Source of the DNA: an uncultured Verrucomicrobiota bacterium
Lineage (GTDB): Bacteria > Verrucomicrobiota > Verrucomicrobiia > Limisphaerales > UBA9464
Length of the DNA: 64,000 bases
Assembly (NCBI GenBank): GCA_903907995.1
Contig: CAIVQH010000024.1
Location: 1-64,000 of the forward strand
Direction: 5' to 3'
Shown here: piece by piece, positions 1 through 64,000 of the stretch
Layout of the letters: the number at the start of each line of letters is the position of its first letter
Position numbering within the stretch: the first letter of the stretch is position 1
Made by a program: the position numbers and the translations under genes
The notes under the pieces: model-generated
Seen by the model: the letters and a program-made list of their open reading frames with translations, nothing else
Told to the model about the DNA's origin: nothing
The model's database searches: none

Positions 1-135
1 ATCCAGACCGTAAAGCGCAAAGCCCGCGGCTTCCGCTCCGTCGAGTACTTCTCCGCCATGATCTACCTCGTCGCCTCCCATCTGAAGTTCGACCTCCCTG
101 ATCCCGTTCCAGCTACCCACACAAAGTCACCTTGA
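1..135 (+). pseudogene. C-terminal end of a transposase (ISL3/DDE-like), cut by the window edge
   Basis: The plus frame is open from base 1 and ends with TGA at 133-135. It encodes 44 residues beginning IQTVKRKARGFRSVEYF. The KRKARGFR-x-x-x-x-F pattern near the C-terminus resembles the end of ISL3-type DDE transposases. The start and catalytic residues lie outside the window, so it is not possible to say whether the copy is intact. Its 3' end overlaps the end of the convergent gene at 127 by 9 bases. Family assignment is tentative. Confidence 0.45.
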
Positions 136-1296
136 GGCCACGAACTCGGTGTCGATGGCATAAACCTCCGCATACCAGTGCTCACCCAGGCTGCGGCCGA
201 TCTTGAGGCCGTTCTTGACGATCTGCTGGCTGATCTGCGGGTCGAACGTGTAGTTGTCCACGCTGACTTTCAGCCCCTCGTGGAAGCTGATGTGGTTGCC
301 CATCGAAAATTCCCAGCTGTTCCAGCGATAGGAGGTGTAACTCGTGGCGCCGCCCGAGAGCAGCACGCCGCCGGCGATCATGTCGGCGGACCCCGCCACA
401 GTCACGCCGCCCTGCGGGGTCACCTGCCACAGCCACGGTTGGTCCTTGGTGCGCTTCACCAGCAGCACCGCGACGCCGAGCTGGGCACCCACCCGGTACT
501 GGTCCGCGCCCTCGATCTTCGTGTAGTTCATTGGCAGCGCCAGTTCGAGCCGCACGCGCCGTGCCTTGCCGATCGTGTAGGGGATCATGGGCGTCCAGCT
601 GTAGCTCTGGCCCTCGACGCCCTGGCCGCGGAATGTGCCGACATCCGCGGTGAAGCTGAAGCCCGAGCGGCTGGTATTGCCGCTGCCCTTCCCATTTTCA
701 TTCCCATCACCGTCCGCGCTCCCGTCGATCTCCTCCGCTGTCTCGGTGGGACGCAGGCCATACTCCATGAAGCTCTGGTTCGCGATCTGCGCGGTGGCGG
801 AGTTGGGATTGCCGTCCAGCACGCCCGCGATTGCCGACTTCTTGTTGATCGCCGCCAGGAAGCGGGCGAGGTCCCCCGATCCATCCTTCTTGAGATAATC
901 CTGGATGGCGCTGTCAAGCTGGTCCCGGGTGTTGCTGTTGAAGCTGCGGTTGATGAGGCCGGGGTCGAACGGCGAGGTCAGGTCGGCCCGCCAGGTTGTC
1001 CCGACCTGCCGGATGTTGAAGTTCAGCGCGTTGGACACATCCGCGTAGCGGAGTGAGGCGGAAAACTGGCGGTTGTTGAGCGCGTCAAACTGGTTGCTGC
1101 CCGAGACCAGGTCGCTGATGAAGGACGGCAGTCGGCTGCTCCCTTCGTTGAAGGTGACCGGCAGGCCGGCATCGGTCGTGTTGCCGTTGAGCGTGAAAAG
1201 ATCGCCAGCGGCGGCCGGCGCCACAAACGACACGAGGGCAAGTGCGGGCAACCCACGCAGAACCCGCCGGACAATTGGGTGAAAGTTGGTGTTCAT
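127..1296 (-). CDS. Putative outer-membrane beta-barrel protein, function unknown
   Basis: This is a 389-aa exported protein. The start was placed at ATG 1296 because it gives a clean signal peptide (hydrophobic LRGLPALALVSFVAPAAAG, cleavage near AAAG-D); the frame stays open upstream to 1542 but those residues look non-coding. There is a Gly/Asn/Asp-rich low-complexity linker about halfway (DGDGNENGKGSG). The C-terminal half consists of short alternating polar and hydrophobic stretches with aromatic residues, as in a beta-barrel, and the protein ends in a charged/aromatic strand. No named family is recognised. It is divergent from waaA (246 bases apart), which fits an envelope role, but that is inference. 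Confidence 0.55.
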   Translation of the reverse strand: MNTNFHPIVRRVLRGLPALALVSFVAPAAAGDLFTLNGNTTDAGLPVTFNEGSSRLPSFISDLVSGSNQFDALNNRQFSASLRYADVSNALNFNIRQVGTTWRADLTSPFDPGLINRSFNSNTRDQLDSAIQDYLKKDGSGDLARFLAAINKKSAIAGVLDGNPNSATAQIANQSFMEYGLRPTETAEEIDGSADGDGNENGKGSGNTSRSGFSFTADVGTFRGQGVEGQSYSWTPMIPYTIGKARRVRLELALPMNYTKIEGADQYRVGAQLGVAVLLVKRTKDQPWLWQVTPQGGVTVAGSADMIAGGVLLSGGATSYTSYRWNSWEFSMGNHISFHEGLKVSVDNYTFDPQISQQIVKNGLKIGRSLGEHWYAEVYAIDTEFVASR

Positions 1297-1541
1297 CAGA
1301 TTAAGGAATGGGAACTTCCCTAGGCTTGTGACAAACCCCGCCCCTTGTCCAGTGGTAGAAATGGCCATTAAAATCAGGGGAATCCCCTTGGAAATGGAGG
1401 CCCGAACCGATCGTGCTTCCACGCCGGGGCGGGTTTCCGGGGACCGGTCCGCCGCTTCAGTTGTTCGCAGGCGTAATTTTTTCTTCGCGGCCGTGACGTT
1501 CTGGTCAAATCTGACCGCCGCCCAAAAGGCCGGCCTGAACA

Positions 1542-2843
1542 ATGCGGTTTCTCTATAACATCCTCTTCAACCTCGGCTTTGCCGTCTGTGCGCCCTTCTA
1601 TTTTCTGAAGATGCGGCGGCGCGGCAACTGGCGCCGGGGCTTCAGCCAGCGTTTTGCGCTGTATGACGCCATTCTCAAGCAGTCGCTCACCAACCGCCGG
1701 GTGATCTGGCTGCACGCCGTCAGCGTCGGCGAGGTGAATCTCTGCACCCAGATCATCCGGGCGCTGGAGCCGCGCCTGCCCAACCACAAGCTGGTCGTCT
1801 CCACCACCACCTCGACCGGCATGGCGGAACTCCAGCAGCGCCTGCCCGCCCACATCTCCAAGATCTACTACCCGATCGACCGCCGGAAACACGTGCAGCG
1901 CGCGCTGGGGCTGCTGCGGCCGGAGGCGATGGTCTTCATCGAGGCCGAGCTGTGGCCAAACATGCTCTGGCTGCTGCAAAGCCGGGGCATCCCCTACTTC
2001 CTCGTCAACGCGCGCATTTCCGACCGCTCCTTCCGGGGCTACCGGCGGGCGGGCTTCATCTTTCGCAGGCTGTTCGCGGGCTTCACGGGCGTCGGCGTGC
2101 AGAGTGAGGCGGACGCCCGACGGCTCGAAGCGCTCGGCTGCCGGCCCGAGACCATCGAGGTGCTGGGCAGCCTCAAGTTCGATTCCGCCAAGGTGTATGA
2201 GCGCCGGGCCGTGGATGTGCCCGCCCTGTTCCGGCAGCTCGGCGTGCCGGACGATGCCCTGGTGGTCGTTGGTGGCAGCACGCACGCCGGCGAGGAATCA
2301 ATCCTCGCCGAGGCCGCCGGACGGCTGCGGGCGAAATTCCCAAAACTGTTTCTCGTGATCGTGCCGCGCCATCAGGAACGCGGGGCCGAGGCGGGCCGCG
2401 ACATCGCCGCACGTGGGCTGAAGTTCGTCTTCCGCTCGGAGATCACCGCCGCCCTGCAGCGTGCGCCCGGCGAGGTGGACTGCCTGCTCGTGAACACCAC
2501 GGGCGAGCTGCGGTATTTTTATGAGCGCGCCGACGTGGTATTCGTCGGCAAGAGCCTCACGGCTGAGGGCGGGCAGAACCCCATCGAGCCGGCGGCGCTG
2601 GGCAAGGCGGTCGTCTTCGGGCCGCACATGCAGAACTTCCCGCAGATCGTGCCCCAGTTTGTCGCGCGCAAGGCCGTCCGCCAGGTGGCCGATGCCTCCG
2701 GGCTGGAACATGCGCTGGAGGAGCTGCTCGCAAAGCCGGAACTGCGCGCCGAACTGGGCGAACGCGCCCGCGACGTGGTCCAGGAAAATCTGGGCGGCAT
2801 CGAGAAGACGGTGGACATGATTGTCCGTGCAATCGAGACGTAG
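1542..2843 (+). CDS. waaA: 3-deoxy-D-manno-octulosonic acid (Kdo) transferase
   Basis: This 433-aa inner-membrane glycosyltransferase transfers Kdo from CMP-Kdo to the lipid A precursor in LPS core synthesis. The N-terminus has the membrane anchor and basic patch (MRFLYNILFNLGF ... KMRRRGNWRRGFSQR). The family signatures HAVSVGEV, FIEAELWPN, NARISDRSF and the C-terminal donor-site motif SLTAEGGQNPIEPA with GPHMQNF are all present. Length matches the family. ATG 1542 is preceded by AAGG about 12 bases upstream. It shows that the host makes an LPS-type outer membrane. It stands alone, convergent with the metal-efflux operon. Confidence 0.93.
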   Translation: MRFLYNILFNLGFAVCAPFYFLKMRRRGNWRRGFSQRFALYDAILKQSLTNRRVIWLHAVSVGEVNLCTQIIRALEPRLPNHKLVVSTTTSTGMAELQQRLPAHISKIYYPIDRRKHVQRALGLLRPEAMVFIEAELWPNMLWLLQSRGIPYFLVNARISDRSFRGYRRAGFIFRRLFAGFTGVGVQSEADARRLEALGCRPETIEVLGSLKFDSAKVYERRAVDVPALFRQLGVPDDALVVVGGSTHAGEESILAEAAGRLRAKFPKLFLVIVPRHQERGAEAGRDIAARGLKFVFRSEITAALQRAPGEVDCLLVNTTGELRYFYERADVVFVGKSLTAEGGQNPIEPAALGKAVVFGPHMQNFPQIVPQFVARKAVRQVADASGLEHALEELLAKPELRAELGERARDVVQENLGGIEKTVDMIVRAIET

Positions 2844-2853
2844 GCCGGCACAC

Positions 2854-2965
2854 CAACGTGCTGCCGGCAACTTGCAGGCAGAGGGTGCGGACGGACGCAC
2901 GCGGGAAAGCTCTCCCATCGCCGGCTTCGACAACCCCCGGCTGGCGGGACACCGGCAGCACGTTG
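2854..2965. repeat. Inverted repeat pair between convergent genes
   Basis: A perfect 14-base inverted repeat, CAACGTGCTGCCGG at 2854-2867 and its complement at 2952-2965, is separated by 84 bases in the gap between waaA and cusA. The first arm can also pair locally with GCCGGCA just upstream. No T-run follows, so a simple intrinsic terminator is unlikely. It resembles the paired palindromes seen elsewhere in the window. Confidence 0.6.
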
Positions 2966-2968
2966 TTC

Positions 2969-5900
2969 CTACCGCCTGACCGCTCCGCGCGTCCGCTCTT
3001 TCGCCAGTTCCCGCTCGCGCAGCCACGCAACGATCACGGGTGTCACGATGAGGATGTGGATCAGTGAGCTCACGCAGCCGCCGATCACCGGTGTGGCCAG
3101 GGGCTTCATCACCTCCGCGCCCGCGCGCGTGCTCCACATGATCGGCATCAGGCTGGCGATGGTGGTGGACACGGTCATCACCTTGGGCCGCAGCCGCAGT
3201 CGTGCGCCGGCCTTGATGGCTCCGAGCAGATCGGCCGAATTGAACGCCGCGCCCCGCTCCGCCTTGGATTTTGCGATGGCCTCCTCCAGATACACCACCA
3301 TCACCACGCCCGTCTGGATCGCGATGCCGAAGAGTGAGATGTAGCCGATCCACACCGCCACGCTGAAGTTGTAGCCGAGCACCGCCTGGAGGAACACCGA
3401 CCCGCTCAGCGCGAACGGCACCGCCAGGAGGACGTGCGCCGCCTCCTGCGCGCTGTGATAGACGATATAAAGCAGCAGGAAGATGATGAGCAGCACCGCC
3501 GGCACGATGAGACGCAGCGTCTGCTCGGCGTGGATCTGGTTCTCGTACTGCCCGGAGTATTCGACCGTCACGCCCTTCGGCAGGTTCGGCACGATGTCCC
3601 GGCTCACGCGCGCCTTCACCTCGTCCACGAAGCCGCCGAGGTCACGCCCCTGCACGTTGGCCTGCACGAACACGCGCAGCCGCCCGTTTTCACTCGCAAT
3701 CTCGCTGGGTCCGAGGACCCGCTGGATTTTCGCCACGCTCCCCAGCGGGATGAATTTGCCCCCGGGCGTTGGCACTAGCACCTCGCCCAATTTCTCGATG
3801 TCGTCGCGCTGGTCGCGGGCAAAGCGCACCTGGATCGGGAACCGCTGCCGGCCCTCGATAGTCGTGCTCACGTTCCGGCCGCCCAGGCCAGCCTCGACCA
3901 CTTCGAGCACGTCCTTTGCGCTCAGGCCGAAGCGCGCCATTGCGGGCCGGTCGATCTCGACGTTCAGGTAGGGCTTGCCCTGCACACGGCTCGGCGCGAC
4001 GCCGACCGCACCTGGCACTTCGCGCACGACCTTCTCCACGTCGAAGGCGAGCCGCTGAAGCTGGTCGAGGTTTTCGCCGAGAAGCTTCACGCCGAGCTGG
4101 GCACGGATGCCCGTGGAGACCATCAGCACTCGGTTCTCGATCGGCTGGAGGAAGCCGGGCACGTAGCCGGGCACGGCGGTGAGCTTTTCGGTCAGCTCCG
4201 CGACAATCTTCTGCCGCGTCATGCCGGTGCGCCATTCGGACTCCGGCTTCAGCAGGATGGTCGTCTCGATCATCTCAACCGGCGCGGGATCGGTGGCAGT
4301 CTCCGCTCGGCCCAGCTTGCCCGCGACGCTCAACACCTCGGGTGTCTGGCTGATGACGCGATCCTGCCACGACATGATGCGCTTCACCTCGGTGAGCGAG
4401 GTCTGCGGCAGCATCACCGGCATGAAGAGGAGCGAACCCTCGTTCAGCGTCGGCATGAACTCGCGCCCGAAGCCGCCCATCGTCTTCGCCAGGCGCGGGT
4501 GCTGCCCGGCGAAGCGCGCCATTAGGGAGATATCGTCCTTCGGCGCATGCGAATCCTCCGGCGTCGCCACGGTGGTGCGGGCGATGGCGGTGAGGACCGG
4601 ACGCGGCAGGCCGAACGCCAGCGTCAGGGCGGAGACGAGTATCAGCGCCGCGAGGGCGAGCACGGTGCGACGATGACTGAGCGCCCAGTCGAGCACCGGG
4701 TCATAGATCCGCAGGAGGACCTTCATCAGCCAGTTGTCCTGCTCGCGGTGAAACGGTCCCTTGACCAGCAGCGAGCAGAGCACCGGCACAAGCGTCACCG
4801 CCAGCAGCGTCGCGCCGGCGCAGGCGAACGTCTTTGTGAAGGCGAGCGGGTGAAACAGCTTGCCCTCCTGCCCGCCCAGCACGAACACCGGCACAAACGC
4901 GAGGATGATGATGGCCATCGCAAAGAAGATGGGACGGCCGACTTGTTTCGCGGCCGTGAGGGTGATTTGGATGCGTTCGGCGGGGGTGAGAGAGTAATCA
5001 GTGATCAGTGGGTCAGTAGTCAGTGAATCAGTGTTCGGTGAGCCGGCAGTCAGTGGGCCGAGGGATGCTTGGCGTGACTGATTACTGATCACTGGTTCAC
5101 TGATTACTTTCCTCTTCGCTTCCGCCTCCTCGCAGTGCCGGATGACGTTCTCGGTCATCACGATGCCGGCATCGACTAGCACGCCGATGGCGATGGCGAT
5201 GCCGGCGAGCGACATGATGTTGGAGGCAATGCCGAACCGCTCCATCAGTACGAACGACACGAGGATGCTCAGCGGCAGCGGGATGGTGACAATGAGGATG
5301 CTCCGGAAGTGGAACAGGAAGAGGATGTGCGCGAGGGTCACCAGCACCATCTCCTCGATCAGCGCGTGCTTGAGCGTCTCGACGGTGCGCAGGATGAGGT
5401 CGCTGCGGTCGTAGAAAGGCAGCACGGTCACGCCCGGCGGCAGGCTCGGCGCGATCTCGGCCAGCCGGGCCTTCACCCGGCGGATGACCTCCAGCGCGTT
5501 CTCGCCCGTGCGCATCACCACGATGCCGCCGACCACCTCCTGCCCGCCCACGTCGAGTGCGCCGCGGCGGAAGTCTCCGCCCAGCTCCACGGTTGCGAGG
5601 TCGCGCAGATAGACCGGCGTCCCGTTGCGCTCGGCGACGGCGATCTGTTCCAAGTCGGCGGCGGACTTCACGAGCCCGACGCCGCGCAGCACGAACTCCA
5701 TGCCGTTCTCCTCGATGACCTTGCCGCCCACGTTAAGGTTGTTCGCGCTGACGGCCTCCAGCACCTGCGCCAGCGTAACGCCCGCCTGCCGCAGTTTCGT
5801 CGGGCTGAGCTCGATCTGGTACTGCCGCACGAAGCCGCCGACGCCCGCGACTTCCGCCACGCCGGCGACGCTCTGGAGCTGGTAGCGGAGGAAGAAATCC

Positions 5901-6484
5901 TGCACCGCGCGAAGCTGGCCGAGGTCGTAGCCCGGAGACGTCGCGGCGGTATTGGCATCCTCACCCCTGACCCCGGCCCTCTCCCCGTTGAGGGGAGAGG
6001 GGGATGAGTGCGCCAGTGGAAGCGCCTGAGCCACGGCGTTCGTGTCCACGTGAAGGTAGTACTGGTACACCCAGCCGAGTCCGGTGGCGTCAGGCCCGAG
6101 CTGCGGCGTAACGCCGGCGGGCATCTGCGCGCCAATCAGGCTGAGGCGCTCGCTCACGCGCTGGCGTGCGAAGTAGTTGTCCACCTTGTCCTGAAAAACG
6201 ACGGTCACGAGCGCGAAGCCGAACATGGAGTTCGCCCGCACCGTCTTCACGCCGGCAAGTCCCTGGAGGTTCACGCTGAGCGGATAGGTGACCTGATCCT
6301 CGACCTCCTGCGGCGAACGCCCCGTCCAGTCGGCATAGACCAGCACCTGGTTTTCCGAGAGGTCGGGAATGGCGTCCAGCGGTGTGTCGCGCAGCGCCTT
6401 CACGCCCCAGGCGGCGAGCAGCAGCGCGCCACCGAGCACGAGAAAACGGTTCTTCAGCGACCATTCAATCAGGCGGGAGATCAT
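2969..6484 (-). CDS. cusA: Heavy-metal efflux RND transporter, inner-membrane pump (CusA-like)
   Basis: This 1171-aa proton-driven pump exports metal ions through a tripartite envelope channel. The start at ATG 6484 gives the canonical MISRLIEWSLKNRFLVL N-terminus; the open frame extends upstream without similarity. HME-RND hallmarks are DAIPDLSENQVLVYADW, the TM4 segment IGVLVDAGIVMTEN (closer to the Cu/Ag-type CusA than to the Zn/Co-type DFGxxVDG), GRAETATDPAPVEMIETT and TRAGAEVMKPLATP. It is about 120 residues longer than typical CusA. Two excess blocks, near residues 158-176 and 458-500, are encoded by repeat DNA (see findings). It is distal in the operon after the CusC-like, CusB-like and lipoprotein genes. 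Metal specificity is inferred. Confidence 0.9.
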   Translation of the reverse strand: MISRLIEWSLKNRFLVLGGALLLAAWGVKALRDTPLDAIPDLSENQVLVYADWTGRSPQEVEDQVTYPLSVNLQGLAGVKTVRANSMFGFALVTVVFQDKVDNYFARQRVSERLSLIGAQMPAGVTPQLGPDATGLGWVYQYYLHVDTNAVAQALPLAHSSPSPLNGERAGVRGEDANTAATSPGYDLGQLRAVQDFFLRYQLQSVAGVAEVAGVGGFVRQYQIELSPTKLRQAGVTLAQVLEAVSANNLNVGGKVIEENGMEFVLRGVGLVKSAADLEQIAVAERNGTPVYLRDLATVELGGDFRRGALDVGGQEVVGGIVVMRTGENALEVIRRVKARLAEIAPSLPPGVTVLPFYDRSDLILRTVETLKHALIEEMVLVTLAHILFLFHFRSILIVTIPLPLSILVSFVLMERFGIASNIMSLAGIAIAIGVLVDAGIVMTENVIRHCEEAEAKRKVISEPVISNQSRQASLGPLTAGSPNTDSLTTDPLITDYSLTPAERIQITLTAAKQVGRPIFFAMAIIILAFVPVFVLGGQEGKLFHPLAFTKTFACAGATLLAVTLVPVLCSLLVKGPFHREQDNWLMKVLLRIYDPVLDWALSHRRTVLALAALILVSALTLAFGLPRPVLTAIARTTVATPEDSHAPKDDISLMARFAGQHPRLAKTMGGFGREFMPTLNEGSLLFMPVMLPQTSLTEVKRIMSWQDRVISQTPEVLSVAGKLGRAETATDPAPVEMIETTILLKPESEWRTGMTRQKIVAELTEKLTAVPGYVPGFLQPIENRVLMVSTGIRAQLGVKLLGENLDQLQRLAFDVEKVVREVPGAVGVAPSRVQGKPYLNVEIDRPAMARFGLSAKDVLEVVEAGLGGRNVSTTIEGRQRFPIQVRFARDQRDDIEKLGEVLVPTPGGKFIPLGSVAKIQRVLGPSEIASENGRLRVFVQANVQGRDLGGFVDEVKARVSRDIVPNLPKGVTVEYSGQYENQIHAEQTLRLIVPAVLLIIFLLLYIVYHSAQEAAHVLLAVPFALSGSVFLQAVLGYNFSVAVWIGYISLFGIAIQTGVVMVVYLEEAIAKSKAERGAAFNSADLLGAIKAGARLRLRPKVMTVSTTIASLMPIMWSTRAGAEVMKPLATPVIGGCVSSLIHILIVTPVIVAWLRERELAKERTRGAVRR
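4993..5107. repeat. ATCAGTG-type short repeat array inside cusA
   Basis: A run of degenerate ATCAGTG heptamers (4993-5045) is followed by the same motif in inverted orientation (5075-5107). The whole block lies in frame within cusA and encodes a Ser/Thr/Pro-rich stretch that has no counterpart in ordinary CusA proteins. The 16-mer CACTGGTTCACTGATT at 5090-5105 recurs exactly at 13259-13274. Confidence 0.7.
5957..6008. repeat. Palindromic repeat inserted in frame in cusA
   Basis: CCCTCTCCCC at 5978-5987 pairs with GGGGAGAGGG ending near 6001, with a short GTTGA loop. The flanking CCTCACCCCTGACCCCGG is typical of a dispersed repeat found between and inside genes of many bacteria. It translates to a SPSPLNGERAGVRGED-like segment that interrupts the periplasmic domain of CusA near residues 158-176. 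Confidence 0.65.
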
Positions 6485-6558
6485 GGGGGCAGGGACTGCG
6501 AAACGGGGCCAATGCAGGCGGGAACGGACCGGTCCGTTCCCGCCCGGTGACGTCAGCG

Positions 6559-6879
6559 TCAATGATGCGCGGAATGCTCCGAGGGGGCGGCTTCGCTCAG
6601 CTTGCTGAGGTACTTCGCAGGCTCGGCGTCGAACTTGGGCTTGCAGTTCTTGCAGCACAGTTTGATTTCCTGCCCGTCCTTGATGAACACGACCGGCTCG
6701 CCCATCTCGCCGAGCTTCTCGCCCGAAACGATGCAGGTCTGGAGCGGGTACGGCTTCACGGCCGCCGTCTTGTGGTCATGCGACATGGAGCCGCCGCAGC
6801 CGCAGGATTTGCAGCCGGTGGTGAGGGCCGCGCCACCCAGCAGGGCGACCGCGGCGAACAGTGTGTAGTGCAGTGTCAT
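6559..6879 (-). CDS. YHS-like heavy-metal-binding lipoprotein (copy 1 of 3)
   Basis: This 106-aa small lipoprotein is predicted to bind soft metal ions at the envelope. ATG 6879 gives an N-terminus with lipobox LTTGC; codons further upstream are non-coding. After a Cys/Gly/His linker (CKSCGCGG, SHDHK) comes the conserved core: VKPYPL, a single Cys in CIVSGEKLG, then GQEIKLCCKNC and EPAKYL. This matches the YHS/TRASH pattern of one Cys followed about 25 residues later by CxxxC. The tail is His-rich (SEHSAHH). It lies 74 bases before cusA and after cusB. Paralogues are at 10606 and 10908. Metal binding is inferred from the Cys pattern. Confidence 0.8.
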   Translation of the reverse strand: MTLHYTLFAAVALLGGAALTTGCKSCGCGGSMSHDHKTAAVKPYPLQTCIVSGEKLGEMGEPVVFIKDGQEIKLCCKNCKPKFDAEPAKYLSKLSEAAPSEHSAHH

Positions 6880-6950
6880 GTGATTTTGTTCCGTTTTGCG
6901 TGGGTTGATGGAAAGCCACGACGGGCCACGCCTCGCCGCGGAAAGTTGTC

Positions 6951-8696
6951 TCAGGGTTTCAGTTCGGTACCGCAATCGAGCATCGCCGGACCGAACCATG
7001 GATTGTGGATGGGACCGCCTAGCTGGAACCACGCCGCCGTCTTCGGCGCGCCCGGAAAGGCCTGCTTCACCATGGGGCACTGGTAGAGCTTCACCCCCAC
7101 AAAGGCCGGATCGGCGTGCGACGCGCGGACGACTTCGACGAGCGCGGTGATGAGCGGGTAAAAGGCCTTGCGCGCCGAGGGCAGGTCCTTCGCCTCCGGC
7201 AGGTGCGCGGCGCTCGCGGCCTGGGCTAGGGCAGGCATGGTTCCCTCCTTCGGCAGCGCGGCAATCGCGGGATGCAGCTTCATTGCCGTCTCGTTGAAAC
7301 GGGCCAGGTCATCCCCCGCCAGAGCCTCGCGCACCGCATCGGCCGCCTGGAGGAAGTCGTTGATGGCCCTACGGCTTTCTGTGCCCAGCGGAGCGGTATT
7401 GGCGGCGGGTTCAGCGGCACGTGACGCAGGGCTGACCGGTTGACCCGAGGTGGCGGGCGGTTCCGAACGCCCCTGCCCCGCGATCTGGCTCTGTGCATCC
7501 AGCAGCAGGTTGCCATGCGTCACCACCCGTTCGCCCTCGGTGAGGCCGTCCGTGATTTCGACAACTTCATCCCCGATGCGCCCGAGCCGCACCGGGCGCG
7601 GTTCGTAGTTGCCGGCGGCGCGTTCGACGTACACGAGCGGCGATCCGCCGGCGTTCAGCACCGCCGTGCGCGGCACGGCCAGCACTTCGGGCACGACGGA
7701 TCGCACCCGTGCGTCGGCAAAGAGCCGGTGCCGCAGCAGGCGATTGGTGCGGCCGTCCTCGACGATGAACGGATTGGGAATCTCCACTCGCACCTTCGCG
7801 CTGCGCGTGGCGGGATCGAGGTTCGGGTCGATGAAAGTGAGCGTGTTGGTGAACACCTGGCCCGGCAGGGATGGTGTGGTGATCTCGACGTTCTGCCCCG
7901 CATGCAGCCAGGCCAGATCGCGCTCGTAGGCGTCGAACTTGAACCACATCGTCGCGAAGTCACCCAGTTCGAACAGCGTCTCGCCCTCCTTCACATACTG
8001 GCCCGCGTAGGCGATACGCTTCACCACCGTGCCGGTCATCGGCGCGAGGATGTCCACCACCATGTCCGTCGGGTGGAAGGTCTCCGGCAACGCCGCGATC
8101 TGTGCCTCCGCGAGACCGAGCTGGCGGAGACGCGTGGCGGCTCCCATGAGCAGCGTGGCATTGGCACCAGGCTGGCCGCGCAGCGCGACGTACTCGCGCA
8201 CCGAGGTCAGCAGCATCGGGCTGTAGATGCTGGCGAGCTTCTGCCCCGCGACGACTTCCGCGCCCTCGTAGTTTACGAAGAGCGCGTCGATGCGGCCATC
8301 GACGTAGGCGCTCAGGAGACCGTGTCGTGAATCGTCGTCGTCGATCGTGCCCGCCACGTGCAGCTCGTGCGTAAGGGGCCGCCGCCGCACGGACGCCGTC
8401 TGCACGCCGACGACGGTGACGGCGTTGGAACTGAGCGTGACCAGGTTGCTGTCCAGCGATTCGGAACCCTCGTACACGGGCACGAGATCCATGCCGCACA
8501 CGGTGCATTTGCCAGGTTGGCCCGACTTGATCCACGGGTGCATCGGCGACTGATAATAGAGCACGCGGCGCGCGGAGGCGGTGTCGCCATGGCCGGATGC
8601 CGGGTGCGAGGCATCGGACGCCAGGTGGGCGCGCCCGAACCAGCCGGCGATTCCGGCCAGTGCGGCCACGAACAGGAAGGGAAGGAGCTTTTTCAT
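6951..8696 (-). CDS. cusB: Metal efflux periplasmic adaptor (CusB-like) with HMBD and DUF3347
   Basis: This 581-aa membrane-fusion protein bridges the RND pump and the outer-membrane channel. Domains in order: an N-terminal signal/anchor (LLPFLFVAALAGIAGWF); the heavy-metal-binding domain at about residues 47-77 (YYQSPMHP ... GKCTVCGMDLVP); barrel-sandwich and beta-barrel domains (VDGRIDALFVNYEGAEV, APMTGTVVKRIAYAGQYVKEGE); a Pro/Ala linker; and a C-terminal DUF3347 domain from about residue 440 ending with YQCPM and a WFQLGGPIHNPWFG motif. The DUF3347 fusion is typical of copper/silver systems. It starts 4 bases after the end of the CusC-like gene, indicating one operon. Confidence 0.92.
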   Translation of the reverse strand: MKKLLPFLFVAALAGIAGWFGRAHLASDASHPASGHGDTASARRVLYYQSPMHPWIKSGQPGKCTVCGMDLVPVYEGSESLDSNLVTLSSNAVTVVGVQTASVRRRPLTHELHVAGTIDDDDSRHGLLSAYVDGRIDALFVNYEGAEVVAGQKLASIYSPMLLTSVREYVALRGQPGANATLLMGAATRLRQLGLAEAQIAALPETFHPTDMVVDILAPMTGTVVKRIAYAGQYVKEGETLFELGDFATMWFKFDAYERDLAWLHAGQNVEITTPSLPGQVFTNTLTFIDPNLDPATRSAKVRVEIPNPFIVEDGRTNRLLRHRLFADARVRSVVPEVLAVPRTAVLNAGGSPLVYVERAAGNYEPRPVRLGRIGDEVVEITDGLTEGERVVTHGNLLLDAQSQIAGQGRSEPPATSGQPVSPASRAAEPAANTAPLGTESRRAINDFLQAADAVREALAGDDLARFNETAMKLHPAIAALPKEGTMPALAQAASAAHLPEAKDLPSARKAFYPLITALVEVVRASHADPAFVGVKLYQCPMVKQAFPGAPKTAAWFQLGGPIHNPWFGPAMLDCGTELKP

Positions 8697-8700
8697 CGGA

Positions 8701-10074
8701 TTACGGAAGTGAGGGTTTTGCCGTCACGGACGGGTTCGGGACGGAGGCAGCCAGCGCAGTCGCATCGGGCAGGCCGCAGAAATAGGCGAGGTCGCTGAGG
8801 ATGCTCCATTGTTCGGCGGTGGCGCGGGCGAGCATGAGCTTCGCATCGACACGCATGCGGCGCGCCTCCAGCACGTCGTTCATCATGCCGCGTCCTCCGG
8901 ACCACGAAGCATGGGCGGCGGCCAGGGCCTGTTCCGAGCGCGGCAGCACGTCGTCGCGGTAAAGCAGTCCCTCGCGTCGGGCCGTCTCGGCCTCGACGGT
9001 GAGGTGGTGGATCTCGTTGCGCAGGCTGATCAGTACATCCGCCCGGTCCTCGGCGACGGCGTGCAGCCGCTCGCGGTCGCGCTCCAAGTCCCGCCGGTAG
9101 TTGGCGCGGTTGAACCAAGGCAGACTCAGGCTGACGGTGAACAGCCCGTCGCGGAAACCGCCGTCACCGCTGAATTGACGCCCCTCGATGCCCAGCGCGA
9201 CATCGGGCCGTTGCGAACGCCGCGTGCTCTCGACGGTCGCGGCGGCGGTGGCCAGCTCGCGCTGGAGCACCCGCACATCCGGCGCGTGCTGCTCGGCGAG
9301 GTCGGTCAGTGCCGAGGAAAAGGCCAGCCCATCCGCCAGGGCAGGCAGTTCAAAGGCCGGCAACGGCGTGCGTGGCTCACGGCCCAGCGAGTGGTTGATC
9401 AGCGCCCGCGCCGCGTCGCGGCGGAGTTCGTCATTCGCGAGCTGCGTGGCGCGCTTCGCCCGCTCGTTCTGCACGCGTAGCAGCTCAAACTGCGAGGTGG
9501 TGCCCGCCTGGTAGCGCGCCTCGGTGGCGGCCAGGGTCGTATCGAGCCACGCCAGGTCCTCCGCGCCGGATTGCACCACCGACTCGGCCAGCGCGCTGGC
9601 AAAGACCGCCCGCGCCAGCTCCCGGCGCAGCGACTCGAAGCGCGCCTCGGAACGCGTCTCCGCCGTGGCGGCCTCGGCCTCGGCCCGGCGGCGGGCGGCG
9701 GTTTCCTTGCCGAGCAGCGGCAGTTTCTGTTCGACACCGTAAACCAGGTCGCCCTCCTCCTCGGTTTTGAAGCCGCGCGGCGAGGAAACACTGCCGCCCA
9801 GCTTGAACGTCGGGTCGTCAAAGCGCCGCACGCCGGCGGCATCGAGCTGCGCCGCATTGGCACGGGCGGCGGAAGCTCGGAGCGCCGGATGATTCGTGCG
9901 CAGCTCGGCCGCCAGACCGGCCAGCACCTCGGCGGTGATGACGACGCGGCTGGTGCCAGCCACAGCATGGTGCGCCGGTGGCAACAGGGGAGCCGGGAGA
10001 GGTTCCGCCGACAGTGCGGTCAACGCCACAGCGGCGAACCCGCCCAGCCAGGCAGGCAGAAAGAGAGTGTTCAT
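8701..10074 (-). CDS. cusC: Outer-membrane efflux channel (CusC/CzcC, TolC family)
   Basis: This 457-aa outer-membrane factor completes the tripartite efflux complex. ATG 10074 is chosen because it starts a signal peptide (MNTLFLPAWLGGFAAVALTALSA); the open frame upstream is non-coding. The body is long amphipathic helices rich in Ala, Arg and Glu, in two similar halves (AARANAAQLDAAGVRRFDDP and a second EIHHLTVEAETARREG region), with LPLLGKETAARRRAEAEAA and LSLPWFNRANYRR as expected for TolC-type channels. It is the first gene of the pump set, 107 bases from the Cys-rich gene upstream. Confidence 0.87.
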   Translation of the reverse strand: MNTLFLPAWLGGFAAVALTALSAEPLPAPLLPPAHHAVAGTSRVVITAEVLAGLAAELRTNHPALRASAARANAAQLDAAGVRRFDDPTFKLGGSVSSPRGFKTEEEGDLVYGVEQKLPLLGKETAARRRAEAEAATAETRSEARFESLRRELARAVFASALAESVVQSGAEDLAWLDTTLAATEARYQAGTTSQFELLRVQNERAKRATQLANDELRRDAARALINHSLGREPRTPLPAFELPALADGLAFSSALTDLAEQHAPDVRVLQRELATAAATVESTRRSQRPDVALGIEGRQFSGDGGFRDGLFTVSLSLPWFNRANYRRDLERDRERLHAVAEDRADVLISLRNEIHHLTVEAETARREGLLYRDDVLPRSEQALAAAHASWSGGRGMMNDVLEARRMRVDAKLMLARATAEQWSILSDLAYFCGLPDATALAASVPNPSVTAKPSLP

Positions 10075-10181
10075 GGAAACCAACGGGAAAAGCGGACCAA
10101 CGGACCGAGACGTGACAGGACGACAGCACGGCAGACGCATGCCCCTACGTGGGCACACGTCTTCACGGGTATGGGGTCAGC

Positions 10182-10574
10182 TCAGATCAGCAGCGCGCCG
10201 TGCCGCAGAAAAAGCGGGACGGGCGGGGCTGAAACCGCACCGGAGCCCGGCACGGAAAGGGACGCGGGCAGATCGGCCGGAGCCGGGAGCGTCCAGAGGG
10301 CGGCGAGAAACGCCGTCACGAAAGGCACGGAACGGGTCGAGGTGGGAACGGGCGCGGCCGGGGCCGAGCCCTGATCGGACGGGGCATTGCGCGCGACACA
10401 GCACGGGGCGTTACAGGCCATCCGGACGGGCTGTGCAGGAGCGCAGCACGAATGACCGGCGGAACGGGCGGGCGTCACGGTCACAGATCCCTCCGCCCCA
10501 CAGGGCGAGGCTGCAAAGGCAAACTGCGCCATGAGGAGCACAAGGCTCAGCATCAGGGCGCAGGTTTGTTTCAT
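10182..10574 (-). CDS. Small exported Cys-rich protein of the efflux locus, unknown function
   Basis: This 130-aa protein has a signal peptide (MKQTCALMLSLVLLMAQFAFA, cleavage after AFA-A). The mature N-terminus contains paired cysteines (CGAEG, HSCCAPAQ, CNAPCCVA) and then a Pro/Ala-rich stretch with a hydrophobic patch near residues 85-97. No family is recognised. The Cys pairs and its position between the CusC-like gene and a YHS-like lipoprotein suggest a periplasmic metal-handling role; this is inference. Codon use is like its neighbours. Confidence 0.6.
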   Translation of the reverse strand: MKQTCALMLSLVLLMAQFAFAASPCGAEGSVTVTPARSAGHSCCAPAQPVRMACNAPCCVARNAPSDQGSAPAAPVPTSTRSVPFVTAFLAALWTLPAPADLPASLSVPGSGAVSAPPVPLFLRHGALLI

Positions 10575-10605
10575 ACAGCAGATGGCACGCTTGGCACCGG
10601 GAAAG

Positions 10606-10866
10606 TCACTTCGTTTCCAGCTTCGTCAAATATTTAGACGGCTCCTTCTGGAAATCCTTCACGCAATTCTTGCAGCAGAACTTCATTTCCTGGCCGTTGT
10701 ACACCAGTACGACCGGAGGCCCCATTTCGCCCAACTTGTCCCCTGAGACGACGCAGGTCTGGAGCGGATAGGGCTTCACACCCGCCGTGCTGGCAGACTT
10801 GCTATCGGTGGTGGAGCAGCCCGTCAGCAGGGCGGCGGTGGCGAGGGCGAGGAGGAGTGTTTTCAT
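10606..10866 (-). CDS. YHS-like heavy-metal-binding lipoprotein (copy 2 of 3)
   Basis: This 86-aa lipoprotein has signal and lipobox MKTLLLALATAALLTGC followed by a Ser/Thr linker. The core has the same order of motifs as the copies at 6559 and 10908: VKPYPL, CVVSGDKLGEMG, GQEMKFCCKNC, EPSKYL. It is the closest of the three to copy 1 in the VSG-x-KLGEMG block but lacks the N-terminal Cys cluster and the C-terminal His tail. The gap to the Cys-rich gene is 31 bases and to copy 3 is 41 bases, so co-transcription is likely. Confidence 0.82.
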   Translation of the reverse strand: MKTLLLALATAALLTGCSTTDSKSASTAGVKPYPLQTCVVSGDKLGEMGPPVVLVYNGQEMKFCCKNCVKDFQKEPSKYLTKLETK

Positions 10867-10907
10867 GGGGAGGTAGGTATGGTTTTTAGGAAAATGGGTT
10901 TTGCGGA

Positions 10908-11174
10908 TCACTTGCCCGTGAGCTTGGCGAGGTACTTGGCCGGCTCCTTGTCGAAGTCCTTCCGGCAGTTCTTGCAGCACAGCTTGATCTCCTGTCCCTC
11001 GTGCACGAACACCACGGGTGTTCCCATCGCGCCGAGCTTCTCGTCCGAAACCGGGCACTTGTCGAGCGGGTAGGGCTTCACGCCGGCGGCGGTGACGGTG
11101 GAGTCGGCCTGGTTGCAGCCCGTCATCACGGCGGCCGCTCCCAGCGCCAGGATCATCAGCGAAAGTTTCCTCAT
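10908..11174 (-). CDS. YHS-like heavy-metal-binding lipoprotein (copy 3 of 3)
   Basis: This 88-aa lipoprotein has signal and lipobox MILALGAAAVMTGC. The core reads VKPYPL, CPVSDEKLGAMG, GQEIKLCCKNC, EPAKYLAKL. It differs from the other two in having Asp instead of Gly after VS. It is the first gene of the minus-strand metal operon and is divergent from the ECF sigma factor at 11301. The 126-base gap between them must hold both promoters, but no clear -35/-10 pair could be identified. Confidence 0.82.
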   Translation of the reverse strand: MRKLSLMILALGAAAVMTGCNQADSTVTAAGVKPYPLDKCPVSDEKLGAMGTPVVFVHEGQEIKLCCKNCRKDFDKEPAKYLAKLTGK

Positions 11175-11300
11175 ACGTATTCGGCGGACAGGCCAAGGAC
11201 TACACGAAAAATCGGGCCGTTCAATCGCCGACTTCTGGCCCGTTCGAAAACTCTGTGCGTGACAGCCGCCCCCCTTCGCGGTCCAACCAGCGTGTCCACC

Positions 11301-11870
11301 ATGGCTGAAGCCCTTCCCGACCTGGCGTCACCGGCCCCGGAACCGGCAGTCCTGCCCGCCGGCCTGCCCGCCGACTTCGCGGAGATCTACTCCGCGCACT
11401 CCCAGCCGATCTTCTACCTCGCCCTGCGCCTGCTCGGCGACCCGGCGCAGGCCGAGGACGCCGCGCACGACGTGTTTGTGAAGGCCTTCCGCAAGCTGGG
11501 CGAGTTCCGGGGCGACGCGGACATCCGCACCTGGCTCTATCGTATCACGCTCAACCACTGCTCGAACCTCCGCCAGAGCTGGGCCGCCCGGAACATCCAT
11601 CCGGCGGCGGACGAGACGGTGTTCGAACGCCCGAACGACGCAAGCCAGAGCCCCCTCCGTCTGTTGGAAACCAAGGAACTGGGCGAACGCATCCAACGGA
11701 CGCTCGACGGGTTGCCCGAGGAATACCGGCTGCTCCTGCTGCTCGTGGCGGACCAGGAACTGAGCTACGAGCAGGTCGGCCAGCTGACCAACCAGACCGC
11801 CGATGCCGTGCGTGGCAAACTGCACCGCGCCCGCCGCGCCTTCACCGTCGCCTTCGCCAAAACCGCCTGA
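11301..11870 (+). CDS. ECF-family RNA polymerase sigma factor
   Basis: This 189-aa protein directs RNA polymerase to alternative promoters. ATG 11301 was chosen because similarity begins there; the frame is open for another 300 bases upstream across the divergent lipoprotein gene. The sigma-2 region spans about residues 27-97 (IFYLALRLLGDPAQAEDA, DVFVKAFRKLGEFRG, TWLYRITLNHC) and sigma-4 about residues 130-185 (LDGLPEEYRLLLLL, ELSYEQVGQLT, VRGKLHRARR). No anti-sigma factor is obvious next to it; the 78-aa gene downstream is a candidate partner. Being divergent from the metal lipoprotein genes, it may control them; that is inference. Confidence 0.88.
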   Translation: MAEALPDLASPAPEPAVLPAGLPADFAEIYSAHSQPIFYLALRLLGDPAQAEDAAHDVFVKAFRKLGEFRGDADIRTWLYRITLNHCSNLRQSWAARNIHPAADETVFERPNDASQSPLRLLETKELGERIQRTLDGLPEEYRLLLLLVADQELSYEQVGQLTNQTADAVRGKLHRARRAFTVAFAKTA

Positions 11871-11897
11871 GTTTGCCCACCTGACACTGTCCGCCCC

Positions 11898-12134
11898 ATG
11901 AAACCTCCCTCCCAGCAGTTGCGCCAGCAGACCACCGAACAGGTGACCGCCGAATCCACGCACGCCGCGACCACCCAAAGCGAAACCGTGCGCGAATTCG
12001 CCACGCCCGAGGAAATGATCCGGCATGACCTGCTCCAGACGAAGGTGCCCGGCGCCGTGGGCAAGCGGCTGGAACGCACGCTCGCGGCCGAGCCGGCCCC
12101 CGTCCCGAAGCCGTGGTGGAAACGCCTGCTGTGA
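11898..12134 (+). CDS. Small protein following the sigma factor, unknown function
   Basis: This is a 78-aa protein that is hydrophilic and Gln/Thr/Glu-rich in its first half (QQLRQQTTEQVTAE). A conserved-looking second half follows: EFATPEEMIRHDLLQT and VPGAVGKRLERTL, ending PKPWWKRLL. The basic Trp-Trp C-terminus could touch the membrane. It starts 27 bases after the sigma-factor stop, and its stop overlaps the next gene, so it is translated in the same unit. It is too short for a membrane-spanning anti-sigma factor. Function not recognised. Confidence 0.6.
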   Translation: MKPPSQQLRQQTTEQVTAESTHAATTQSETVREFATPEEMIRHDLLQTKVPGAVGKRLERTLAAEPAPVPKPWWKRLL

Positions 12135-13063
12135 ATGCCACCGCCACCGCGCCGCCTCTGCCGGTACCGGAAGCCGGCGCCAAGTCAGGCCGGTCGCGCC
12201 ACCGATTGGCCGCGCACCGTGCGGTCTTGGCGTGGCAGCACCTCGCCCACTGCGAACTCTGCGCCCATCGCTGCGGCGTGAACCGCCTGGCCGGCGAACT
12301 CGGCCCCTGCCACGCCGGCACGGAGGCTCATGTCTTTCACGCGCAGACAGAAGTGAGCGACGAGGCGGAGATGGCTCCGGTCTTCGCGGTGGCATTTGGT
12401 GGCTGCGATCTCCGCTGCGACTTCTGCAACACGGGCCGCGACAGTTGGAACGCCGAGGCTGGAAAGCTGACCGTCAGCCATCGACGGGAATCCACCGAGG
12501 CAACCCCACTGGCATACGCACAGGAACTGGCCGCCCGCGCCCACCAAGCGCTGGCCCGCAATGCGCGCAGCGTGATGATCCTTGGCGGCGAGCCCACGAT
12601 CCACCTGCCCGCTGTGCTGGACTTCGTGTCACTGCTGCCCGACGACGCCCGCCTGGTCTGGAAGACCAACGCCCACGGCACCGCCACCGCCCGCGAACTG
12701 CTCGACGGCGTGTTCGACGTGTGGGTGGCCGACTACAAGTTCGGCAATGACCTCTGCGCCCAGCGCCTGGCCAAAGTTCCTAATTACACCGCCATCACGC
12801 GCGAAAATCTCGTGTGGGCCTCGACCCACACCGAACTGATCGTGCGGCACCTGCTCATGCCGGGGCACCTGGAATGCTGCTGGCGGCCCATGGCCGAGTG
12901 GCTCGCCGCCGAACTGCCCGGCGTGAAGGTGAGCCTGCGCACCGGCTTCTGGCCGGGCTGGTTCAGCTCGCGGCATCCGGAACTCGTTCGCACCACGTCG
13001 GTGCCGGAGGAGCGCCAGGCCCACGAACTGGCCGCCGGGCTCGGCCTCCGGCTCATCCCATGA
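12131..13063 (+). CDS. Radical SAM protein, PflX type (COG1313-like)
   Basis: This 310-aa radical SAM enzyme resembles glycyl-radical-activating enzymes, but its substrate is unknown. An N-terminal Cys-rich segment (CELCAHRCGVNR ... LGPC) precedes the radical SAM cluster CDLRCDFC (CxxxCxxC) at about residues 95-102. GGEPTIHLP fits the SAM-binding GGE motif. The C-terminal half has VADYKFGND and RHLLMPGHLECC, typical of PflX. GTG 12131 is preferred because it overlaps the upstream TGA (GTGA coupling); ATG 12113 is possible. It couples by ATGA to the next gene. No glycyl-radical enzyme is visible nearby, so the target may be something else. Confidence 0.8.
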   Translation: MNATATAPPLPVPEAGAKSGRSRHRLAAHRAVLAWQHLAHCELCAHRCGVNRLAGELGPCHAGTEAHVFHAQTEVSDEAEMAPVFAVAFGGCDLRCDFCNTGRDSWNAEAGKLTVSHRRESTEATPLAYAQELAARAHQALARNARSVMILGGEPTIHLPAVLDFVSLLPDDARLVWKTNAHGTATARELLDGVFDVWVADYKFGNDLCAQRLAKVPNYTAITRENLVWASTHTELIVRHLLMPGHLECCWRPMAEWLAAELPGVKVSLRTGFWPGWFSSRHPELVRTTSVPEERQAHELAAGLGLRLIP

Positions 13064-13272
13064 ACCCGCCCCCCAGCCCCATTGCGACCGAGCCCGAAAC
13101 CGCTCTCTCCAGGCCGGCTACGCCCCCTGCCCCGGGCATCGAGGTGGACACCGAATTGCTCCTGCTGCCCGACGGCCGTATCCTCGCGCATCATCTGACC
13201 CCGGAACTCGCCTCCCTCCTGCAAACCGCCTGCCCCGCTGATTTACCGATCACTGACTCACTGGTTCACTGA
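13060..13272 (+). CDS. 70-residue protein coupled to the radical SAM gene, unknown function
   Basis: ATG 13060 overlaps the stop of the radical SAM gene (ATGA), and the small size and coupling argue that it is a real gene. The N-terminal 25 residues are Pro/Ala-rich and unstructured. The second half, with TELLLLPDGRILAHHL and TPELASLLQTAC, looks like a compact conserved domain. The last residues (PITDSLVH) are encoded by a short repeat, so the original C-terminus may have been replaced. It precedes the AAA ATPase by 24 bases. No family is recognised. Confidence 0.55.
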   Translation: MNPPPSPIATEPETALSRPATPPAPGIEVDTELLLLPDGRILAHHLTPELASLLQTACPADLPITDSLVH

Positions 13273-13286
13273 TTCACTGGCTCACT
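13249..13286. repeat. ATCACTG short repeat array at the end of the 70-aa gene
   Basis: GATCACTG, ACTCACTG, GTTCACTG, ATTCACTG and GCTCAC follow one another as octamer-like units across the stop codon of the 70-aa gene and up to the start of the AAA ATPase gene. The 16-mer CACTGGTTCACTGATT at 13259-13274 is identical to 5090-5105 inside cusA. Confidence 0.7.
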
Positions 13287-13296
13287 TTCCCCCGAC

Positions 13297-14853
13297 ATGT
13301 CCTTTGCCGCCGAAATCGAGGTGCTCATCCGCGCCCGCTATCCGTTGATCTACGTCCAGACGAGCGAGGAGATGCGCGTGCTGCCCGTGCTGCTGGAAAT
13401 CGCCGGGCGCCGGGGCAAGAAGGTGTTCGAGTGGTCCTATTCCACCGGTATCGTGCCCGCCGGCACCAACATGCAGAGCCAGAAGTCGCGCAGCCCCGCC
13501 ACCAAGGATCCTCTGGCTGCCCTGGACCAGGTGATGGACCAGGTCGAGCCCGCGATCTTCGTCTTCAAGGATTTCCACCCGTTTCTCGCGCGGTCGAACT
13601 TCGCCGTCATCCGCAAGCTCAAGGACATCGCGCTGCACCTGAAGAACAGCTTCAAGACCGTGATCCTCATCTCACCGGTGCTGGAAATCCCGACCGAGCT
13701 CGACAAGGAGATCACCCTGCTCAACTTCCCGCTGCCGACGAAGGAGGAGCTGGGCACGCTGCTCGACCGCATCCTCCTCGACGTGCGATCGCTCCGGCAG
13801 GTGAGCATCGAGCTCGATGACGCCGGGCGTGACCGGCTGTTGCAGGCCGCGCTGGGCCTCACGCTCGGCGAGGCCGAAAACGTCTTCGCCAAGATCATCG
13901 TCAAGGATGCGCGGCTCAGCGGCGAAGATGTGAACGACGTGTTCGCCGAGAAGCAGCAGATCATCCGCAAGAGCGGCCTGTTGGAATACTACGCCACCAG
14001 CGAGAGCTTCGGCAGCGTGGGCGGCATGACCGTCCTCAAGGACTGGCTGGCCAAGCGTTCGGCGGCCTTCACTGCGGAGGCCCGCGCTTTCGGGCTGCCT
14101 GCGCCCAAGGGCGTGCTGCTGCTGGGCGTGCAGGGCTGCGGCAAGAGCCTCTGCGCGAAGGCCATCTCCAGCCAGTGGCAGCTCCCGCTGCTGCGCTTCG
14201 ACATGGGCCGGATGTTCGGCAGCCTCGTTGGCTCGTCCGAGGAGAACGTGCGCCGCGCCATCGCCGTCGCCGAGTCAGTCGCGCCGGCGATCCTGTGGGT
14301 GGACGAGATCGACAAGGCCTTCGCCGGCTCGCAGGGCAGCGGCTCGAGCGACGGCGGCACCACCGCGCGCGTGTTCGGCACCTTCCTCATGTGGCTCAGC
14401 GAGAAGACCGCGCCGGTCTTCGTCGTCGCCACCGCCAACGACATTTCGCACCTGCCCCCGGAACTGCTGCGCAAGGGTCGCCTTGACGAGATCTTCTTCG
14501 TGGACCTGCCGGGCGAGCCCGAGCGGGTCGAGATCTTCCGCGTGCACATTGCGAAACGGGGCCGCACCCCGGAGAACTTCGACCTCGCGGCGCTGGCCCA
14601 GGCGGCGGGGGATTTCAGCGGCACAGAGATCGAGGAGGCCATCAACAGCGCGCTCTACGAGGCCTTCTACGCCAGCACGGAACTTTCCACCGAGCTGGTG
14701 CTCGCCGCGATCCGGCAAACCGTTCCGCTGGCCAAGACGATGGACGAGCAGATCAACCGCCTGCGCAGTTGGGCCGACGGCCGCGCACGCAACGCCAGCA
14801 CGAACCGCGAGGCTGACCCCTCGGCGCATCTGCCCCGCAAGGTGGAATTCTAA
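13297..14853 (+). CDS. AAA ATPase of the Ycf46 type
   Basis: This 518-aa cytoplasmic AAA protein is similar to cyanobacterial/plastid Ycf46. The N-terminal half (residues 1-230) is the Ycf46-specific region (LIRARYPLIYVQTSEE, FVFKDFHPFL, IPTELDKEI). The C-terminal AAA module follows: GGMTVLKDWLAKR linker, Walker A GVQGCGKS at about residue 276, the pore-like MGRMFGSLVGSSEENVR, Walker B ILWVDEIDK, sensor ATANDI, and arginine finger RKGRLDEI. A helical lid contains FSGTEIEEAINSALYEAFY. All catalytic residues are present, so it should be active. It sits between the PflX-type protein and the Ycf35-like/DUF2997 pair. The substrate is unknown. Confidence 0.88.
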   Translation: MSFAAEIEVLIRARYPLIYVQTSEEMRVLPVLLEIAGRRGKKVFEWSYSTGIVPAGTNMQSQKSRSPATKDPLAALDQVMDQVEPAIFVFKDFHPFLARSNFAVIRKLKDIALHLKNSFKTVILISPVLEIPTELDKEITLLNFPLPTKEELGTLLDRILLDVRSLRQVSIELDDAGRDRLLQAALGLTLGEAENVFAKIIVKDARLSGEDVNDVFAEKQQIIRKSGLLEYYATSESFGSVGGMTVLKDWLAKRSAAFTAEARAFGLPAPKGVLLLGVQGCGKSLCAKAISSQWQLPLLRFDMGRMFGSLVGSSEENVRRAIAVAESVAPAILWVDEIDKAFAGSQGSGSSDGGTTARVFGTFLMWLSEKTAPVFVVATANDISHLPPELLRKGRLDEIFFVDLPGEPERVEIFRVHIAKRGRTPENFDLAALAQAAGDFSGTEIEEAINSALYEAFYASTELSTELVLAAIRQTVPLAKTMDEQINRLRSWADGRARNASTNREADPSAHLPRKVEF

Positions 14854-15305
14854 AGACCAAATCCGCCAAGGGTCCGGTCAACGTTTGCGACGCACGGGTT
14901 AACCACAGCGCGGGTGAGGCGGTGCTGCTGCGCCGCCCTATATCTCGCCCCGACCAGCGCCAGCACCGTCGGGGCGTCCCCGCAGACACGCATTCGTCCT
15001 CAGACATCCTGCTCCGAGGGCGAAGCCGTAAGATCCACATCGGGATCCGAGGCACCTTGGGCGGAGGCGGCCGGCCGCCTGCATCGCTGCGTTCGCCGGG
15101 CGGCGAAATTACGGCAAAGCGGCAGCTTTGCCCCACCAGTGCACCGGAAAAGCCCTCAGTTACGAACGGCTATCGGCCCCTCGACAGCCGAGAAGGGTTT
15201 GTCGCTGACCCACTGGTCTACTGGCCCCCAAAAGGTTCATGAAATATGCGTGACGTTTACAGCCGTCCCCGGTCGAAGCTTCAGAAACACCGAATCCTCC
15301 CCTCC
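14854..15305. other. 452-base intergenic region made of hairpins
   Basis: There is no credible gene here. It contains a chain of palindromes: CGCCCCGAC (14946-14954) with GTCGGGGCG (14968-14976); AGGCGGCCGGCCGCCT at 15065-15080, a perfect 16-base palindrome; TTCGCC/GGCGAA near 15092-15107; and GGCAAAGC-ggca-GCTTTGCC at 15113-15132. A degenerate CACTGG-type stretch lies at 15208-15225. None is followed by a T-run. The region separates the AAA gene from the Ycf35-like gene, so the downstream genes may have their own promoter, which could not be identified. Confidence 0.6.
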
Positions 15306-15309
15306 ATGA

Positions 15310-15783
15310 GTGCCGTCGCCGTTCTCACCCCCCATCGTGGTCGCCTCCTGGCCGGCCATCAGCTCCGCTGTCGCCGCCGCCGCCGTCTCGCTCGGCTTTA
15401 ACATCCTCCAGGACGCCGCCCAGGAAGGACTGCCCCTGAACACCGAGGCGGAGACCAGCCGCAAGGTGACGCTGGACGTGCCGCACAGCGAGGTCGTCAC
15501 CGGCACGCTGGGACGCGACCAGCGCCTCCGCATGAGCCGTGACGGCGTCATGGCCGAATTCAGCCGCTATGCCCGGGGCCGCGCCGCCGTGTGCGTGACC
15601 GGAGCCGGGTATTCCGAGGAGCAGTTGCGGGCGATCGGCGAGGAGCTGGGCGGGCGCATGGTGCAGCAGTACATGCTGACCAAGCTCAAGAACGAGATGG
15701 CCGCACGCGGCATGGACCTCGTCGAGGAGACCGTGGACGAAACACAGTCCATCCGCCTCCGCGTGCGTCACTGGCAGAACTGA
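15310..15783 (+). CDS. Ycf35-like protein (DUF1257), N-terminus possibly frameshifted
   Basis: 157 aa read from GTG 15310. The C-terminal pattern is that of DUF1257/Ycf35 proteins: a run RMVQQYMLTKLKNEMAARG, then DLVEETVDETQSIRLRVRHW. The middle has ETSRKVTLDVPHSEVVTG. The natural start is more likely ATG 15306: if the six-C run at 15328-15333 were five, the protein would begin MSAVAVLTPIVVASWPAI and continue in frame. As it stands, ATG 15306 leads to a stop in another frame. This may be a sequencing error, a slip site or a real mutation. The DUF2997 gene follows 31 bases later, as in many genomes. Function unknown. Confidence 0.7.
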   Translation: MPSPFSPPIVVASWPAISSAVAAAAVSLGFNILQDAAQEGLPLNTEAETSRKVTLDVPHSEVVTGTLGRDQRLRMSRDGVMAEFSRYARGRAAVCVTGAGYSEEQLRAIGEELGGRMVQQYMLTKLKNEMAARGMDLVEETVDETQSIRLRVRHWQN

Positions 15784-15814
15784 AGCGGCCTGATTTCCAG
15801 GAAGATTCTCCCCC

Positions 15815-16015
15815 ATGAAACAGCGCACCTACGAACTGACGATCAGCCCCAACGGCGAAGTGGAGATCCACGTGGACGGCTTCAAGGGCAAGGGCTGCCT
15901 GGAGGCGATCAAGCTGTTCGAGCAGATGGTCGGCGAGACGAAGGACGTGCGCCACACTTCCGGCTTCTACGAACCGGAGGAAGATGTGCACCTGCATTCG
16001 GAACGCCATCACTGA
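15815..16015 (+). CDS. DUF2997 protein, small partner of Ycf35
   Basis: This 66-aa protein matches the DUF2997 pattern: YELTISPNGEVEIHVDGFKGKGC, split here as TISPNGEVEIHV and GFKGKGCLEA, then IKLFEQMVGE and a polar tail EEDVHLHSERHH. The length is as usual for the family. ATG 15815 has AGGAAG about ten bases upstream. DUF2997 genes commonly accompany DUF1257 genes in cyanobacteria and other groups, and here a Ycf46-like ATPase is also close. No function is established. Confidence 0.75.
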   Translation: MKQRTYELTISPNGEVEIHVDGFKGKGCLEAIKLFEQMVGETKDVRHTSGFYEPEEDVHLHSERHH

Positions 16016-16032
16016 GCCGGCGACGCGCGCGG

Positions 16033-16968
16033 ATGAACCCGGAACTCTCCAGCTACTACCCACCCCGGGCGCAGGACCGCTGGTTGGCCCGGACCTTCGG
16101 CCAACGGATCGACCGCCTGTTCGTCTGGTTGCGAGTGATGTTTGTCCGCTCGCCGCTGGCAACTCCGCTGACGCTCTCGCTCAACGGTCCCCAGTTGCTG
16201 CTGTGCCTGCTCATCCCCGGTGAGCCGTACCAGCGGCTGGGTCAGCGCACGCTGGGCCGCGTGTTCCTCATCGCCTGGTGGGCATGGGCGCTGGTGCTCG
16301 TCATCTTCCTCCCCTCCAAGACGCTCGTTGGGCTGGCCGTCAGTGGCATGACCTCCTGCCATGCGAGCGGCCTGGCCTTTCTCTACCTGCGCGAACAGGA
16401 GTCCAGCCAGGGCTACCCGTCGGGCTTCCGCGCGAAAGTGCTGGCCCCGCTGATCGCGTGGCTGGTCTGCGCGGCCCTCATCTACTGGCCGGGCTACAAG
16501 CTGTTCGAGTACACTGTCGCCCGCCCGCTCTACCTGCCCGCCGAAAACCGCTCCATCGTCTTCAGCTCGTTGTCCGGGCCAAGAAATGTCCACCGTGAAG
16601 ACTTGGTGGCCTATACGATTGACGGCTTTCGAGTGGCCGCGGCCGGCGAACTGCCGGTGTACGTACGAGAAGGTCTGATGCTGGGGCGGGTGATCGGCCT
16701 ACCGGGCGACCGGATCGAATTCGGTCCCAAAGTCATCCAGGTAAACGGCCATCCCGCCGAACGCCTGCCCACCATGCCCACAGAAGGCGAACTGAAGGTT
16801 GCACCCGCCACGTGGATGATCTGGCCCACCCTCAATATGCGCATCAACAACAACAACGGTCAGGGCCTGCAGACCCTGCAGGACGCCCTGCTCCGGCTGG
16901 CGAACGTACGACAGCAGAATTTCGTTGGCCGCGCCTTCCACCGCTGGTTCTTTCAGTCACAGGATTAG
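16033..16968 (+). CDS. Signal peptidase I-like membrane protein, probably inactive
   Basis: This 311-aa protein has an N-terminal membrane region with about four hydrophobic segments (GPQLLLCLLIPG, VFLIAWWAWALVLVIFLP, LVGLAVSGMTSC, VLAPLIAWLVCAALIYWP). A C-terminal soluble part carries the S26 motif GRVIGLPGDRIEF with VNGHPAERLP. The catalytic Ser motif SMxPTL is not visible, and the Lys that precedes RVIGLPGD in active enzymes is Gly here. It therefore looks like a peptidase-fold protein without the Ser/Lys dyad. It starts 17 bases after DUF2997 and ends 2 bases before the TPR gene. Confidence 0.72.
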   Translation: MNPELSSYYPPRAQDRWLARTFGQRIDRLFVWLRVMFVRSPLATPLTLSLNGPQLLLCLLIPGEPYQRLGQRTLGRVFLIAWWAWALVLVIFLPSKTLVGLAVSGMTSCHASGLAFLYLREQESSQGYPSGFRAKVLAPLIAWLVCAALIYWPGYKLFEYTVARPLYLPAENRSIVFSSLSGPRNVHREDLVAYTIDGFRVAAAGELPVYVREGLMLGRVIGLPGDRIEFGPKVIQVNGHPAERLPTMPTEGELKVAPATWMIWPTLNMRINNNNGQGLQTLQDALLRLANVRQQNFVGRAFHRWFFQSQD

Positions 16969-16970
16969 CC

Positions 16971-17741
16971 ATGAGCCGATTTGGAAACCTGGAGTTCGAT
17001 GCGGAGCCCCGCGAGATCAGCGCCACGCGGGTGGAGCGCGACGCCGGCTACTGGCTTACGGAGGCCAACACGGCCTTTGCCCACGGGCAGTTCGAGCCGG
17101 CGCTGCGCCTCTTCGCCCGCGTGCTGGAGCACGACCCGCAATCGACCATCGCCTGGGCCGGCCAGGTGCGCTCGCTCATCGAGCTGGGCGAGTACAGCGA
17201 GGCACGAATCTGGGCGGACAAGTCGCTCGAACGCTTCCCCACCGCTCCCGAACTGCTCGCCGCCAAGGCCGTGGCCCTCGCCCGCCTCGGTGACGTGGAC
17301 GACGCACTGGCCTTCTCCGACGCCAGCCTCGAGGAGCGCGGCGACACGCCCTACGTGTGGCTCGCACGCGGTGACGTGCTGCTCGCCCGCAAGGAGAACC
17401 GCGCGGACTACTGCTTCGAGCGCGCCCGGACCATCGCGGCCGGCGACTGGGTTGTCGGCTGGCTTGCAGGCCGCATCCTCCACTTTTACAAACGCTTCGC
17501 CGCCGCGCTGAAGGTCGCCCGCGAGGCCGTGACGCTCGCCCCCGGCGAATTCACGCTCTGGGTGCTCATCGGCCAGTGCGAGCTGGCCCTCGGCCTGCCG
17601 CAGGGCGCCCGTGTGTCGTTTGCGCAGGCCCAGCAGCTGGACCCAGGAAACCGCGAGGCCGAGGCGGGGCTGGTCGCGCTCGAAAGTCGCGGCCCGCTGG
17701 CGCGGATGGTCGGCGGCTTCCGCGAACTTTTCCGCTCATGA
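16971..17741 (+). CDS. TPR-repeat protein
   Basis: This 256-aa protein without a signal peptide is therefore probably cytoplasmic. Successive 34-residue helical repeats can be seen: AGYWLTEANTAFAHGQFEPA, LRLFARVLEHDPQSTIAWAG, SLIELGEYSEARIWADKSLE, ALARLGDVDDALAFSDASLE, and later FAQAQQLDPGNREAE. They form a protein-interaction scaffold. It starts 2 bases after the S26-like gene, and its stop overlaps the PilT gene (ATGA), so the three are one translational unit. It may link the S26-like membrane protein and the ATPase; this is inference. Confidence 0.8.
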   Translation: MSRFGNLEFDAEPREISATRVERDAGYWLTEANTAFAHGQFEPALRLFARVLEHDPQSTIAWAGQVRSLIELGEYSEARIWADKSLERFPTAPELLAAKAVALARLGDVDDALAFSDASLEERGDTPYVWLARGDVLLARKENRADYCFERARTIAAGDWVVGWLAGRILHFYKRFAAALKVAREAVTLAPGEFTLWVLIGQCELALGLPQGARVSFAQAQQLDPGNREAEAGLVALESRGPLARMVGGFRELFRS

Positions 17742-18820
17742 CCTTCTCCCGGCCCGGCATCCACCCGCACCTAGACCGTCTGCTCGTGCTGGCCCACGAG
17801 ATGGGCGCCTCCGACCTGCACGTGGTGGCCGGAGTGCCCCCGGCGTTCCGCGTGAACGGCGAGATCATCCTGGCGGACGAGGACGGGCTGCCCGCCGACG
17901 AGTCCAATGAGATGGCCGCCTCGCTGTTGGGCGAGCTGCAGCAGGAGAAATTCGAGCGCGACTGGGAGCTGTGCATCTCCATCCGCCATGAGACCGCCGG
18001 ACGCATCCGGGCTACCTTCTACAAGCGCAACGGCGTGTCCGAGCTGAGCTGCCGTTTCTGTGGCAGCCGCATCGCCACCCGGGAGGAGCTGGGCCTGCCC
18101 GCGCGCATCGACGAGCTGGCCCGCAAGCCCAACGGCCTCGTGCTCATCACCGGCCCCACCGGCGCGGGCAAGACCACCACGCTCAACTACATGGTGGACC
18201 TCATCAACAGCGAGCGCCGCTGCAAGATCCTCACCATCGAGGACCCGATCGAGTTCGTGCATGAGAACCGCCGCGCCATCGTGGTGCAGCAGGAGGTGCT
18301 CACCGATGTGCGCTCCTTCAACCGCGCTCTGTACCACGCGCTCCGGCAGGACCCGGACGTGATCTGCGTCGGCGAGATGCGCGACCATGAGGCGATCCAG
18401 ACGGCGCTGACCGCCGCCGAGACCGGCCACCTGGTGCTGGCGACGCTTCACGCCCCGAGCGTCGGCCACGCGCTGGAACGCATCGTCGGCACCTTCGAGG
18501 GGAACGCCCAACGGCAGGTGATCCTCCAGCTCTCCAGCTCCCTCCAGGGCATCATTTCACAGGAGCTGGTCCCCAGCCTCGACCGCGCGCGCCGCCTGCT
18601 CGCCTACGAGCTGCTGATGGTCAGCGGCGCGGTCCGCGCCATCATTCGCGACAACCAGCTGCACCAGCTCCAGAATGCCATGCAGCTCGGCAACCGCGAC
18701 GGCATGGTGCTCATGGACAACTGCCTGCACGACCTCTACGCGAAGTGCCTCATCAGCTACGACACTGCGGTGTCGCGCGCCCGGAACACCGACCGCTTCA
18801 AGGCGAGAGAGAATGACTAG
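17738..18820 (+). CDS. pilT: PilT-family twitching motility ATPase
   Basis: This 360-aa hexameric ATPase drives type IV pilus retraction. The N-terminal PAS-like domain has ASDLHVVAGVPPAFRVNGEI. Walker A GPTGAGKTTT lies at about residues 139-148, the Asp box is TIEDPIEFVH, Walker B is DPDVICVGEMRD, the His box is GHLVLATLHAP, and the C-terminal helix is IRDNQLHQLQNAM, as in PilT. Length matches the family. ATG 17738 overlaps the TPR stop. No other core pilus gene is adjacent; a PilB-like ATPase is at 30138 and pseudopilins at 18954 and 57336, so it may power a pilus or a secretion device. Confidence 0.88.
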   Translation: MTFSRPGIHPHLDRLLVLAHEMGASDLHVVAGVPPAFRVNGEIILADEDGLPADESNEMAASLLGELQQEKFERDWELCISIRHETAGRIRATFYKRNGVSELSCRFCGSRIATREELGLPARIDELARKPNGLVLITGPTGAGKTTTLNYMVDLINSERRCKILTIEDPIEFVHENRRAIVVQQEVLTDVRSFNRALYHALRQDPDVICVGEMRDHEAIQTALTAAETGHLVLATLHAPSVGHALERIVGTFEGNAQRQVILQLSSSLQGIISQELVPSLDRARRLLAYELLMVSGAVRAIIRDNQLHQLQNAMQLGNRDGMVLMDNCLHDLYAKCLISYDTAVSRARNTDRFKAREND

Positions 18821-18839
18821 GCGGAACCGGGTCAGAAAC

Positions 18840-18916
18840 AACCAAGGAACAAAGGAACAAAGAAAACGGTAGCCAGACAGGCTGAGGCTTTCCTGTCGGA
18901 ACTTCGTTCCTTGGTT
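18840..18916. repeat. 11-base inverted repeat between convergent genes
   Basis: AACCAAGGAAC at 18840-18850 is the exact complement of 18906-18916, with related GGAACAAA units in between and TTTCTTTGTTGTT after the second arm. It lies in the 133-base gap between the convergent pilT and pseudopilin genes and could act as a bidirectional terminator. The long loop makes this uncertain. Confidence 0.4.
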
Positions 18917-18953
18917 TCTTTGTTGTTCAAATTGCCATCTCGGAAAAGCCCCC

Positions 18954-19388
18954 TCATTGCGGCGGCTCGACGATTTCGCCCTTGGTCAGTACGAGCGTGG
19001 CCCTATCCGTGAAAAACCCGCTGTCGATCCGCACCGCCACGACCACCAGGTTGGTCGGATCAACCCCGCTGAACGGCACATAGGCCACCCGCTTGTCGTT
19101 CAGGAAACGGATCTGCGTCGGTTGCAGCACGCCGTCCGCCTCCAGCTTTTCCAGCGTGACCGTGGGGAAAGCATCCAGCCCCTGGAACCGCTTCCGGAGC
19201 TTTTCCCGCACGAGGTCCAGCTGGACCGGTGCCTTGTCGCCCCATTCGGCGGCCCGCATGCGTTTGAGCACCCGGCCGGAGGCGCCCAGCAGCAGGCTGG
19301 CCAGCACCGCGATGATCGCGATGGTACACAGCAGTTCGATCAGCGTGAACGCGCGACAGGGCGCGCGGCGGTGGACAATGTCATTCAT
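18954..19388 (-). CDS. Type II secretion/type IV pilus pseudopilin
   Basis: This 144-aa protein has a prepilin leader ending RAPCRA and the methylation/assembly motif FTLIELLCTIAIIAVLASLLL, in which Glu5 is present. A helical stalk (RVLKRMRAAEW) and a small globular domain follow. It lacks the HxnDG C-terminal motif of the larger pseudopilin at 57336. It should be processed by a prepilin peptidase, which is not in the window. It lies upstream of the PVC dehydrogenase on the transcript-distal side, 29 bases from its end. Confidence 0.85.
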   Translation of the reverse strand: MNDIVHRRAPCRAFTLIELLCTIAIIAVLASLLLGASGRVLKRMRAAEWGDKAPVQLDLVREKLRKRFQGLDAFPTVTLEKLEADGVLQPTQIRFLNDKRVAYVPFSGVDPTNLVVVAVRIDSGFFTDRATLVLTKGEIVEPPQ

Positions 19389-19417
19389 GGACCCGGTGAA
19401 AACCCGGCTGCCCTGAA

Positions 19418-22400
19418 TTACTTCAGGGTGCCGAGGAATTCGACCAGGTCACGCAGTTCCCGTTTTGAAAGGAGTTGGCCAAATCCTTCCGGCATGCCGC
19501 TCAGCCCCTTTTCGCGGGTGGCGATGTCCGCCTTCTTCAGCGTCACGTCTCCCTCCTCGGGCGAGAGGATCACGAGGTTGGTCGCGTTTTCCGACTTCAC
19601 GACGCCGGCGTAGGCGACACCGTTTTTAAGGGTCACCGTGGCCGTCTCGAAGCCCTGCACGATCTGCTGGTTGGGGAACACGATGCTCTCCAGCAGGTAC
19701 TCGCGCGGCTGCCGCGAGGCGACGCCGGCCAGCGGCGGCCCCGCATTCCCGCCCCCGTCGCTGCCGATCTGGTGGCAACGGGTGCAGGCCACGGCGGCGT
19801 TCTCGTAGAAGATCTTCCGGCCGCGCGCGGCGTCGCCACCGGCCAGCGTCTCGCGGTACGGCGTCAGATGATCCTGTGGCAGCTTCCATTTGCCGTAGGC
19901 GGCGAGACGCGACTGCACGGCGGTGGCGGGGCGCTTCCCGGCAGCTTCCACGAGATCCAGCATCACTTCGTTGGCCACCTCGCGCTTCATCAGCTTGTCC
20001 AGCTGCTCGGCGAGGATGGCATCGGCCACATCCGATTTGAGATCGCCCAGCGAGGCGAAGGCGGATTGCTGCTCGGCAAGCGAGCCAGACCCGAGTTTCG
20101 CGGCAAGCTGGCCGGCGGCGCTGTCGGGATGGAGTTCCGCGTTGAGCTTCGAGGCGGCCAGCCGCAGCGGTTCGGCGGCATCGGCGGTGGCGAAGGTGAT
20201 TGCCTCATCGCGCTGGATCATCGAGGCCCGGTCATTGGCCACGACTCCCAGCGAACGCAACGCCGCCGCCCGGGCGTTGGCCGGCGCCTGGGCATCGACC
20301 ACCAGGTCAAACAGTGAGCGGCTCGCACTCACGAGCTTCAGTTCCGCCACGGCGTCGGCGGCGGCGATACGGAGAGTTTCCGAGGACTTCCCCAGTAGGT
20401 CGGCCAGCTGCGGTTGCAAGGCCGCGATGGCCGGGGCGGCATCCCGTTCGGGCAACGGCCGGTAGATGCCGACGACGCGGTCACGCGGGTGCGGCTTGGC
20501 CCAAGTGGCGAGCGCATGCAGCGCCTCGCTGCGGATAAGGTCCGAAAGGTCGCCACGCCCGGCAAGCGCGGCCAACCGTTGGGCGGTCTCGGGCGTGCCA
20601 ACGCGGAAATTGGCATTCACGACGCGCAGCAGCATGGGCGAGAGCTGGTCAATCGGCGCGTCACCCCATGGCAGGGGCTGATCAGCACGCACGTCGCGGA
20701 TCGCGCCGGTGGCAGATGGGAGATGGGAGATGGGAGATTGTGCCTTTAGCGCCGCGAACTGTTTCAGCAATGCGTCGAGCTTCGCGGGTTCGGCGAGGGC
20801 GGCGAGCGCGGGGAGCGCGTTGGTGATGGGCACGTCGTTGATGGCTCGGGCGGCTTCGAGGACCATCAGCGGATCGGTGTCGTCCAGATGACGGCGCATT
20901 TTGGGCGTGGCCAGCCGGCGTTCAGCGATCAGGACGGCCATCTGGGTCAGCGGAGAACCGCCGTTGCCCAGCATGTTATCCAGATCTTCCAGCCGCATTC
21001 CGTTCCGCAGCCACGGCATGCTCAGCACTTCGCTCGCCGCATTTTGCATCACCCGATCCAGCGGCCGGTCAGCGAGGGCACGGTCTAGATCGGCGAGGCT
21101 TAAGTCCTGAATCCAAGAAGCGTTCATGCCCGGTCCACCTTTGAGCTGGTCAGCCAACGCTCGAGCCGATTTACCCATTGAAGCCTTCCAGCGATATCCT
21201 CGGCGGGGCGGCCGGGCGCCATACCGACGCTCGGCCAGCAGGGCGCCATAGGCCTGGAGCGAAGCCAGACGGACGCGGGAGGAAGCGTCTTGGAACATCT
21301 CCCGAAGCCGGGCCTGCCCTTCGGCCAATCCCGCGACACCGGCCAGCTTTGCCGCTTGGGCGCGGATTTCCGGATCGGAATCTTGCAGGAGTGGCAGCAG
21401 CGATTCGCCTTCCGTGACCAGTTTGGTGACCGGCTCGGTGCGCAGAATCTGGCCCAGGCCCCACATCGCATGAATCCGGGCGAACTGGTTCTTCGACTCG
21501 AACGCGACTTTCTTCAGTCCCACAAACGACTTCGGTCCGCGCCCCGCCAACTCAAACTGCGCCTCCTGCCGCACGCGCATGTCACGGTGCGCGAGGAGTG
21601 CCAGGAGTTCCTTCTCGGGGCGTTTCTCCATGCCATCGGCGAGCAGCGTCGCGGTTTCCTTCACCACCGGATCGGCCAGGGCCTCAGGGAAATAGGCGCG
21701 GTAGATGCGGCCCTTGTTGCTCTTGGGCCAGCCCTCGTGCCAGTCGGCGAACCACACCGCGCCGTCGGGGCCGATGTCCACGTCGGGCACGAGCGTGTTC
21801 CACACGAACTGGTCGTGCGCCACCAGCTCAAAGCCCGCGCCGCTCGGCCGGTTCAGCAGCGAATAGATGCCGCTCTTGGCGCTGGTGCCCTTGAAGTCGG
21901 CGAGGAAGAAGCGGTGGTCGAGTGACGCCGGCAGGCCCGTGCCGTAGTTGTAAACCAGCCCGCTTGGGCCGTCGCCGATGTTGGCGATGGGCGGGATGAT
22001 GTAGGCGGCCTGCCCCTCGAAATGCGGCACCCACAGGCGCTCGCTGTTCCACGGGCCGGCGTTGCCCAGCGGCGAATGCTGGTAGCCGACGCGCCAGCCG
22101 TAGTCGCCGCCCTCGACGACGTATTCCCAGCGCTCGCGGTCGCCCTGATCGGAGTCGTTGTCACCGGTGAAAAGGTTGCCGTATTCGTCGAAGGCGAGTT
22201 CCTGCGGATTGCGCAGGCCGTGCGCGAAGACTTCGAGCTTCGAGCCGTCGGGTTCGCAGCGGAACACCGCGCCCTCGTCGGGCAGGTCGATGACGTTGCC
22301 CTCCTTGGTCACGACGTGCGTGCCACGATCGCCGCAGGAGAAGTAGAGCCGTCCGTCGGGGCCGAACTTCAGCCCGTGCAAATCGTGCCCGGTGAAGCTG

Positions 22401-23137
22401 AAGCGGATACCCCAGCCCCGGAGCAGTTCCTCGGCCTGGTAGCCGTCGAGGTGGACCTTGGGCTGGCTACCTTGCGCTCCCAGTGACGTGAGCGGCGTGG
22501 CTTTGGCATCCTTGCTGGCAGCGCCGGGCGAGAATTTCCAGACGCTCGGAATGTCCGTGAACCAGATTTGCCCGTGCCGTGCGAGGATGCCGCTGGCGAT
22601 GCCATCGAGCGGCGAGTTCAGGCCGTCGACGACCACGGTGGACTTGTCGGCCTTGCCGTCGTGATCGGTGTCCTCCAGCAGGCGGATGACCTCGGTTTCC
22701 TTGCTCAGTTCCTTTTCGCCATCGGGGCCGAACCACTTGCGGATCTGCTTCAGCCGATCGTCGATGCTCCGCGAGGCCAGGTCATCCTCCAACATGAACA
22801 TGTAGTGCCGGATATCGAGGACGCTGGAGCGGTAGCGGTAGGTTTCGCTGGTCCACACGCGTCCGAGCTCGTCCACGGAGAAGGCGACGGGATTGGCCAG
22901 CATCGGCTCGGCGGCCCACAGCTCGACCTTCATGCCGGGCAGCAGCTTGAACTGCTTGATGCGCGCCTCGCCCTCGCCGCTCGCGGGCGCGAGCAGCGGC
23001 GCCGTGGTGCGGTCCGCCGCCACGAGCGACCGGAAGCCGTTCGTGCCGACGCCGGCTTCTTTCACCGCCGCAATGTCGGCGGCGGAGAGCGCGAGGGGAA
23101 GGAACGCGGCGAAGCGAAGCAGGGACAGGCGTGGCAT
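19418..23137 (-). CDS. PVC-type membrane-bound dehydrogenase with HEAT repeats and cytochrome c domain
   Basis: This 1239-aa exported protein starts at ATG 23137, followed by signal MPRLSLLRFAAFLPLALSA. The N-terminal dehydrogenase-like beta-propeller (about residues 70-480) has LLPGMKVELWAAEP, GHDLHGLKFGPDGRLYFSCGDR, EVFAHGLRNPQELAFDEYGN and DNDSDQGDRERWEY. Residues about 500-1080 are HEAT-like helices. The C-terminal cytochrome c-like domain has the haem site CTRCH, GPPLAGVASR and ends LVEFLGTLK. Such fusions are characteristic of Planctomycetes and Verrucomicrobia, and the substrate is usually unknown (sugars are often suspected). A GGGAGAT repeat is present in frame near residue 800. A paralogue C-terminus is at 63209. 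Confidence 0.88.
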   Translation of the reverse strand: MPRLSLLRFAAFLPLALSAADIAAVKEAGVGTNGFRSLVAADRTTAPLLAPASGEGEARIKQFKLLPGMKVELWAAEPMLANPVAFSVDELGRVWTSETYRYRSSVLDIRHYMFMLEDDLASRSIDDRLKQIRKWFGPDGEKELSKETEVIRLLEDTDHDGKADKSTVVVDGLNSPLDGIASGILARHGQIWFTDIPSVWKFSPGAASKDAKATPLTSLGAQGSQPKVHLDGYQAEELLRGWGIRFSFTGHDLHGLKFGPDGRLYFSCGDRGTHVVTKEGNVIDLPDEGAVFRCEPDGSKLEVFAHGLRNPQELAFDEYGNLFTGDNDSDQGDRERWEYVVEGGDYGWRVGYQHSPLGNAGPWNSERLWVPHFEGQAAYIIPPIANIGDGPSGLVYNYGTGLPASLDHRFFLADFKGTSAKSGIYSLLNRPSGAGFELVAHDQFVWNTLVPDVDIGPDGAVWFADWHEGWPKSNKGRIYRAYFPEALADPVVKETATLLADGMEKRPEKELLALLAHRDMRVRQEAQFELAGRGPKSFVGLKKVAFESKNQFARIHAMWGLGQILRTEPVTKLVTEGESLLPLLQDSDPEIRAQAAKLAGVAGLAEGQARLREMFQDASSRVRLASLQAYGALLAERRYGARPPRRGYRWKASMGKSARALADQLKGGPGMNASWIQDLSLADLDRALADRPLDRVMQNAASEVLSMPWLRNGMRLEDLDNMLGNGGSPLTQMAVLIAERRLATPKMRRHLDDTDPLMVLEAARAINDVPITNALPALAALAEPAKLDALLKQFAALKAQSPISHLPSATGAIRDVRADQPLPWGDAPIDQLSPMLLRVVNANFRVGTPETAQRLAALAGRGDLSDLIRSEALHALATWAKPHPRDRVVGIYRPLPERDAAPAIAALQPQLADLLGKSSETLRIAAADAVAELKLVSASRSLFDLVVDAQAPANARAAALRSLGVVANDRASMIQRDEAITFATADAAEPLRLAASKLNAELHPDSAAGQLAAKLGSGSLAEQQSAFASLGDLKSDVADAILAEQLDKLMKREVANEVMLDLVEAAGKRPATAVQSRLAAYGKWKLPQDHLTPYRETLAGGDAARGRKIFYENAAVACTRCHQIGSDGGGNAGPPLAGVASRQPREYLLESIVFPNQQIVQGFETATVTLKNGVAYAGVVKSENATNLVILSPEEGDVTLKKADIATREKGLSGMPEGFGQLLSKRELRDLVEFLGTLK
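20712..20738. repeat. Short tandem GGGAGAT repeat in the PVC dehydrogenase gene
   Basis: Three consecutive copies of GATGGGA/GGGAGAT type heptamers lie in frame in the HEAT-repeat region and encode PISHLPSA on the minus strand. Seven-base units and low-complexity protein output match the other coding repeats in this window. Confidence 0.65.
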
Positions 23138-23196
23138 GAATGGACGTTGCCGGATGTCAGCCCGCTTGGGAAGCCCGGCCTGGCCTGCATAGAACA

Positions 23197-23225
23197 AAGA
23201 AAAAGCCCCACCATAGGGCGGGGCT
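23197..23225 (-). terminator. Intrinsic terminator downstream of the PEP-CTERM gene
   Basis: On the minus strand the stem AGCCCCGCC-ctat-GGTGGGGCT is followed directly by TTTTTCTTTG. It lies about 40 bases after the TAA of the PEP-CTERM sequence (23267) and before the start of the PVC dehydrogenase gene, so it isolates the two units. Its position shows that the region after the internal stop codon belonged to the same transcript. Confidence 0.8.
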
Positions 23226-23266
23226 GAAATCAAAACGCGTCAGCGAAGGCCATGATGCCTGACCGA

Positions 23267-23524
23267 TTACTTGCGGTTGCGACGGACAAGGGCAAACGCT
23301 CCCAAGCCCAAGCCGATGACACCCGCAGTTTCCCCCGGCTCCGGGACCGCAACCCATTGCCCAATGAGGCCACCTTGAGAAGGCTTGAAACCCATGTTGA
23401 CGTTACCGGTCGCGCCAATGGCGGGCAGATGGGTGTAGCTGGACATGTCGGCGCTCCCGACACCAGAGAAGGGAGGAGCCGTAGTGACGAACTGCTGCGC
23501 GCTGCCATTCTGATCAACGTTATT
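23267..23524 (-). pseudogene. C-terminal part of the PEP-CTERM protein, read in frame after an internal TAA
   Basis: Beyond the TAA at 23525-23527 the same frame stays open for 85 codons to TAA 23267-23269. It continues as a globular stretch (NNVDQNGSAQQFVTTAPPF) and ends with a full PEP-CTERM sorting signal: VPEPGE, a hydrophobic Gly-rich segment, and RRNRK at the extreme C-terminus. This signal is recognised by exosortase in other bacteria and anchors or releases proteins at the cell surface. Because the frame is kept and the signal is intact, this is the missing end of the gene at 23525, not a separate gene. Confidence 0.8.
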
Positions 23525-23896
23525 TTAAATGCTGAGGTCAACTCCGGCAACCACAGCCTCCGGATGGACCGGGTCCGAATAGTTAAACGTCACCGTCTCA
23601 TTGTAGTTCTCGCCAGCGCCTACGCCACGGGCCTTCCAATTGCCGGCAATCGCCAACGGCGAGCTCAAAGTTATGTTTTCATTGGAGGTGAAAAAGTTCT
23701 CCAAGGAAATACCGGCATTGAAGCCGACCACCGGGGTGCCGGCGCCGGCCGAATTGGCAAGCCCGGCGGTGAACGTCACGTTGGCCGGGTTAGACACATC
23801 GATGTACAGAACAACCTGAGCCTGAGACGGATGTGCAAGGCCGAAAGCCAATGCAATCAGACACGCCTTAACACGGATATCGATAATTTTAAACAT
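23525..23896 (-). CDS. N-terminal part of an exported PEP-CTERM protein, cut by an in-frame TAA
   Basis: The 123 aa up to the stop have a signal peptide (CLIALAFGLAHPSQA, cleavage after AQA/SQA) followed by a beta-rich domain of unknown family (YIDVSNPANVTFTAG, ISLENFFTSNENITL, NETVTFNYSDPVHPE). Without the next 85 codons it would lack its C-terminal sorting signal. GC is lower (about 55 percent in one sampled line) than the neighbours. The full-length product would be 208 residues. It has its own terminator downstream. No exosortase is present in this window. Confidence 0.7.
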   Translation of the reverse strand: MFKIIDIRVKACLIALAFGLAHPSQAQVVLYIDVSNPANVTFTAGLANSAGAGTPVVGFNAGISLENFFTSNENITLSSPLAIAGNWKARGVGAGENYNETVTFNYSDPVHPEAVVAGVDLSI

Positions 23897-24189
23897 AATG
23901 GCAGGGGTCGACTAAAGCTGTTTTCGAGGGGGCGACTCACGCTTATCATCCGCACTTCTTAGGAACAAGCTTTAACTTAGGGTGCCGTCTTTTTGAAGCC
24001 AGTGGGGTGGAGCAAGTTCGACAAGCAAAGAACGCTGGAAGAAGCACGGCAGATTTTGCAATTGGAAGCACCGGCAGCGGGCGCAGCTTCACAAGCATGC
24101 TTCCCCGCCTGAGAGTTCCATGATCGGTCTGCTCGAGATTTGGCTGGGAACTGGGCCTGCCCTTTCTCTGTGGTCCGCCGCTGCGCCCC

Positions 24190-25257
24190 TCAGAATCGCG
24201 GGCGAAACAGGTAATGGCTCACCAGCCATTCGTTGCCGCCCCGGAAGTTCCATAGCTCGGCGCAGGCGAGGTAGAACACGCGCCAATAGACCCACCACTT
24301 GGTCTCGTTCCCTACGCCGTACGTCTCACGGAAGATCGCGCGGATTTCCGCCTCGTGGGCGTCCATGTTCTGCAGCCAGTGCTCGGCGGTCTGGCCGTAG
24401 TGCCGGCCGCAGACGTTCCAGTGTTTCACCAGCTCGACGTCGCGCTGGAAGTAGAGCAGCAGATCGTCACTGGGCATGATGCCGCCGGTGAAGAAGTAGC
24501 GGCTCATCCAGTCGGTCTCGTCGCGCGCAATGAAGTGGTAGGCGTAATCCTTGTGCGTGAAGATATGGACGAAGAGCCGCCCCTCGGGCTTGAGCCAGCG
24601 CGCGATGTTGGCGTGCAGCCGTTCGTAATTCTTCATGTGCTCGAACATCTCGACCGAGACCACACGGTCGAAGCGGTTCACGCAGGGTTCGGTGGGCGCA
24701 GGGCCGCTGGCCGACGCTGGTGGCTCGAAGCGGTTCATGTCGCACGTGATGATCGTGACGTTCTTCAGCCCGCGCCGGGCGCACTCGGCGTCGATGTGCA
24801 GTTTCTGCGTCCCGGAATTGGAGACGCCGGTGATGCGGGCGCGGGGATATTTCTCGGCCATCCACAGCGTAAGCGAACCCCAGCCGCATCCCAGCTCGAG
24901 GATTTCCTGACCATCGGCAAGCTGCGCCCGCTCGCAGGTCAGCGCGAGCATGATCTCCTCGGCCTCGGCCAGCGATTCACTGCCGGTTGGGTAATAGCAC
25001 GACGAGTATTTCAGGCGCGGCCCGAGGCAGAGCTGATAAAAGCGCGTGGGCACCTCGTAGTGCTGCTCATTGGCCGCCGCCGTCTCGATGGCGATGGGTG
25101 AGCGGCGCAGCTCCTCCACGAGCGCGAGCAGGTGGGCGCGGTTCGGCTCGAGGCCACCGTGATCCTCCTCGCACAGCCGCTGCCGCAGCAGCCGGCGGAT
25201 GCCAAAGCGCAGGAGAGGATCAGGAAAGACGTCGCGGGTGAGAAGGGAGTCGAGCAT
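24190..25257 (-). CDS. Cyclopropane-fatty-acyl-phospholipid synthase-like methyltransferase (second copy)
   Basis: This 355-aa SAM-dependent enzyme belongs to the Cfa/mycolic acid cyclopropane synthase superfamily. ATG 25257 gives [11 protein letters not shown]; a TTG three codons upstream is possible. Motifs are [24 protein letters not shown] (in two parts [11 protein letters not shown] and LKYSSCYY), the SAM site [23 protein letters not shown] and [10 protein letters not shown]. The C-terminal part ([28 protein letters not shown]) differs from the Cfa at 27626, suggesting a different lipid substrate. It ends the lipid cluster but is separated from it by the low-GC gene at 25273. Confidence 0.85.
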
Positions 25258-25272
25258 TATACTCAAATAAAC

Positions 25273-26190
25273 TTATTTGTTGCCGGAATGGATTTCACCG
25301 CCGATAGCCCTACCGGGTTCGAACAGAAGCATGTTCCTCAAATAAAAGCGCAGATTTGGAGGCGACAAGATGCAGTCACCAATATGGCTATGAAGAAGAT
25401 AGAAGAAGACGGCAAGATTGGCACCGGACCGGAATTCATCGCTCCCAAACGGGATATACACCCAATCGGAATGTGGGTGTGCTCCAGCGCCGAATTCTGG
25501 CGCAGTTGCGAAATCCGCAATAGCGAAGCTGGTCCCGTTGAGTTGGCCAACGGCTCTTAGTAATAAGTCTTTGTTTAAAACGCAAATGACTGACGGACAC
25601 TCAGTCAACGGCATCCCTCTAATGTTTTTGAGACATGCTTGTGCATCAAAATCTCCCCCATCAACAAAAAGCATAAAGCTAAATAGCGGATTCTTGTAGG
25701 GGCGCGGGTCGGGGCTCTTGAACTCACTGCCAAAAATAAGCCCATGGCTGATATAGTTTGGTGGAACTTGCGCGCGAATTAGCTGACTTTTTGTTTTTGC
25801 GAGATTGGCGCTAAAAACTTCGATTGGCCGGTCATTGTCCCTAAACGTGGCCTTTACTTCACCAATAGCAAAAACGGACTCATAAGGGAGATACTCTGAA
25901 CTATTAGCGCATTTCAAAAGCACTGGTGTATGGCTCGAATCGGCTATCAAAACATCGAGTTGTGGTGAACTAGCAAGATTCACATCGGCAATGTGCCCAT
26001 GCGCAATATGGCACCTACCCGGCAAGCGACTTCTCAGAAAGAGACGCACCGCCTCTTCCGTTTCGTCACCAGCGGCCCGAATATCCGCAGTCATGTGGAT
26101 GAGTCCGCCTCGTTTGCGCGCTTCAATGATTTTGTCTGCTTCCTGCTGGAACACTTTCTCAATAGCCAACGTTGCAAGTTTTCCCCCCAT
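25273..26190 (-). CDS. DUF6602-like protein with a PD-(D/E)XK-type nuclease pattern, low-GC insertion
   Basis: This 305-aa protein is soluble and has no signal. ATG 26190 has GGGGAAG upstream. A helix with ETEEAVRLFLRSRLPG is followed by QLDVLI (Asp79) and FAIGEVKAT (Glu111, Lys113). This spacing fits the E...D...ExK core of PD-(D/E)XK nucleases and the DUF6602 family. The C-terminal half contains FGSDEFRSGANLAVFFYLLH, split here, and no second known domain. GC is about 38-47 percent in sampled lines against about 65 percent in the flanking genes, so recent acquisition is likely. It sits 2 bases after the DUF1295 stop and 15 bases before the Cfa-like gene. A defence role is conceivable, but the catalytic role is inferred only. 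Confidence 0.65.
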   Translation of the reverse strand: MGGKLATLAIEKVFQQEADKIIEARKRGGLIHMTADIRAAGDETEEAVRLFLRSRLPGRCHIAHGHIADVNLASSPQLDVLIADSSHTPVLLKCANSSEYLPYESVFAIGEVKATFRDNDRPIEVFSANLAKTKSQLIRAQVPPNYISHGLIFGSEFKSPDPRPYKNPLFSFMLFVDGGDFDAQACLKNIRGMPLTECPSVICVLNKDLLLRAVGQLNGTSFAIADFATAPEFGAGAHPHSDWVYIPFGSDEFRSGANLAVFFYLLHSHIGDCILSPPNLRFYLRNMLLFEPGRAIGGEIHSGNK

Positions 26191-26192
26191 AA

Positions 26193-27032
26193 TCACTTCC
26201 CCTTCTTGAACCACGGCACGAAGGCGCTCGTGGTGCGCTGGTATTCGCGGTAGGCGTCGCCCTTGGATTTCACGGACAGCTCCTCGGTCATGGGGATGCC
26301 GGTCACATTCACGAGGAAATGCCACATGAGCGCAGGCGCAAGCAGCCCCAGCCAACCCCACGGCGAGCCCAACGCAAAAACCGCGTAGCCGACCCAGATC
26401 AGCCACTCGAAAAAATAGTTCGGGTGGCGCGAATAATTCCACAGGCCGGACTGGCAGACCTTGCCCTTGTTCGCCGGGTCCGCGCGAAACTTCGCAAGCT
26501 GGCCGTCGGCGATGGATTCACCCACAAGCCCGGCGAGCCAAATGATCGCCCCGGACCACGCCAGCGCACCCAGCCCAAAACCACGCATCGGCGTATCATC
26601 CATAATGACCAGCAGCCACGGCAGCGAAAGCACCACCTGCAAAGCACCCTGAAGCAGGAAGAAGCCGAACATCTTCCGGGATGTCTCCGCGCCCCATTCC
26701 TGCCGGAGCTTGACGTAGCGCACGTCCTCTACCGGATGGTGGGACTTCACCCTCACCAGCAGGTGGCCGCCAAGGCGCAAGCTCCACACGCTCACCAACG
26801 TGGCGATGGTAAGGGCGGCGGGCCAGTTCCACTCGGGATGCGCGTTGAGCTTGGCGTCGTAGGTGCGCCACGCGGCCAGCGCGACATAGAGCCATACGAT
26901 CGGCGTGAAGCCGGCGGACCACACGATGTCCACGATGCCGAAGTTTCGCAGCCGTTGCGCCAGCGCGAAGGTGGCCGTCATCTCAAGGAGGACGAACACC
27001 AGGGCGGCAGTGAGGAGAAGAATGACCAACAT
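26193..27032 (-). CDS. DUF1295 integral membrane protein (steroid 5-alpha-reductase-like)
   Basis: This 279-aa membrane protein has about six or seven hydrophobic segments. The C-terminal signature CQSGLWNYSRHPNYFFEWL, with GIPMTEELSVKSKGDAYREY following, is that of the DUF1295/isoprenylcysteine methyltransferase-like fold, which binds a nucleotide cofactor near the RHPNY motif. DUF1295 proteins regularly co-occur with Cfa and DUF1365 genes and are thought to reduce or modify lipid chains. It is in the same orientation as those genes here, 233 bases downstream of DUF1475. Confidence 0.87.
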   Translation of the reverse strand: MLVILLLTAALVFVLLEMTATFALAQRLRNFGIVDIVWSAGFTPIVWLYVALAAWRTYDAKLNAHPEWNWPAALTIATLVSVWSLRLGGHLLVRVKSHHPVEDVRYVKLRQEWGAETSRKMFGFFLLQGALQVVLSLPWLLVIMDDTPMRGFGLGALAWSGAIIWLAGLVGESIADGQLAKFRADPANKGKVCQSGLWNYSRHPNYFFEWLIWVGYAVFALGSPWGWLGLLAPALMWHFLVNVTGIPMTEELSVKSKGDAYREYQRTTSAFVPWFKKGK

Positions 27033-27086
27033 GGCTCAATGTCTCCTATCGTTCCGGTCTGAAGGCGTCAGTGAGGTCGCGACAGC

Positions 27087-27209
27087 GTCTTGGACTGCGC
27101 CAGTCCTCTGGCGCTTTCGCCCACCGGATGGATGACCAAAAGTCCGAATCGCACGACTACTTGCCGACAAACCCGACCAAAGAGGCAGAGGACTGCCGCA
27201 GTCCAAGAC
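27087..27209. repeat. Inverted pair of palindromic repeats (REP/BIME-like)
   Basis: Arms of 31 bases at 27087-27117 and 27179-27209 are inverted copies with 3 mismatches, 61 bases apart. Each arm carries its own perfect hairpin: GGACTG-cgc-CAGTCC in the first and GGACTG-ccg-CAGTCC in the second, followed by CTCTG. The pair fills much of the gap between the DUF1475 and DUF1295 genes. Confidence 0.8.
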
Positions 27210-27265
27210 CTCGCGGACTTCGTAGCGGGGCCTGAGCGATTGCTGAACCTTATGGTGCCGTCCGC

Positions 27266-27601
27266 TCACCCGTTCCTCCTCGCGAGGAGTTGGTCCAGCG
27301 ACGCCGTTCGCGGCAGACGGAAGAGTTGGATGAGCATATAAGCCGCCATGGCGATGTTGCCGAGCAGCAGGATGGCGACGAGCCAAACGAGGCACGGCAG
27401 CCAAGTGCGCTCCTTCCAGGCCAGCCAGAGCCAGAATGTGAGGAAGGCGAAGTAGGTGTCGAACAGGGTGGCGATGAACCACGGATGCGTGGCCACCTCA
27501 CGCGGGGTGTTCCACAGCGCGACCACCGAGCTGGCCCACGACGTGACGCACAGCATCGCGATGATCACGAAGACGAAGGCGAAGCGCAGGAAGAGGATCA
27601 T
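27266..27601 (-). CDS. DUF1475 small membrane protein
   Basis: This 111-aa protein has three hydrophobic helices: FLRFAFVFVIIAMLCVTSWAS, split as FLRFAFVFVIIAMLC; ATLFDTYFAFLTFWLWLAW; and LVWLVAILLLGNIAMAAYM. The central HPWFIATLFDTYFAFLTFW block is the DUF1475 signature. It lies between Cfa (24 bases away) and DUF1295, the usual neighbourhood for this family. Function unknown; presumably an accessory of lipid modification. Confidence 0.85.
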   Translation of the reverse strand: MILFLRFAFVFVIIAMLCVTSWASSVVALWNTPREVATHPWFIATLFDTYFAFLTFWLWLAWKERTWLPCLVWLVAILLLGNIAMAAYMLIQLFRLPRTASLDQLLARRNG

Positions 27602-27625
27602 GGGGGGGTAGGGCGGGGGTGAAAT

Positions 27626-28957
27626 TCACTGCCCCATCAGGCTCCGGTTGTTCGGCGCGGTCCAGGTCGCCTGCACGACGCTGATGTTGCGCCAGGCAAA
27701 GGCGGCCTCGCAGTAGGCGAGGTAGTAGTTCCACGTGCGGATGAAGCGCTCGTCGAAGCCGAGCCGGTGCACCTCGTCGAGCCGCGCGTTGAAGCGCCCG
27801 CGCCACACGCGCAGCGTGCGCGCGTAGTCGAGGCCGAGGTCGTGCAGGCTGTGCAGGGAGAGCGAACCGGTCTTCTGGATGGCCTGGCCGACCCGGTTCA
27901 TCGAGAGCAGCAGTGAGCCGGGGAAGACGTGCTTCTGAATCCAGTCCACGCCCCGGCGCAGCTCGGCGTGGCGCGCATCCGGGCAGGTGATGAACTGCGC
28001 CGCAAAAAGCCCGTGCGGCGCGAGCAACGACTGCACCTTGGCAAAATAGGTCTCCAGATACCGGTCACCGACGGCCTCCAGCATCTCGATGCTGCAGATC
28101 TTGTCGAACTGGCCCGTGAGCAGGCGGTAATCCTGCAGCCGCACCTCGGCACAGTCCGTAATGCCGGCGCGAGCGAAGCGTTCGACGCAGAACTTCTGCT
28201 GCTCCTCGCTGATCGTGACGGTTGTAACGCGGCAGCCGTAGTTCTTCACCGCGTGCTCGGTGAAGCCGCCCCAGCCGGAACCGATTTCGAGCACGTGATC
28301 GGTGGGCTTCAGCCGCAGTTCACGGCATAGCCGGTCGTATTTCGCGAACTGCGCCGCCGCCAGGTCCTGGTCGGGATATTCAAAGAGGGCGGCGCTGTAG
28401 GTCATTGTCGGGTCGAGCCACAGGGAGTAGAAGGCGTTCCCGAGGTCGTAGTGCGCGTGGATGTTCGCCCGGGAGCCGGTCAGCGAATTGCGGTTCAGGG
28501 CGTGGCGGAGGCGGTTGGCCAGCGCGAGCAGGTTTACGCGCCAGTCCTTCCGGGTGGAACCGGACATCGACGGCGACTGCTCCACGTTGGCGCAAAACCA
28601 CGCGATCACGGCGTAGAGGTCGGGCGAATCCCAGTCGCCATCCTGGTACGTCTCGCCGAAGCCGATGTCGGCGTGCAGCACGCAGTGGCGGAAGAAACGC
28701 GGCGAGCGGACGGCCATTTCGGCGACGGGTCCATCCCCGCCGGTGCCGAAAACATGCTGTGATCCGTCGGGCAGATGCAGCGTGAGCCGTCCGTGGCGCA
28801 TGGGCGTGAGTGTGCGGAAGACGAGCGACTGGCAAAGGCGGTCGGCCATCGAGGGGCACGACGCAGGGCGGGCGGCGGAGCCGGCCAGGCCGGCAAAGAC
28901 GGACGGATTGGAATCAAGGTCGTTCACGGCGGGGCGAAAAGCGTTGGAATCAGTCAA
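27626..28957 (-). CDS. cfa: Cyclopropane-fatty-acyl-phospholipid synthase
   Basis: This 443-aa SAM-dependent enzyme methylenates unsaturated acyl chains of membrane phospholipids. A long N-terminal domain precedes HYDLGNAFYSLWLDPTMTYS, the SAM motif VLEIGSGWGGFTEHA, SEEQQKFC and SIEMLEAVGDRY; the C-terminus has WNYYLAYCEAAFAWRNI. The active-site Glu in IEMLEAVG is present. The start TTG 28957 overlaps the DUF1365 stop by 8 bases; an internal ATG at 28849 (MADRLCQSL) is an alternative that keeps all motifs. It is in an operon with DUF1365, DUF1475 and DUF1295. Confidence 0.92.
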   Translation of the reverse strand: MTDSNAFRPAVNDLDSNPSVFAGLAGSAARPASCPSMADRLCQSLVFRTLTPMRHGRLTLHLPDGSQHVFGTGGDGPVAEMAVRSPRFFRHCVLHADIGFGETYQDGDWDSPDLYAVIAWFCANVEQSPSMSGSTRKDWRVNLLALANRLRHALNRNSLTGSRANIHAHYDLGNAFYSLWLDPTMTYSAALFEYPDQDLAAAQFAKYDRLCRELRLKPTDHVLEIGSGWGGFTEHAVKNYGCRVTTVTISEEQQKFCVERFARAGITDCAEVRLQDYRLLTGQFDKICSIEMLEAVGDRYLETYFAKVQSLLAPHGLFAAQFITCPDARHAELRRGVDWIQKHVFPGSLLLSMNRVGQAIQKTGSLSLHSLHDLGLDYARTLRVWRGRFNARLDEVHRLGFDERFIRTWNYYLAYCEAAFAWRNISVVQATWTAPNNRSLMGQ

Positions 28958-29855
28958 GTGGAGCGGGTACGGGCGAAATGATGGATGCTTCCGCCGGGGT
29001 CCGGCGAAGGCTCCCGTGAGGCCGGTACACCCCGCGCTGGAGATCGGGCTGGGCGGCCTTGCGGTGCCAGGGAATGCGCTTCCACCAGAGCCTGAGCGCC
29101 TGCCAGTGGATGAGCGTGATCACGCGCAGCGTGACCAGCGGGTATTTGGCGGTGAGCCGGAGCAGCTGGCCATCGGTCAGGGGCCGGCGCGTGCCGGTAA
29201 GGGTGCTCACCAGCTGCGTCTGCCCGTCGCCGGTGACGTCGTTGACATTCAGCTCCAGCCGGTCACCGGGGGTGCGCAGCCGGAAGTCGAAGCACAGGTC
29301 CAGCCCGCTGAAGGGCGAGACATAGAAGTGCTTGGGCACGATCACCCGGAACTTTTCCGCCCCGGCCTCCGTTTCCAAAGGGACCAGATAGGGCTTCAGT
29401 TCACCGAAGGTGTTCTGCACCTCGGCCACGGCCGCCAGCGGCATCCCCTGGGCGGTATGGCAGAAGTAAAAACTGACGGGGCTGAAAATATAACCCAGCA
29501 CCCGGGGCAAGGTGACGAGTGTGATACGGGCATCCGCCGGCAGTGTTACTCCCTGATCCGCCAGCCACGCGGTGATCTCCGCTTTCAGACCGCCGGAAGC
29601 CGCCTGATTCCCCGCTCCGCGCTCCTCGCTCCCCGCCTGGAGATGGTCATCATCGCGGAAGGTATAGAGGTTCCAGCGGTTGTGGCTGAAGGTGCGCAGC
29701 TGGGCGTCCAACGCGGGCAGTTCGTCCAAATCTAGGCAAAGCATGAAGATGCCGTAGCGGAAACGGTGCGGCCGGGGGACGAGACGATGGTGCATCACCG
29801 AGCATTCGTAGAGGCACGAATGCGGCTCAGCGGTGGTTGTAGGGGCGGGTTTCAT
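28950..29855 (-). CDS. DUF1365 protein of the cfa cluster
   Basis: This 301-aa protein has DUF1365 motifs: CSVMHHRLVPRPHRFRYGIF, split as VMHHRLVPR and FRYGIFMLCLDL; YIFSPVSFYFC; VQNTFGE; and KHFYVSPF. DUF1365 typically precedes Cfa and often follows an FAD-dependent amine oxidase, which is absent here. Residues about 73-83 (AGSEERGAGNQA) are encoded by a GCTCC-rich repeat and look inserted between otherwise conserved strands. It is the first gene of the lipid cluster. Confidence 0.87.
   Translation of the reverse strand: MKPAPTTTAEPHSCLYECSVMHHRLVPRPHRFRYGIFMLCLDLDELPALDAQLRTFSHNRWNLYTFRDDDHLQAGSEERGAGNQAASGGLKAEITAWLADQGVTLPADARITLVTLPRVLGYIFSPVSFYFCHTAQGMPLAAVAEVQNTFGELKPYLVPLETEAGAEKFRVIVPKHFYVSPFSGLDLCFDFRLRTPGDRLELNVNDVTGDGQTQLVSTLTGTRRPLTDGQLLRLTAKYPLVTLRVITLIHWQALRLWWKRIPWHRKAAQPDLQRGVYRPHGSLRRTPAEASIISPVPAPLD
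29606..29640. repeat. GCTCC-rich low-complexity repeat inside the DUF1365 gene
   Basis: CCCCGCTCCGCGCTCCTCGC followed by TCCCCGCC forms imprecise GCTCC/CGCTCC units within the reading frame. A very similar stretch occurs at 56231-56263 in the methyltransferase gene. Confidence 0.6.
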
Positions 29856-29926
29856 CGGTTACGACCGCTAATCTTGGGCCCGACGGCGCCGGACAGTGGC
29901 ACAGCTCTGCCCACGCGCCAACGCCG

Positions 29927-29947
29927 AAAAAACCCCGCTTTCGGGGG
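29927..29947 (-). terminator. Orphan intrinsic terminator on the minus strand upstream of DUF1365
   Basis: Minus-strand stem CCCC-gaaagc-GGGG followed by TTTTTT. It lies in the divergent gap between the DUF1365 gene and the PilB-like gene, so it does not end any annotated gene. A second small hairpin (CAGGC/GCCTG, 29955-29969) is just upstream on the same strand. It could end a small RNA or act as an attenuator in the DUF1365 leader. Confidence 0.5.
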
Positions 29948-30137
29948 CCTATCACAGGCAATACGCCTGCGCCCGGCGGTCGGATTCAACTTTTTTGGCC
30001 CTGGACGGCAGGGTGGCCCGAAAATTCTCAAAAAGGATTCAAACGTTCAGGCGTTTGCCCGGTCTGATAAGGCCGACCTGGGGCAGGCCATAAAACGGCT
30101 TCCCGTTCGATATTCACCCGTGTAAACAATCCGTGCC

Positions 30138-31358
30138 ATGAGTTCTCAGACGATCCAGTTCCTGCAAACCTGCACTTCCGATGAGGAGATCGACATCATG
30201 AAGCTGGTGGACTGCGTCATCATCGACGCGGTGCGGGCCGGGGCGTCTGACATCCATATCGAGCCATGGGAAAGCTCCATCGCCGTGCGGGTGCGCCTCA
30301 GCGGTGTGCTGAACGAGCTGGTCCATCTCCCCAGCGACCTGCTCCCCAAGGTCGTGGGCCGGCTCAAGATCATGTCGAACCTCATCGGCCATGAGACGAA
30401 CCTGCCGCAGGAGGGCCGGGCGAACACGTTCGAGGAGGCGGGCAACGTCGTGCTCCGCATCTCCACCTTCCCCACGATCCGGGGCGAAAAGGTGGTCATC
30501 CGTATCTTTGACCCGAAGGGTCGCAGCTTTGATCTCGATACGCTCGGCATGGAGGAGGATTCCCTGGTCACCTTCAAGTCGATGCTGCTGCGGCCGACCG
30601 GGCTCATCCTGCTCACCGGCCCGACCGGTTCCGGCAAGACCACCGCGATCTACGCCGCGCTGCACCACCTCATCGACCGGGCCGGGCCGAGCATCAGCGT
30701 CGCCACCGTGGAAGACCCGGTGGAATTCAACCTGCCGCTCATCGCCCAGTCGCAGTGCAATCCGGCGCGCGAATACACCTACCCGGTCGCGCTGCGCTCG
30801 CTCATGCGGCAGGACCCGCAGGTCATCATGATTGGTGAGATCCGCGATGCCGAGACGGCCAACATCGCCGTGCAGGCCGGCCTTACGGGCCACCTCGTGC
30901 TGAGCACGATCCACGCGTCGAGCACGGCCGGCGTGTTTGCACGCCTCATCAACATGGGCATCGAGCCGTTCCTGCTGTCCTCGTCCATTGTGGGTGTGCT
31001 GGGCGTGCGCCTGATCCGCAAGAACTGCCCGGTGTGCTCCGAGCCATACTCGCCGGAGGAATCCCTGCTGCGCCTGATCCCGGCCGAGATGCTCGACACG
31101 GCACAGTTCCGCAAGGGCATGGGCTGCGCGGCGTGCAACCACACCGGCTTCAGCGGTCGTGGCACCGTCACGGAAATGCTGACCGTCACCGAAAGCCTGC
31201 GCGAGGCGATCCTGGAACGCACGCCCACCCGGCGGCTGCAGGAGATCGCCCAGGCCGACGGCCTGCTCACCCTCTGGCAAAAGGGCCTGCGCCGCGTGGT
31301 CCACGGCGAAACCACGCTGGAGGAGGTCATGCGCGTGATCGGGATGGAAGGGTTCTGA
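30138..31358 (+). CDS. GspE/PilB-family secretion or pilus ATPase
   Basis: This 406-aa protein is short for PilB because the N-terminal MshEN domains are missing. The N-terminal catalytic-side domain has ASDIHIEPWESSIAVRVRL. Walker A GPTGSGKT lies at about residue 160, the Asp box is VEDPVEFN, Walker B is DPQVIMIGEIRD, and the His box is GHLVLSTIHAS. The zinc-binding tetracysteine CPVC ... CAAC is at about residues 296-333, a hallmark of the GspE/PilB extension ATPases and absent from PilT. It probably powers assembly of the pseudopilins in this genome. It stands alone; the 280-base gap upstream may hold regulatory structure. Confidence 0.87.
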   Translation: MSSQTIQFLQTCTSDEEIDIMKLVDCVIIDAVRAGASDIHIEPWESSIAVRVRLSGVLNELVHLPSDLLPKVVGRLKIMSNLIGHETNLPQEGRANTFEEAGNVVLRISTFPTIRGEKVVIRIFDPKGRSFDLDTLGMEEDSLVTFKSMLLRPTGLILLTGPTGSGKTTAIYAALHHLIDRAGPSISVATVEDPVEFNLPLIAQSQCNPAREYTYPVALRSLMRQDPQVIMIGEIRDAETANIAVQAGLTGHLVLSTIHASSTAGVFARLINMGIEPFLLSSSIVGVLGVRLIRKNCPVCSEPYSPEESLLRLIPAEMLDTAQFRKGMGCAACNHTGFSGRGTVTEMLTVTESLREAILERTPTRRLQEIAQADGLLTLWQKGLRRVVHGETTLEEVMRVIGMEGF

Positions 31359-31492
31359 GTCCCGGGGGAATCACCGGTGAAACATTGAAGGCGCCCCCTC
31401 CCGCCTGGTAGTGCGGGCGGAACAGGGGATGAAAGCGCCCGCTCGAAGGGCGATTCCGGGAGAATGGACTTGAGCCGGACCGCGATGCGTTC

Positions 31493-32200
31493 ATGAAGCT
31501 GGCACTGTTGCTTGTCGCTGCGGTGGTTGCCGCGACAGTTTCCGGAGCGACGGGCTTCGGAGGTGCCTTGTTGCTGTTGCCGACGCTCGTCTTCGTGGTG
31601 GGTGTGAAAGCCGCCGTGCCTTTGCTCACGCTCGCACAGCTAGGTGGCAACCTGTCCCGGGCCGCCTTTGGCTGGCGCGACATCGCGTGGCGACCCGTCG
31701 GCGTCTTCCTTACCGGATGCATCCCAGGCGCGGTTGCGGGCGCTTTGCTTTTCGTACGAATCCCGGAAGCTGTCGCGACTAGGATTGTCGGAATTTCAGT
31801 GCTGGCCCTCGTAGCCGTGCGGCGGTTCAAACCGGGCTTGCATCTGCCGCGTCGCTGGCTGGCTCCTGCGGGCCTGCTGCTGGGTCTGGCCTCCGGCCTG
31901 GTGGGGAGCGTCGGCCCGTTGCAGGCGGTGGTGTTCCTCGGACTGAGGCTGCCACCCACCGCATTTGTGGCAACGGAAGCCGCCGCCGCCATGGTGCTGC
32001 ACCTCGTGAAGCTGTCGGCCTACGGCGGCAGTTCCCTGCTCACGAACACACAGTGGGGACTTGGGCTGACCTTGGCATTGGCAATGGTGCTGGGTTCCTG
32101 GATCGGGCGGCGCCTGCTGGAACGTGTGCCGGATAGAGTGATGGCATGCATCATCGAAATCACCCTCGTGGCATCCGGAGTCGCCCTGCTCTTTCGCTGA
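31493..32200 (+). CDS. TSUP (TauE/SafE) family membrane transporter
   Basis: This 235-aa permease has about seven hydrophobic helices (LALLLVAAVVAATVSGATGFGGALL, split as LLLVAAVVAATVSGATGFG; VGVFLTGCIPGAVAGALLF; LAPAGLLLGLASGLVGSVGP). The SGATGFGGA and GLASGLVGSVGP repeats are the paired TSUP signatures. The family exports sulfite, sulfoacetate and other organosulfur anions; the substrate here is unknown. It is convergent with the EamA gene, only 8 bases apart. Confidence 0.87.
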   Translation: MKLALLLVAAVVAATVSGATGFGGALLLLPTLVFVVGVKAAVPLLTLAQLGGNLSRAAFGWRDIAWRPVGVFLTGCIPGAVAGALLFVRIPEAVATRIVGISVLALVAVRRFKPGLHLPRRWLAPAGLLLGLASGLVGSVGPLQAVVFLGLRLPPTAFVATEAAAAMVLHLVKLSAYGGSSLLTNTQWGLGLTLALAMVLGSWIGRRLLERVPDRVMACIIEITLVASGVALLFR

Positions 32201-32208
32201 CGCGCCTG

Positions 32209-32628
32209 CTACTTGAGGGCGATGAGCAGCGCCCCGGTCGCGACGAGGCCGGCCCCGGCGTATTCACGGACGGTAAGCTTTTCGCCCAGGAACACGGCGG
32301 CAAAGACCAGCACCAGCACCACGCTGAGCTTGTCCACCGGCGCGACCTGCGACGCCTTGCCCAATTGGAGCGCACGGAAGTAGCAAAGCCAGGAGGCCCC
32401 CGTCGCCAGTCCCGACAGCGCCAGGAAAAGCCACGTGCGGCGACTCAAGGAACCCAGCGGGGAATCTTGGAGTCCCGGCACGGCCAGCAACCAGGTGAAA
32501 CCCAGCACGACCGTCGTCCGCACGGCGGTGGCGACATTGGAGTTCACCCCGGTCACACCGACTTTGGCGAGGATGGCCGTGAGGGCGGCGAACAACGCGG
32601 ATAAAAGAGCCCAGATTACCCAGTTCAT
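32209..32628 (-). CDS. EamA-domain membrane transporter (single domain)
   Basis: This 139-aa protein starts at ATG 32628. It has five hydrophobic helices (WVIWALLSALFAALTAIL, TVVLGFTWLLAVPG, LFLALSGLATGASWLCYF, VLVLVFAAVFLGE, AGAGLVATGALLIAL). LCYFRALQLGKASQVAPVDKL, split as CYFRALQLGKAS and VAPVDKLSVVL, is the EamA/DMT motif. With one EamA domain it must dimerise. Substrate not predictable. Confidence 0.83.
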   Translation of the reverse strand: MNWVIWALLSALFAALTAILAKVGVTGVNSNVATAVRTTVVLGFTWLLAVPGLQDSPLGSLSRRTWLFLALSGLATGASWLCYFRALQLGKASQVAPVDKLSVVLVLVFAAVFLGEKLTVREYAGAGLVATGALLIALK

Positions 32629-32757
32629 AGAAAGAGCGTAACCCCGTTCACCCGGTTTTGCCACCGACTGGAGGATGGGCCATCCCGACCGCCTGCGCCG
32701 CATCCTTGCCGGCGAAACCACGCCATGCGTGCGATCGGAATGGTGAGATTCTGGGTC

Positions 32758-33168
32758 TCAGTGAAGAAGTTGCGATACCGCATCGATTTCCGCCTTTTTC
32801 GCTTTGAAAATGGCCACCTCACGCGACCCACCATCCACTAGCGCCTCAAAGAAACCCGGCTGGCACCACTCGGAAGGCAGAAGCTTTCCATCTGGCCAAT
32901 ATCCCTCACGCCATTGGAAGCGCCACCCTGATGGAATTGTTTCATCAATCACTTTAAAGAAGCCGGCAAATTGAGGCTTGGGATATTCATCGTTCTCTTC
33001 CTCAGCGATGAGATACCAAGGGAGTCCGTTGGCTAGAACCACACCATAGACCACATAGCGTTGACCGGGCACGAGCCCGACTTCCTTCAAATGCACGGAC
33101 TGACGTACCAGTGTCCGATCGGTTTTCGGCAGGTCGCTGACTCGGTTTCCTATGCACTCAACAAGCAT
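32758..33168 (-). CDS. Hypothetical protein of low GC
   Basis: This 136-aa protein is soluble with no signal. It has a beta-rich middle (GQRYVVYGVVLANGLPWYL, KPQFAGFFKVID) and a C-terminal basic helix (FKAKKAEIDAVSQLL). WCQPGFFEALVDGGS may be conserved. GC is about 40-52 percent in sampled lines, below the neighbours, so it may have been acquired recently. No family is recognised. It lies between an EamA gene and the alpha-2-macroglobulin gene, in the same orientation as both. Confidence 0.6.
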   Translation of the reverse strand: MLVECIGNRVSDLPKTDRTLVRQSVHLKEVGLVPGQRYVVYGVVLANGLPWYLIAEEENDEYPKPQFAGFFKVIDETIPSGWRFQWREGYWPDGKLLPSEWCQPGFFEALVDGGSREVAIFKAKKAEIDAVSQLLH

Positions 33169-33215
33169 GTGGGGCGACAGACTTCAAAAGGGTCGGACGA
33201 CTCGCAAGTCGCCAC

Positions 33216-36200
33216 TTACTTCGCCTCCCCCACATTCACCCGCACCTCGGTGGAATTGGCCCGGATTTCGGGCACGTACATCGCGTGCGCCACCACCGGC
33301 AGGGCGTGGAAGCGGCCCGGCGTCTCGGCCCGGAACTCGTAGCGCAGCTCCCAGATGCCCTGCGGCAGCCGACTCACGAACATCGCGGCCTTGCGGTCGC
33401 GCCATTCGGGATATACCCAGACCGTGCGGCCGGTGAACTCGTCGCGCTCGCCCGCCGCTGCCGAGGTGACTGGGGCCGTTGAACGCTTCAATTCGCGCGC
33501 GTAGAGCGAGCCGCCGCTGCGGACTTCCACCGCCTCGAAGCCCGCCGGCTTGAGATCCTCAAACAGAAGGTACTCGTAATTGTTCTTGGTCTCGATGGAG
33601 AGCACCGTCTCGATGCGTTCGCCGCTGTTCACAGTCTCGCCGTCGTTCAGGGGCAGACGGTCGAAGACGGTGCCCTTCAGCAGGGTCGCGCGCGGCACGA
33701 GCTTGAAGTAGCTGCGGCGCACGAACAGCTCGTTGCCCGCCGGCGTCACCGGCTCCTCGGCGCTGAAAAAGGCGGCCTGCACGGCGAAATATATGGGCGC
33801 ACTGCCGCCGTGCCGCACGATACGGATCTCGTTGGCGTCCCGCACGAGGGCGGGGTCCACGGTGAACACGCTGGGCGCGCTGACGATGTCCGCCGGGGTG
33901 ATCCGTTTCCGCGCGATGGATTGCCCGTTCACGACGACCTCGTAATCCAGCTCGCCCTTCAGCTCGCCCTTCAGCTCGCCGGTGACGCGCAGGTAGTCGT
34001 TCAGCGCGAGGATGACGAGGGCGGTGTCGCGGGTGTTGCTCCATTGCGCGCCCCGGCGGTTCTTGAGCAGCCAGTTGGCGGCCGGCTCTACGAGCTCGTT
34101 CTTCGGGTCGATCGCCAGCAGCGCCCGCAGGACAAAGGCCGTCGTCTCCACGCCACCATCGCTCCAGGACCACCAGCCGTTCTCCCGGCCCCAATGGACG
34201 GTCGGCGGCGCACCGGCACCCGCGTTGCCCAGCAGCACCGAGGCATCCGGCTTGTCATCACGCACCACACCATCGCTCAGGGCACGGACGAGGGCGGCGG
34301 CTTTTTCGTGGTCGCCGAAATGATGCGCGGCCAGCGCAAAGAGCGAGCGCGTGTAGGGGTTCAGCTGGTCGCGTTGGGCCCAGAGATTCAGGAGCGCCTT
34401 GGTCTCGAATTCGCCAACCAATATGGCCTTCACCCGGGCATGCTGCACGGCGAGCGCGTGGAGCATCCAGGCCTGCAACGCAGGATCGTTCTCGGCCTCG
34501 ACCAGATGGCGCTCCAGCCACACGAGCGCGCGACGGAGGCGCTCGTTGTCCACCTTCACGTCGGCCTGACGGGCGAGGTTGAGGCCCCAGACCACGTAGG
34601 CGGTCATCCAGGCGTCGCTTTCGCCTTCCTTCCACCAGCCCCAGCCGCCATCGGCATGCTGGAAGTCGTTCAGACGGTCGAGGCCGGCGGCGACCATCGC
34701 ATTGAGCTGGTTCAGGTCTTTCTTGCCGCCGGGTTGTGCGGCAGCCGCAGTGTTGGTCTCGATGCCACCGAAGGTCCGCGCCATCGCGGTCTCCGCATCG
34801 ATCCCGAGCGAGCGGAGCGTCTGGCGCACGATGGTCGCGGGCAGGAAGCGGCTGAGGGTCTGCTCGGTGCAGCCGTACGGGTAATCGGCGAGGTATGGCA
34901 GCGCGTCGAGCATGGTCACGGCCAGGCTCGGCGTGACCGACACGGTGAGTCGCTCCGAACCGGGCTTCCGGGCCGGCAGGTCGAGCTTCACCGTCACGTC
35001 GCCGTTGGTCGCCTTGCCCGATTTCGCGAGGAACTTCTCGATGCCGTGCTCCTCAACCGGCAGCACGCGCTCCATGGCGTCGGCAAATTTCCCGGCGCGG
35101 CCGGAGACGGTGAACTTGGCGTGGCCGGCCTGTTGGGCGGAGACGGCCCAGTTCACCCGGACCTCGCCATTCGCGGGGACGGTGACGGGTCCCCGCTCTT
35201 CCTTGATGAACTCACCCTTGCTAAACCCGCCCGTGATGACAGCCCCTTCCACCGCCAGCTTGGGCGTGAGCGTCAGCGGTTCGGCGGTGTTGTTGTTGAT
35301 GATCACCGATACGACCGCGAGATCACCCACCACCAGAAAACGCGGCGTCTGCAGCCGCAGTATGAGCGGCTGCCGGGTGCGTGTGCTTGCCTTGGCCCAA
35401 CCGACCTGGCTGCCCGTGGTCACCGCGCGCGCCGTGGCCTGCCAGCGCGTGAGCGATTCGGGGTACTTCACGGCCACGCGGGCGGTGCCGTCCGCACCGG
35501 TCTTCACATCCGGCTGCCAAAAGGCTGTGGAACGGAAATCGGAGCGGACAACCACGGAGGGCTCCGCCTCTGAAGCGTCACCGGCCGGAACTCCCGCCAA
35601 CACACGCCCCATCACCTGCAAGCCGAGCGCGGCGGAGGCACCTTCGGCCAGGCTATCCATCCGCATATGGGACGCGCTGGCTGCCGCCATCTTGCTCAGG
35701 ACAGGGATCATGCCATAGCGCCTCGCGAGCACGGCGTTCTCACCCAAAGCCAGGCCGCCCATGGCACCCGGAATCGGGGTGATGTTCTTTGGCTTAATGA
35801 GCACTTCCCCAGCCTGGTTTACCTTATCCCCCTCCTCCGGCTCCGGCTCCCGTTCGTCGCGCAAATCACCCAGCCGCGATTTCACCAACCGGATAAACTG
35901 CCGTTGGCTGAAACTGCTGTCGGTGCGGAGCTGCTGGCCGCGCTTTTCGCCGAAGAAGAACTGCCGGGGATCACCGGCGTAGTCCGACTGGATGTAAAAG
36001 ACGCTCTCATCCACCAGCGACAGTGCTACCTCGGCACTGACGGGTTTGCCTTGGTCGTCGCGCGTGGTGACCGTGAGTGAGCCGTCGTCGCGCGGCTGGT
36101 AATCGGCGCGATCAGGCTTCACCTCGACCGTGAGGAAATTCTTGGTGGGCGGGACAACGACTTCCTTGTCGTCCGTAAAGAGCTGCCGGTCGTTCACCAG

Positions 36201-39200
36201 CGCGCCACCGAGCCAGACGTTGGGCACGTGCCGCTCGGTCACCGGCACTTCCAGCAGCTTGGTCGTGCCGGTAAGGTGGACAACTTGGAACGAATCCAGC
36301 CCGCCTGCCTCGACCGTGAAGAGCACCCAGCGGTCCGCGCTCGGGCCAACGAGCATCACCGGCGCAGTCTGTCCGACGCGGAAGGTGTCGGCATCCAGGA
36401 TGAGTTCAAGGCCGCCGGTGCGGTAGCCGAGATCAGTCGTGCGCGAGGTCGTGACCCACACCGTGGCCTCGGTCGTGATGCGCGGCACCAGCGCCGGCAC
36501 GCGGATGTTCGCCGCATCGGGGCTGGACCACGCGAAGCGAAAGTAGCCCTCGCGAGCCGGTGTGAACGTCAGCTCGCCCTTGCCTTCGGCGTCGAGTGAC
36601 ACCGTGTTGGTGGCGACATCCTCATGTTCGTAGCCGGCGGACTTCAGCCGCCAGTCCTTCATGCCCGGCTCCGGCTTCGGCGGCCAGATGGCGTACTTCT
36701 CGCGCGCCGCCTTGAGCGCATCGCCCTTCACCTCACGGCCATAGCTGTCGAGCCAGATTTCCCACCAGTACTCCCGCGTGATCCGGACGGTACCAGCGAC
36801 GCTGATCGGCTGGTCGTTGGCGTCCTTCGCAGTGAAAGCCACGCGCACCTTGTCGCCGGGGCGCGGCAGACTGTTTGCGGGGTGCGCATGCACGCTGTAG
36901 CGCTGGCGCGTGACCCGCACATTGCCGTTCGCCGTGATCTCGCGGAGCGCGGCATCGGTCACCCGGGCCTCCACCTGGAAGTCGAGATCGGTGCCGTTCA
37001 CGTCGCTCTCGAGGGTTAGGGTCGCACGGCCGTTGGCGTCGGTCTTCAGCGTCTCCCGCTTTACGATCTGGTCGCCACCGTAGTTTCTGCCCCGGTAGCC
37101 GCCCCGACGCAGCCCGAAGCCGGAGGAGTAGCCACCGCCCGCCGTCTCATGCAGCCATGGAAACTCGTGCGGCATCGGCCAATACCAGTTAAACGGGGCC
37201 TGTCGCACAATGACCTCCACGTTGGCGTCGGCCACCGCTCCGCCAAAGTAGTAGTCGGCCTGGATCGCGATCTCGACGTGGTCACCAAGGCGGAAGGACT
37301 TTTTGCGCTTACCGCCGCCCGGCGCGTCTTCCTCGGGTGTGAGGACATTCACCTCGAATTCCGGCAGCTTGTATTCCTCCAGCCGGAACAGGGTCGCCCC
37401 ACCCACATGATGCTCGTGCTTTGCGTCCTCCCAGAAATTCACCTGGTACTCGCCCAGCGGCTGCTTTTCCGTGAGCGCCGTGTCGGCCCACACGGAGCCA
37501 AAGTCGTTCAGCGTCACGACGCCATTGGTCACCTTCGAGCCGCGCGGATCGGTGATCTCATACTGCAGCGGCAAGTTGGCTGGCGTGGAGTAGGTGCCAT
37601 TGGCGTAGCGGCGGGCGGTGAGCTTCCACTGCGCGGTCTCGCCGGGGCGGTAGGCCGGACGGTCGGTAAACGCATAGACCTTCCAGCCGTCGGGTCGCGC
37701 ATACCAGGCGTTCGCGCCGGTCACGGCAAAGGCCTGCCGGTCACCGGCCCGGGCGGAGGCGAAGAGGTCGCCATTGCGGCCGTTGAAATCGAACACCGCA
37801 ACCCCACCGGCATCGGTCGTCTTCTCCTGCGAATCCCAGCGGGGACGGTCGCCGCTGCCGTCGTAATAATGCAGCCAGAGCTTCACCGTCGCCTCGGGGA
37901 TCGGCTTGCCGGTCAGAGCATCCACGAACCACGCGAGCGTCTGCTTGCCGCTGGTCTTCAGCACGAGCGTGGCGTCGGACACCAGGACCAGTTCGCGCGC
38001 GGACTTTTCACCAGCCCTGGCTTCCAGCAGGTAAGCGCCGGCCGCCAGCCGGTTGGTGAGGTTGAAGGTCCGGCTGCCGTGGATGTGCTCGCCGGTATCC
38101 TTGGTCTCGACGCTCCAGCGCCGCAGCACCTTGGCCTCGCCGGGCGTGACAAACTGAAGCCACTCGCCCGAGCCGCGCTTCGCGTCGGTGAACTTCACGT
38201 CGCGCGGCAGGTTGACCGGCGTGAGGGAATAGGTGATCTCCTTCACATTGCGCCAGTTCACGGAGAACTGAGTCTCGGAACCGGGCAGGAGCACTCCGGG
38301 CACACTCAGCCCCAACTGTACGCCGGTGATCTCCCCAATCTGCTCCCGGGCCATCCGCCAATAGCGTGTTTCTCCCTCCTTAAATTCGCCCAACAGACGC
38401 CGATACATCTCCAGCGCCCGCCCGTAGTCCGGATCACGCCGCCAATGGCCCTCCTCCTCGATGACGAGCTTGCCGTGCTGGCTGAGCCAGCCAGCGTATT
38501 GGAAGAGCGCATCGTCGTACCAGTCCGTGGTCTTGCCCGGCTTGAGCGCGGCCTGGTAATCCTCCTCGACCTGCAGCATCCACTCGAAGTTGTCGGCCTC
38601 GTTCTGCTTCGCAACCGCCCGCAGGTAATGCGCGTGCGCGATGTCGTCCGGGCTGCGGGCGATTTTGACGGCGTCATCCAGCATGTTCACCGGAATCTCA
38701 TTCCAAAATCCGTCGAATCCCCGGCCCAGGTAGGTCGGGTGATGCCACTTCCAAAGGAGGGCGAGATACCGCGTCCGGGCCAGGTCGAGGTCGCTCTGCC
38801 CGGCCCACCACTCGAGCGCCACGGTGTAACGGGTGCTGACCCAGTCGCGGTTGTCGCCGGTACGCGCATGGAGTTCGCCAAGGGATTCATTGGCCTCCGC
38901 CCAGACCCGGTCCCGCTCAATCAGCGGGGCGTCCTGCGAGGCAAGCTGTTCCAGCACGCGCCGGGCGGCCTGGATGGGTTCGCCATCGGTGCCGCTGGCC
39001 GTCGCCGCCGCCCGCCATTGGCAGTCGGCGAGCCGGAAGACGACCCATCGGGCCTCGGCCTTGGGCAGGGCATTGGTATCGGCGGCCAGGTACGCCTCGC
39101 GGGCCTTGGCATAGGAGCCTTCGGCGTAAAGCTGCTCGGCGCTGCGGCGGATTTCACCGAAGTCGGCCGCAAAGGCGGGCAGCACCGCCAGCAGGCAGAG

Positions 39201-39239
39201 CAGCCGGAACAGGTGCAACGGACGGAAGAGGGAGTTCAT
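33216..39239 (-). CDS. Large bacterial alpha-2-macroglobulin family protein
   Basis: This 2007-aa exported protein is thought to trap proteases attacking the envelope. ATG 39239 gives the signal LFRLLCLLAVLPAFAA. The N-terminal 330 residues are helical and TPR-like (EQLYAEGSYAKAREAYLAA). Macroglobulin domains follow (YRPGETAQWKLTARRYANG, PLQYEITDPRGSKV). The thioester-like motif PYGCTEQTLSRF is at about residue 1455, inside an alpha/alpha barrel domain (GGWGWWKEGESDAWMTAY, VWGLNLA). The C-terminal receptor-like region has FEAVEVRSGG. The Cys-x-Glu-Gln is intact, so a reactive thioester is possible. The penicillin-binding protein 1C gene that often accompanies such proteins is absent nearby. 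Confidence 0.88.
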   Translation of the reverse strand: MNSLFRPLHLFRLLCLLAVLPAFAADFGEIRRSAEQLYAEGSYAKAREAYLAADTNALPKAEARWVVFRLADCQWRAAATASGTDGEPIQAARRVLEQLASQDAPLIERDRVWAEANESLGELHARTGDNRDWVSTRYTVALEWWAGQSDLDLARTRYLALLWKWHHPTYLGRGFDGFWNEIPVNMLDDAVKIARSPDDIAHAHYLRAVAKQNEADNFEWMLQVEEDYQAALKPGKTTDWYDDALFQYAGWLSQHGKLVIEEEGHWRRDPDYGRALEMYRRLLGEFKEGETRYWRMAREQIGEITGVQLGLSVPGVLLPGSETQFSVNWRNVKEITYSLTPVNLPRDVKFTDAKRGSGEWLQFVTPGEAKVLRRWSVETKDTGEHIHGSRTFNLTNRLAAGAYLLEARAGEKSARELVLVSDATLVLKTSGKQTLAWFVDALTGKPIPEATVKLWLHYYDGSGDRPRWDSQEKTTDAGGVAVFDFNGRNGDLFASARAGDRQAFAVTGANAWYARPDGWKVYAFTDRPAYRPGETAQWKLTARRYANGTYSTPANLPLQYEITDPRGSKVTNGVVTLNDFGSVWADTALTEKQPLGEYQVNFWEDAKHEHHVGGATLFRLEEYKLPEFEVNVLTPEEDAPGGGKRKKSFRLGDHVEIAIQADYYFGGAVADANVEVIVRQAPFNWYWPMPHEFPWLHETAGGGYSSGFGLRRGGYRGRNYGGDQIVKRETLKTDANGRATLTLESDVNGTDLDFQVEARVTDAALREITANGNVRVTRQRYSVHAHPANSLPRPGDKVRVAFTAKDANDQPISVAGTVRITREYWWEIWLDSYGREVKGDALKAAREKYAIWPPKPEPGMKDWRLKSAGYEHEDVATNTVSLDAEGKGELTFTPAREGYFRFAWSSPDAANIRVPALVPRITTEATVWVTTSRTTDLGYRTGGLELILDADTFRVGQTAPVMLVGPSADRWVLFTVEAGGLDSFQVVHLTGTTKLLEVPVTERHVPNVWLGGALVNDRQLFTDDKEVVVPPTKNFLTVEVKPDRADYQPRDDGSLTVTTRDDQGKPVSAEVALSLVDESVFYIQSDYAGDPRQFFFGEKRGQQLRTDSSFSQRQFIRLVKSRLGDLRDEREPEPEEGDKVNQAGEVLIKPKNITPIPGAMGGLALGENAVLARRYGMIPVLSKMAAASASHMRMDSLAEGASAALGLQVMGRVLAGVPAGDASEAEPSVVVRSDFRSTAFWQPDVKTGADGTARVAVKYPESLTRWQATARAVTTGSQVGWAKASTRTRQPLILRLQTPRFLVVGDLAVVSVIINNNTAEPLTLTPKLAVEGAVITGGFSKGEFIKEERGPVTVPANGEVRVNWAVSAQQAGHAKFTVSGRAGKFADAMERVLPVEEHGIEKFLAKSGKATNGDVTVKLDLPARKPGSERLTVSVTPSLAVTMLDALPYLADYPYGCTEQTLSRFLPATIVRQTLRSLGIDAETAMARTFGGIETNTAAAAQPGGKKDLNQLNAMVAAGLDRLNDFQHADGGWGWWKEGESDAWMTAYVVWGLNLARQADVKVDNERLRRALVWLERHLVEAENDPALQAWMLHALAVQHARVKAILVGEFETKALLNLWAQRDQLNPYTRSLFALAAHHFGDHEKAAALVRALSDGVVRDDKPDASVLLGNAGAGAPPTVHWGRENGWWSWSDGGVETTAFVLRALLAIDPKNELVEPAANWLLKNRRGAQWSNTRDTALVILALNDYLRVTGELKGELKGELDYEVVVNGQSIARKRITPADIVSAPSVFTVDPALVRDANEIRIVRHGGSAPIYFAVQAAFFSAEEPVTPAGNELFVRRSYFKLVPRATLLKGTVFDRLPLNDGETVNSGERIETVLSIETKNNYEYLLFEDLKPAGFEAVEVRSGGSLYARELKRSTAPVTSAAAGERDEFTGRTVWVYPEWRDRKAAMFVSRLPQGIWELRYEFRAETPGRFHALPVVAHAMYVPEIRANSTEVRVNVGEAK

Positions 39240-39451
39240 GTCGGCGGGACAGTTCGACCACACAATGACAGTCACGTTCAGCCGGTGACGCAAGCGGGCA
39301 ACTGATTAACGGGCAAACCGGAGATTCCTTGGGTGCAATCGACCAAGAAGGGGCGGGCACCCAAGCCAGTTCCCTCAGAATTTCCCGGCTTATCCCGGCA
39401 GGTAGGGAAGTTGCTACTGGCGCCGCCGTCCCGTCTGCGCCAATTTTCATC

Positions 39452-39730
39452 ATGGCAAAATTCACGGCTGCCGAAATCAAGACCGCGCTATCCACCGTAC
39501 CCGGCTGGTCCAGGCGCAACGGCACCATCCGGCGCACCTTCGAGTTTGTGGATTTCATCGGCGCGATGAAATTCGTGAATGCCGTCGCCAAGGCAGCGGA
39601 GAAAGCCCAGCACCATCCCGACATCGATATCCGCTGGAACAGGGTGACGCTGGTCCTCGTGACCCATGACGAGGGCGGGCTCACGGGGAAGGACTTCGCC
39701 CTGGCGGCAAAGTGCAACCAGTTCGTGTGA
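39452..39730 (+). CDS. phhB: Pterin-4-alpha-carbinolamine dehydratase
   Basis: This 92-aa enzyme dehydrates 4a-hydroxytetrahydrobiopterin after aromatic amino acid hydroxylation. ATG 39452 starts MAKFTAAEIKTAL. The signature FEFVDFIGAMKFVNAVA and the catalytic HHPDIDIRWNRV, split by the family's EKAQ, are present, and GLTGKDFALA ends the domain. Length is normal. No hydroxylase is nearby; small PCD proteins are also used elsewhere, so its partner is unknown. Confidence 0.9.
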   Translation: MAKFTAAEIKTALSTVPGWSRRNGTIRRTFEFVDFIGAMKFVNAVAKAAEKAQHHPDIDIRWNRVTLVLVTHDEGGLTGKDFALAAKCNQFV

Positions 39731-39747
39731 GCGGGCGCGGTTGAGCC

Positions 39748-39921
39748 GGAGCGCGGCTCTGTGAGCCGCAGCAGCCTGCGAACTGACAGGCTCTTTCGGT
39801 TCATCCGCCCGTCTTCGGACTGTAGGCATTGCTGCGGGTCACAGACCCGCGCTCCGCCGGCAGCGAACGCGCCGTACCAGACGGGCCAGCCCGTCGTACC
39901 GTGTCGGGCCAGCGGCCCGAC
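39748..39921. repeat. Palindromic repeat cluster with inverted 26-base arms
   Basis: Arms at 39748-39773 and 39830-39855 are inverted copies differing at only 2 of 26 positions. Each contains a 7-bp hairpin: GCGGCTC-tgt-GAGCCGC in the first, and the equivalent of GCGGGTC-tgt-GACCCGC in the second. The two differences are compensatory and keep the stem. Two more hairpins follow: GACGGGC-ca-GCCCGTC (39880-39895) and GTCGGGCC-agc-GGCCCGAC (39903-39921). The whole set fills the gap between phhB and the uracil-DNA glycosylase. Confidence 0.82.
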
Positions 39922-39976
39922 CTACTTTGAGGAAATGGAGCAGCGAGCTGTCCCTACCCGGTTCTGACTCACCGGC

Positions 39977-41002
39977 TCAGGGCTTGGGCAGGAAGTAGGC
40001 GCGCTGCTTGGCGTTGATCGGCAGGGCGAGCTTTTCCATCACGGCCAGCAGGTCTTCCCACACCTTGCGTTTCTCTGCCGGGGCCTGGTTCCGCAGCAGG
40101 TAAGCGGGGTGGTACGTCGGCATCAGCGGGATGCCCCGGTAGGTCTGCCAGGTGCCGCGCAGCTTCGTGATGCCGATCGTCTTGCCCAGCAGACCCTCCA
40201 CGGCAGTCGCCCCCAGTGCCACCATCGCGGCGGGCTGGATGATGTCGATCTGCCGGTGCAGCCACGGCGTGCAGGTGGCCATCTCATCGGAGGTCGGCTT
40301 GCGGTTGCCGGCGGTCTGGCCCGGCGTATCGGGTCGGCACTTGAGAATGTTGGCGATGTAAACGTCGGCGCGGGTGAGCCCCATCGCGAGGATCATCTTG
40401 GTGAGCAGTTCGCCGGCCTTGCCGACGAAGGGCTCGCCTTGCCGGTCTTCATCCGCCCCCGGAGCCTCGCCGACAAACATCAGCCGCGCGTGGATGTCGC
40501 CGACGCCAAAAACCACGGTCGTCCGCGAGCTGGCGAGGTGCGGGCATTTGATGCAGCTGAGCGCCTGCGTGCGGAGCTCATTCATCGCGGCCTCTTTGGC
40601 GGCGGGTGCCAGCGGCGGCGGCAGGGGCGGTTGGGCGGGAGCAGGAGCAGGGGGTTTGGGCACGGAAGGGCTGGGGAGTTGGGCGGCCTGTCCCCAGCGC
40701 GAGGCGACGGAGGCGGGCAGCGGACGCGGTGTGTAAGGGGTTGGCGAAGTGGACGGCGGCGGCGTGGCCGACGGCACGCCAGGCGTGCCCGCCGGTACGA
40801 AGGCAAACGGCTTCGCCTCAGCCGGTCGAGAGGCCGGAGGCATCGGGGCCGGGGAACGAATGGCGCGGGACGGGACGAATGGACGGGCCGACAGCTCGGC
40901 GAAGGTCGCCGCACTCACCGGCACGAACTCGACGCCATCGGCGCGCAAGGCCTCGCAATGCGCGATCGCGGCATCGAGCAGTTGCACATAGGCGTCGGAC
41001 AC
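39977..41002 (-). CDS. Uracil-DNA glycosylase, family 4 (Fe-S) with a long Pro-rich N-terminus
   Basis: This 341-aa DNA-repair enzyme removes uracil from DNA. The catalytic domain (about residues 150-341) has the first cysteine pair SCIKCPHL, motif 1 GEAPGADEDRQGEPFVG, KCRP, CTPWL and motif 2 MPTYHPAYLLR, as in type-4 thermophile-like enzymes; the four Fe-S cysteines are visible. Residues about 35-150 are a Pro/Ala/Ser-rich linker. The start GTG 41002 (VSDAYVQLLDA) is preferred over ATG 41074, which would lie only 28 bases from the divergent lspA start. Confidence 0.88.
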   Translation of the reverse strand: MSDAYVQLLDAAIAHCEALRADGVEFVPVSAATFAELSARPFVPSRAIRSPAPMPPASRPAEAKPFAFVPAGTPGVPSATPPPSTSPTPYTPRPLPASVASRWGQAAQLPSPSVPKPPAPAPAQPPLPPPLAPAAKEAAMNELRTQALSCIKCPHLASSRTTVVFGVGDIHARLMFVGEAPGADEDRQGEPFVGKAGELLTKMILAMGLTRADVYIANILKCRPDTPGQTAGNRKPTSDEMATCTPWLHRQIDIIQPAAMVALGATAVEGLLGKTIGITKLRGTWQTYRGIPLMPTYHPAYLLRNQAPAEKRKVWEDLLAVMEKLALPINAKQRAYFLPKP

Positions 41003-41102
41003 GGCGGCAGAGTAGAGGGGTGACCCACGGTGTGCGAAGCGCGAAGTAAGGGAGGTCACTTCCGATTTCGACATTCGCGCCCCGGCCCGGCAACTTCCCC
41101 GC

Positions 41103-41630
41103 GTGTCCGCCGTCCGCCAGTTCACCGCCAATCAGCGCATGCTGCTCATCGCCGGGGCCGTTTTTGTCGCCGACCAGCTCACCAAGCTGCTCGTGCTCAC
41201 CCTGTTGGGGCCGCTGGAGGAGCGGGTGGTCATCAGCGGCTTCTTCAAGTTCGTCCACTGGCAGAACACGGGGGCGGCGTTCTCCATGTTCCACCAGAAG
41301 AACAGCATCCTGGCGCTGATTTCCGCCGTGGCGGTCGTGGCATTGTGGGTGTTCCGCCAGCACTTTGAGGCCCGGCGACTGGCTGGCCAGGTCGCGCTGG
41401 GGCTGCTCTTCGGGGGCATCGCCGGAAACCTGCTCGACCGCCTCCTGCCCAGCCGCCAGCACGTGATCGACTTTCTGCGCTTCTATCTCGATTCGCGCGC
41501 CGGCGGGGAAATCGGCTTCCCGGCCTTCAACATCGCCGACTCCGCGATCTGCACGGGCGTGGGCCTGCTCATCCTGCTGTCGTGGATGGCCACCCCGCCG
41601 GCCGCCAACGCCGCCGCCGAGGGAAAATGA
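41103..41630 (+). CDS. lspA: Lipoprotein signal peptidase (signal peptidase II)
   Basis: This 175-aa inner-membrane aspartic protease cleaves signal peptides of diacylglyceryl prolipoproteins. Four transmembrane segments are visible. Motifs are DQLTKLLV, WQNTGAAFSMF, GGIAGNLLDR (catalytic Asp), HVIDFL and FPAFNIADSAI (second catalytic Asp). Start codon is GTG 41103. The stop overlaps miaA (ATGA). The lipoproteins in this window, such as the YHS-like set, would be its substrates. Confidence 0.95.
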   Translation: MSAVRQFTANQRMLLIAGAVFVADQLTKLLVLTLLGPLEERVVISGFFKFVHWQNTGAAFSMFHQKNSILALISAVAVVALWVFRQHFEARRLAGQVALGLLFGGIAGNLLDRLLPSRQHVIDFLRFYLDSRAGGEIGFPAFNIADSAICTGVGLLILLSWMATPPAANAAAEGK

Positions 41631-42550
41631 CCGCGCCGATCCTGCTCGCCGGCCCGACCGCCTCGGGCAAATCCACCGTGGCCCTGGCGCTGGCCGAAGC
41701 GATCGGCGGCGAAATCATCTCGGTGGATTCCATGCAGGTCTATCGCGGCCTCGACCTCGGCACCGCCAAGCCCACCGCCGCCGAACGCCAACGGGTGCCG
41801 CATCACCTCATCGACGTGACGGAGCTCACGGACGCCTTCGACTCCGCAAAATTTCTCGCCCTCGCCCACGCGGCGGTGAATGACATCCGGCAGCGCGCTC
41901 GCGTACCGATCCTGTGCGGTGGTACCGGGCTTTATTTCAACGTGTGGCTGAACGGTCTCGGCGATTCGCCGCCGCCCGATCCCGTCCTGCGCGCCGAACT
42001 GGAAGCGAAGCCTCTGCCGGAGCTGCTCGACGAGCTGGCGCGTCAGGACCTGGTCACCTTCGACGAGATCGACCTGAACAACCGCCGCCGCGTGGTGCGC
42101 GCGGTCGAGGTGATCCGGATCACGGGCCGGCCCTTTTCCCTGCAACGCGCCGCGTGGCCCGAACGCGCTCCCGCCCTCGCCGGCCGCAGTTTCGGCCTGC
42201 TGCGCAACCGCGAGGACCTGCACCGGCGCATCAACCGGCGCGTGGACGAGATGTTCGCCGCCGGCCTCATCGAGGAGACGCGTGGCCTGCTCACGCGTGG
42301 CCTGGAAGCAAATCGCACCGCCATGCAGGCGATCGGTTACCGGCAGGTCGTCGAACACCTGCGCGGCGAACGGGGCCGGCTGGAAACCATCGAGTTGGTG
42401 AAACAGCGCACGCGACAGTTCGCAAAGCGCCAGGCCACGTGGTTTCGCGGGCAACTCGATTTGGACTGGCTGGAAGTCGCTCCCGCGGAAGCGCCCGAAG
42501 CAACCGCGCAACGGCTTCAGCAAAAGCTCACTGCCAGTGCCAATCGCTGA
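41627..42550 (+). CDS. miaA: tRNA dimethylallyltransferase
   Basis: This 307-aa enzyme transfers a dimethylallyl group to A37 of tRNAs reading codons that start with U. The P-loop is AGPTASGKST at about residues 8-17, with SVDSMQVYRGLDLGTAKP, HHLIDV, LCGGTGLYF, NRRRVVRAVEVI and QRTRQFAKRQATWFR. Length is normal. It is translationally coupled to lspA by ATGA. A C-terminal extension (LEVAPAEAPEATAQRL) is short. Confidence 0.95.
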   Translation: MTAPILLAGPTASGKSTVALALAEAIGGEIISVDSMQVYRGLDLGTAKPTAAERQRVPHHLIDVTELTDAFDSAKFLALAHAAVNDIRQRARVPILCGGTGLYFNVWLNGLGDSPPPDPVLRAELEAKPLPELLDELARQDLVTFDEIDLNNRRRVVRAVEVIRITGRPFSLQRAAWPERAPALAGRSFGLLRNREDLHRRINRRVDEMFAAGLIEETRGLLTRGLEANRTAMQAIGYRQVVEHLRGERGRLETIELVKQRTRQFAKRQATWFRGQLDLDWLEVAPAEAPEATAQRLQQKLTASANR

Positions 42551-42570
42551 AGAGGAGAGGCCGAAGGAAC

Positions 42571-42605
42571 GAAAAACCCGGCGGGCTCTTGCGAACGCCG
42601 CCGGG
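42571..42605 (-). terminator. Intrinsic terminator of the coiled-coil pair
   Basis: On the minus strand CCCGGCGG and CCGCCGGG form a stem with a 13-base loop, followed by TTTTTCG. It lies between the miaA stop and the end of the convergent gene at 42713, and fits as the terminator of the latter. Confidence 0.75.
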
Positions 42606-42712
42606 CACAGGAGGAACCGAGGCTAAGACCTCTTACAACGTGATCACCTTATTGAAATCCCTCCAACAGTCAAATCAGGTTTTCTACGTATGCGATCCAA
42701 TCGGCATGAACG

Positions 42713-43189
42713 TTATCGTTGGCGTAGGTAGTTATACGTCAATCCCCAGAGAACTGCCAACAGGGTGAGAAACAGGAAAATGAAGCGGTTTCGCGCCACC
42801 CGCCGCTCTTTTCGCAAGGGGCGCAGGCCATGAATGCTTCCCGCCGCCAGCATTTTGGCCATGGCGGGATTGTTGCCGCCGGGACCGCTCAGGTGGTTCC
42901 TCAGGCTCTGCCACGCGGCCAGCAGGTCGAACTTGCGTACACCCCGGTCATTGAAATGGCTGTCGGGACCCTGGGAATCCGTGGTCGGTGCCTTGGCGGA
43001 GGCCCGGGGCGGTGCAAAGGGCTGCGAGTTTGACGAAGTGGCGGGCACCGGTTCCTTGGGTTTTGCAGGGACAGGCTTGGGGACTTCGGTCGCGAGCTTC
43101 TGCAGCTCGGCCTCAAGCCTGGCCATCTGCTGGTTCAGCTCCCGTTCCCGGGAGGCCAGCGGGTCCGCGTTTTTTTCAAAGAGTGGCAT
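42713..43189 (-). CDS. Tail-anchored coiled-coil protein 1, unknown function
   Basis: This 158-aa protein starts at ATG 43189. An N-terminal coiled coil (RERELNQQMARLEAELQKLA) is followed by a Pro/Ser-rich linker and a positively charged region (HGLRPLRKERRVARNRF). It ends with a single C-terminal membrane helix (IFLFLTLLAVLWGLTYNYL), so the bulk should face the cytoplasm. It is 44 bases downstream of a gene with the same architecture at 43234. Function unrecognised; such pairs may form membrane complexes. Confidence 0.65.
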   Translation of the reverse strand: MPLFEKNADPLASRERELNQQMARLEAELQKLATEVPKPVPAKPKEPVPATSSNSQPFAPPRASAKAPTTDSQGPDSHFNDRGVRKFDLLAAWQSLRNHLSGPGGNNPAMAKMLAAGSIHGLRPLRKERRVARNRFIFLFLTLLAVLWGLTYNYLRQR

Positions 43190-43233
43190 GGCTGGAAGGG
43201 GCCTGCGCAATCAGTGGCCCGGGCGTGGTGGCA

Positions 43234-43866
43234 TCAGTGACGGAAAACATACGCCAGCACCCCCACCAGAAGCACGGCGACGGCGAGCGGCCACGTGAGG
43301 GCCAGCCCGAGCTTGAGCAGCCGGCCCAGGGGCAGGTCGGCCAGCGAGGCCGCCTCGTTCACGGACTTTTCGTCGGCCGTGACCGGGGTGGTCTTGCCGT
43401 CGAGCACCGGCCACTTCAGCCGGGCGCCATTGAATTCCATGCGCGCGTTCTCAATTACCGTCAGGGCACGGGTGAGTTCCTGTTCCCAGTTTTCATCGGT
43501 CCATGCCTTGTCGCTCAGCGGCTCCAGAGTGCCGTTGGCGGCCCGCAGGCCGTCGAGCGTGCGGGCGAGCTGCTCGGCCTGGCGGCGGGCGTCGAGTTCC
43601 GCCTTTTCGAGCAGGCCCACACCGCGCGTGAGCTGCTGGCGCATCTCGGCCAGCCCGAGCGTGAATTCTGTGCGGCGACGGCGCATCTCCTCGAGCGAGG
43701 CCCGGGCGCGCTCCAGCTGCTCCTGCGTCTCGCGCAGTTTGGCGAGCTGCTGCTGGGTGCCGGTCAGCTGGGCGTCCAGCTCCTCACGCGACGGGGCGCG
43801 CCCGCCGGGGGCCGGCCGCGTCTGGCCGTAGTCCGTGTCTTCAAAATCGGTTCCTTCAAAACCCAC
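43234..43866 (-). CDS. Tail-anchored coiled-coil protein 2, unknown function
   Basis: This 210-aa protein is read from GTG 43866 (VGFEGTDFED); a longer frame upstream is not supported. After an acidic N-terminus there is a long coiled coil (about residues 30-125: REELDAQLTGTQQQLAKLRE and LERARASLEEMRRRR), then a region WTDENWEQELTRALTVIENA. It ends with a C-terminal membrane helix (LGLALTWPLAVAVLLVGVLAYV). It matches the architecture of its neighbour but not its sequence. Function unrecognised. Confidence 0.65.
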   Translation of the reverse strand: MGFEGTDFEDTDYGQTRPAPGGRAPSREELDAQLTGTQQQLAKLRETQEQLERARASLEEMRRRRTEFTLGLAEMRQQLTRGVGLLEKAELDARRQAEQLARTLDGLRAANGTLEPLSDKAWTDENWEQELTRALTVIENARMEFNGARLKWPVLDGKTTPVTADEKSVNEAASLADLPLGRLLKLGLALTWPLAVAVLLVGVLAYVFRH

Positions 43867-43941
43867 GGGGCAAGGATGCGCGCGAGAACGTGGACTGCCA
43901 ACGCACAATTGCTCACAACGCCACTTTGCCACCTGGCACCG

Positions 43942-45495
43942 TCATTTTCCCGCCGGCTGGCGGTGTTCGTTGCGCAGGATGATGACAGGCAGGCTGGCCT
44001 TCTCCCACATGTCCATGAGGAAGGTCGGCACCGGGGTGGGCCCGTGAATGTAGGAGCCGAGCACGATGTCGTCGTCGCCGTCGCCGTCGATGTCGCCGGC
44101 GTCCAGCGTGATCCAGCGGCCCGTCATGCACTGGGAAAAGGTCGAGGGACGGAACTGGTTGTTCCCGAGGTTTTCAAGGTACACGAAGCTTTCGCGTGGC
44201 GCGCTGTCGTAGGCGGGGAAGAAGGAGACCGCCGCGATGTCGAGATCGCCGTCGCCATCGAAGTCCCGCGCGACCGCCTTGTAGGCGCCGTTCAGCGGAT
44301 AAAAATACGAATCCTTCCAGGTGCCATCGGCCTGCGAGGCGTAGATGCGCACGCCATGGCAGCGCTTGGGCGGGGAGTGGAACTCGCCATTGTCGCCGTT
44401 CGTCACGAGGAAATCAGGCCGGCCATCGCCATTGAAGTCAGCCAGTTCAAAATGGCTGTGCCCGTAATAGGGCGGCTTTTGGAAGACAGTCTGGCGCACG
44501 AAGTTGCCCTTGCCGTCGTTCAGGAAGATATACAGCGCCTCGGTCTCCTGGGCGACCAGCACCGCGATGTCGGGCCGGCCGTCGCCGTTGAAGTCGGCGA
44601 CTTCCGTATGCAGGGCACCGGGCAGATTGAAGAGCACATGCTCGGTGAAGCCGCCGGCGGGCTGTGCCTCGTACCACGACATGCGGCCGAGATTGTTGCC
44701 GAAGCAGCTCACGAGCAAATCGGGCCGGCCATCGCCGTTCAGGTCCACCGAGTCGGCATCGGTGGTGCGGGGCAGTCCCGTGATAAGACGGTCCTTCAGC
44801 CGCAGGGTCGGGCCTTCCAGATTCAGCCGGAGCACTTCGCCGAGCGGCAGATCGGAGGGTAGAAAGCTGCCGATGCCGGCGGCGATCAGCGAGCCGTCCC
44901 GCTGGCGGAAGGAGGTGAGTGCATTGCTCAGGGAGAGGCTCGAAAGCACTTCCCCGTCGGCATCCAGCACCCGGACCATTTTCTCCCGGTTGTCGGCCAC
45001 CAGGATCTGGTGCGAACCGCCCAATATTTTCACCGCCGTGGTGGCCGGCTGCGCCGAGCGGAACTTCGGGATGATTGTCTTGAACCCGGTCAGCCCGATG
45101 GTGATGGGCGCGTGATCCGCCTCTGGCAGCGGCGTTTCGGGTGCCCCATCGAGGTAGAACTTGGCCAGGGTCAGCCACTGCTCCTCGGTGATCACCGGCT
45201 TCAGTGGGATGCGCTGGTTCTCGCGCAGCAGGATAACGTTGGTGCTGCGATCCAGCTCCGGCGTGGTGAAGCCGAGCCGGTATTTCATGCGCGGCAAGAT
45301 CTGGTCAAACCACGTCTTGCGATCCACCGCATCCGGCTCCGGGAAGAGATGGCAGGTGGTGCAGTAGGCGTGCGCCAGGCGGGCCCCCTCGCCAAAACCC
45401 ACGGGGCCGATCAGGTTGCCTGTCCCTCCCTCTGCCGCCCACAGCGGCAACCCTGACAGCAGGATCAGGAACACACTTAAACGGGCGCGGCGCAC
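43942..45495 (-). CDS. Exported VCBS/FG-GAP repeat protein with a c-type haem site
   Basis: This 517-aa protein has signal MRRARLSVFLILLSGLPLWAA. Near the mature N-terminus is CTTCHLFPEPD, a CxxCH haem-binding site in a cytochrome-like segment. The rest is a beta-propeller of FG-GAP/VCBS repeats with calcium-binding Asp-Gly loops: DLNGDGRPDLLVS, DFNGDGRPDIAVL, DFNGDGRPDFLVT, DFDGDGDLDIAAV, DIDGDGDDDIVLG. This combination is common in PVC bacteria. It is likely periplasmic or surface-bound, with an unknown substrate. The intrinsic terminator at 45533 lies upstream of its start and belongs to the next gene. Confidence 0.87.
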   Translation of the reverse strand: MRRARLSVFLILLSGLPLWAAEGGTGNLIGPVGFGEGARLAHAYCTTCHLFPEPDAVDRKTWFDQILPRMKYRLGFTTPELDRSTNVILLRENQRIPLKPVITEEQWLTLAKFYLDGAPETPLPEADHAPITIGLTGFKTIIPKFRSAQPATTAVKILGGSHQILVADNREKMVRVLDADGEVLSSLSLSNALTSFRQRDGSLIAAGIGSFLPSDLPLGEVLRLNLEGPTLRLKDRLITGLPRTTDADSVDLNGDGRPDLLVSCFGNNLGRMSWYEAQPAGGFTEHVLFNLPGALHTEVADFNGDGRPDIAVLVAQETEALYIFLNDGKGNFVRQTVFQKPPYYGHSHFELADFNGDGRPDFLVTNGDNGEFHSPPKRCHGVRIYASQADGTWKDSYFYPLNGAYKAVARDFDGDGDLDIAAVSFFPAYDSAPRESFVYLENLGNNQFRPSTFSQCMTGRWITLDAGDIDGDGDDDIVLGSYIHGPTPVPTFLMDMWEKASLPVIILRNEHRQPAGK

Positions 45496-45532
45496 ACAAA
45501 CAATTCTGGCCTCAAAACGCGGGTATGAAAAT

Positions 45533-45565
45533 TAAAAAGGGGCCGGGGATAGAATCCCCGGCCCC
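45533..45565 (-). terminator. Strong intrinsic terminator after the PA14/Ig protein gene
   Basis: On the minus strand GGGGCCGGGGAT and ATCCCCGGCCCC form a perfect 12-bp stem with a 3-base loop, followed by TTTTTAAT. It lies just after the stop at 45587 and separates this gene from the VCBS gene. Confidence 0.88.
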
Positions 45566-45586
45566 CTGAATCAGTTCAGACCAAAC

Positions 45587-48500
45587 TCAGTTCGAGCTTC
45601 GGTAGAACGTATGTGCCGCCGCTCCCGTATTCGGAGTGTACGGGCTGGTGGCGCCGGCAACCGCCGTGTAAGGACCAGCTGGGTCGGTCGCACTGGTAAG
45701 GGTGCCAGTGTACGTGATCTTGCCATCCGCACCGATGGAAACCGTCGGCAGGGCAACAGAGCCGCCGACTTTGTAGAACATCAGGAAGTCGAGGTCAGGC
45801 CCGCCGACAGTGATGGTGAAACGAACGGTGGTGTTGGCACCGAGCGTGAAGGAGGCCAGCTTGGTCGGGTCGCTCGGATCCTTGAACGGGATATAGTCGT
45901 CCGAGCTCCAGGCGCCGGTGCCATCGGTGAGGATGCTGCCGAGGACCGTGGTCGCCGCATTGGTCTTGGTGATGTCACCGGTCACGAGCGAGAGGCTCAC
46001 ACCGACGTTCGTCACACCACGGCCGTCCTGGCCGACACCGGCCACGGCATTGTACGTCCCGGCCGGGAAGTCGCGGGTGTACTGATACCATTCGCCCGCG
46101 TCACCCCAGCCGATCTTGTGGTTCTGCACAATCGTGATGCTGCCACGGTCGCTGTTGCCGGCGTCGTTGAGGACGTCGACATTGCCGAACGCCTCAGGAG
46201 CGGTCGGGAAGGCATTCGTCGTCGTGCCATCGTCAGTGATGTAACCATTACGATAGGCGTTGCCATTGGCGGACGGGTCTGCGGTGGACTGACCCACCAG
46301 ATGGAAGTCGATGCCGGGCAGACCGTCGAGGCCGTAGTACACGTTCGTACCAAGCGGCATGACGCTGGCTGCGGGCAGGGTCTTGCCGCCGCCGTAGTTG
46401 TAGTCTTCGGCCTCGATGACGAACGCGCCATTCATGATCGCGCGGACATCATCATCCGGGAAGCTGGTGACCGTCCCGTTGGCGTTGGAAACAGACACAT
46501 AGTAATCACCCACCGCGCCAGGACCGGCGTTGGGGATCGTCAGAGTCGCATTGGTCGCATTGGCAACGGGCTGCTTGCTCTGATACCACTGGTAGGTGAC
46601 CGGCGACGCTGATTCGACCGTCGCCGTGAAGGTAACGGTGTCACCCATGTTGAAGTGCGTGCCCGTCGGGCGAGCCGTGATGATCGGAGGCAGGGCGGTG
46701 ACGTCCACGTAGGTGCCGATGAGGTCGCCCTTCAGCGCGGTGGGACCATCCGTCGGGTCAGGATCCGAGGCCAGCTTGAACGTGGCCGTGTTGTCGTCTC
46801 CGCCGCCGCCTTCATGGTGGAAGCTCTCGATGTAGTAGCGCTTGCCCTTGGTCAGGGTGATGTTCCCACCACCGGGCGCAGTCGGCCAGGTGCCGGTGCC
46901 GTCCGTGTCGGAACGCTTCGAGGCAAAGTCGGCGCCGCTGTTGCCAGCTCCCGTCGCCACCCAGTCTCCCGCGTTGGACCAAGCTGTCTCACGCGCGATT
47001 TCCTGCCGGTTCGCCGGGCTGTCGTCGGTGCTCAGGAAAAGCACGCCATGGTCGTCCGAGGAGAAGAAGAACACGTAGTCGCCCGTGGTCGCCGGGGTGA
47101 AATATCCCGCGATATGATCGCTGAAGTTGTCAACGTTCGGCGAGGTCGCGGGATAATAGAACTGCGTCAGAACCGCCGTGACGGTCGGCAGATCGGTGAG
47201 GTAACCACCCGTGATGAACGCATCCACGTCGTCCGTGGTGTTTTCCCAGCGCGCGTAGTTCAAGAGGCCGGTGTGGAACTTGAGCGAGTTGTAGGTGGCC
47301 GTGTTCGGGGTGAGCGCGTTGCCGGCGAGGTCCGTGGCCCCGGTCACCGTCACGGTGTACAGGGTGGCTTCCGTCTGCTTGGAGGTGGTGAGCACCACGG
47401 CCAGCTGGGAGGGTGCGACTGCCGCAGACGACACCGTCACGCCGCCACTGACCTTGTAGGTCGCGGTGCTCAGCTTGTTGGTGTCCATCTTCTCGTCGAA
47501 CGTCAGCGTGATCGTCGTGAGGGCATCACCCGGGTTTCCGTCACCGCCGGAGGCGACGAACGTGGGGGGAATGTTGTCCGAGCTGATCGTCAGGACAGCC
47601 TCCGCGCTGGTGTACTTCTTGCCGGCAATGGTAACGACGCAGCGGAATTTGGCTCCGTTGTCGCTGGTCGCAACGGTGGGAATGCTGTAGGTTTCGGAGT
47701 CGGAACCGTCATCCGCGAAGCCATCGGCATTGGCATCCACAAACGGGATGTCCACGTCGTTGCGCTGCCACTGGTAAGTGACACCCGGATGCAGGGCTTC
47801 CGCACCGGTTTCCGAACCGGTGGCAACACCGCCCGGCACCACGAGCGTTCCGTCCTGAACCAAGTCGGCCGGAAGGACGATCACCTTGGTGGTGAACGAG
47901 ACCGGACGGGCTTGGAAGATCGTCTGGCTCAGCGGCTGCGTCGAAATCGCAGTCGCATCGGGCGCGTCAACGCTGATTACGCTGCCGGTCAATGTGGAGG
48001 GATCGCTATCGGCCGGCAGACCGCCCGCGACGTCGCTCGCGAGCAACATGGTCACACTGGTGTTATCACCGCCGCCACCTTCGCGGTCGTAGGCCTCCGC
48101 ATAATACTTCGAGCCACTGAGAAGGTGGATGGTGTTGCCACCGGGCCACTTGGTGCCCGGGAACTGATCGGAGCGCTTGGAGGGCAGGTCGCTGGAGCCG
48201 CCGGAGCTGACCCATTGCAACGGGTTCGACCAGACGGTTTCCTCGGCGATGAGCTTCAGGTTGGCCGGGGTGGCGTCCGTGCTGAGGTACAAGGCACCGT
48301 GATCGTCCGTGGCAAAGAAGAAGACATAGTCACCCGTGACTGACGGATGAATGTAGCAGCTCAGCTTGGACAGATAATCCTCAACGTTCGGATTGGCCGA
48401 CTGCGGGGCGGTGAACGTGTCCAGGAACGTCGTCTCATCCGGACTGTTGGGGAAGTTCGGATTGGCGAAGGTTACGGGAACATTATACGGTTCGCCGGCG

Positions 48501-48670
48501 CCAGGAGCCCGGAAGATTTCGCGTTTGGCGGCGCCGGTGATTTCAGCGCCGAGCAGCGGGGCGCTCAGGGAGAGGCCCGCAATCGCGACGAGGGCCGCCC
48601 GGCCAAGAGTGCGGAGGGTACCGCCCGATGACGATGCCCTTGGCATCGTTGGTAATGAAGAATTACGCAT
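45587..48670 (-). CDS. Large exported protein with two PA14-like domains and Ig-like domains
   Basis: This 1027-aa protein has a long N-region and signal (LGRAALVAIAGLSLSAPLLGA). Two copies of a PA14-like module are recognisable by GDYVFFFATDDHGALYLSTD and GDYVFFFSSDDHGVLFLSTD, each followed by YYAEAYDREGGGGDN or YYIESFHHEGGGGDDN. Between and after them are Ig-like domains (PGVTYQWQRNDVDIPF, VTYQWYQSKQP), a Big_5-like domain (TITLTFDEKMDTN) and a carbohydrate-binding-like part (GWGDAGEWYQYTRDFPAGTY). It probably binds surface carbohydrates. ATG 48688 is an alternative start. Confidence 0.8.
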   Translation of the reverse strand: MRNSSLPTMPRASSSGGTLRTLGRAALVAIAGLSLSAPLLGAEITGAAKREIFRAPGAGEPYNVPVTFANPNFPNSPDETTFLDTFTAPQSANPNVEDYLSKLSCYIHPSVTGDYVFFFATDDHGALYLSTDATPANLKLIAEETVWSNPLQWVSSGGSSDLPSKRSDQFPGTKWPGGNTIHLLSGSKYYAEAYDREGGGGDNTSVTMLLASDVAGGLPADSDPSTLTGSVISVDAPDATAISTQPLSQTIFQARPVSFTTKVIVLPADLVQDGTLVVPGGVATGSETGAEALHPGVTYQWQRNDVDIPFVDANADGFADDGSDSETYSIPTVATSDNGAKFRCVVTIAGKKYTSAEAVLTISSDNIPPTFVASGGDGNPGDALTTITLTFDEKMDTNKLSTATYKVSGGVTVSSAAVAPSQLAVVLTTSKQTEATLYTVTVTGATDLAGNALTPNTATYNSLKFHTGLLNYARWENTTDDVDAFITGGYLTDLPTVTAVLTQFYYPATSPNVDNFSDHIAGYFTPATTGDYVFFFSSDDHGVLFLSTDDSPANRQEIARETAWSNAGDWVATGAGNSGADFASKRSDTDGTGTWPTAPGGGNITLTKGKRYYIESFHHEGGGGDDNTATFKLASDPDPTDGPTALKGDLIGTYVDVTALPPIITARPTGTHFNMGDTVTFTATVESASPVTYQWYQSKQPVANATNATLTIPNAGPGAVGDYYVSVSNANGTVTSFPDDDVRAIMNGAFVIEAEDYNYGGGKTLPAASVMPLGTNVYYGLDGLPGIDFHLVGQSTADPSANGNAYRNGYITDDGTTTNAFPTAPEAFGNVDVLNDAGNSDRGSITIVQNHKIGWGDAGEWYQYTRDFPAGTYNAVAGVGQDGRGVTNVGVSLSLVTGDITKTNAATTVLGSILTDGTGAWSSDDYIPFKDPSDPTKLASFTLGANTTVRFTITVGGPDLDFLMFYKVGGSVALPTVSIGADGKITYTGTLTSATDPAGPYTAVAGATSPYTPNTGAAAHTFYRSSN

Positions 48671-48940
48671 AGTTTTTTCGGTCGACATGGTGAAAACGAT
48701 CAGAACACAGACGGCAGGCAACGGGCACACTCATGCCCGAAAAGGGTGACTTCAAACGCCGAGACCGGCTATTGAACCAACGTAAATACCATGGGGTGGG
48801 CTGAGCAGACCGGAATTGCCACGAAAGTGCAACACTTTATTGGCGGATTTACACGGAACGCACCAAAATCAACCAAAGGCTACGCAGGAAACACCTCGGC
48901 TGGGCGGGAAAGACGTCTGGGGGCCGCCCGAAACGGGCGA

Positions 48941-50209
48941 TCAGGCCGCCTTGGCCACGGATTTGGCGCAGACCAGCGGAGCGATCTCGCCCCGTACGGC
49001 GGCTCCGGTGATGGTCACGGTGCCGGCGGTGACCGAGCTGGGCACCTCGAACATCACGTCGCGCATCAGTCGCTCCATCTGGGCCCGCAGGGCGCGGGCG
49101 CCAGTACCCTTCTTGATCGCCAGGGCCGCGAGCTCGCGGATGGCCTCGTCGGTCACGACCAGTTCCACCCCGTCGAGCGCCAGCAGCTTGGCGAACTGCT
49201 TCACCAGGGCGCTTTTCGGCTCAGTCAGGATGCGGATCAGGTCGGCCTCGCCCAGTTCATCCAGCACGCTCACGACCGGGAGGCGGCCGATAAACTCGGG
49301 AATGAAGCCGTAACCGAGGAGATCTTCGGGCTCAATGCGCTTGAGCACTTCCGAAGTGGCAATCTTGGCCGCCTCGGCGGTGTCGGTCCCGGCGGCAAAA
49401 CCCATCACCCGCCGTCCCAGACGCCTTTGGATCACGCGTTCCAGCCCCACAAAGGCCCCGCCGCAGATGAACAGGATGTTGGTGGTGTCCACCCGGATAT
49501 ATTCCTGCTGCGGATGCTTGCGCCCGCCCTGCGGGGGCACGGCGCAGACGGTGCCTTCCAAAATCTTCAGCAACCCCTGCTGCACGCCCTCGCCCGAGAC
49601 GTCGCGGGTGATGGACACGTTCTCGGTCTTACGGGCGATCTTGTCGATCTCGTCGATGTAAACGATGCCCATCTGGGCGCGTTTCACGTCGTAATCCGCA
49701 TTTTGGAGCAGGCGGAGGATGATCGTCTCGACATCCTCGCCCACGTAGCCGGCCTCGGTGATGGAGGTGGCGTCAGCAATGGCGAAGGGCACGTCGATCA
49801 GTTTGGCGATGGTCTGGGCCAGCAGGGTCTTGCCGCAGCCGGTCGGGCCGACGAGCAGCACGTTGCTCTTCTGCAACTCGACCTCGTCCTCGCCTTCGGG
49901 GGTACCGGCAGCCACCTGGTTCAGCACCCGCTTGTAGTGGTTGTAAACCGCGACGCTGAGGCTCCGTTTCGCGTCGTCCTGACCGATGATATGTTCATCG
50001 AGCCGGCGCTTGATCTCAGCGGGCTTGGCCACCTGGAAGCGCTGCAGTTCCTTCTGGGATTCCTGCCGGAGCTCCTTGGCCAGCACGCCCTGGCACACCG
50101 CGACGCAGGAGTCGCAGATATAGACACCGGGGCCGGCGATGAGCTTTTTGACTTCTGCGCGGCTTTTGCCGCAGAAGCTGCACATCGTGATCTGGTTCGG
50201 ACGCGCCAT
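48941..50209 (-). CDS. clpX: ATP-dependent Clp protease, ATP-binding subunit ClpX
   Basis: This 422-aa AAA+ unfoldase feeds ssrA-tagged and other substrates to ClpP. The N-terminal zinc-binding domain has [11 protein letters not shown] and CDSCVAVC (C10, C13, C32, C35). Walker A is [13 protein letters not shown], Walker [13 protein letters not shown], the pore-1 loop lies in [12 protein letters not shown], and the C-terminal part has [10 protein letters not shown] and [12 protein letters not shown]. The IGF-like loop is the usual ClpP contact. It follows clpP by 45 bases in the same transcript. Confidence 0.96.
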
Positions 50210-50254
50210 TCGGGTGCCAATATGCCAAAACTGGCCCGTTTGGCCAGCCTGTGC

Positions 50255-50926
50255 TTACTTGGGTTCCGGGGACTTGCCATCCTCCGGCACGGAAACCAGC
50301 CGGCCGGGCTTGTCCTCGAGAACCAGCGCCGGGACCTGGCGGCGGGAAGCCACCACCTCGTCCACGAGGCCGAACTGCTTGGCCTCCTCGGCGGTCATGA
50401 AGTTGTCGCGGTCACAGGCCTTCTCCACAACCTCGTAAGTCTGGCCGGTATGATGGCTGATGAGCGTGTTCAGCCGCTGCTTCAGGCGCAGCATGTACTT
50501 GACGCGGATTTCCACGTCGCTCGCCTGGCCTTCGGCCCCGCCGAGCACCTGGTGGATCATGATGTCGGCATTGGGCAGGGCGAAGCGCTTGCCCTTGGTG
50601 CCGGCGCACAGCAGCACGGCACCCATGCTGGCGGCCATGCCCACGCAGTAGGTGTTCACGTCGCAGGTGAGCCACTGCATGGTGTCGTAAATCGCGAGGC
50701 CGGCGGAAACGCTGCCACCCGGGGAGTTGATGTAGAAGTGGATATCCTTCTTCGGGTCGCTCATCTGCAGAAAGAGGAACTGGGCGACGATCACGTTGGC
50801 GACCATGTCGTCCACCGGCGTGCCGAGGAAAATGATGCGGTCCTTGAGCAGCCGGCTGTACAGGTCGTAGCCGCGTTCGCTGCGACCGTCCTGCTCAATG
50901 ACCATCGGGATGGAGAAATTCCGCAT
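50255..50926 (-). CDS. clpP: ATP-dependent Clp protease, proteolytic subunit ClpP
   Basis: This 223-aa serine peptidase forms the tetradecameric Clp chamber. The start at ATG 50926 gives [12 protein letters not shown]; an in-frame ATG 5 codons earlier also exists. The catalytic triad is Ser in [11 protein letters not shown], His in IMIHQVLGG and Asp in [20 protein letters not shown] and [19 protein letters not shown] are typical. A C-terminal extension ([16 protein letters not shown]) is a little longer than usual. clpX follows; the trigger factor gene often upstream is absent. Confidence 0.96.
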
Positions 50927-50996
50927 AGGCTGGTTTTTCAAAGTGGGCGGAAACTAGGAGCGGGCTCCGACAGCGTCAAGAAACCCGGGAATTACG

Positions 50997-51077
50997 AGTG
51001 ACGAATTTCGAATTTCGAGTGTGGGCCGCGATTCGTTGGGCGGTCCTCTCCATTCGAAACCCGAAATTCCCGTCACT
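50997..51077. repeat. Inverted repeat of the AATTTCGA type
   Basis: AGTGACGAATTTCGAATTTC near 50998 and an inverted imperfect copy near 51053-51077 (ending CCCGTCACT) flank 30 bases in the gap between clpP and the hydrolase gene. The second arm runs into the last codons of the hydrolase gene. Dispersed repeats of this kind are common in intergenic DNA; no protein or terminator function is evident. Confidence 0.45.
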
Positions 51078-51909
51078 TCTTCTGGCCCTGCCAGAGCTCG
51101 CCCACTTCGTGCCACCATTCGGGCGGACGCCGGGTCGCCTGCACATGATCCTGTCCGGGTAGGAACCAGAGGTGCTTGGGGCCCGCATAGCCGTCATACA
51201 GGGCCCGGCCCAGTTCGGGCGCAATCGTCCGATCCTGGCCGCCCACGCAGACGGCGAGCGGGCCGTGGTAGCCGCGCAGCCATTCGTCGGCCGGATATTT
51301 GTCCCACAACAGCAGGCTCACGGGCAGCCACGGCATGCGCTGGCCGGCGACGGCGGTAAGGTTGTTGTAAGGCACGAGGCAGCACAGGCCGGCAATCCGC
51401 CCCGGATTCTGCCCGGCCAGCCAGGCACCTGCACCCGTGCCGATGGACTCGGTGACCACATAGAGCGGCGCGCGGTTGGTCAGTTGCTGAAACGCTTCGT
51501 CTGCCGCCGCCAGGAAGGAGGTCTGGGACGGCGCTCCGGGACGGTCCGCGAAGCCGGGATAATCGAGGAGGTAGACGTCCAGCGGCAGCGCGGCCTGCAA
51601 GGGATCGGCGATGTATTCGCGGCCCACGGCGGTGCCGCTGTTGCCATGCAGGATCAGCACCGCACCCTGCGCGGCACCCGTCCGGCTGGGGCGCTGCCAG
51701 CCGATCCGGAGCCCGGCGGCGTTGGTCCACGGCTTCATCGCCCGTTCGCGGGCGTAAATGGCGAGCTGGTCGGTGGGGATGAGGGTTGGCCGGTAATAGA
51801 CCGAGCGCTGCCCGCACATCACCACCAACGCCAGCACGACATAGCCGGTGCCGAGCAGCACCAGCAGACCCACCAGACCCCGCAACCAAGGGCGCGGATT
51901 CATCGCCAT
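51073..51909 (-). CDS. Membrane-anchored alpha/beta hydrolase
   Basis: This 278-aa protein has an N-terminal membrane segment (LVGLLVLLGTGYVVLALVVM) followed by an alpha/beta hydrolase domain of the BEM46 type. An oxyanion motif LILHGNSGT, the nucleophile region VTESIGTGAGAWL with the catalytic Ser, and an Asp and His in GGQDRTIAP and PGQDHVQATR form a plausible triad. The substrate is not predictable. It is 19 bases downstream of rnc on the same strand. Confidence 0.8.
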   Translation of the reverse strand: MAMNPRPWLRGLVGLLVLLGTGYVVLALVVMCGQRSVYYRPTLIPTDQLAIYARERAMKPWTNAAGLRIGWQRPSRTGAAQGAVLILHGNSGTAVGREYIADPLQAALPLDVYLLDYPGFADRPGAPSQTSFLAAADEAFQQLTNRAPLYVVTESIGTGAGAWLAGQNPGRIAGLCCLVPYNNLTAVAGQRMPWLPVSLLLWDKYPADEWLRGYHGPLAVCVGGQDRTIAPELGRALYDGYAGPKHLWFLPGQDHVQATRRPPEWWHEVGELWQGQKK

Positions 51910-51928
51910 GATTACGCCTTGCGCGGGT

Positions 51929-52648
51929 TCACGGATGCCGGCGAACGACTTCCTTCGGCTCCTTCAGCCGCTGCAGCGCGGCCACGGCGGCGGCGCTTTC
52001 CGCCAGTTTCTTGCTGCGGCCGATGCCCCGTGCGAGCTCGACCCCCTCGTGCGACACCGCGCTTTCGAAGCGGCGGTCGTGGTCCGGTCCGGTGGCCGAA
52101 ATCTGTTCATACGTCGGCGCGTGCGGCGAACTGGCCTGAAGCAGCTCCTGCAGTTCGCCCTTGGGGTTGTCCAGGTTGGGCAGCTCGACCAGGCCACCCA
52201 TGGAATCGCGGAAGCGCCGCAGCACCAGTTCCCGGGCCGCGTCGTACCCGCCATCCATGAACACCGCGCCGACCAGCGCCTCAAAGGCGTCGGCCAGGGC
52301 GGAATTGCGGGCACGCCCGCCGGTGGATTCCTCGCCCCGGCTGAGAATGAGGTAGTCGCCGAGGTTCAGGCGGCGGCCCTGCTCCGCGAGCGAGGAACGG
52401 TTCACGAGCTGCGCGCGGGCCTGCGTGAGCGGGCCTTCGCCGTGGTCGGGAAACTTCTGGTACAGCTCGTGGGTGAGCACCAGCTGGAGCACGGCATCGC
52501 CCAGGAACTCCAGCCGCTGATTGTGGTGCTGCAGGTGGCCGACCCCGGCCTCGTGCGCCAGCGACGGATGCGTGAGCGCCAGCAGGAGCAGCTGCCGGTC
52601 ATGGAACTCATGCCCGATGACGGCTTCGAGGGCGGCAGTCTTGATCAT
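51929..52648 (-). CDS. rnc: Ribonuclease III
   Basis: This 239-aa endonuclease cleaves double-stranded RNA in rRNA and mRNA processing. The signature HNQRLEFLGDAVLQLVLT is at about residues 41-58. The second metal-binding part is LADAFEALVGAVFMDGG, with the required Asp and Glu present. A C-terminal double-stranded RNA-binding domain starts near residue 165 (NPKGELQELLQ, SKKLAESAAAVAALQRL). Length is normal. It lies between a hydrolase and an uncharacterised gene, not in the common rnc-era operon. Confidence 0.95.
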   Translation of the reverse strand: MIKTAALEAVIGHEFHDRQLLLLALTHPSLAHEAGVGHLQHHNQRLEFLGDAVLQLVLTHELYQKFPDHGEGPLTQARAQLVNRSSLAEQGRRLNLGDYLILSRGEESTGGRARNSALADAFEALVGAVFMDGGYDAARELVLRRFRDSMGGLVELPNLDNPKGELQELLQASSPHAPTYEQISATGPDHDRRFESAVSHEGVELARGIGRSKKLAESAAAVAALQRLKEPKEVVRRHP

Positions 52649-52687
52649 GACGCAGGAACCGGGAAACAGCGGCGACGGCGCGGACGC

Positions 52688-53263
52688 TCAGGCCGGGGCG
52701 AGCGTGGCGACCTGGCTGGGCGGGTTGAAGGGCTCCTCGCAGGGGGTGCCTTCCACGGGCAGGCCGTGTTCCAGCAGGTGGGCGACGTCGCGCTGCACCA
52801 CCTCGAGCTGTTCGAGGTGCAGGTCAGGATCGGCGATGGCAAAGATGTCGCCCGTGCGGGGCTGCTCGTAGATGAAGATGCGCCGGCCGTTCTCGCGGAG
52901 CTGCTGCTTCACCTTGAGCACGCGCTTGCGCTCGAGCATCACTGCCAGGATGTAGCAGGTCGCGGCGTATTGCTCGTCGCGGCACTCGATCAGCTTGCGC
53001 AGGAGCGATTCCGCGTCGTCCTTCTTGATCGCCTCGGGCGGGGCCGGCGGCGGGGCGTGATAGACGCCCTGCCAGTGGGACACGAGGTTGGGCCGGGCCA
53101 GGATTTCCGGGCCGTGCGTCTTCCACGCCTCGCGGCTCAGGTCGAGCCGCTCAAAACCATGGCGCTGATCGAGCAGCAGGGTGTGGTAAGCCTCGCCATC
53201 GGCAAACGGGCGGTTGGTCACGAAACAGACGTGACCACGGGACTGGATGTTCCACTCAAGCAT
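52688..53263 (-). CDS. Uncharacterised conserved protein
   Basis: This 191-aa protein starts at ATG 53263 (MLEWNIQSRGHVCFVTNRPF). The beginning, WNIQSRGHVCFVTNRPFADG followed by EAYHTLLL, is a pattern found in uncharacterised proteins of PVC bacteria. A middle helix has DDAESLLRKLIECRDEQYAA and the end is LHLEQLEVVQRDVAHLL. No signal and no membrane segment. It precedes rnc by 39 bases on the same strand. No function is recognised. Confidence 0.65.
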   Translation of the reverse strand: MLEWNIQSRGHVCFVTNRPFADGEAYHTLLLDQRHGFERLDLSREAWKTHGPEILARPNLVSHWQGVYHAPPPAPPEAIKKDDAESLLRKLIECRDEQYAATCYILAVMLERKRVLKVKQQLRENGRRIFIYEQPRTGDIFAIADPDLHLEQLEVVQRDVAHLLEHGLPVEGTPCEEPFNPPSQVATLAPA

Positions 53264-53470
53264 CGGAGAAGCCGGCCCAAGGCCGGAAAAAATGTCTGCC
53301 CGAAGTATCGTGACCGCCCCGGCGACTTCAACCCGCATTTCGGGTTTCGCATGCGCACGCTCCACCTTCGGTGCCGGGGAGTGGGATATCCGGGTGAAAC
53401 TTCCAGTCGCCAGCGCGGTCTCGTTCGCCTAAGCAGACGGCAGACGCCATCCTCCCACGCCATACCACGC

Positions 53471-54517
53471 ATGCCCGACGATCTGGCCAACATTCCCGGA
53501 GCCGAGGAACCGGCCGCCCAGGCACCGTACCCTTTTGTCTCGCGTTTGAAGATCAAAGGCGCGACCGCCGACGGCAAGGTGCCGGTATCCACCGCCACCC
53601 ACTACTATCTGATCCGGGGCGGCCAGAAGACCGGGCCGCTCAAGCGCGAGGAGGTCACGGTGCTGCTGCACACCGGGCAGGCCAGTCCCCGCGATCTGGG
53701 CTGGCAGGAGGGACAATCGGGCTGGCGACCGCTCGGTGAATTGCTGCCCGGCGTCGGCCGGGTCGTGCGGTCGCCCACTGCGGATGAGGCTGCCGCCCGG
53801 ACGCCGGCTCACGACGACCTGGACCAGCAGGGCTTCGGGACGCTGCTGTTTGGCTCGCTCGCCTATCCGTTCCGGGGCGACGGGCTCATCATCCTGCTGG
53901 CGGGTGGTGTGACCCTGACGGCTGTAAACTTCCTGGCCGGCTTCATGATGGTCACCTCCCTCCTCATCGGAGCCTTTTCCATGGGTTACCTGTTTGGGGC
54001 GCTGCAGATCATCGTGCGCAGCAGCGCCCATGGCGACCCGGAGATGCCGAACTGGCCCGCTTTCGAGATTTGGACGAGCGAGGTGATCCAGCCGATCCTG
54101 CTCTGGCTGAGCACGTTGATCGCCTGTTTCGGCCCGGCGCTGCTGGCCGGGGCGCTCGCCTGGCATTTCGAGGATCCCGTGCTCACCGGCTTTGCCGCCG
54201 CGCTGGGGTTGGGCAGCTTCGTGTATTACCCGATGGCACTGCTCGGGGTCGCGCTAACGGATTCGCTGGCGGGCATGAACCCGGTGCTGGTCTTCTGCTC
54301 AATCAGCCGCGTGCCCGGACGTTACGCCGCCGCCGTGGCGATGCTGGTGCTGCTGATGGCGGTGCAGATTCTCGGCGGCGTGCTGGCCGACGCTTTTCCA
54401 TCGAAAGCGGTCGGCTACATCTGGAACGGCTTCAACTCGCTCTACTTCGCCGTCGTGCAGGCCCGCATCCTCGGCTTGCTGTACTACGCAAACCGCGAGC
54501 GGTTGCAGTGGTTTTAG
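53471..54517 (+). CDS. GYF_2 (DUF4339) membrane protein with DUF4013-like region
   Basis: This 348-aa protein starts at ATG 53471. An N-terminal GYF_2-type module is recognisable: HYYLIRGGQKTGPLKREEVT, LGWQEGQSGWRPLGELL. It is followed by about six hydrophobic helices (FGTLLFGSLAYPF, LIILLAGGVTLTAVNFL, LLIGAFSMGYLFGALQII, PILLWLSTLIACFGPALL) with PNWPAFEIW as a conserved loop. The GYF_2 domain probably binds a partner in the cytoplasm. Many PVC genomes have several such proteins; function is unknown. Confidence 0.75.
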   Translation: MPDDLANIPGAEEPAAQAPYPFVSRLKIKGATADGKVPVSTATHYYLIRGGQKTGPLKREEVTVLLHTGQASPRDLGWQEGQSGWRPLGELLPGVGRVVRSPTADEAAARTPAHDDLDQQGFGTLLFGSLAYPFRGDGLIILLAGGVTLTAVNFLAGFMMVTSLLIGAFSMGYLFGALQIIVRSSAHGDPEMPNWPAFEIWTSEVIQPILLWLSTLIACFGPALLAGALAWHFEDPVLTGFAAALGLGSFVYYPMALLGVALTDSLAGMNPVLVFCSISRVPGRYAAAVAMLVLLMAVQILGGVLADAFPSKAVGYIWNGFNSLYFAVVQARILGLLYYANRERLQWF

Positions 54518-54569
54518 CCGCCGATTCTGTCTGCTGGATTCCCCCGCCGATTTCCTGTCTGTTAGCGGC

Positions 54570-55049
54570 ATGATACATGTCGGCATCGGCTACGATGTCC
54601 ACCCGCTCGTCGAAGGCCGGAAGCTCGTGCTCGGCGGTGTCGAAATCGCGCATTCCAAGGGCCTCGATGGCCACAGCGACGCCGATGCGCTCGCCCATGC
54701 CATCACCGACGCCATCCTCGGCGCCATCGGCGAGGTGGACATCGGCCACTTCTTCCCCAACACCGATCCGCGCTGGAAGGGCGCGCCGAGCAAGGTGTTT
54801 CTCGCCGAGGCGGCCCGCCAGGTAAGCCTCCGCGGCGGGCGCATCGTGAACATCGACGCCTCGCTCATGGCCGAGCAGCCCAAGATTTTCCCGCATATCG
54901 CCGCCATGAAGCAGAACCTCGGCGCGGCGCTGGGCCTGGACCCGAAAAAGGTCGGTGTGAAGGCCACCACCAACGAGCGCCTCGGCTTCATCGGCCGCGA
55001 GGAGGGCATTGCCGCCATGGCCGTGGCCTCCGTGGACCTTCCCGAGTAA
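54570..55049 (+). CDS. ispF: 2-C-methyl-D-erythritol 2,4-cyclodiphosphate synthase
   Basis: This 159-aa enzyme of the MEP isoprenoid pathway converts CDP-ME 2-phosphate to MEcPP. Zinc ligands are in GIGYDVHPL and in GHSDADALAHAITDAILGA; the substrate loop is IGHFFPNTDPRWKG and the end is VGVKATTNERLGFIGREEG. Length is normal. The start has a 52-base gap after the GYF_2 gene. ispD is not adjacent. Confidence 0.96.
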   Translation: MIHVGIGYDVHPLVEGRKLVLGGVEIAHSKGLDGHSDADALAHAITDAILGAIGEVDIGHFFPNTDPRWKGAPSKVFLAEAARQVSLRGGRIVNIDASLMAEQPKIFPHIAAMKQNLGAALGLDPKKVGVKATTNERLGFIGREEGIAAMAVASVDLPE

Positions 55050-55092
55050 TCGCGCTTCTGCCTTTCCCCCGCTTCCGCCACACTGACTGCTC

Positions 55093-55380
55093 ATGGGTGC
55101 CAAATCTGAAATCGGCTGGACGACTCCGGGTGAAGACGGCGTGAAACGCCACGTCTTTGCCCATAAGGTCGGCAAGGAGTGGCGGTTTTTCGCCCGCGAC
55201 CGGCGCAAGGGCCGCGATGTCGCCTGGATTCCGATCGAAAATCCGCTGCTGTCCGACTGGCTGGAGCTGTACGAATCCATCCAGCGCCGGGCGGCCCGCG
55301 ACCTCAATCCGCCCGACCACGTGGAACACGTGAAGCGGCTGATCCGCGAGCACTTTCCCGAACACCAGTTCGAGGACTGA
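55093..55380 (+). CDS. Small hypothetical protein in the ispF/glutamine amidotransferase run
   Basis: This 95-aa hydrophilic protein has an N-terminal beta stretch (KRHVFAHKVGKEWRFFARD) and C-terminal helix (HVEHVKRLIREHFPEH). It is charged and highly basic in the middle (RDRRKGRD). The ORF lies between ispF and the amidotransferase, with a 3-base gap to the latter, which supports it being a gene. No family is recognised. Confidence 0.6.
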   Translation: MGAKSEIGWTTPGEDGVKRHVFAHKVGKEWRFFARDRRKGRDVAWIPIENPLLSDWLELYESIQRRAARDLNPPDHVEHVKRLIREHFPEHQFED

Positions 55381-55383
55381 GCC

Positions 55384-56133
55384 ATGCGCCCCCTGATCCT
55401 GGTCTCACCCAGCACCGCGCCCGCCGGCGTGGAGATGGGCGATCCCTCGATCAGCGTGTCGGCCCGCTACCTCGGGTCGGTGCTCGCCGCCGGCGGCCTG
55501 CCCCTGGCACTGCCACTGACGACGGACCGCACGGCCCTGGCCGACGCGGTCGCGCAATGCCACGGCGTGCTGATGACCGGCGGCGATGATATCGATCCGC
55601 GCCTTTATTGGCCCGACGTGCCGGCGGCACTGCTCGAAACCTGCGACCTCGCTGAAACGGGCCGTGACGAGATGGAGCTGGCCCTGCTGGCCGAGGTGTT
55701 TGCGCAGCGCCGCCCCCTGCTCGCCATCTGCCGTGGGCACCAGCTCGTAAACCTTTTCCTCGGTGGCACGCTCTACGTGGATCTGCCCACGCAGGCACCC
55801 GGTGCGGTGGCGCACAACCAGATGGACGTCCGCAACGAGGTCGCCCATCGCGTCACGCTGCCGCCCGATTCCGGCTATGCCGCAATCGCCGGCACCACGG
55901 ATCTGGGCGTGAACAGCACCCATCACCAAGCTATCCGGCGCCTCGCCTCGCCGCTTCGGGCCGTGGCCCTGGCCGAGGATGGGCTGATCGAGGCCACCGA
56001 GTTCCGGCCCGAGGAACGCGGCCGGCTGCCGTGGTTCCAATCCGTCCAGTTTCACCCCGAACGCCTCGCCGGCCCGGAACACGCCCGGCTGTTCCGCGCC
56101 TTCGTCGAAGCCTGCCAAGCCACCCGCCCATGA
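55384..56133 (+). CDS. Gamma-glutamyl-gamma-aminobutyrate hydrolase-like class I amidotransferase
   Basis: This 249-aa protein of peptidase family C26 resembles PuuD. The nucleophile elbow LAICRGHQLVNLFLGG has the catalytic Cys, and the His-Glu of the triad are in VQFHPERLAG. GGDDIDPRLY and HHQAIRRLA are also typical. It probably hydrolyses gamma-glutamyl compounds; the physiological substrate is unknown. The stop overlaps the next start (ATGA). Confidence 0.88.
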   Translation: MRPLILVSPSTAPAGVEMGDPSISVSARYLGSVLAAGGLPLALPLTTDRTALADAVAQCHGVLMTGGDDIDPRLYWPDVPAALLETCDLAETGRDEMELALLAEVFAQRRPLLAICRGHQLVNLFLGGTLYVDLPTQAPGAVAHNQMDVRNEVAHRVTLPPDSGYAAIAGTTDLGVNSTHHQAIRRLASPLRAVALAEDGLIEATEFRPEERGRLPWFQSVQFHPERLAGPEHARLFRAFVEACQATRP

Positions 56134-56909
56134 ACCGTCCCGATTTCACCCGCCTGGCTCCCCTGCTCTTTTCCCTCGGCCTCGCCGCGTGCCTTGGCCC
56201 AGCGTCCCCGGCCGCCGAGCCTCCTTCCACCTCCGCGCTCCCCGCTCCGAGCTCCGCGCTTCCAACGCCGCTCTACGAATTCCGCCCCGGCACACCCGAC
56301 GGCCTGGGAAAATGGTTCCTCGGGCGGGAAATCGCACACTACATGTCGCACCAGGGGGCCATGTGGTTGGAGCGCCCCGAGCGCGAGGATGAGGAACAGC
56401 CCACCAAACTGCTCGATGCCCTGAAGCTCCAGCCGGGCAACGTCATCGCCGACGTCGGTGCTGGCAGCGGCTTCCTGAGCTGGCGCATGGCCAAACGCGT
56501 CGGAACCCATGGGTTGGTGTATGCGAATGACATCCAGCCCGAAATGCTGGCCATCCTGCGTACCAACGTCACCGCCCACGGCGTCACCAACGTGGTGACC
56601 ATCCTGGGCACCACCACCGACCCGAAGCTGCCAACCAATGCGGTCGATCTCGCCATATTCGTGGATGTTTACCACGAATGCGACCACCCCTATGAAATCA
56701 TCCGGGGCGTCGCCCAGTCGCTGAAGCCCGGCGGCCGGCTGGTCTTTGTCGAATACCGGGGCGAGGAGCAGTGGATTCCCATCAAGCCGCTTCACAAGAT
56801 GACCGAGGCGCAGGTGCGCAAGGAGATGGCGCTCCAGCCGCTGGAATGGGTGGAAACCCTCCACCTGCTGCCCCGCCAGCACGTGATCATCTTCCGGCGA
56901 AAGGACTGA
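56130..56909 (+). CDS. Predicted exported (lipoprotein) methyltransferase
   Basis: This 259-aa protein starts at ATG 56130, overlapping the amidotransferase stop. The N-terminus LAPLLFSLGLAACLGPAS carries a lipobox-like Cys, followed by a repeat-derived linker (SALPAPSSALPTP). The core is a class I SAM-dependent methyltransferase: GNVIADVGAGSGFLSWRMA, YANDIQPEML, VDVYHECDHPYEII and LKPGGRLVFVEYR. Exported SAM methyltransferases are uncommon because SAM is cytoplasmic. Localisation rests on the signal prediction only, so an error in the start is possible. Confidence 0.75.
   Translation: MNRPDFTRLAPLLFSLGLAACLGPASPAAEPPSTSALPAPSSALPTPLYEFRPGTPDGLGKWFLGREIAHYMSHQGAMWLERPEREDEEQPTKLLDALKLQPGNVIADVGAGSGFLSWRMAKRVGTHGLVYANDIQPEMLAILRTNVTAHGVTNVVTILGTTTDPKLPTNAVDLAIFVDVYHECDHPYEIIRGVAQSLKPGGRLVFVEYRGEEQWIPIKPLHKMTEAQVRKEMALQPLEWVETLHLLPRQHVIIFRRKD
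56231..56263. repeat. GCTCC-rich repeat in the methyltransferase gene
   Basis: CTCCGCGCTCCCCGCTCCGA followed by GCTCCGCGCTTCC lies in frame in the linker after the signal peptide. The same kind of run occurs at 29606-29640 in the DUF1365 gene. It encodes alternating Ser, Ala, Leu and Pro. Confidence 0.6.
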
Positions 56910-57335
56910 TACCAGTTCCCTGAAAGCACGGCATCTTGGTAGGGAATTCGCGCTGCGATGTCCCCGCCGCCGAGCGCAGCGTCAGGCGACGGAATGAACG
57001 CCTACGACCTCCGCACGCCTCTTCCGCCCCTTCAGCACGGGGACGGGAAGCAGACGGACCGCAGGTCTGTGATCCACAGCGACGCACGAAGCTCGGAGGC
57101 ACAGAGGAAATGGTGATGAACGAAGTCCGGGAGTTGCTGCGGCTCGCAGAGCCGCGGTCCGCACGTCTCTTCCACCCCTTCAGGGCGGGACGGCGCGGCG
57201 CGCCATCCCTTTCAAACGACTGATTCTCATCGGTAAATGCACCCAGGCGCCAACCGCCTCCCCGAAAAACAAACCAGCCCGCTCAGGCGAGCGGGCTGGC
57301 TGGAGAAATCAGGCAGATTTAAGAATGAGCCGAGA
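56910..57335. other. 426-base intergenic region with palindromic repeats
   Basis: No gene can be supported. It contains an inverted pair of 26-base repeats: a diverged copy at 57057-57082 and a clean one at 57135-57160 with the hairpin GCGGCTC-tgc-GAGCCGC. A direct repeat (57011-57042 and 57159-57190, both starting CCGCACG and containing CTTCCGCCCCTTCAG or its variant) surrounds it. The terminator of the pseudopilin is at its end. Copies of the same 26-base family occur at 39748 and 39830. Confidence 0.65.
57264..57299 (-). terminator. Intrinsic terminator of the pseudopilin gene
   Basis: On the minus strand CCAGCCCGCTC and GAGCGGGCTGG form an 11-bp stem with loop GCCT, followed by TTTGTTTTTCG. 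It lies about 37 bases after the stop of the gene at 57336. Confidence 0.88.
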
Positions 57336-58181
57336 TTACTGCGGGGGACCATTGGGGCCGTAGGAGCTGCGGGCCTGGAGCCACTTGAGGTCGAACATTT
57401 TGTCGCTGATCGGGATGGAACCGCTGGCGATGTTGTCCGCGGTCAGGCCGATTACGGCCCGATCCTGCCAGCGCTTGATTTCGGAGTGACCGTCGGCAAA
57501 CGAGATTCCGTTCGCCTTATTATGATACGAGGCCGGATAGTCTGTCCAGGCGGACGAATTAGGATCGCAGACAAACCACCCGTCGTTGATCGAGACCGGA
57601 TTTTCGTCCAGGGTCACCCACGTGTCCGAGGGCCGGCTGATCGCCCCTTGCTTGCGGAAATTGGTGCACTTGGCGTTGTCAGCCGCCCACGGATTGATGG
57701 GGTTCATCCAGCAGTTCATGGACATGCTGCGGAGGGAAGGGAGGCCGCCTTTTTTGCCGTACGGATCCTTCGTCGTCTTTTTGTCCGCCGGGCACTTGTA
57801 GGGCCCCAGGCTGCCGACATATTTGTACAGCAGGGAATCCATGATGAGCACGCTATTGGTGATGCCGGTCCCGGAGGCCATTTCGCCCATGCACCATTGA
57901 TTGAGCGGATAAACATGGGTCGGGCTGATGGCTGTGACCATGCTGTCCTCGCCGGCCGACCTCACCAAGTTATCCGTGTAGTCAACCGAATAGAGATGCC
58001 AAGCCAGCATCAGCTGACGGCCGTTGCTCTGGCACTGGATGCCTTGGGCCTTGGTTTTCGCCTTCGCCAGCGCCGGCAGGAGCATGCCGGCCAGAATGGC
58101 GATGATGGCGATGACGACGAGAAGCTCGATCAGGGTGAAGCCCCGGCTTCGATGGGCTTTGGTTAGGTGCAATTTGTGCAT
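57336..58181 (-). CDS. Type II secretion pseudopilin with FADGH C-terminal motif
   Basis: This 281-aa protein starts at ATG 58181, followed by basic leader [14 protein letters not shown] and the methylation motif [20 protein letters not shown]. The C-terminal part has [19 protein letters not shown], the H-x8-FADGH pattern of PVC pseudopilins (DUF1559-like). Several Cys residues in the globular domain (CPADKK, CWMN, CTNF, CDPN) may form disulfides. Its own terminator makes it monocistronic. PVC genomes carry many such genes with mostly unknown roles. Confidence 0.9.
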
Positions 58182-58851
58182 AGGTAGGGACGTGCTTTGT
58201 GTGAGCTGTAGCAGTGCTGTATGGCTCATGCCTAACACAGGGTTTTGTCCGACGCAAGAGGTGGTTTTCAGGTATTTCAATGTGCCCTCGGGTTTCCGCA
58301 ACCGACCCTGCGGCCGCCACCGTTGAACTGGGCAGGAATCCTGCGCGTGGCTTCCGCCCGCGGCCGCAAACTGTCATGGCTCTGCAGTCTCCAAAACGGC
58401 GCTGGCATTCCTACGCGGATCATTCTGCTGATGCTACTTAAGTTGCACATTTGCAAAGAGATCCAATGGGCACATCTTTTCACCGTGGTCAGCGTTGGGC
58501 TCCGGGTGTGTGGTGGGACGGACGTCCTCGCGAGCCGGGCCGGCCCACGCCGAGGCTGCCGTGGCTCGCGAGGACGCTCGCCCCACCGGGTTTTCTTTCG
58601 GCCGCCAGCGCCAGCTCGCGCCGGGCCTGCAAAGGTTTGCTGGCAGAGCCAACCACGGTGAAAGATGCGCCCCGATCCAATGGCACTTTCATCCCGGGCG
58701 TAACCAGCTTTGGCCACCGCCGTCTCCTGTTTGTACGGGTTGGGGTGCGATATTTGTGGTGGGGCAGCTTGGTTTCCGTTCCGTGGGGCGTGCTGTGTGT
58801 GAGCTTGCGTTTGCCGTGGACAACCTCCTGCCAACCCCGTGTCATCGCGTC
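58182..58851. other. 670-base intergenic region with nested inverted repeats
   Basis: No gene can be supported, although long frames without known motifs exist on both strands. The central part has nested inverted repeats: an inner pair of 25-base arms (58512-58536 and 58563-58587, 3 mismatches, with CTCGCGAG in each) inside an outer imperfect pair around 58466-58494 and 58648-58672. The region near 58290-58370 holds a GCAGGA/TCCTGC near-palindrome. Promoters of both flanking genes must be here but no clear motif could be picked. Confidence 0.6.
58466..58672. repeat. MITE-like nested inverted repeat
   Basis: Outer arms about 25 bases long (GCACATCTTTTCACCGTGGT at 58470-58489 and its imperfect complement near 58652-58672) enclose inner arms at 58512-58536 and 58563-58587. 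The inner arms share TCCTCGCGAGCC exactly. There is no ORF with a transposase motif inside, so it is a small non-autonomous element or a compound palindrome. Confidence 0.6.
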
Positions 58852-59400
58852 GTGAACCGTCGTTGGCTGATCTGGTTCGCCCTTTTCATCGGGCTCGATA
58901 CGGCTGCCTACTTCTTCTGGCATTACCGGCAGGAGCACCGTTTTGACGTGCCCATCCGCCAGGCCGCCCTGCGCTACGGACTGCCCCCCGCCCTCGTCAA
59001 AGCCGTGGTGTGGCGCGAAAGCAACTTCGACGCGGAGGCCGTGGGGAAGGCCGGCGAGATCGGCCTGATGCAGCTCATGGACGATGCGGCGCACGAGTGG
59101 GCCGGGGCCGCGCGCCTGACCAGTTTCGAGCACGAATGCGTGTTTGATCCCCGCACCAACACCCTCGCCGGCAGCTACTACCTGGCGAAGCTGTTGCGCC
59201 GCTACGCCGGCACGGACAATCCCCTGCCCTACGCCCTCTCCGATTACAACGCGGGCCGCGGCAACGTGCTGAAGTGGATGACCGGCGCGGCGCGCACCAA
59301 CAGCGCCGCCTTCGTCACGCAGATCGGTTTCCCCTCCACGCGGGACTACGTGCTCGCAATCACCGGACGCTACGCGAAATATCGTTCGGAATTTCACTGA
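58852..59400 (+). CDS. Lytic transglycosylase (SLT family)
   Basis: This 182-aa protein has GTG start 58852 (VNRRWLIWFALFIGLDTAAYFFW), which gives an N-terminal membrane anchor. The SLT domain has the catalytic Glu in VWRESNFDAEAVGKAGEIGL, the MQLMDDAA motif, ALSDYNAGRGNVLKW and TRDYVLAITGRYAKY. It cleaves peptidoglycan with formation of anhydromuropeptides. It precedes the YdcF-like gene by 39 bases, suggesting joint expression. Confidence 0.88.
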   Translation: MNRRWLIWFALFIGLDTAAYFFWHYRQEHRFDVPIRQAALRYGLPPALVKAVVWRESNFDAEAVGKAGEIGLMQLMDDAAHEWAGAARLTSFEHECVFDPRTNTLAGSYYLAKLLRRYAGTDNPLPYALSDYNAGRGNVLKWMTGAARTNSAAFVTQIGFPSTRDYVLAITGRYAKYRSEFH

Positions 59401-59439
59401 CGCCACGCTCCGGGGACGGACACTTTGGTCGCGACACTC

Positions 59440-60219
59440 ATGTCTGCGCTGCTCTACGAGTCTCTGTGCGCCCTGCTGGACCCCATCGGCCTGATTTGGG
59501 CCGTGCTGCTGGTCCTGGCCATCTGGCAGCTCTGCAAAGGTCGACGGGGCGTGGGTCTGGTGGCGCTGCTCTTGGCCGCCTTCATCTACCTGATTGGAGC
59601 CACGAGTTTTCCGGCGTGGCTGCTCGCCGGGCTGGAGCGCCCCTACGATCCGCTCGGGCACAGCCCGCCCAAACAGGCGGACGCCGTGGTGATGCTCGGC
59701 GGCACGCATACGTTCACCCAGCGCTCGCCATTGCGCATCGGCGTGGGCGAGGCGGCGGACCGCATCCTCGCCGCCGTCGAACTGGTCCGCACCACCCACG
59801 CGCCGGCACTGGTGCTGGGCGGCTCAAAATATGAATATCAGGGGCAGCTGCGGCCCGATTCGGAACTGCTCGCCGCCTGGTTCCGCGCCTGGAATCTGCC
59901 CACGGGTGAAGTCCACCTGCTCGGCATCTGCGCCAACACGCACGAGGAGGCCGAACGCACCGTGCAGCTCGCCAAATCCAAGGGCTGGAAGCGCATCCTC
60001 GTCGTATCCTCCGGCTACCATCTGCGGCGGGCCGAGGCGACCTTCCACAAGCTCGGCCTGGAGATCACCCCGGTCGGCGCCGAATTTCTGGGCCTCGATG
60101 CCGGCGGCTCGGAACAGCGGTTCCTGCTGGTGCCACAGGAGCGCGGCTTCCAGCTCATGAATTTCTGGGTCCACGAGCAGATCGGCTGGTACTACTACCG
60201 TTGGAAGGGCTGGATTTGA
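59440..60219 (+). CDS. YdcF/SanA-family (DUF218) membrane protein
   Basis: This 259-aa protein starts at ATG 59440. Two N-terminal membrane segments (LIWAVLLVLAIWQLC and LVALLLAAFIYLIGATSF) precede the DUF218 domain with ADAVVMLGG, ALVLGGSKYE, ANTHEEAERTVQLAKS, ILVVSSGYHLRRAEATFHKLGL. The SSGYHLRR motif is the family signature. Related proteins act in envelope carbohydrate metabolism. It follows the transglycosylase gene, consistent with an envelope role. Confidence 0.88.
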   Translation: MSALLYESLCALLDPIGLIWAVLLVLAIWQLCKGRRGVGLVALLLAAFIYLIGATSFPAWLLAGLERPYDPLGHSPPKQADAVVMLGGTHTFTQRSPLRIGVGEAADRILAAVELVRTTHAPALVLGGSKYEYQGQLRPDSELLAAWFRAWNLPTGEVHLLGICANTHEEAERTVQLAKSKGWKRILVVSSGYHLRRAEATFHKLGLEITPVGAEFLGLDAGGSEQRFLLVPQERGFQLMNFWVHEQIGWYYYRWKGWI

Positions 60220-60226
60220 GGCTCCA

Positions 60227-61303
60227 ATGAAACTCCTTGGCCTCCGCCGCTGCCTTGCTTCGACGCTCCTTGCGCTCGCAATCCTCGCCCCCGGCAGTAG
60301 GGCCACGGCGGCGGAGGGGTCGAGGAAATCAGCCGGGCCGACCAAAATCATCAATCACGGCGGCGGTTGGAAGGCTGGGCAGGTCAACGAGCCGATCATC
60401 CTCGTCAATCCCAAGCAGCCCACGAAGCTCGTGATGTTTTACTCGGCGATGCAGCTGGGTGGGAGCGGTGGGGCCATCGGCAAAGCCTGGGCCGATGCTT
60501 CCTCGCCGCTGGTCTGGCATGAAGATCCGCAGAATCCGATCCTCAGCCGGGATCCCAGCATCCCCTTCGAGCTCTCCTCCATCCGGCTGGATGCGGTCAT
60601 CTACCATCAGGAGCGTGACGAATACTGGATTTACTATACCGGCAACAACGCCCGGCTGAATTACGACGCCATTGGCCTGGTGACCTGTCCCGTCGGCGAG
60701 GATGGCTATCGCGGAATCACTCCGAAGAACCTTCGGAGGCATCCCGGCAATCCGATCCTCTCGCCCCAGGGTCAGGGACGCGATGATGAGACCTTCGTTT
60801 CGCAGGGCGCGGTATTTCGGGAGCACGGCGTCTGGCATTCGCTCTATTCCTACCGCACCGCTAAGAACGTGCTGCCGGGCCTGCGCCGGGCCACGTCACC
60901 GGACGGCATGCACTGGACCAAGGTCCCCGGCCCCGACCTGCTCGCGGCGGCACCGGAACAACGCTACCTCGAGTGGCATCAGGTTTACCAAATCGGTGGG
61001 CGCTACGTGCTGCTCTTCGAAGGCTACAACGGTGGCACCCGCTGGGGCGCGGATGTGGCGGTCAGCGCCAGCCTCACCAACGGCTGGAAGAAACTCCCGG
61101 CGCTCCTGATCGACCAGACCATCTGGGCGAACTATTCGGACGCGGAGATGTTTCACGTCGCCACGCCTGCGCTCTACCAGTTCAACGGCCACTGGCACCT
61201 TTACTTCCAGGCCGCCAGCGCCGGGGAGTACACCAGCCAGCACTGGGCACTCTGGGGCCTGGAATGCGACGATCTGCTGCCCAAGATTTTGGCGCCGCCC
61301 TGA
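60227..61303 (+). CDS. Exported glycosidase-like five-bladed beta-propeller protein
   Basis: This 358-aa protein has signal CLASTLLALAILAPGSRATA (cleavage near ATA-A). The repeated blades with aromatic and Asp residues (HEDPQNPILSRDPS, YWIYYTGNN, HPGNPILSPQGQGRDDE, HWTKVPGP, YVLLFEGYNGG, HWHLYFQAAS) are like GH43/GH32/GH130 propellers. A catalytic set could not be assigned with confidence. It follows the YdcF gene by 7 bases. Its substrate is probably a plant or algal polysaccharide, but that is a guess. Confidence 0.7.
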   Translation: MKLLGLRRCLASTLLALAILAPGSRATAAEGSRKSAGPTKIINHGGGWKAGQVNEPIILVNPKQPTKLVMFYSAMQLGGSGGAIGKAWADASSPLVWHEDPQNPILSRDPSIPFELSSIRLDAVIYHQERDEYWIYYTGNNARLNYDAIGLVTCPVGEDGYRGITPKNLRRHPGNPILSPQGQGRDDETFVSQGAVFREHGVWHSLYSYRTAKNVLPGLRRATSPDGMHWTKVPGPDLLAAAPEQRYLEWHQVYQIGGRYVLLFEGYNGGTRWGADVAVSASLTNGWKKLPALLIDQTIWANYSDAEMFHVATPALYQFNGHWHLYFQAASAGEYTSQHWALWGLECDDLLPKILAPP

Positions 61304-61392
61304 CCGGCTTCGTCCTCGCCAAACAAGATGGATAAAAACTCCACTTGCATTCCCCCCGTCATTCTCGCTTCTATCTCCGCGCTCTGGCGATT

Positions 61393-61469
61393 GCGAGCGT
61401 AGCTCAGCCTGGTAGAGCGTCACCTTGCCAAGGTGAATGTCGAGGGTTCGAATCCCTTCGCTCGCTCCA
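61393..61469 (+). tRNA. tRNA-Gly (anticodon GCC)
   Basis: The 77-base sequence folds as a cloverleaf: acceptor GCGAGCG/CGCTCGC, D arm GCTC-AGCCTGGTA-GAGC, anticodon stem TCACC/GGTGA with loop TTGCCAA (anticodon GCC), T arm GAGGG-TTCGAAT-CCCTT (with a wobble pair), discriminator T and encoded CCA at 61467-61469. It stands alone between the propeller and SDR genes. Confidence 0.95.
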
Positions 61470-61559
61470 TTTTCAACGCGGTTCCAATCCGGGAACCGCG
61501 TTTTTGCTTTTCCACACCCCGTCGTTGACGCCTTTCGCCGCGCGGCTTCCCCTCTCCGC

Positions 61560-62348
61560 ATGAACCTCGAACTCGCGGGCCGGGCCGTCCTCATTTCCGG
61601 CGCGGCCCAGGGCATCGGGGCCGCCACGGCCCGCGCGTTCGCCGCCGAGGGCGCCCGCGTGGCCCTGGTGGATCGCGATGAGGCCGCCGGCCGTGCGCTC
61701 GCGGCGGAACTCGCCGGGAGCATCTTCATCCCGGCCGACCTCACGGATGACGGCGCCTGTGAACGGGCGGTGGCCGAGACGGTCCGCACTTTCGGACGGC
61801 TCGACATCCTCGTGAACAATGCCGGCGTGAATGACGCCGTGCCGCTCAGCGCGTCCCCGGCAGAATTTCTCGGCTCGCTGCGGCGCAACCTGCTCCACGT
61901 CTTCGCGCTCACGCACTTCGCGACCCCGCATCTCATCGCCGCCCGCGGCGCGATCGTCAGCGTCAGTTCGAAGGTCGCCGTGACCGGACAGGGATCGACT
62001 TCGGGCTATGCCGCCGCCAAGGGAGCCATCAACGCGCTCACCCGCGAATGGGCGCTGGCGCTCGCCCCGCAGGGTGTGCGCGTGAACGCCGTGGTGCCCG
62101 CCGAATGCGACACCGAGCAATACCGGCGCTGGTTCGCGACCCAGCCCGATCCCGCCGCCGCCCGCGCCGAAATCGCCGGCCGCGTGCCGCTGGGCCACCG
62201 GCTCACGACGCCTGCGGAGCTGGCCGATGCCATCGTCTGGCTGGCCTCCCCGCGCGCCAGCCACGTCACCGGGCAATTGCTCTTTGTGGATGGCGGCTAC
62301 ACCCATCTGGACCGCGCGGCCACCGGCGGAGCAGCCCATTGGGGCTGA
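61560..62348 (+). CDS. Short-chain dehydrogenase/reductase
   Basis: This 262-aa NAD(P)-dependent SDR has the nucleotide-binding motif SGAAQGIGAATARAF at about residues 14-28, the NNAG motif in ILVNNAGVND, and the catalytic Ser and Tyr-x3-Lys in VSVSSKVAVTG and SGYAAAKGAIN. The C-terminal GQLLFVDGGYTHLDRA is as in L-fucose dehydrogenase-like SDRs. ATG 61560 is 90 bases after the tRNA. Substrate unknown. Confidence 0.93.
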   Translation: MNLELAGRAVLISGAAQGIGAATARAFAAEGARVALVDRDEAAGRALAAELAGSIFIPADLTDDGACERAVAETVRTFGRLDILVNNAGVNDAVPLSASPAEFLGSLRRNLLHVFALTHFATPHLIAARGAIVSVSSKVAVTGQGSTSGYAAAKGAINALTREWALALAPQGVRVNAVVPAECDTEQYRRWFATQPDPAAARAEIAGRVPLGHRLTTPAELADAIVWLASPRASHVTGQLLFVDGGYTHLDRAATGGAAHWG

Positions 62349-62437
62349 ACGCCCCGAAAAGGCGTCCTAGCCGAAGTAAGGTTGAGCAAACGGGGCAAAT
62401 CGGTCGCGATCAGGCGGCGACGTTCAGACCGCACCTG

Positions 62438-62710
62438 TCAGGCCGATTTCTTCGCCACGGCGGCGGCCATGGCGGCGACGCTTTGCAGCACGCCCTTGGC
62501 GGCTTCAGCGTCGGTCAGCTTGAGGCCGTAGTTTTTGTCGAGGGCGACCACCAGTTGCAGGGCGTCCACGGAATCGAGGCCCAGGCCGCCCGGGCCGAAC
62601 AGCGGCTGGTCGTCGGCGATCTCGGCCGCCGGGGTCTGCAGCATGAGGGTTTCCACCAGCAGGGCTTTCAGCTCGGCCAGCAGTTCGGGGCGGACGGGTT
62701 CACTGTTCAT
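62438..62710 (-). CDS. Acyl carrier protein
   Basis: This 90-aa acyl carrier protein has the phosphopantetheine attachment Ser in GLGLDSVDALQLVVAL at about residue 46. Helices are at ELLAELKALLVETL and GVLQSVAAMAAAVAKK. It lies downstream of a truncated flavoprotein gene rather than in a fab cluster, so it may serve a secondary pathway. Length is typical. Confidence 0.88.
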   Translation of the reverse strand: MNSEPVRPELLAELKALLVETLMLQTPAAEIADDQPLFGPGGLGLDSVDALQLVVALDKNYGLKLTDAEAAKGVLQSVAAMAAAVAKKSA

Positions 62711-62807
62711 CAGAGTCGGTGCCCCAACATGCGGAGGATTCGGGCGGGCGACAACCGAAACGAGTTGTATTGGGGGAGAGTGTGTCGGTCGGCCGCACCG
62801 CCGTAGC

Positions 62808-62824
62808 GCAGGTTTTCAACCTGC
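62808..62824. repeat. Palindrome at the truncated end of the flavoprotein gene
   Basis: GCAGGTT-ttc-AACCTGC is a perfect 7-bp hairpin. It carries the stop codon (TCA at 62816-62818) of the minus-strand flavoprotein frame within its loop. It belongs to the kind of short palindromes seen in other gaps of the window. Confidence 0.7.
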
Positions 62825-63115
62825 CGTGAAACAGCCTTCGCGGAAAACGAATTTCAGCTCTTTCGAGGCGTTGCCGAGGTGGAACTGCGCGCCGTATTTG
62901 GGCGCAAAACCGGCGGCCTGGATGGTCGGCATCACGCCGATCTCCTCAAAGATGGCCAGGTTATAGGGCAACAGCGACTCGCCGATGTGAAACCGGGGAA
63001 AGTGCTCCTTTTCCAGCAGCAACACCCGGCGGCCCGCCCGCGCGAGCACCGCGGCGGCACAGCTGCCGCCCGGCCCACCGCCGATGACGATCACGTCGAA
63101 CTCCGGTTGGTTCAT
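62816..63115 (-). pseudogene. Truncated FAD-dependent oxidoreductase (halogenase/reductase-like)
   Basis: 99 residues remain, from ATG 63115. The Rossmann motif IVIGGGPGGSCAAAVLARAG and the EKEHFPRFHIGESLLP block identify the flavin-dependent halogenase/geranylgeranyl reductase superfamily, whose members are 350 residues or more. The frame ends in a palindrome (62808-62824) that is not part of the gene, and none of the C-terminal half follows. It precedes the acyl carrier protein gene, so the two may be remains of one biosynthetic locus. The product is unlikely to be active. Confidence 0.7.
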
Positions 63116-63208
63116 GCCGCCAGTGTCCGCGAGGTGTCCCGGTGAAACAAGCCAATCGCCATCGCGGCCGCCATTCCACCTTGGTCTGCGAGAGTGAGCT
63201 CGCTCCGT

Positions 63209-64000
63209 TCACTTGCGCCCCAACTGCGACAGGTACTTCACCAAATCGCGCAGTTCTTCGCGGGTGAGCGTATCGGCCAGGCCGTCGGGCATGAGTGAGC
63301 CATGCTGGTGGCGCTCGGCGATCTGGTCGCGGCGCAGCCGGATGGTCTGCTGGCCCAGCGGATCAAACAGCACGACCTCATCCGCGGTCTCATTGCGGAT
63401 GTAGCCCTGATGGGATTCGCCGTCCTTCGTGACGAGTTCGAAGGCCATAAAGCCCTCCTTCACCTCTTTCTGGGGCTCCAGGATCGCCCCGATGATAAAT
63501 TCTGCGGTTTGCGCCGTGCCCAATGCGCCGAGATCGGGGCCAACCTTCCCCGCCGGCCCGGCAATCGCATGGCACGAACCGCAGTTCAGCTCAGGCCGCT
63601 GAAAGATCGCCGCACCGCGCCGGGCATCGCCCTGTGTTTGGACCTCACGAACGAGCGCCGCCAAGTCGCCCAACTTTACGGGCTGGGCCGAGCGTCCGAG
63701 ACCGGCCGCGCGGGTCAGCAGCTCGGCCAATTGCGGCTCGCGGCGTCCGCTGCTCGCCATCAGGCGCAGACCGATCTTGGCTGCCTCGGCGCTGGGGGCC
63801 TTGGCATTCAGGGCCGCACGCAAGGTGCTCGCGCCGTCCTTTTGCTGCAGGAATGCGGAGAGGACTTCGGTGGTGGCAGCTTCGTCCAGCGGCTCCGCCA
63901 GCAACGCCGCTGCCGTTGGCGCGGCTTGGGCCAAATTGATTCCCGCGATCTGACGGATCGCCGCCGCACGGATGGCGGCTGGTTCGCCTGCGCCAGACAA
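63209..64000 (-). CDS. C-terminal part of a PVC-type dehydrogenase/cytochrome c protein, continues beyond the window
   Basis: 263 residues are visible and the frame is open at base 64000, so the start is outside. The first part is HEAT-like helices (IRQIAGINLAQAAPTAAALL). The haem site CGSCH at about residue 140 of the visible part is followed by GPDLGALGTAQTAEFII, KDGESHQGYIRNETADEV and the end LTREELRDLVKYLSQLGRK. The order of these elements matches the C-terminus of the 1239-aa protein at 19418. Confidence 0.85.
   Translation of the reverse strand: MSGAGEPAAIRAAAIRQIAGINLAQAAPTAAALLAEPLDEAATTEVLSAFLQQKDGASTLRAALNAKAPSAEAAKIGLRLMASSGRREPQLAELLTRAAGLGRSAQPVKLGDLAALVREVQTQGDARRGAAIFQRPELNCGSCHAIAGPAGKVGPDLGALGTAQTAEFIIGAILEPQKEVKEGFMAFELVTKDGESHQGYIRNETADEVVLFDPLGQQTIRLRRDQIAERHQHGSLMPDGLADTLTREELRDLVKYLSQLGRK

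Follow-up and report, generated by a model that had tools for sequence, protein, structure and literature searches.

What kind of element is made of two inverted 26-base repeats that differ from each other only at two bases, and why are these two bases partners in a small hairpin? The question arises at positions 39748-39855 of a 64-kb stretch of contig C24 (the window) from an uncultured verrucomicrobial genome (G000, the "own" genome below; 5.11 Mb in 60 contigs, 95.67% complete). We conclude, with a probability of roughly 80%, that the two repeats form a REPIN-like, apparently mobile element that is moved by a RAYT (REP-associated tyrosine transposase, HUH-Y1 type) and that belongs to a small population of such elements.

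The doublet in the window and its copies

The first-pass annotation had described inverted 26-base repeats with paired C-to-G and G-to-C changes. This description was confirmed. The arms (39747-39773 and 39830-39856) are inverted, 27 nt long, 93% complementary, and separated by 56 nt. Read in the same orientation, both follow one plan: the tag GGAG, a C, a 7-bp stem with a 3-nt loop (TGT), and AGCA. Arm 1 is GGAGCGCGGCTCTGTGAGCCGCAGCA and arm 2 is GGAGCGCGGGTCTGTGACCCGCAGCA. They are identical except at arm positions 10 and 18 (39757 and 39765 in arm 1; 39846 and 39838 in arm 2), which pair with each other in the 7-bp hairpin. The doublet and its setting are as follows.

39455-39730, plus strand: upstream gene, pterin-4a-carbinolamine dehydratase (PF01329); its stop is 16 nt before the doublet
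39747-39856, no strand: whole REPIN-like doublet, two inverted GGAG-tagged hairpins and spacer, between convergent genes
39748-39773, plus strand: arm 1, 26 nt, with tag GGAG at 39748-39751 and tail AGCA
39753-39759 and 39763-39769, plus strand: stem of the arm 1 hairpin, loop TGT at 39760-39762; the swapped pair 39757-39765 is C-G
39774-39829, no strand: spacer, 56 nt (53-57 nt in 15/17 copies), divergent in sequence
39830-39855, minus strand: arm 2, the same hairpin on the opposite strand; the swapped pair 39846-39838 is G-C in arm orientation
39903-39925, minus strand: adjoining REP of another family, GTAG-GTCGGGCC-GCT-GGCCCGAC, approximately 50 nt from the doublet
39977-41131, minus strand: downstream convergent gene, uracil-DNA glycosylase superfamily (Pfam family PF03167)
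57056-57160, no strand: second doublet in the window, with more mismatches; arms at 57056-57081 (plus) and 57135-57160 (minus)

We searched the own genome with an arm pattern in which positions 10, 12, 16, and 18 were left free and up to three mismatches were allowed. The window contained three arm matches at this threshold, compared to none in 100 dinucleotide shuffles. The whole genome contained 35, and the reversed-pattern control gave none. Thirty-four of the 35 pair up as 17 inverted doublets. The remaining arm (C32:37625; three mismatches) had no partner among the matches and is outside the 34 analyzed. Fifteen doublets are 105-109 nt long and the other two are 137 and 149 nt. Mean pairwise identity of the own-genome arms was 0.89, with the swap scored as a difference. 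The 15 short spacers were only slightly more similar to each other than shuffled spacers (0.652 versus 0.585), and common ancestry was apparent for some of them (C18, C21, and C54; C60 and C2). The adjoining GTAG REP had three matches in the own genome and 38 in a related genome, G003 (a few overlapping on both strands), and none in five other species of the same genus.

The usual genomic unit is thus an inverted pair of REPs around a short spacer, as in REPINs. There is also a conserved tetranucleotide at the 5' foot of the hairpin: GGAG or a one-base variant is the tag in 33 of 34 own arms, preceded by C in 32 of 34. The tetranucleotide is not the GTAG or GTGG of REPINs, and neither was found immediately 5' of GGAG in any of the 34 arms. 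We call the element a REPIN-like variant because GGAG does not fit GT[A/G]G, the tag by which REPs are defined in the literature.

Covariation in the small hairpin

We found that the two bases of pair 10-18, left free in the search, pair in every own arm. All 34 own arms had a standard pair (17 G-C, 15 C-G, 1 T-G, and 1 G-T), compared to 17.1 expected under independence. The same was true of 283 of 289 non-redundant arms from the loci collected for this count, L211-L242 among them (152.3 expected); the loci from named contigs had been recruited with S at positions 10 and 18, so the recruiting arms cannot show A or T there.

Covariation across the hairpin exceeded both kinds of control. Among 87 distinct arms, 44 cells were changed on both sides of a pair, compared to 12.5 ± 2.5 after shuffling, and no slid control exceeded 7. 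Approximately 96% of cells paired (95.7%, versus 87.2% when shuffled), and the covariation score was 0.238 (0.085 shuffled; at most 0.080 slid). Relatedness among arms inflates the simple shuffles; the slid controls keep this relatedness. Three pairs had changes on both sides in the 87 arms, a count that is not unusual, as 85 of 500 shuffles reached it. The covariation is strong and lies mainly in one pair (10-18), backed by pairs 9-19 and 12-16. Additional compensated states were found: A-T and T-A at pair 10-18 (alongside G-T and T-G), and others at pairs 9-19 and 12-16. Conservation of a hairpin through compensatory changes is a further feature shared with REPINs. The first-pass annotation had attributed the paired changes to selection on structure and proposed gathering the copies and looking for covariation. 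We did so, and the result upholds selection on the small hairpin.

We found that the two arms of a doublet vary independently. Eight of the 17 own doublets have arms that are unlike at both swap positions; in four of these (the window copy, C31a, C54, and C60) no other mismatch separates the arms. The arms were of like type in 9 of 17 doublets (Fisher p = 1.0). Because arm types are independent while pair 10-18 always pairs, these results support the conclusion that the constraint falls on the small hairpin and that the long arm-arm stem is free to break at the swap positions.

Relatives of the doublet and linkage to RAYT genes

The arm is widespread in related bacteria. It was present (at most two mismatches) in 16 of 58 genomes searched, the own genome included, with 1 to 95 matches each. 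The reversed-pattern control gave a single match in all 58 genomes, in G017. Among named genome contigs, at least 112 stretches contained the exact 27-mer. Among the 112 listed, 110 titles name Verrucomicrobia or subgroups (Limisphaerales and Pedosphaera among them); the other two name a "Proteobacteria" and a Formivibrio MAG.

The arrangement of the arms varies among these genomes. Doublets in G055 fall into two length classes, approximately 110 nt and 158-179 nt, and their spacers are visibly more alike than those of the own genome (stretches L092-L110). In MAG casp150-mb.181 the arms abut tag to tag as a 50-nt palindrome (L141 5641-5690, L146 661-710, and 11 further loci), a doublet turned inside out. 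At 11 of these 13 loci one arm has the stem GCGCCTC/GAGGCGC. The palindromes sit in two larger recurring contexts, one of which has outer inverted repeats (L141). A longer relative of the arm, starting with GGAGCGCGGCTGTGTC and ending with CCGCAGCA, flanks RAYTs in G043 and G024 (L243 and L244).

We compared three doublet sites with G003, which gave the best match (77-95% over the flanks used) when seven other genomes of the genus were searched. At the window site, the doublet and the neighboring GTAG REP are absent from G003; the flanks are separated by 240 nt here and by 30 nt there. At the C54 site the doublet is also absent (142 nt between matches versus 15), and an 87% relative of the C54 element is located elsewhere in G003. 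At the C47 site (C26, L273 in G003) there is, by eye, a GGAG doublet of another family with a longer hairpin, resembling the longer arm relative that flanks the RAYTs in G043 and G024. The element was therefore absent from G003 at two of the three sites examined; the junctions are not base-exact, and tens of flanking bases also differ.

We found RAYT genes bordered by arms of the window family. A long RAYT-type gene was present in 4 of the at least 112 stretches, among the matches listed (L160, L169, L199, and L204). In L169 (contig JAQBVM010000194.1), two direct doublets of the window-arm family, identical base for base over their 108 nt, enclose an open RAYT frame. L160 and L204 contain the same RAYT (72% to the RAYT P0002) with window-family arms on both sides, whole doublets in L160 and single arms with one and two mismatches in L204. 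A stop interrupts each of these two genes. L199 has a sister RAYT (57%), flanked on both sides by doublets with a different stem (GGAG-T-GCGACCG-TCC(C)-CGGTCGC). A cognate RAYT flanked by the same REP was thus seen in three relatives (L160, L169, and L204) and was not found in the own genome.

These genes were reached through a profile of three short own-genome RAYTs. In L160 this profile matched a short RAYT, and in L199 it weakly matched the long one. L160 also contains a long RAYT, which was spotted by eye and then searched for across all loci, including L211-L242. Against the NCBIfam model REP_Tyr_transpos, P0002 scored 70.8 bits (below the cut-off of 80) and the L199 protein 81.1 bits (above it). 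P0002 has the motifs NHVH, WA, and YIENNP; L199 has NHVH, WQ, and YIENNP. REPs in frame inside RAYT genes, a trait of subclass 2.4, were also found: a whole doublet between the HUH and Tyr motifs in L251 (G003; 1959-2059), and a single arm before the HUH motif in L160 (595-619) and L204 (3751-3775). None of the three insertions introduces a stop at the point of insertion.

We found that the type of tag follows the RAYT tree. Many of the more distant RAYTs of the order have tagged hairpins nearby, GGAG or GTAG, with differing stems; for some, the hairpin scan found no tagged hairpin nearby. On a tree built from 26 RAYTs, two changes sufficed to explain the tag label, compared to a mean of 6.0-6.1 when shuffled, and shuffles as low occurred in 1 of 500 for GGAG and 0 of 500 for GTAG. 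The forks separating GTAG from GGAG had supports of 88/82 and 94/89 (not starred), and one GTAG locus (L247) falls within the GGAG group. Four fragments (L252, L253, L264, and L265) had been dropped before the tree was built; L258 and L260 were omitted as duplicates of the L294 and L293 loci, and L032 had no P0002 match. No tag group was given to L262, L263, L266, L267, and L293, although at L293 the scan did pick up two GGA-tagged hairpins that differ from the rest. The tags of L243, L244, L246, L251, and L254 were assigned by eye, as the strict 7-bp scan missed them. Eighteen control loci without a RAYT (53,785 bases) contained four GGA-tagged hairpins, in three loci, and no GTAG-tagged ones.

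Short Y1_Tnp genes (PF01797) were considered as the cognate enzyme and rejected. No arm (at most three mismatches) was found at 32 such loci (5 own and 27 of relatives, a subset of the matches; flanks of up to 1.5 kb, less at contig ends). At up to five mismatches, three of the 32 had one arm (L080, L084, and L087), and none of the five own matches had an arm within 1.5 kb on either side.

The sole P0002 match in the own genome is one of its five Y1_Tnp matches and lies inside an SNF2 helicase frame. A GTAG hairpin lies beside this match, which groups with the GTAG RAYTs on the tree. Across the 58 genomes there was no association between presence of the RAYT and presence of the REP: a P0002-like RAYT (E < 1e-40) occurred in 13, and the arm was present in 4 of these 13 and in 12 of the other 45. 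G055, with 95 arm matches, lacked a P0002 match. Two arms accompany its RAYT at L091 (2389-2733), at a distance of approximately 1.8 kb, and we did not find the enzyme serving the 95 arms of this genome. The stem of a REP family may evolve faster than the enzyme, in which case the presence of a RAYT of the clade would not predict any particular stem; alternatively, window-family arms may be acted on by other RAYTs. The own copies may be an orphaned population, or may be served by another RAYT or by one whose gene lies in the unassembled part of the genome.

RAYT (HUH-Y1) domains also occur in frame within housekeeping genes of several genomes (L296-L301, L294/L035, and L292). Alanyl-tRNA synthetase genes with an in-frame RAYT were identified by Pfam and NCBIfam in L296 (G003) and L297 (G055), and by eye in L298 (G039); in L299 (G036) only the C-terminal part is in the same frame. 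An apparent threonyl-tRNA synthetase contains a RAYT, by eye, at the same place in L300 (G043) and L301 (G047; the frame runs off the contig), and an SNF2 helicase contains one at the same place in two genera (L294/L035 in G000 and L292 in G014). The arrangement is intein-like, without known splicing. REPs, rather than RAYTs, have been reported inside tRNA synthetase genes (PMC3733652). We found no report of the RAYT form in the open-access literature searched.

Interpretation and comparison with known systems

We propose the following mechanism. Once single-stranded, for example during replication, each arm would fold into its own hairpin. A RAYT would bind the arm, reading tag and hairpin, and copy or move the doublet to other intergenic sites. 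Elements with a broken hairpin would no longer be copied, and the spacer would drift. Base changes would survive mainly together with a change in the partner because broken hairpins would no longer be copied. The assignment to a RAYT comes from linkage in relatives rather than from the own genome. The first-pass annotation had given two examples, RNA binding and recognition as single-stranded DNA. The RAYT linkage in relatives favors the second, with a transposase as the binding protein, but the single-strand step itself is drawn by analogy from other TnpA-REP enzymes, for which single-strand, strand-specific recognition of tag and hairpin has been described, with the tag helping to choose the cleavage site (PMC8266576). 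We infer likewise that GGAG acts as the guide, that RAYTs of this clade move the element, and that selection acts through transposition.

Our results might also indicate a host-level RNA element, transcribed at gene ends, that terminates transcription or protects mRNA 3' ends, the covariation then reflecting RNA structure. The window copy does lie between convergent genes. When 11 own copies were scored with a naive ORF caller, five had convergent neighbors, six had tandem ones, and none had divergent ones (an ORF of 70 aa or more overlapped the remaining 6 of the 17). Effects of REPs on mRNA stability and termination have been reported in other systems (PMC6006769). Nevertheless, we think this reading unlikely. 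The arms lack the T-run of an intrinsic terminator. The region 39600-40100 had one terminator-like site (0.3 expected), a hairpin at 39773-39792 that, apart from its first base, belongs to the spacer. No match at the doublet attained an Rfam gathering threshold; over the whole window only one tRNA did. (In permissive Rfam searches a miRNA family was matched twice and an sRNA family once, all weakly and far below threshold, and we took these matches as chance.) A role in RNA would also leave the presence/absence differences, the tag, and the RAYT linkage unexplained, although it is compatible with the REPIN-like reading. That the doublet is a MITE of a classical DDE transposon, with arms that are terminal inverted repeats bound as double-stranded DNA, is distinctly improbable. 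The element is short, non-coding, scattered, absent in a relative, and has inverted ends, as would be expected of a MITE. However, there was no sign of target-site duplication: none of the 17 doublets had abutting direct repeats of five or more bases, and five had matches of 3-4 bases. MITE interiors are usually conserved, and the 15 spacers compared above are barely more alike than shuffled ones. The transposase genes found between such arms are HUH-Y1 RAYTs, in a search aimed at RAYT and Y1 types, and binding as a double strand gives no reason for covariation within the hairpin.

The covariation itself bears on two further explanations. The functional structure could be the long arm-arm stem, as a cruciform. 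This stem is the predicted single-strand fold of the window copy (free fold -40.6 kcal/mol, compared to -30.0 for two enforced separate hairpins), and the free fold is the more stable in all 17 doublets, as expected by construction, with the smallest gap (0.7) in C31b. We nonetheless regard a functional cruciform as very improbable: 8 of 17 doublets break the long stem at both swap positions, pair 10-18 is intact in every arm, and the arm types are independent. It is hardly credible that two repeat lineages differ at two pairing sites by neutral coincidence. G-C and C-G do make up most of the variation, and relatedness inflates the simple shuffles, but there are more compensated states, at 10-18, 9-19, and 12-16, and the slid controls, which keep relatedness, gave at most 7 doubly changed cells versus 44.

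Returning to a REPIN-like element moved by a RAYT, we can imagine how its tag arose. We offer it tentatively, at somewhat below even odds, that a Limisphaerales RAYT branch switched its guide from GTAG to GGAG and that enzyme and tag then co-diversified into many families, including that of the window. On this reading the own population would have kept intact arms after losing its own enzyme, so either a RAYT acting in trans or a benefit to the host would be involved. In the GGAG clade, tag and hairpin vary naturally beside the enzyme, providing ready-made pairs for tests of the recognition code. In addition, doublets with two differently compensated arms make it possible to tell selection for the small hairpin apart from selection for the long stem.

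REPINs and their compensatory changes are already known; what departs from print is the GGAG tag. REPs are described as a GT[A/G]G tag plus a palindrome (PMC3686654; PMC2817692), the REP descriptor of a survey of HUH enzymes required GTAG or GTGG (PMC6006769), and the RAYTs studied for REP recognition in PMC8266576 were proteobacterial and GTAG-using. We found no published report of the window's GGAG REP family in the open-access literature searched. Duplication of REPINs by RAYTs is reported to occur at very low rates (PMC8049555).

The closest likeness in arrangement is to the REPINs of Pseudomonas fluorescens SBW25 (PMC3116915), as described there: two inverted REPs, a spacer less conserved than the arms, compensatory changes, alternative folds (long hairpin and "clover"), and linkage to a RAYT. 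The doublets here differ in their verrucomicrobial host group, their GGAG tag, their number (17 versus 430), and in that no cognate RAYT was found in the own genome. Several REPs of fluorescent pseudomonads start with GT[A/G]GGAGC before a short palindrome (PMC3686654), so GGAGC precedes the stem in both systems; there it is preceded by GTAG or GTGG, unlike the arms here, which have a 7-bp stem and a TGT loop. Orthologous RAYTs with differing REPs are also reported in that group (PMC3686654). The enzymes partly resemble TnpA-REP subclass 2.4, or RAYT group 4 (PMC6006769), judged by motifs: NHVH and YIENNP fit the listed NH[IFV]H and YIxNNP, whereas P0002 has WA where WQ is listed (and found in L199). 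The REPs in frame inside some RAYT genes (here L160, L204, and L251) are another likeness; those of subclass 2.4 lie mostly between the HUH and Tyr motifs (PMC6006769). Opitutus terrae, of the same phylum, has GTAG REPs (PMC3733652), likened here by phylum and tag; a REP with that tag adjoins the window doublet, whose own tag is GGAG.
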